Assembly (NCBI GenBank): GCA_021802115.1
Contig: JAKABA010000127.1
Location: 1 to 11,099, forward strand
DNA from: a bacterium
GTDB taxonomy: Bacteria; Chloroflexota; Dormibacteria; UBA8260; Bog-877
Reading direction: 5' to 3'
DNA: 11,099 bases
Below are positions 1 through 11,099 of the stretch, piece after piece. Each line of letters opens with the position of its first letter. Position 1 is the stretch's first letter. The position numbers were made by a program, and so were the translations under genes. The notes beneath the pieces were generated by a model. It worked only from the letters and a program-made list of their open reading frames with translations, searched no databases and was not told the origin of the DNA.

Positions 1-16
1 GGACCTCCTCCGTCAC
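1..16 (-). CDS. Start of a toxin gene (probably PIN/VapC), cut by the window edge
   Basis: Only five codons are visible on the minus strand, starting with GTG at 16-14 and reading V/M-T-E-E-V. The GTG overlaps the TGA stop of the upstream antitoxin in a GTGA 4-nt overlap. The other toxin-antitoxin pairs in this window use the same arrangement. A toxin, most often a PIN-domain VapC ribonuclease, is what normally follows a Phd/VapB antitoxin. The identity is inferred entirely from context, because no domain is visible. Confidence 0.4.
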
Positions 17-249
17 AGCCGTGGGTCGAGAACTTGGTCAATGTCGGACCGAAGAGCCCCTGGGTCGACCCAGGGCAGGCGGCTCCATCGCTCCACAAGC
101 GCGGCAGCCGCCTGGGGCGGCCGGGCCACAGGGCGTAGTTCGGCAACTGCCTTGCCGGCCCTGGTGATGGTCACCTGCTCCCCCCGTTCGACCCGATCCA
201 CCACGTCACCTCCGTGGTTGCGCAGTTCACGGATGCTCACGCTCGCCAT
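13..249 (-). CDS. Phd/YefM (VapB-type) antitoxin
   Basis: This 78-residue protein has the standard Phd/YefM N-terminus: an opening strand (MASVSIRELRNHGGDVVDRV), then GEQVTITRAGKAVAELRPV at about residues 23-41. That block is the conserved 'G..v.iTr.Gkpva.l.P' core that forms the DNA-binding dimer. The C-terminal part (ARPPQAAAALVERW onward) would be the toxin-neutralising tail. Its length is normal for the family. The ATG at 249 is preceded by a TACCAT -10-like box and a palindrome, so the mRNA is probably leaderless. The stop overlaps the start of a toxin that runs off the window. The product should bind its own promoter and inhibit the toxin. Family is confident; the exact toxin partner is not visible. 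Confidence 0.88.
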   Translation of the reverse strand: MASVSIRELRNHGGDVVDRVERGEQVTITRAGKAVAELRPVARPPQAAAALVERWSRLPWVDPGALRSDIDQVLDPRL

Positions 250-533
250 GGGACCATGGTATCACATGTGAGACAGAGCCGTCGCCCCCGAGCATGGAAG
301 CGCGGTCGACGGCGCGGATGCGGTCGCGCGTCGCCGGGACGCCGTCCGAGCCCACGCGGCCCTATCCGACAGTCAGTGCTGGCTGCAATGGCGAGCGAGA
401 AGCCCTGGTGGGACATTGCCTTTGACTTCTACTTCCAGCAGGTTGAAACAACGCCCTCAGGCGCTCTATCTCAGAGGCGCGTGCGGCCACCTGGCGCCAT
501 TCCCAGCCTGTGCCACCCCGGCCAGACCCTCCC
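250..533. other. Intergenic stretch with no convincing gene
   Basis: Apart from the antitoxin promoter and palindrome (256-271), I see nothing supportable here. Open frames on both strands exist, as expected in GC-rich DNA, but none shows a start signal or recognised motif. The segment lies between two minus-strand genes and should hold the nfuA 3' untranslated region. Confidence 0.5.
256..271 (-). promoter_or_regulatory. Leaderless promoter -10 box and palindromic operator of the left antitoxin
   Basis: On the minus strand a TACCAT (TANNNT) -10-like box spans 261-256, six bases before the ATG at 249, which places transcription initiation at about the start codon. Directly upstream, 262-271 is a perfect 10-bp palindrome, TCACATGTGA, next to the -10 box. 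It is a plausible operator for antitoxin autoregulation. No good -35 box is visible. Confidence 0.4.
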
Positions 534-1118
534 CTACTTCTTGGCCGCCTCGTAGTAGGGATTGGTCCCCGCCGCGTGGTCGGTGGTATCACGCACCTCA
601 CTGAGCTCCTGGAACCTCTCCAGCAGCGCCGTTCGCACCCCCTGACCGAGGGTCACGTCGGCCATCCCGCAGCCCTGGCAGGCGCCCCCCATGTGGATGT
701 AGGCCACGCCCTCGCTCACGTCGAGGAGGTCGATGTGGCCCCCGTGCATCGCCACCCTGGGGTTGACCTCGTCGTCGAGGAAGGCCTGGATCTGCTCCGC
801 GACCGGATCGAACCAGAGTGGATTGGGACTGTCCACTCGCAGCGCTCCGGTGAGCCGGTCGGCATCGACGGTGGCATTATCGAGGTAGGGGGCGGACGCC
901 AGCGGGATATGGAAGTAAATCCCCTCGTGCCCCTCGACGACGACGTCGCCGGGGTGCTCCTCACCCGGCGCCACAAGGTCCAGCTGGTACTGGAAGGCGC
1001 CTCCACTCCTCCCAACGATGGCGATGCGGACGGCGGCGTCAGGCTGGTGGCGGTTGGCCCGCACCTGCTCGATCCGAATGCGAGCAAACTCGGTGAGTTG
1101 AACTCGAGGACCCGTCAT
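534..1118 (-). CDS. nfuA: Fe-S cluster carrier, NfuA-type (HesB-like N-domain plus Nfu C-domain)
   Basis: This 194-residue protein is close to the 191 residues of E. coli NfuA. The N-terminal half (about 1-95) is a degenerate A-type/HesB-like domain ending in the SAPYLDNATVD segment typical of that family. The A-type cysteines are absent, as in NfuA. The C-terminal half (about 105-185) is a NifU C-terminal/Nfu domain with VNPRVAMHGGHIDLLDV and the cluster-binding motif C147-QG-C150 in MGGACQGCGMADVTLGQGV. The tail includes VRDTTDHAAG and NPYYE, which also resembles NfuA. The family carries 4Fe-4S clusters to apoproteins in the cytosol, bridging two monomers through the CxxC. The ATG at 1118 is preceded by AAGGG, a possible ribosome site. 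It is divergent from the ATP-grasp gene. The downstream 250-533 gap holds no convincing gene. Confidence 0.92.
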   Translation of the reverse strand: MTGPRVQLTEFARIRIEQVRANRHQPDAAVRIAIVGRSGGAFQYQLDLVAPGEEHPGDVVVEGHEGIYFHIPLASAPYLDNATVDADRLTGALRVDSPNPLWFDPVAEQIQAFLDDEVNPRVAMHGGHIDLLDVSEGVAYIHMGGACQGCGMADVTLGQGVRTALLERFQELSEVRDTTDHAAGTNPYYEAAKK

Positions 1119-1125
1119 TGACCCT

Positions 1126-1131
1126 TATTCT
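1126..1131 (+). promoter_or_regulatory. -10 box of a probable leaderless promoter for the ATP-grasp gene
   Basis: TATTCT (TANNNT) ends seven bases before the ATG at 1139, and there is no Shine-Dalgarno sequence between them. The same geometry recurs before other genes in this window, so the transcript probably starts at or beside the start codon. No convincing -35 box is present at 16-19 bp. Confidence 0.35.
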
Positions 1132-1138
1132 GAACCCC

Positions 1139-2416
1139 ATGGCTCCCTCGGTGATGCTCGTCCTGCCCACCCGCAGCTACCGCGCCGCTGCCTTCCTGGC
1201 CGCGGCCCGAGACCTCAGGCTGGAGGTCGTGGTTGCCGCCGACGAGCCCAGCTCGCTCGGATCGCTCATGGCCGACCGCACCCTCACCCTGGACCCGAGC
1301 CACCCCGAGGATGCCGCCCAGCGGGCGGTGGCCTTCGCCGCGCGCCACCCCGTAAGTGCTGTCATCGGCGTCGACGAGGCGGCGGTGAGCGCCGCCGCCC
1401 ACATCGCGGCTGGGCTGGGCCTCCGCCACAACTCCGTGGAGGCCGTCAGCGCCACCCGTGACAAGCGGGAGCTGCGCCGCCGTCTGGCTGCCCGTGCCGT
1501 CGCCCAGCCCGTCTCGACCGCGATCACCAGCGCAGCAACGCCCCAGGAGTTGCATGACGCCGCGGCCCGTGCCGGGTTTCCCTGCGTGGTCAAACCCGTC
1601 GACCTCGCCGCGAGTCGCGGGGTGATCCGCGCCAATACACCGGCCGAGCTAGAAGCGGCGGTGGCGAGGACCGGCCACCTTCTGCGCCGCCCGGAGCTCT
1701 GCCAACCAGACCCCGCCCCCCTCCTGGTCGAGAGCTTCATCCCGGGCCCTGAGGTGGCGGTTGAGGGCCTCCTCGATGGCGGCACCCTGCACATCCTCGC
1801 CGTACTCGACAAGCCGGACACCCCCGACGGACCGTTCTTCGAGGAAACTCTCTTGGTCGCACCATCCCGGCTGTCCACAGACAGGCTCGACCAATTGGTG
1901 CGCCTCACCGAAGCCGCGGTCTCCGCGATCGGCTTACGGGAGGGGCCGATCCATGCCGAGCTCAGGCTGGGGCCAGCCGGTGCGGCGGTCATCGAGGTCG
2001 CGGCACGATCGATCGGCGGTCGATGCAGTGGGGCCCTGCGCTTCGGCGACGGCGAGAGCCTGGAGGCGAAGATCCTGCGCCAGGCCTGCGGGCTGCCACT
2101 GGGGGATCTCACCCTGGCCTCGGGCGGGGCGGCCGCCCTGATGATCCCCATCCCGGGCGCCGGCAATCTGGAGCGTGTCGAGGGGGTTGCCGCCGCCCGG
2201 GCTGTTCTTGGCGTCATCGCTGTCGACATCACCGTGGCGCCCGGCGCTCTGCTGGAGCCCCTTCCCGAGGGCGACCGCTATCTGGGTTTCCTGATCACCC
2301 GCGCCGCCGACGCCGATGGCGCCGAGCTGGCCGCCCGGCAGGCGCTGTCGGCACTGCGCATCATCATTGCCGCGCCGCGTTCATCCGACCATCCAGGACG
2401 TCTGGCTGGTGAGTGA
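1139..2416 (+). CDS. ATP-grasp domain carboxylate-amine/thiol ligase
   Basis: The product has 425 residues. An N-terminal Rossmann-like preATP-grasp segment (MLVLPTRSYRAAAFLAAARD, then AVIGVDEAAV) is followed by an ATP-grasp fold. Visible ATP-grasp features are FPCVVKPVDLAASRGV with the ATP-binding lysine near K152, LLVESFIPGPEVAVEGLL (E198), HAELRL near 272-277, and VIEVAARSIGGR (E286, R290, G293-R295), which supplies Mg- and phosphate-binding residues. A C-terminal subdomain (GDRYLGFLITRAA) completes the L-amino-acid ligase/PurK-like layout. Such enzymes form an acyl-phosphate with ATP and couple it to an amine, and the substrate here cannot be read from sequence. A TTG at 1118 is in frame upstream but overlaps the divergent nfuA ATG. 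I prefer ATG 1139, which sits at leaderless distance from a -10 box. Confidence 0.85.
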   Translation: MAPSVMLVLPTRSYRAAAFLAAARDLRLEVVVAADEPSSLGSLMADRTLTLDPSHPEDAAQRAVAFAARHPVSAVIGVDEAAVSAAAHIAAGLGLRHNSVEAVSATRDKRELRRRLAARAVAQPVSTAITSAATPQELHDAAARAGFPCVVKPVDLAASRGVIRANTPAELEAAVARTGHLLRRPELCQPDPAPLLVESFIPGPEVAVEGLLDGGTLHILAVLDKPDTPDGPFFEETLLVAPSRLSTDRLDQLVRLTEAAVSAIGLREGPIHAELRLGPAGAAVIEVAARSIGGRCSGALRFGDGESLEAKILRQACGLPLGDLTLASGGAAALMIPIPGAGNLERVEGVAAARAVLGVIAVDITVAPGALLEPLPEGDRYLGFLITRAADADGAELAARQALSALRIIIAAPRSSDHPGRLAGE

Positions 2417-2430
2417 CATCGGCGGATCGA

Positions 2431-2466
2431 GGATCAGGCCTTGATCCACGGGGCGCGGAGCCCCGT
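2431..2466 (+). terminator. Two consecutive hairpins after the ATP-grasp gene
   Basis: Fifteen bases after the ATP-grasp stop, GGATCA/TGATCC forms a 6-bp stem (2431-2447). It is followed at once by a perfect 7-bp stem, ACGGGGC/GCCCCGT, with a GCGGA loop (2448-2466). No T-run follows, so this is at best a GC-rich, non-canonical terminator or an RNA 3' end. Confidence 0.4.
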
Positions 2467-2606
2467 CAGGAGAGGAACTTGTTGAGCCTGCGCAAACCGG
2501 TCGCGGCCTCCGTGGGCACCGCCCGCATCACGAGCTCAGGAGACCGGGAGGGTCTTCCTTTGCAACCCCCCGATCATGCCCAGCCACCCCGCACGAGGGT
2601 GCGAGA

Positions 2607-3041
2607 ATGGGCGCTGTGCACGGCATCACTGCGGGCCCAGCGAGACGCGATCGAGTCGTTGCCGCGCTCTTGGTACGTGGCGGCCAAATCCTGCTATGCC
2701 ATCGATCTCCGAACCGTCGATGGTTCCCAGACGTCTGGGATCTTCCGGGTGGGCACACCGACCCTGGGGAGACTCATGGCCGTGCGCTGGTTCGCGAGCT
2801 TCGCGAGGAACTGGGAATCATCATTCCTGAGCCTTCGGGAAAGGAATTTGCGCGGATCGTCACCTCTGACTTCGACTTGCGTATCTGGCTAGTCGACAGG
2901 TGGGTAGGGGAGATATCCAATGCTTCGCCTGAAGAGCACGATGACATGCGCTGGTTCCAGTCACACGAGGCGTCCGCCTTGTCACTTGCTCATGTGAGGT
3001 ACCCAGCCCTCATCCGTATGGCGCTTGGGGCTGCCGCGTAA
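2607..3041 (+). CDS. Nudix hydrolase (MutT-like)
   Basis: This 144-residue single-domain protein is of typical Nudix size. After a short lead, RRDRVVAALLVRGGQILLCHRSP is the first strand pair of the fold. WDLPGGHTDPGE leads into a complete Nudix box at residues 49-71, with G49, E55, R63, E64, E67, E68 and G70 matching GX5EX7REUXEEXGU. The box binds the metals that hydrolyse a nucleoside diphosphate linked to another group. The substrate (oxidised dNTP, nucleotide sugar or other) cannot be told from sequence. The C-terminal region with WLVDRWVGEI and EEHDDMRWFQ is standard for MutT-like members. It lies 190 nt downstream of the ATP-grasp gene behind two hairpins, so it is probably a separate transcript. 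The ATG at 2607 is the first sensible start, with a weak ribosome site. Confidence 0.9.
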   Translation: MGAVHGITAGPARRDRVVAALLVRGGQILLCHRSPNRRWFPDVWDLPGGHTDPGETHGRALVRELREELGIIIPEPSGKEFARIVTSDFDLRIWLVDRWVGEISNASPEEHDDMRWFQSHEASALSLAHVRYPALIRMALGAAA

Positions 3042-3049
3042 CTCAGGGG

Positions 3050-3143
3050 CCTGATCAGGGCCAGCTGTGCACAGCTCCGGCAGTTATCCACCCCCCTCCT
3101 CCCGGACCCTCCTCCCCCAAATTGCGACGAGGGGTTATTCACA
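3050..3143. other. Palindromes and two DnaA-box-like 9-mers before the helicase relic
   Basis: Within 95 nt lie a 10-bp palindrome CCTGATCAGG (3050-3059), a perfect 14-bp palindrome AGCTGTGCACAGCT (3063-3076), TTATCCACC (3084-3092, 8 of 9 to the DnaA box TTATCCACA) and TTATTCACA (3135-3143, exact to TTATNCACA). They precede a replication-type helicase relic. An origin remnant of a mobile replicon is possible. Chance similarity is also possible, and the second box overlaps the helicase reading frame. Confidence 0.3.
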
Positions 3144-4012
3144 GTCTGACGTTCCGTGGCGAGCTGACCGTCGCCCAGCAGGAGGCGGCCAACGCTCTGG
3201 CTGCCCATGACCTTGGAGTTCTCGCCGCGCCCACCGCCTTCGGCAAGACCGTGATCGGTGCCTGGCTCATCGCCCAGCGCGGCGTCAACACCTTGGTGTT
3301 GGTCCACCGGCAGCAACTGGCTGACCAGTGGCGGGAACGGCTGTCGACCTTTCTGGACATCCCTCCTCGCTCGATCGGTCAGTTCGGAGGCGGCCGCAAC
3401 AAGGGACGGGGGGTGACCGATATCGGCATGCTCCAGAGCCTGAGCCCACATGGCGAGGTCAAGGACCTCGTTGCGGACTACGGGCACGTTCTGGTCGATG
3501 AGTGCCATCACGCCCCGCCGTCAGCTTCGAGCGGGTCCGACCGCAACGCCGGCTCGAAAGGACGGGCACGACCCCATCGTCATCATGCAATGTGGGCCGA
3601 TCCGGCATCGCGTCGACGCCCGCCGGCAGGCCGCGGCGCGGCCATTCGCCCATGTCGTGGTGCCCCGGATGACGTCATTCACCCTTCCCCACGACCGGCT
3701 GACCTTGGCATCCAGGAGATCTACTCCCGTCTGGTTGCGGATCGGACCCGGACGGAGCGTATCGTGGCGGAGGTTGTCGAAGCCGTCCGGCAAGGTCATT
3801 CGCCGCTGGTCCTCACTGAACTGAGCGCACCGAGCTTCCTCGCACTGCCAGTCTCCTGGCGCGGCACCGTCCAGCAATATGTGGGCCGGCTGCACCGTCT
3901 CCATGATCGCAAGCGCGCGGTGAGCATCTTCGACTACGTTGATGTCCATGTGCCGACGCTGGCCAAGATGCACCAGAAGCGACGCCGCGGCTATGCCGCC
4001 ATCGGATACCCG
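3122..4012 (+). pseudogene. Decayed superfamily 2 helicase (TOTE-like/type III restriction-like), frameshifted and deleted
   Basis: The frame from a TTG at 3122 encodes LTFRGELTVAQQ (Q-motif-like), Walker A in APTAFGKT (residues 36-43), NTLVLVHRQQLADQWRERL (motif Ia) and the DECHH box (126-130). The reading then breaks. SFERV continues in frame 1 near 3520-3537. TATPARKDGHDPIVIMQCGP (motif III and after) continues in frame 3 from 3540. The original frame resumes near 3701 with LGIQEIYSRLVADRTR. About 13 codons appear missing before TATP. After SPLVLTE the sequence jumps to LALPVSWRGTVQQYVGRLHRLH (motif VI), so about 70 codons with motifs IV-V are gone. Homology ends near GYAAIGY (4009), and the frame runs on to 4222 without the usual end. 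The primase part found in TOTE proteins is absent upstream. The family comparison is from memory. Confidence 0.8.
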
Positions 4013-4086
4013 GTGGTCGCCCTTGACGCCACGTGGCAAGGGGTCGGCGAGACGACCAGGGGGCCCAGACCGCTGGGTTCATCATG

Positions 4087-4119
4087 GACAGGTGGGACAG
4101 GATTGACAGGATGGGCAGG
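4087..4119 (+). repeat. Four 9-nt tandem repeats (GACAGG core) over the antitoxin promoter
   Basis: GACAGG occurs at 4087, 4096 and 4105, and GGCAGG at 4114, exactly nine bases apart. The third unit contains the -35 box TTGACA of the downstream antitoxin promoter. A 9-nt period puts repeats on nearly the same helical face, which would suit cooperative binding by the small HTH protein encoded just downstream. Confidence 0.6.
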
Positions 4120-4131
4120 CCAGGCTAAGCT
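4103..4131 (+). promoter_or_regulatory. Sigma70-type leaderless promoter of the HTH-PIN pair
   Basis: A perfect -35 TTGACA (4103-4108), a 17-bp spacer and the -10 TAAGCT (4126-4131) are followed after six bases by the ATG at 4138. Transcription should start at or within a base or two of the A of the start codon. No Shine-Dalgarno site is present. This is the strongest promoter match in the window. Confidence 0.7.
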
Positions 4132-4137
4132 GGTGCC

Positions 4138-4407
4138 ATGGCCGTCGCTGCCCGTTCCCCCGATAGCTTCGTTCCTGTCGCAGCTGCCGCCGAACGCCTC
4201 CGCATCTCTCGCAACTCGGTGAAGCGGAGGCTGGCTGCGGGACTCCTCCGAGGATACGCGGACCCATCCAACGGGTACCAATACGTCTCCGAGGCGTCGC
4301 TCGCCAGCCTGGAGCACCTTCTGGAGCGCCTTCGTGCCGCCGCTCTCCTCCCCGGGTCCGAGCCGCCGGACGAGCGGTGGACTGACCCCACCGGCGACCC
4401 GGACTGA
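4138..4407 (+). CDS. Small HTH (MerR/excisionase-like) antitoxin
   Basis: The 89-residue protein has a helix-turn-helix of the excisionase/MerR type at about residues 12-42 (VPVAAAAERLRISRNSVKRR, then LAAGLLRGY). A short wing follows (SNGYQYVSEASLASL), then a helical, charged and partly disordered tail. It overlaps the following PIN-domain gene by four bases (CTGA) and has its own leaderless promoter with tandem repeats. An HTH protein in this position would bind and repress its promoter and neutralise the PIN toxin with its C-terminus. It could alternatively be a plain regulator or excisionase. The tight pairing with a PIN gene favours antitoxin. Confidence 0.75.
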   Translation: MAVAARSPDSFVPVAAAAERLRISRNSVKRRLAAGLLRGYADPSNGYQYVSEASLASLEHLLERLRAAALLPGSEPPDERWTDPTGDPD

Positions 4408-5054
4408 GCGAGCACCCCGTCGGCGGCATCCCGCCGCCCCGTCTGCGATCCGGCTCCCCACCAGCGCCGGAAGGGAAAGCCTGGCCGCGGCGCGGCGATC
4501 CCATCTTCGTCGACACGTCCTCCGTCATGGGAACGGCGGACCGCGCCGCCCTGCAGGTCTGTGCCGAGATGGGCGATCTCATCGTGTGGTGGTCGCCGTA
4601 CGTCGCCGCGGAGATCGCTCGGGTCGCTACACGAGCCCATGTCGTCTATGCGCTCGGCCAACCCGTGGCCGCCCGGTCAGCGGAGGCGGCAGCCATCGAG
4701 ATGGAGAGCGTCCGGACCACCATCGATGCCGCCATCCACGCCCTCGAGCAGTGCTGGAGTGTTCCTACGCCGGCGGCCATGCAGAACGCGGCCGCCCACG
4801 TGTCCGAGGCGGTCCCAGACGCGACCGACAGTCCTGTTCTCGCTGGCGCGATCGCCACCGGAGCACGCTTCCTGCTCTCCCGCGATGAGGCCGCATTCCC
4901 GCACGGGGGCGGCTACGGGCGCCTGGCGTTCTGGCATCCGGACACTTTCCTGACGACGCTGTTCCTCAGCGAGGACGCTGTCTACGCACGGGTGCGGCTG
5001 CTGGTGGGCGACGCCATGCGCGGCGGCGCGCTTCTGCCGCGGCGTCACCAGTAA
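4404..5054 (+). CDS. PIN-domain toxin with apparent CTG start
   Basis: The first ATG in frame (4527) would begin inside the PIN fold and lose its first catalytic aspartate. The frame is open upstream through DPIFVDTSSVMGTAD, with the Asp of VDTS at residue 37. It reaches back to CTG at 4404, which overlaps the antitoxin TGA as CTGA. No ATG, GTG or TTG lies between the preceding in-frame stop (4383-4385) and 4527. From CTG the product has 216 residues. Later PIN features are WSPYVAAEIARV with an acidic residue, PDATDSPVLAGAIATGARFL and LLSRDEAAF, matching the acidic 'D.D..ila.A...ga..l.s.D' pattern. PIN toxins are Mg-dependent ribonucleases, usually cutting tRNA or rRNA. The N-terminal 30 residues are proline-rich and unlike a PIN domain. 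A sequence error or frameshift at the start is the alternative. Confidence 0.78.
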   Translation: MSEHPVGGIPPPRLRSGSPPAPEGKAWPRRGDPIFVDTSSVMGTADRAALQVCAEMGDLIVWWSPYVAAEIARVATRAHVVYALGQPVAARSAEAAAIEMESVRTTIDAAIHALEQCWSVPTPAAMQNAAAHVSEAVPDATDSPVLAGAIATGARFLLSRDEAAFPHGGGYGRLAFWHPDTFLTTLFLSEDAVYARVRLLVGDAMRGGALLPRRHQ

Positions 5055-5079
5055 CCGAGCGCCGGTGCCACTCCCCTCG

Positions 5080-5134
5080 GTCGGCTGAGGCCGACAGAGT
5101 TCAAGATGTCGGCTTAAGGATTTGAGCCGACGTC
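5080..5134 (+). terminator. Two related hairpins after the PIN toxin
   Basis: GTCGGC/GCCGAC with loop TGAG (5080-5095) is followed by a 10-bp stem with one G-U pair, GATGTCGGCT/AGCCGACGTC (5105-5114 and 5125-5134), then TTTGAGGTTCTT. Both stems use the same GTCGGC/GCCGAC sequence, so they could also pair with each other. This is a likely terminator of the HTH-PIN operon, although the T-tract is interrupted. Confidence 0.5.
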
Positions 5135-5219
5135 TTTGAGGTTCTTCCACCCGATCTTCAGTGGAGGCCAAACTCCCTTGGCCCAACACGACTCCGATTC
5201 GGACACGGAGGAGGGGGCT

Positions 5220-5270
5220 GGAGCCCAAGGTGGGAATCGAACCCACTACCTACGCCTTACCAAGACGTTG
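5220..5270 (-). repeat. Partial tRNA-Thr copy A (3' half, att-like)
   Basis: These 51 bases match 49 of 51 positions of the 3' half of the intact tRNA-Thr gene (9861-9911), in the same orientation. They cover the discriminator base, the 3' acceptor strand, T arm, variable region and anticodon arm. Mismatches are at 5247 and 5265. Identity stops before the D arm, so no functional tRNA can form. A tRNA 3' end without its 5' half is the classic scar of site-specific integration at a tRNA gene. Confidence 0.85.
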
Positions 5271-5372
5271 GCCATGGCTGCGCCCGAATCGAATTCGCAG
5301 GGGGCGCCGATCCGCTGTACGGCCACCGCATTTCAGATCTCTGCAGTGGACTTGAAGTGCCATTGACCTCGG
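5271..5372. repeat. Cassette flank conserved with the one after fragment B (8623-8725)
   Basis: From GGCC at 5321 onward the sequence aligns without gaps to the segment starting at 8674. By eye, 38 of 60 bases match between 5311-5370 and 8664-8723. Shared words include GGCCA, CAGAT, TGCAG and TTGA. The stretch before it, 5271-5310, keeps the same length within one base. It lies between the tRNA fragment and the vapC 3' end in both cassettes. No gene is recognisable in it. Integrase arm sites or an old gene end are possible. Confidence 0.5.
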
Positions 5373-5408
5373 GCTCGCCTCGGAGTCACGGGCTGCCCCT
5401 GTACGCGA

Positions 5409-5819
5409 TCACCGAAGGACCTTGACGACAACGCCCAGAGATCGGTCCGCCCAGGTGCGGTCCGCTGTCCAGACGGTCGCACCACGCATCCTTCCCGCAG
5501 CGAGGCATAGCCGATCGGCCAGCGAGAGGTCGGGGCAGTGCGACCACATACGTGCCGCTTCGCTTGCAATCTCGGAGGTCACCGCCTCCACAGTGAGGCC
5601 GAGGGCCAAGAGCAGAGCGGCAACCTCGTCGCCATCGCGGCCGTGATGCCATGCTGTCTGCAGGACCTCCGACCAGTTCGCCGCACCGATCGAGGAGCGC
5701 TCGACGATGGCGTCGACCTGTTCGGCGCCCGGTTCCTTCTGGAGCCAAGCCAGCACCGCGGAGGCATCCAGGAGATCGGAGCCCTGGTCGTCGCCGAGGG
5801 GGGGCGCCCCTTGTGTCAC
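5409..5819 (-). CDS. VapC-type PIN-domain toxin
   Basis: The 136-residue product has the full PIN signature: D18 in LLDASAVLAWLQ, E51 in NWSEVLQTAW, D102 in LSLADRLCLAAGR, and D120 in VWTADRTWAD. Together these form the Mg-binding acidic pocket of VapC ribonucleases, which typically cut tRNA or rRNA when not neutralised. Length is normal for VapC. The ATG at 5819 overlaps the antitoxin stop by four bases (ATGA), so translation is coupled. The first 14 residues before the PIN strand are an unusually long lead. It is the distal gene of the AbrB-VapC operon in cassette 1. Confidence 0.92.
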   Translation of the reverse strand: MTQGAPPLGDDQGSDLLDASAVLAWLQKEPGAEQVDAIVERSSIGAANWSEVLQTAWHHGRDGDEVAALLLALGLTVEAVTSEIASEAARMWSHCPDLSLADRLCLAAGRMRGATVWTADRTWADRSLGVVVKVLR

Positions 5820-6103
5820 TCGTTCCCCCCGGCCGCCCTCGGGTGCTCACCCCCAGTCCAGCCATCCCGCCGAACCTCGTCGCGCCGCTCAGCGATCAAC
5901 TCCTCGGAGAGGCTGCCTGGGACCCCGGAGAACATCTCGCGAAGCCGACGCCGCGCCCCATCGACCGTCATCAAGACGATCCTCTCGCCGTCGACGCGCA
6001 GGCTGACCCGAACCCCGGGCGCCAGCCCGATTGCGCGGCGCACCTCGGCGGGGATGAGCACTCTACCCTCACGTGTCACGGTCGTGTCGTATGTGTCAGA
6101 CAT
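5816..6103 (-). CDS. AbrB/MazE-family (SpoVT-AbrB) antitoxin
   Basis: The 95-residue product has an N-terminal swapped-hairpin AbrB domain: TYDTTVTREGRVLIPAEVRR, then AIGLAPGVRVSLRVDGERIVL (about residues 4-45). The C-terminus (ARRRLREMFSGVPGSLSEELIAERR) looks like a toxin-binding helix region. An in-frame ATG lies 12 codons upstream at 6139. I prefer 6103, because MSDTYD begins right before the first AbrB strand. A TTGACA -35 box would also lie inside the longer gene, while at 6103 it is in the correct place. A 6-bp inverted repeat overlaps the start codon and should be the self-repression site. The product would neutralise the VapC encoded downstream. Confidence 0.9.
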   Translation of the reverse strand: MSDTYDTTVTREGRVLIPAEVRRAIGLAPGVRVSLRVDGERIVLMTVDGARRRLREMFSGVPGSLSEELIAERRDEVRRDGWTGGEHPRAAGGNE

Positions 6104-6139
6104 ACAATAAATATGCCATTCCATCCACCAAGCTGTCAA
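6089..6139 (-). promoter_or_regulatory. Promoter and palindromic operator of the AbrB-VapC operon
   Basis: On the minus strand, TTGACA (6139-6134), an 18-bp spacer and CATATT (6115-6110) end six bases before the ATG at 6103, again a leaderless layout. GTATGT at 6089-6094 and ACATAC at 6100-6105 form a perfect 6-bp inverted repeat with a 5-nt gap across the start codon and initiation point. It is a good candidate for AbrB-type autorepression. Confidence 0.55.
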
Positions 6140-6238
6140 CTCCTAGCCATGCTTGCCGGATAGGCTCCGCCGTCGGCAATCGGAGGCGACGCACGCCCCG
6201 GCGTGGCCGATAACCTCCAGACATCTCATATATGATAA

Positions 6239-6244
6239 TATGAT
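6239..6244 (+). promoter_or_regulatory. -10 box of the CPBP operon promoter
   Basis: The AT-rich stretch 6227-6249 contains TATGAT twice, at 6231 and 6239. The second copy lies five bases before the ATG at 6250, matching the leaderless pattern. No clear -35 box is visible. Local base composition is much richer in AT than the surrounding genes. Confidence 0.45.
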
Positions 6245-6249
6245 CAATC

Positions 6250-7203
6250 ATGATCGAGGCCGCTGGAAGCACCTTCCGCAGTCGCGTCAGTGAGGTCCAA
6301 TGGAGGAGCGTCGGCGTCTTCGCCCTGCTCGCCTATGCGTTGAGCTGGGGCACGTGGATCGGCCTCGGCGCCGCCGGGGTCCCATTCCTGATCCGGGCGG
6401 CGGCGGGGATGTTCGGGCCGATGGTCGCTGCCGTGCTCACTCGGCGCCTGCTTCGCGAGGGGTTCAGCGACATGGGGCTGCGCCCGCTCCCCGGCCATCG
6501 CCCGTATCGCTGGTACCTCCTCGCCTGGGGCGCCATCCCCCTCCTTCTGGCGGCGGGGCTGCTCCTCGGGCTCACCGTTGGGTTCGAGCACTGGAGCCTC
6601 CTTGCCAACCTCCGGCATGAGGTCTCATTGATCGCGCCGTCGCGCGAGATGCGCCTCCTTCCCCCGACTCCCGTCCTCGCCGGCATCCTGGCCGGCGCGG
6701 CGCTGACCACCACGACGCTTGAGGGCTGCATCCTGACCGCCGGCGAGGAGCTCGGCTGGCGCGGACACCTGCTCGTCCGCCTCGCGCCCCTGGGGGAAGC
6801 CCGAGCCGCCATCGCCGTGGGGGTGGTGTGGGGACTGTGGCATGCCCCACTCATCGTCCTCGACGGCTACGAGTACCCGGGACACCTGTGGTTCGGACCG
6901 TTTCTCTTCTGCCTCTTCACCGTCCCCCTCAGCGTCATTCTGGCCTGGCTGCGCTTCCGCTCTGGCAGTGTCTGGCCGGGAGCTCTCGCCCACAGTGCGC
7001 TCAATGCCCAGGCCTTGCTCGTGGTGCTTGCCCTGAGCGGCGCGAGCTCGCTCGTGGCCCCCCCAGTCGGCCTCGTCGGCATCGCACCCTTCGCAGGACT
7101 CGCGGTGTGGCTCATCGCCACCGGGCGATTGCGCTCGCCCGAGCCCTCTCCCAGGCACCCCCGGGGGACCATCGTCCCCGCCGTGGCGACGCCGAGCAGG
7201 TAG
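6250..7203 (+). CDS. CPBP-family intramembrane metalloprotease (CAAX protease/Abi-like)
   Basis: This 317-residue polytopic membrane protein has hydrophobic segments at about 21-45, 48-66, 88-110, 142-160, 185-205, 212-235, 253-275 and 277-292. The catalytic motifs of the CPBP glutamic-type intramembrane protease family are all present: E166-E167-xxx-R171 in GEELGWRGHLL, H198 in VWGLWHAP, and H248/N252 in AHSALNA. Members cleave membrane-embedded substrates. Known roles range from prenyl-protein processing to bacteriocin self-immunity and signalling, and the substrate here is unknown. The gene heads an operon in which the regulator starts two bases after its stop and a second protease-like membrane protein follows. 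The C-terminal 30 residues are a proline-rich cytosolic tail. Confidence 0.92.
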   Translation: MIEAAGSTFRSRVSEVQWRSVGVFALLAYALSWGTWIGLGAAGVPFLIRAAAGMFGPMVAAVLTRRLLREGFSDMGLRPLPGHRPYRWYLLAWGAIPLLLAAGLLLGLTVGFEHWSLLANLRHEVSLIAPSREMRLLPPTPVLAGILAGAALTTTTLEGCILTAGEELGWRGHLLVRLAPLGEARAAIAVGVVWGLWHAPLIVLDGYEYPGHLWFGPFLFCLFTVPLSVILAWLRFRSGSVWPGALAHSALNAQALLVVLALSGASSLVAPPVGLVGIAPFAGLAVWLIATGRLRSPEPSPRHPRGTIVPAVATPSR

Positions 7204-7205
7204 CG

Positions 7206-7763
7206 ATGTCAGGTACAAAGGCGGACATCCTGCTCCACCCGGTGCGGCTTCGCATCCTCCAGGCCTTCATCGGTGGCGAGCTCCTGACCGCGCGCCAGGT
7301 GGCCGCATTGTTCCCCGACATCCCGCCGGCGACGCTCTATCGCCACCTCGGAGCACTGGTCCGCGGCGGCGTTCTCCATGTTGACCGCGAGCGGAGGGTG
7401 CGCGGCACGGTGGACCGCGTCTACCGTCTCGGTTCGGCGATTCTCAGCCAGGCGGAGCTCGCCGGAACCAGCTCCGAGGATCACCTGCGTCATTTCGTCA
7501 CCTTCGTCTCTGGGCTGGTCGGCGAATACACCCGCTACCTCCGCCGGGGCTCGATCGACCTCGAGCGAGACGGCGTCGGCTATCGCATGGTCGGGATGTA
7601 TCTCACCGACGCCGAGTTGACCGAGCTCATCGCGCGGGTCCGCTCCGTGCTGAGCGAGGCGAGCGAGAACCGCCCGGGGGAGGGACGGCGCCGCCGGCTT
7701 CTCGCGACCATCCTCATGCCCATCCAGGACCCAGAGCAGCCCCCTCCGGGAGAGATGCCATGA
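7206..7763 (+). CDS. Winged-helix (ArsR-like) transcriptional regulator
   Basis: The 185-residue product begins with a classic winged HTH: ILLHPVRLRILQAFIGGELL (helix 1-2 region), TARQVAALFPDIPPATLYRH (about 28-47, HTH with the recognition helix), LGALVRGGVLHVDRERRVRG (48-67, wing), then TVDRVYRL. The remainder (residues 85-185) is a helical effector or dimerisation part with no recognised motif. The ATG at 7206 is two bases after the CPBP stop. The stop overlaps the next ATG by four bases (ATGA), so the three genes are translationally coupled. It probably controls this operon. The ligand or signal is unknown. Membership of the broad ArsR/HTH_20-like group is clear; the subfamily is not. Confidence 0.88.
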   Translation: MSGTKADILLHPVRLRILQAFIGGELLTARQVAALFPDIPPATLYRHLGALVRGGVLHVDRERRVRGTVDRVYRLGSAILSQAELAGTSSEDHLRHFVTFVSGLVGEYTRYLRRGSIDLERDGVGYRMVGMYLTDAELTELIARVRSVLSEASENRPGEGRRRRLLATILMPIQDPEQPPPGEMP

Positions 7764-8533
7764 ACGACGTCGAGGCGCGGGCGCCATCCGGGGCGACGGC
7801 TGGGGACGACGAGGCGCTCCTGCGTGGGCTCCAGACACTACGTCGCGCCTGGTGGTTCGGGATCCCGCTGCTTCTCGCCGTGCCGGTCGCCGCCGGCGCC
7901 GCCGTCATCGCCTGGCTGGCACCCCCAGATTGGGCTCAGGGCGCGCTTGGCGCTGCCGGATGGGTCGTTGCCCTCCAGCTCCGCCTGCCCGTCTCACTGC
8001 TTGCGAGGCGGAGCTCCCGCAACCGGCGCACGATTGCGTTGGCTGTGGCCAGCGCGTCGGGGCCGGCGGAGGAGTCGGTCCGGGTCGTCCTCGTCCTCCT
8101 TGTGGCCGCTGCCTTCCGGCCGGCGCTCTGGCTCGGGCTGGGCTGGGCATCGGTCGAAGTCGTGTACGCGGCGGTGAACGCCGTGGTTGCCCCACTGCTC
8201 CTACCGCGCCTGCTGCGCGACCCGAGCGAGAAGGCGCGTCAGGCACGCGAGCTCATCGTGCCGCAGCTTTCCACCACGCTCGCCGCGAGTCCGTCCGGCG
8301 TTGTCGCCCTCGGCACCGCCGAGAGGATCGGGGCCACCGCGATCCACGTCGGATTCACCCTCATCCTGGCCGCCCAGCCCTGGCTCGCTCTTCTCACCGC
8401 GCCGCTGCACACCGGAATCAATCTCGGTGCCATCGCGCTGCAGAGACGGTCCCTCCTCCTGATGGAGACGCTCGTCGTTGGCGCCGGAGCTGCGGCGTTC
8501 GCCGTCGGACTGATCGCCTTCCATCACCTGTGA
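7760..8533 (+). CDS. YhfC-like intramembrane protease homologue
   Basis: The 257-residue membrane protein has segments at about 33-53, 60-80, 90-118, 122-148, 192-210 and 233-254. Three residue clusters resemble the YhfC/PrsW branch of glutamic intramembrane proteases: E104-E105-xx-R108 in GPAEESVRVVLVLL, E188-R189 with H196 in TAERIGATAIHVGFTLIL, and H217-xxx-N221 in LHTGINLGAIAL. Similarity beyond these motifs is not obvious to me, so the family call is tentative. GGGAGAG lies five bases before the ATG as a ribosome site, and the start overlaps the regulator stop. It ends the operon headed by a CPBP protease, giving two protease-type membrane proteins around one regulator. It may be a partner, target or immunity component. 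Confidence 0.65.
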   Translation: MNDVEARAPSGATAGDDEALLRGLQTLRRAWWFGIPLLLAVPVAAGAAVIAWLAPPDWAQGALGAAGWVVALQLRLPVSLLARRSSRNRRTIALAVASASGPAEESVRVVLVLLVAAAFRPALWLGLGWASVEVVYAAVNAVVAPLLLPRLLRDPSEKARQARELIVPQLSTTLAASPSGVVALGTAERIGATAIHVGFTLILAAQPWLALLTAPLHTGINLGAIALQRRSLLLMETLVVGAGAAAFAVGLIAFHHL

Positions 8534-8571
8534 TGGCACCGACCCGGCGCGTCCTGGATCGACATCACACT

Positions 8572-8622
8572 GGAGCCCAAGGTGGGAATCGAACCCACGA
8601 CCTACGCCTTACCAGGACATTG
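8572..8622 (-). repeat. Partial tRNA-Thr copy B (3' half, att-like)
   Basis: 48 of 51 positions match the intact tRNA-Thr 3' half. The first 43 bases, up to the anticodon loop (8614), are identical, and the mismatches (8615, 8617, 8619) lie after it. Copy B shares CT just outside and the change at 8617 with copy A but not with the intact gene, so A and B are closer kin. The D arm is absent. The position of the break in identity fits crossover in the anticodon loop. Confidence 0.85.
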
Positions 8623-8725
8623 GACCAAAATGGAAGCGGTTGCATATTCGAAATCGGCTCCAGCCGGCTCTTTGGCCAACATCTTCCAGATTCTTGCAGC
8701 AGATTGGAAGCGCGCTTGAACTTGG
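8623..8725. repeat. Cassette flank conserved with the one after fragment A
   Basis: This is the counterpart of 5271-5372: collinear within one base from the end of the tRNA fragment and about 63% identical over 8664-8723. It sits between the tRNA fragment and the vapC stop. On the minus strand the vapC frame stays open after its stop codon through this segment into the tRNA fragment (8796-8608), but I do not recognise the peptide. Confidence 0.5.
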
Positions 8726-8796
8726 GTGTCCATCGTCAACACGGGACCCGATTCAGCCACCAGCTTGGAAGGCAAGCGCTCTGTCAGAGGGTGGCC

Positions 8797-9222
8797 CTAC
8801 ACCGGGAAGAGCGCATAGCCCGCAGCAGAGGCGGCGCGACGCAGATCGTCATCCCAGCACGCGACACGATCCACCCGGCGCGGCGATCCCAGACGCTGCA
8901 GAGCGGCGAGATGCACCGCGTCGTAGCCACGGAGGTGGTGGCTCTCAGCCAGGTCTCCGGCCCGCTTTGCCACCGCCATATCCACGACGATCGGAGAGGT
9001 CGCTGCCCATACCCGTTCCAGCAGTCGCCTGGCCCTGGTGAACGCGGCGCCCGGGAGGCGCCCTGCTCGCTCCGCCGAGGCAATCGCAGCCCGAAGCTCG
9101 ACGTAGCCGATGTGAGCGCAGGCGAGCACCTCCAGGTCTTGACGTAGGGTCGCCAGCTCGGCCGAACCCTCCTCCGCGATGATGAGCTTGACCAGCGCGC
9201 TGGTGTCCGCGTAGACGATCAG
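8797..9222 (-). CDS. VapC-type PIN-domain toxin with CTG start
   Basis: From CTG at 9222 the product has 141 residues and begins MIVYADTSALVKLIIAEEGS, a textbook PIN N-terminus with D6. Further acidic pocket residues are E42 in GYVELRAAIA, D101 in LRGYDAVHLAALQRL, and D124/D125 in ACWDDDLRRAA. The first ATG/GTG-type start inside the frame (GTG 9129) would remove the first catalytic strand. The CTG overlaps the antitoxin TGA as CTGA and sits exactly where the family starts. VapC toxins are Mg-dependent site-specific ribonucleases acting on tRNA or rRNA. It is the second gene of the Phd-VapC operon of cassette 2. Confidence 0.9.
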   Translation of the reverse strand: MIVYADTSALVKLIIAEEGSAELATLRQDLEVLACAHIGYVELRAAIASAERAGRLPGAAFTRARRLLERVWAATSPIVVDMAVAKRAGDLAESHHLRGYDAVHLAALQRLGSPRRVDRVACWDDDLRRAASAAGYALFPV

Positions 9223-9491
9223 CGCCGCTGCTCCAGAACGAAGTCGACCGCGGTCTTCGCCCCAGGGGTCATGGCCACCGGCCCGTCGCCATCCAGCAGC
9301 GGCGCTCGGTACTCGATGCCACCGCTCTCCACCAGGGCAGCGATCTGCGGCGGGACACCGCCGGGCTGATACGCGACGATCCGGGCCACGGGTCGACCCC
9401 GGTCGGTCACCACCACCTCCTCTCCCCTGCTCGCCCGCTTGATCGCCCGGCTCAGCTCCCCGCCCTTCAGGGCCCGAACTCCCAGCTCCAT
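9219..9491 (-). CDS. Phd/YefM (VapB-type) antitoxin
   Basis: The 90-residue product has the Phd fold: MELGVRALKGGELSRAIKRA, then SRGEEVVVTDRGRPVARIVA at about residues 21-40, the conserved DNA-binding dimer core. A disordered, toxin-binding C-terminus follows (GGIEYRAPLLDGDGP region). Length is typical. The stop overlaps the CTG of vapC. The ATG at 9491 has a TAGAAT -10 box nine bases upstream, framed by an 8-bp inverted repeat that should serve as its operator. It differs clearly in sequence from the other Phd-type antitoxin at 13-249, so the two are not a recent duplication. Confidence 0.9.
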   Translation of the reverse strand: MELGVRALKGGELSRAIKRASRGEEVVVTDRGRPVARIVAYQPGGVPPQIAALVESGGIEYRAPLLDGDGPVAMTPGAKTAVDFVLEQRR

Positions 9492-9492
9492 T

Positions 9493-9522
9493 GTGGCCTC
9501 ATTCTACCACTTCTGAGGCCAC
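9493..9522 (-). promoter_or_regulatory. Promoter -10 framed by a perfect inverted repeat (Phd-VapC operator)
   Basis: GTGGCCTC (9493-9500) and GAGGCCAC (9515-9522) are perfect 8-bp arms 22 bp apart centre to centre, about two helical turns. The minus-strand -10 box TAGAAT (9506-9501) lies between them. A dimeric antitoxin bound here would block RNA polymerase. Confidence 0.6.
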
Positions 9523-9763
9523 CGCCTGAACCCGCCACGTCGGGCGGCGGGAGAGGTCCAGCGAGGGCCAATAGGCGAGCCGGCCGGCGCGGCCATTCGG
9601 GCATCTCGCGGTCACCGTTTTCGGCGGTCGCAAGAGGAGCCATGTTCCTCCCAAGGTAGGCGCGCGGGGGGCCACCAGCGGCTCAGAACAGCGCGTACGG
9701 TCGCCCATACTGGCCTTCTCGACTCCGCGATGTCCAAGTTCGTGAAAGACGTTGGCCTCCCGA
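9523..9763. other. Gene-free stretch between the antitoxin operator and the folded element
   Basis: I see no convincing gene here. The frames that stay open lack a start signal and known motifs. The one notable word is AAGACGTTGGCC at 9746-9757, which recurs exactly at the edge of tRNA fragment A (5262-5273). Confidence 0.4.
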
Positions 9764-9828
9764 CTTGATCCAACGCTTTTGAAGGGCTTGCGCCCTGTGA
9801 TAATCATCTCGCGATTATCAGGATCAAG
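9764..9828. other. Compact three-way-junction inverted-repeat element
   Basis: Outer arms CTTGATCC (9764-9771) and GGATCAAG (9821-9828) pair perfectly. Inside are AGGGC/GCCCT with a 4-nt loop (9783-9796) and TGATAATC/GATTATCA with a 7-nt loop (9798-9820), also perfect. The 65-nt unit would fold as a closed junction with two arms on either strand. It lies 34 nt beyond the 3' end of tRNA-Thr. No T-run follows. It could be an RNA end or processing structure, a recombination site or a small interspersed element. Confidence 0.55.
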
Positions 9829-9862
9829 ATCGTCCCTTGCCCCACAAGCGACATCCGCGCGG

Positions 9863-9934
9863 AGCCCAAGGTGGGAATCGAACCCACGACCTACGCCTTA
9901 CCAAGGCGTTGCTCTACCTCTGAGCTACTTGGGC
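9863..9934 (-). tRNA. tRNA-Thr(GGU)
   Basis: The 72-nt cloverleaf is complete. The acceptor is GCCCAAG/CTTGGGC, the D arm GCTC/GAGC, the anticodon stem ACGCC/GGCGT with loop TTGGTAA (anticodon GGT at 9902-9900), and the T arm GTGGG/CCCAC with TTCGAAT. The CCA end is not encoded. It reads ACC/ACU threonine codons. Its 3' half is repeated twice upstream in the window, marking it as an integration target. A TACCAT -10-like box lies at 9960-9955 on the minus strand. Confidence 0.97.
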
Positions 9935-10034
9935 CCGTGCGCTGGAGCAAGGGCATGGTACCCGACCGGACGGCCCGCCCCGGCGCGGCGCCGACGGGTT
10001 TGCCGCCCCCACAGCGTTGTGACGGTAGAGGGGG

Positions 10035-10092
10035 ACGAAGAGGCCACCCCACCACCGGCCCGGGAAGGTCCGCCCTCCCGGGCCTTCTTCGT
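10035..10092 (+). terminator. Strong hairpin with T-rich tail, possible attenuator before the macro gene
   Basis: GGCCCGGGA (10057-10065) pairs perfectly over 9 bp with TCCCGGGCC (10076-10084) and is followed by TTCTTCGTT, an intrinsic-terminator layout on the plus strand. An upstream segment ACGAAGAGGCC (10035-10045) can also pair with GGCC-TTCTTCGT (10081-10092), either extending the hairpin or competing with it. No plus-strand gene ends just before it, and the next gene begins 170 nt later. Confidence 0.45.
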
Positions 10093-10248
10093 TCGGCAGC
10101 CGATTCACAGACATTGGTTCGAGAATCGCTCCCTCGCCACCCGGCGCCGGCCGCGGATCGGTTGCGTCGAGGAGCCCTGCCCAGCCGGCGCTGAACGAGT
10201 TGCTCGCGCAGTGAGACGGGCGCCGGGGCACCCGCCGGCGCGCCTGGA

Positions 10249-10254
10249 TAGGAT
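10249..10254 (+). promoter_or_regulatory. -10 box of a leaderless promoter for the macro-domain gene
   Basis: TAGGAT ends seven bases before the GTG at 10262, the same geometry as the other leaderless starts here. It overlaps the alternative ATG at 10253, which argues for the GTG as the real start. Confidence 0.4.
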
Positions 10255-10261
10255 GGATGCC

Positions 10262-10786
10262 GTGAGTATCGAGGCCCGGCTCGGGGACATCACCAGGGTC
10301 AGCGTCGACGCGATCGTCAACGCCGCCAACCGCAGCCTCCTCGGAGGCGGCGGTGTGGACGGCGCCATCCACCGGGCCGCAGGGCCCGGCCTCCTCGACG
10401 ACTGCCGGCGGCTGGGCGGCTGCGAGGTGGGAGACGCCAAGGTGACCTCGGGACACGCCCTCCCAGCCCGCTGGGTCGTGCACACCGTGGGGCCGGTCTG
10501 GCGCGGCGGGGCCCATGGCGAGGACGCGGCTCTCGGCTCCTGCTACCGGCGCTCGCTCGAGGTCGCGGGGGAGGTGGGGGCCCGCTCGATCGCGTTCCCC
10601 GCCATCTCCACGGGCGCGTACGGCTTCCCCGCGCGCCGTGCCGCCGAGATCGCGGTCCGCTCGCTGAGCACGGCTGACCCCGCGGCGTGGGACCGGATCG
10701 TCCTGGTGGCATACGACCCGGCCACGCTCGCGCTGTATCAGGAGCTGCTGGCCGGTTCGCCGTCCACGGAACCCCCGGTCGGCTGA
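10262..10786 (+). CDS. Macro-domain protein, O-acetyl-ADP-ribose deacetylase-like
   Basis: The 174-residue single-domain protein has the MacroD/YmdB signature: [20 protein letters not shown] (ADP-ribose-binding loop 1 with the NAAN catalytic asparagines), [29 protein letters not shown] and [14 protein letters not shown] (loop 2, phosphate binding). The family hydrolyses O-acetyl-ADP-ribose from sirtuin reactions or removes ADP-ribose from proteins and nucleic acids, in the cytosol. The GTG start is preferred because the -10 box covers the ATG nine bases earlier. Its 3' end overlaps the convergent methyltransferase gene by 49 bases. Macro proteins also occur in conflict modules, but nothing here ties it to the adjacent cassettes. 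Confidence 0.92.
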
Positions 10787-11099
10787 GCGCGCTCCGCAGG
10801 CCCGCGCCGTGACGACGGGCGCAGCTCCCTCTCCAGGAACGTGAAGAGGCGGACCCCGCTGCGAAAGGGTCGGGGCCCCGCCACCAGGCGATGCGCCCCG
10901 GCCGCCGCGGTCGTCCCGGGCACGGTGACGAACGCCAGCTCCTCGAAGCCCGCATCAGCGAACCAGCGCCGGACCGTGGGGGTGAGGTCGGGCTCGAAGC
11001 GGCCTCGCGTCCAGATCACGGTCGCGCCCGGCGCGCAGAGCTCCGGAAGATGGTGGATGGTGCGGCGCACGTCCCGGTCGGTGATGTTGCCGAAGATGC
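10738..11099 (-). CDS. SAM-dependent methyltransferase, C-terminal part (cut by the window edge)
   Basis: About 120 C-terminal residues are visible. [20 protein letters not shown], then [20 protein letters not shown], is the second half of a class I methyltransferase Rossmann fold (post-motif II and III region). [19 protein letters not shown] and [23 protein letters not shown] strands follow. The remainder is a polar tail. The start and the SAM-binding motif I lie outside the window. The frame continues to the window end, so internal GTG codons are not the start. Substrate unknown. The stop lies inside the macro gene's 3' end, a convergent overlap. Confidence 0.75.

Follow-up and report, generated by a model that had tools for sequence, protein, structure and literature searches.

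Integrase-less, att-flanked segments with toxin–antitoxin cargo, probably stacked in tandem at a tRNA-Thr(GGT) gene of Dormibacteria

Integrase-less elements stacked at RNA genes

The ICESt1-related elements of Streptococcus thermophilus, which Pavlovic is said to have covered in 2004, are reportedly an example of cis-mobilizable elements (CIMEs) and tandem accretion. CIMEs are segments flanked by att sites that carry genes for neither integration nor transfer, and in tandem accretion such segments are stacked at the 3′ end of one gene (PMC5704250). In Dehalococcoides, islands lie in tandem downstream of one RNA gene, separated by direct repeats of its 3′ end, and 15 of the 31 have no integration module and were suggested to be possible CIMEs (PMC3146451). 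These islands have ssrA (tmRNA) as target, the serine recombinase DsiB, a 20 bp repeat and cargo that includes reductive dehalogenases.

The locus considered here lies in a window (the whole stretch of DNA that was analysed) of 11,099 nt, and it very probably represents an accretion array, with att-flanked, integrase-less segments in tandem at a Dormibacteria tRNA-Thr(GGT) gene. From its sequence, tandem CIMEs appear to be the best class for it. It has in common with CIMEs that the segments are att-flanked, integrase-less and apparently stacked at a 3′ end by site-specific integration, whereas the described CIMEs derive from ICEs or IMEs and the smallest interval here measures 1.24 kb, seems to hold toxin–antitoxin (TA) genes only and belongs to Dormibacteria. 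Unlike the Dehalococcoides islands, the array involves a tRNA-Thr gene, a tyrosine integrase found in relatives, subterminal sites and TA cargo. The first-pass annotation overstated the rarity of stacked integrase-less cassettes, since CIMEs are known and so are tandem islands that lack an integration module, such as 15 of the 31 ssrA islands (PMC3146451).

Because the cassettes keep recognition sites found beside an integrase in relatives but have no detectable integrase themselves, they look like stacked hitch-hikers, a known kind of element in what seems an unusually small form. Tycheposons target tRNAs as well. They have been named as proposed satellite-like integrative elements (PMC11389934). 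The present elements may resemble them in that respect and in tRNA targeting, and no phage-satellite packaging or replication family was found by Pfam among the 18 ORFs of the window. Among the papers listed, titles and opening lines of abstracts on TA cassettes at tRNA genes report no such cassettes, and those on Dormibacteria report no such elements. What is new is that a small cassette with TA genes only keeps both of its arms, that the host belongs to this group and that the att layout has been mapped.

The tRNA-Thr gene and its displaced copies

ARAGORN gives one match in the window, and the Rfam matches are to tRNA only. The gene and the two partial copies, all in the same orientation, are as follows:

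9861..9934, minus strand: intact tRNA-Thr (GGT), the putative insertion target, which the most recent insertion would have made whole again (ARAGORN; Rfam RF00005, 75.8 bits)
8572..8622, minus strand: c2, displaced 3′ portion of tRNA-Thr, tRNA positions 24-74, 48/51 identical
5220..5270, minus strand: c1, displaced 3′ portion of tRNA-Thr, tRNA positions 24-74, 49/51 identical, probably older

These copies, already noticed in the first-pass annotation, stand far above background: the next-best 51-mer on the plus strand of the window scores 27/51, and in 200 base shuffles of positions 1-9860 the best scores averaged 27.0 and reached at most 31 of 51. Compared with the tRNA, c1 differs at positions 29 and 47, and c2 at 27, 29 and 31, so that the divergence of c2 is confined to the 5′ anticodon stem and the first base of the loop. 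A crossover near the anticodon loop, as proposed earlier, is supported and would fall at or just 3′ of it.

Probable attachment sites in the window

The copies are not bare tRNA fragments, for a conserved attP-like arm is attached to them at fixed spacing, also in relatives. This agrees with the earlier proposal of serial integration at one tRNA, and c1 and c2 are read, from sequence, as putative attachment-site remnants of serial site-specific integrations. The arms carry 19-bp sites, listed here with an inverted partner of one of them:

8674..8692, minus strand: cassette 2, distal arm, AATCTGGAAGATGTTGGCC, 52 nt outward from tRNA position 24 (PWM 17.1)
5321..5339, minus strand: cassette 1, distal arm, GATCTGAAATGCGGTGGCC, 51 nt outward from tRNA position 24 (PWM 21.4)
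9739..9757, plus strand: cassette 2, tRNA side, inverted, TTCGTGAAAGACGTTGGCC, 104-122 nt beyond the tRNA (PWM 17.3)
9768..9786, minus strand: cassette 2, tRNA side, direct and weak, 75-93 nt beyond the tRNA (PWM 6.8, within noise)
5125..5143, minus strand: tRNA-side site beyond c1, AACCTCAAAGACGTCGGCT, 77-95 nt (PWM 22.0, the best in the window)
5102..5115, minus strand: inverted partner of the preceding site, AAGCCGACATCTTG, as read by eye

The four strong sites rank first in the window, the next scoring 10.7, and dinucleotide shuffles (n=40) reach at most 14.9; the PWM behind these scores was built from eight sites outside the window that were chosen by eye after their likeness to the window sites had been noticed, and is thus not blind. 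The strong tRNA-side site of cassette 2 is the inverted one, and the direct one, at noise level, could form an inverted repeat with it and lies near the position (71-89 nt) of the site in two relatives, G417 and G160. At c2, a PWM scan of the window found no tRNA-side site, so cassette 1 has a distal arm only.

Cargo of the cassettes

Cassette 2, 1.24 kb long, adjoins the tRNA, has sites at both ends and contains a single VapBC-like pair:

9219..9491, minus strand: Phd/YefM-like antitoxin (TIGR01552, 25.8 bits, cut-off 20.8; PF02604 below its cut-off)
8797..9219, minus strand: toxin VapC2 (PIN; PF01850, 30.9 bits), with a possible CTG start overlapping the antitoxin stop

Cassette 1, of 3.3 kb, holds a VapBC pair, a CPBP protease, a regulator and a membrane protein:

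5409..5819, minus strand: toxin VapC1 (PIN; PF01850, 40.3 bits)
5816..6103, minus strand: antitoxin VapB1, AbrB/MazE fold (PF04014, 35.6 bits, on 5816-6139; TIGR01439)
6250..7203, plus strand: CPBP/Rce1-like intramembrane protease (PF02517, 55.2 bits, E 9e-15)
7206..7763, plus strand: HTH_20-type regulator (PF12840, 54.0 bits)
7760..8533, plus strand: membrane protein, weakly YhfC-like (PF10086, E 0.002, 18.1 against a cut-off of 24.2 bits)

The domain matches confirm the TA pairs that had been proposed for both intervals, and in vapBC1 and vapBC2 alike a PIN toxin gene adjoins a small antitoxin gene, an arrangement by which both are predicted type II VapBC systems. The two-protease operon fared less evenly: the CPBP/Rce1 protease is clear, but the match of the second protein to the YhfC metalloprotease family stays below the cut-off, and among 110 genomes of the class the YhfC-like protein has a match at E <= 1e-6 in G416 only. 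PADLOC found no convincing defence system among eight window proteins, giving weak matches to a helicase and a Csa3-like HTH.

A TA pair within an integrated element is known from sgiAT of SGI1, which without the pair is lost more often when a helper induces excision (PMC5704250). The locus has such a pair in common with SGI1, whereas SGI1 encodes its own integrase. SGI1 is also far larger than the cassettes here.

Integrases in relatives

Neither interval has a recognisable recombinase, as the first-pass annotation had observed: Pfam detected no integrase-like protein or remnant in the 18 ORFs at E up to 0.01, and tblastn of the window with 19 integrases gave best E values of 0.032 (seven integrases of relatives) and 0.017 (twelve further ones), taken as noise. 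Relaxase and secretion-system families were likewise absent from the 18 ORFs by Pfam. An IME or ICE has its own integrase and a mobilisation or conjugation module, neither of which these searches found in the window. A CIME is bounded by att sites of a site-specific recombinase at one target gene and encodes neither integration nor transfer functions, and this is the pattern seen here, cassette 2 being flanked by arm sites at either end and cassette 1 at its distal end only.

Related integrase-bearing elements with a tRNA-side site exist in two genomes. In G417:C209 and G160:C54, the tRNA-Thr gene is followed by the 19-bp site at 71-89 nt and then by a 325-aa Xer-like tyrosine integrase, the two integrases being 96% identical to each other (PF00589 and PF02899 in G417). 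These elements extend for 9.5 and 16.4 kb from the tRNA-Thr to the contig end, and no displaced copy is reached. All ten homologues of the integrase (44-62% identical) whose surroundings were fetched start at a tRNA gene (Gly, Phe, Arg, Pro), and the family thus targets tRNAs. The homologue in G416 (52%) lies at a tRNA-Gly, not at tRNA-Thr, and the G416 assembly, possibly incomplete, yielded no integrase at tRNA-Thr. The 325-aa protein is short and has no match to an arm-binding-domain family, so the 19-bp sites may bind another factor.

Sites and fragments across the class

The spacing of the arm is nearly constant: in alignment A2, seven of the eight ends that have the site show it at a distance of 51 nt from tRNA position 24, c2 shows it at 52 nt, and at a ninth end, in G416:C178, the site is truncated. 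When a 12-site PWM was run over 293 loci (2.59 Mb, overlaps counted), a score of 20 or more was reached only at copies, remnants or cores of tRNA-Thr, including five places outside the training set, and three sites of 17.5-19.4 lay elsewhere (L012, L027, L060); the scan is partly circular, as many loci had been collected for their tRNA-Thr copies and profile R1 (arm and tRNA) had led to four of the five places outside the training set. At least 26 partial tRNA-Thr 3′ copies occur in at least 15 of the 110 genomes of the class, and at none of the 26 did ARAGORN find an intact tRNA. An att layout is now defined by sequence for insertions at tRNA-Thr in this little-studied soil lineage: the core is at the anticodon loop, and 19-bp sites stand 51 nt away from it on one side and about 71-95 nt away on the other. 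Segments that have TA pairs but no integrase retain this layout.

TA genes recur beside such ends. The vapBC1 pair of G343 is 81% identical at the amino acid level, and the distance from the vapC stop to tRNA position 24 is 138 bp both there and in the window; the contig in question, G343:C93, is closer in tetranucleotides to G416 contigs than to its own bin, which points to possible mis-binning. G416:C178 has a truncated vapC1 with a tRNA fragment 70 bp beyond. The third-closest VapC1 relative (69%, G407:C149) has no tRNA-Thr copy in its 3.4-kb locus, and none was found within the fetched loci of 18 more distant ones. In G392, VapC2 has a 91% identical homologue and the vapBC2 DNA is 92% identical over 735 bp; this identity to a distant genome stops near the operon ends, and a single att remnant, inverted, lies to one side of the operon. 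The relatives' loci examined gave no further copy of cassette 2 that has both ends. In G408:C34, AbiEi/AbiEii genes lie between two fragments that are 3.2 kb apart, with no integrase seen and no tRNA-side site at fragment b.

Among the class genomes compared, none has an empty tRNA-Thr site with the window's own flanks, and only G416 has the neighbouring ligase at more than 60% identity (E <= 1e-105). An empty-site comparison of G409 with G407 is partial, the flank homology beginning 2.26 kb past the G407 fragment, and the tRNA-side site of G407 scores 17.0, no higher than two unrelated sites (L137:3861 and L147:16066) in the same scan.

Possible histories of the array

In the favoured reading, that of serial accretion, each insertion may be attributed to a tRNA-Thr-specific Xer-like tyrosine integrase with its crossover at about the anticodon loop. 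The old tRNA 3′ half would be displaced to the far end of the element, adjoining the distal arm, and the tRNA would be kept intact because the incoming element brings a new 3′ half. From newest to oldest, the order would be tRNA, cassette 2 (VapBC2), c2, cassette 1 (VapBC1, CPBP, regulator, membrane protein), c1 and an eroded third element (HTH/PIN). Having sites on both sides, cassette 2 might in theory still be cut out by a trans-acting integrase, cassette 1 with its distal arm could leave only jointly with cassette 2, and the TA pairs would select against loss of the cassettes.

The earlier proposal of two serial integrations holds as to serial insertion, but it missed the third, older element, made probable by the tRNA-side site beyond c1. 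To the left of c1, this eroded element probably includes an HTH/PIN pair:

4138..4407, plus strand: probable small HTH-like protein (HTH_17, E 0.008, below cut-off)
4527..5054, plus strand: probable PIN_3 toxin-like protein (PF13470, 28.7 bits, cut-off 27)

A profile search of locus L135 with filters off found no far-end copy of this element, recovering c1, c2 and the tRNA and otherwise nothing above 9.7 bits. A partial helicase ORF also lies in the left region.

As to how the accreted segments became small, plain decay is judged to be just on the probable side: larger islands (IMEs or prophages) would have integrated serially and then lost their integrase and most cargo, with no movement of small cassettes. 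The missing tRNA-side arm of cassette 1, which has no integrase either, favours such loss over movement of small units, and the length of the G417 and G160 elements and the partial helicase ORF are consistent with it. It fits less well with the sites at both ends of cassette 2 around a TA operon, the recurrence of TA-plus-att modules at an identical 138-bp spacing and the identity to G392 that stops near vapBC2.

It is rather unlikely that minimal TA-only cassettes of about 1.3 kb moved by means of a trans-supplied integrase, as a tyrosine-integrase analogue of MITEs. The two-sided cassette 2, the vapBC1 modules of G343 and G416:C178, which share its kind of end with the window's own module, and the AbiE interval of G408 speak for this, but cassette 2 has no second two-ended copy, vapBC2 of G392 has its single inverted remnant on one side, and the possibly incomplete G416 assembly has no tRNA-Thr integrase. 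Somewhat more doubtful still is a whole Dormibacteria family of minimal mobile cassettes, each with one TA operon between two tRNA-Thr att arms, integrated, excised and reshuffled by trans integrases and stacked at one tRNA as an addictive cassette array; if true, it would parallel MITEs or CALINs but depend on a tyrosine integrase, and each element would secure its own retention through its TA pair. It has become testable whether TA operons travel as minimal hitch-hikers or are what is left last when islands decay.

That the fragments arose from the tRNA by segmental duplication or gene conversion, which would account for their shared orientation and high identity, is very improbable and was rejected, as a non-tRNA arm stands at fixed spacing in different genomes beside different genes and, at two ends, this arm and the core adjoin DNA that is not tRNA. 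An integron-like array (CALIN) with tRNA ends as attachment sites was set aside as most unlikely, for despite several TA-bearing segments with like separators in one orientation and a distant match of the relatives' integrase to the XerA/integron-integrase model, the repeats consist of tRNA 3′ ends flanked by sites, that integrase fails to reach the cut-off of any integron model, and cassette 1 is multi-gene with both orientations.

Matches beyond the class

In viral contigs, searches for the LAL ligase and VapC1, and for the exact 42-nt tRNA-Thr 3′ end, the tRNA-Thr integrase and the arm-and-core pattern, gave nothing relevant. The 4.9-kb array matched 18 PLSDB plasmid records, only by short tRNA matches or an 89-base VapC stretch, and the best 20 of 86 INPHARED phage records all match at the tRNA. 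A scan of genomic contigs (at least 80 loci) gave relatives of at most 50% identity among the matches listed.

Displaced tRNA-Thr halves

According to ARAGORN, the window contains a single intact tRNA-Thr (GGT), the last 51 nt of which are repeated twice in the same orientation, starting at 5220 (c1, 49/51 identical) and 8572 (c2, 48/51), whereas 200 base shuffles of window 1-9860 yield at best 31/51. The three same-orientation segments described in the first-pass annotation are therefore real, and they divide the region as follows.

9861-9934, minus strand: intact tRNA-Thr (GGT)
8623-9860: cassette 2, Phd-like antitoxin and PIN toxin
8572-8622, minus strand: displaced tRNA-Thr 3' copy c2
5271-8571: cassette 1, VapBC1, CPBP protease, HTH regulator and weakly YhfC-like membrane protein
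5220-5270, minus strand: displaced tRNA-Thr 3' copy c1
left of c1: small HTH-like gene and PIN_3 gene

The decay of identity at the anticodon loop and stem that had been reported holds for c2 (mismatches at tRNA positions 27, 29 and 31) and in part for c1, which differs at 29 but also at 47. Over positions 32-74 c2 is unchanged and c1 has one change, in keeping with c1 as the older of the two displaced halves.

For the ligase at 1139-2416, several of the closest relatives carry Dormibacteria names. Among 110 class genomes compared, the same locus is found in G416 (contig C174, offset 3,026 bases), with 99.9% identity over 10,759 bases (7 mismatches) and both tRNA-Thr copies present. Two BLAST matches overlapping by 8 bases (window 341-348) mark a 3,026-bp indel; this indel (333-379 region) and the mismatches reflect strain variation or an assembly difference.

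Attachment-site layout

The tRNA-Thr copies are preceded by a conserved non-tRNA segment, common in the alignment to cassettes with unrelated genes, which includes a 19-bp site with a consensus of roughly AACCTGAAAtgCGTTGGCC. A profile of eight such sites, all from outside the window and chosen by eye, places its four top scores in the window at 5125-5143 (22.0), 5321-5339 (21.4), 9739-9757 (17.3) and 8674-8692 (17.1), against a next score of 10.7 and up to 14.9 in 40 shuffles. By arithmetic on hit coordinates, the site lies 51 nt from tRNA position 24 at c1, in G343, at two G408 ends and in G417, G160 and G311, and 52 nt from it at c2. In G417:C209 and G160:C54, tRNA-Thr is followed at 71-89 nt by a tRNA-side site, as is c1 at 77-95 nt; in G407 one lies at 72-90 nt, with a score (17.0) equalled by two unrelated places in that scan. 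The window's intact tRNA is followed by a direct site that is weak (6.8, 75-93 nt) and by an inverted site that is strong (17.3, 104-122 nt), and the profile scan finds no tRNA-side site beyond c2 or beyond G408 fragment b.

In 293 loci (2.59 Mb, overlaps counted), sites scoring at least 20 are confined to tRNA-Thr copies, remnants or cores. Five such places are outside the profile set (G417:C125, G160:C13, G311:C20 near 277 kb, G416:C178 near 483 and G392:C59), and the scan is partly circular, since four of the five had already been matched by an arm-plus-tRNA profile. Three sites of 17.5-19.4 are located in unrelated organisms. By eye, a second group of tRNA-Thr ends (L142, L174, L176, L178, L140 and L141) has in common a different site, approximately GCGTGAGGCGTTGGCC, and perhaps represents another integrase family at the same tRNA.

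Crossover and integrase

From the c2 mismatches at 27-31 and the ends in G160:C13 and G311:C20, in which the arm and CATCTTGGTAAGGCG are followed by non-tRNA DNA, we infer that crossover takes place within the anticodon loop or immediately 3' of it. These junctions of arm and core with non-tRNA DNA (L268 9717-9804 and L269 9917-10002) may be secondary-site insertions of the same element family, or rearranged ends.

As first noted, the intervals hold no recognisable recombinase: tblastn of the window with 19 integrases gives best E values of 0.032 and 0.017, neither of them a convincing remnant. An integrase adjoining tRNA-Thr is present in relatives, G417:C209 and G160:C54, as a 325-aa tyrosine integrase (PF00589, PF02899; 96% identical between the two) that matches Xer models below their cut-offs. 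In G402 and G311, too, tRNA-Thr is followed by other integrase genes, as it is in G128 judging by motif and BLAST similarity. The 10 homologues of the 325-aa enzyme whose neighbourhoods were retrieved all have a tRNA gene (Gly, Phe, Arg or Pro) next to their start. One of them, 52% identical, is in G416 at tRNA-Gly(TCC), and the sole other PF00589 match there, on a 6.2-kb contig (C83) with no tRNA, is Xer-like by inspection; no tRNA-Thr integrase is seen among the PF00589 matches of this possibly incomplete assembly.

Recurrence in related genomes

At least 26 3'-only tRNA-Thr matches (start position 17-34) occur in at least 15 of the 110 class genomes, and ARAGORN detects an intact tRNA at none of the 26. 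A 98% match at G055:C8:34674-34723 covers tRNA positions 1-50 only, and is a 5' rather than a 3' fragment.

VapC1 has three matches of at least 69% other than itself. For two of them a tRNA-Thr fragment lies downstream of the vapC stop, at 138 and 70 bp (the window's spacing is 138 bp); none is found by the third (G407:C149) or by 18 more distant relatives. Over 735 bp (window 8788-9522), the vapBC2 DNA and G392:C59 share 92% identity; in the latter, vapC2 is directly followed by an inverted att remnant with a site score of 20.0 and a tRNA 3' end. In G408:C34, an AbiEi/AbiEii pair is enclosed by two tRNA-Thr fragments 3.2 kb apart; none of 7 of the 11 PF00589 matches of G408 is on this contig, and the ORFs inspected there are not integrase-like. 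L136 (G416:C178), from the window's species, carries a pair of degenerate att ends from the same family at 478-591 and 9284-9387, separated by 8.8 kb; the second comes just after a truncated vapC1.

Regarding occupancy states in relatives, the DNA that follows tRNA-Thr in G409 has its G407 counterpart on another contig, beginning 2.26 kb past a displaced fragment, and the upstream side of tRNA-Thr is syntenic; the difference is consistent with insertion, though a clean empty site was not obtained.

Proposed serial insertion and known kinds of element

On the simplest account, a tyrosine-integrase family made successive insertions at tRNA-Thr, and each segment lost its integrase. To the two integrations originally proposed, a third, older element can probably be added, since a tRNA-side site follows c1; the HTH-like and PIN_3 genes probably belong to it, and its far end is not detectable by profile search.

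Cassette 2 retains a site on either flank; cassette 1 has lost one. The segments may have moved as small units, but three results count against mobility: the site missing from cassette 1, the lack of a visible tRNA-Thr integrase in G416, and a search that did not find cassette 2 a second time with its two ends. Movement aside, the segments fit the cis-mobilizable elements (CIMEs), which are defined, and their accretion described, in a review (PMC5704250). A Dehalococcoides study reports that 15 of 31 ssrA islands have no integration module and might be CIMEs (PMC3146451). The window differs from known CIMEs by its small size, a cassette with toxin-antitoxin (TA) genes only and mapped sites, and would thus be a variant of this kind.

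Cargo

TA pairs are present in both cassettes, as claimed, together with the CPBP protease; the second protease of the supposed two-protease operon is only the weakly YhfC-like membrane protein. In the VapC2 frame (8797-9231), no ATG/GTG/TTG occurs before 9129, which is already within the PIN domain; translation would naturally begin at a CTG that overlaps the stop of the antitoxin gene, where the G392 DNA is identical. At 3122-4222, an ORF matches a ResIII/DEAD helicase over roughly its first third only; the remainder may be frame-shifted or rearranged. At the window edge (13-249), a Phd/YefM antitoxin gene with no evident partner constitutes another TA piece.
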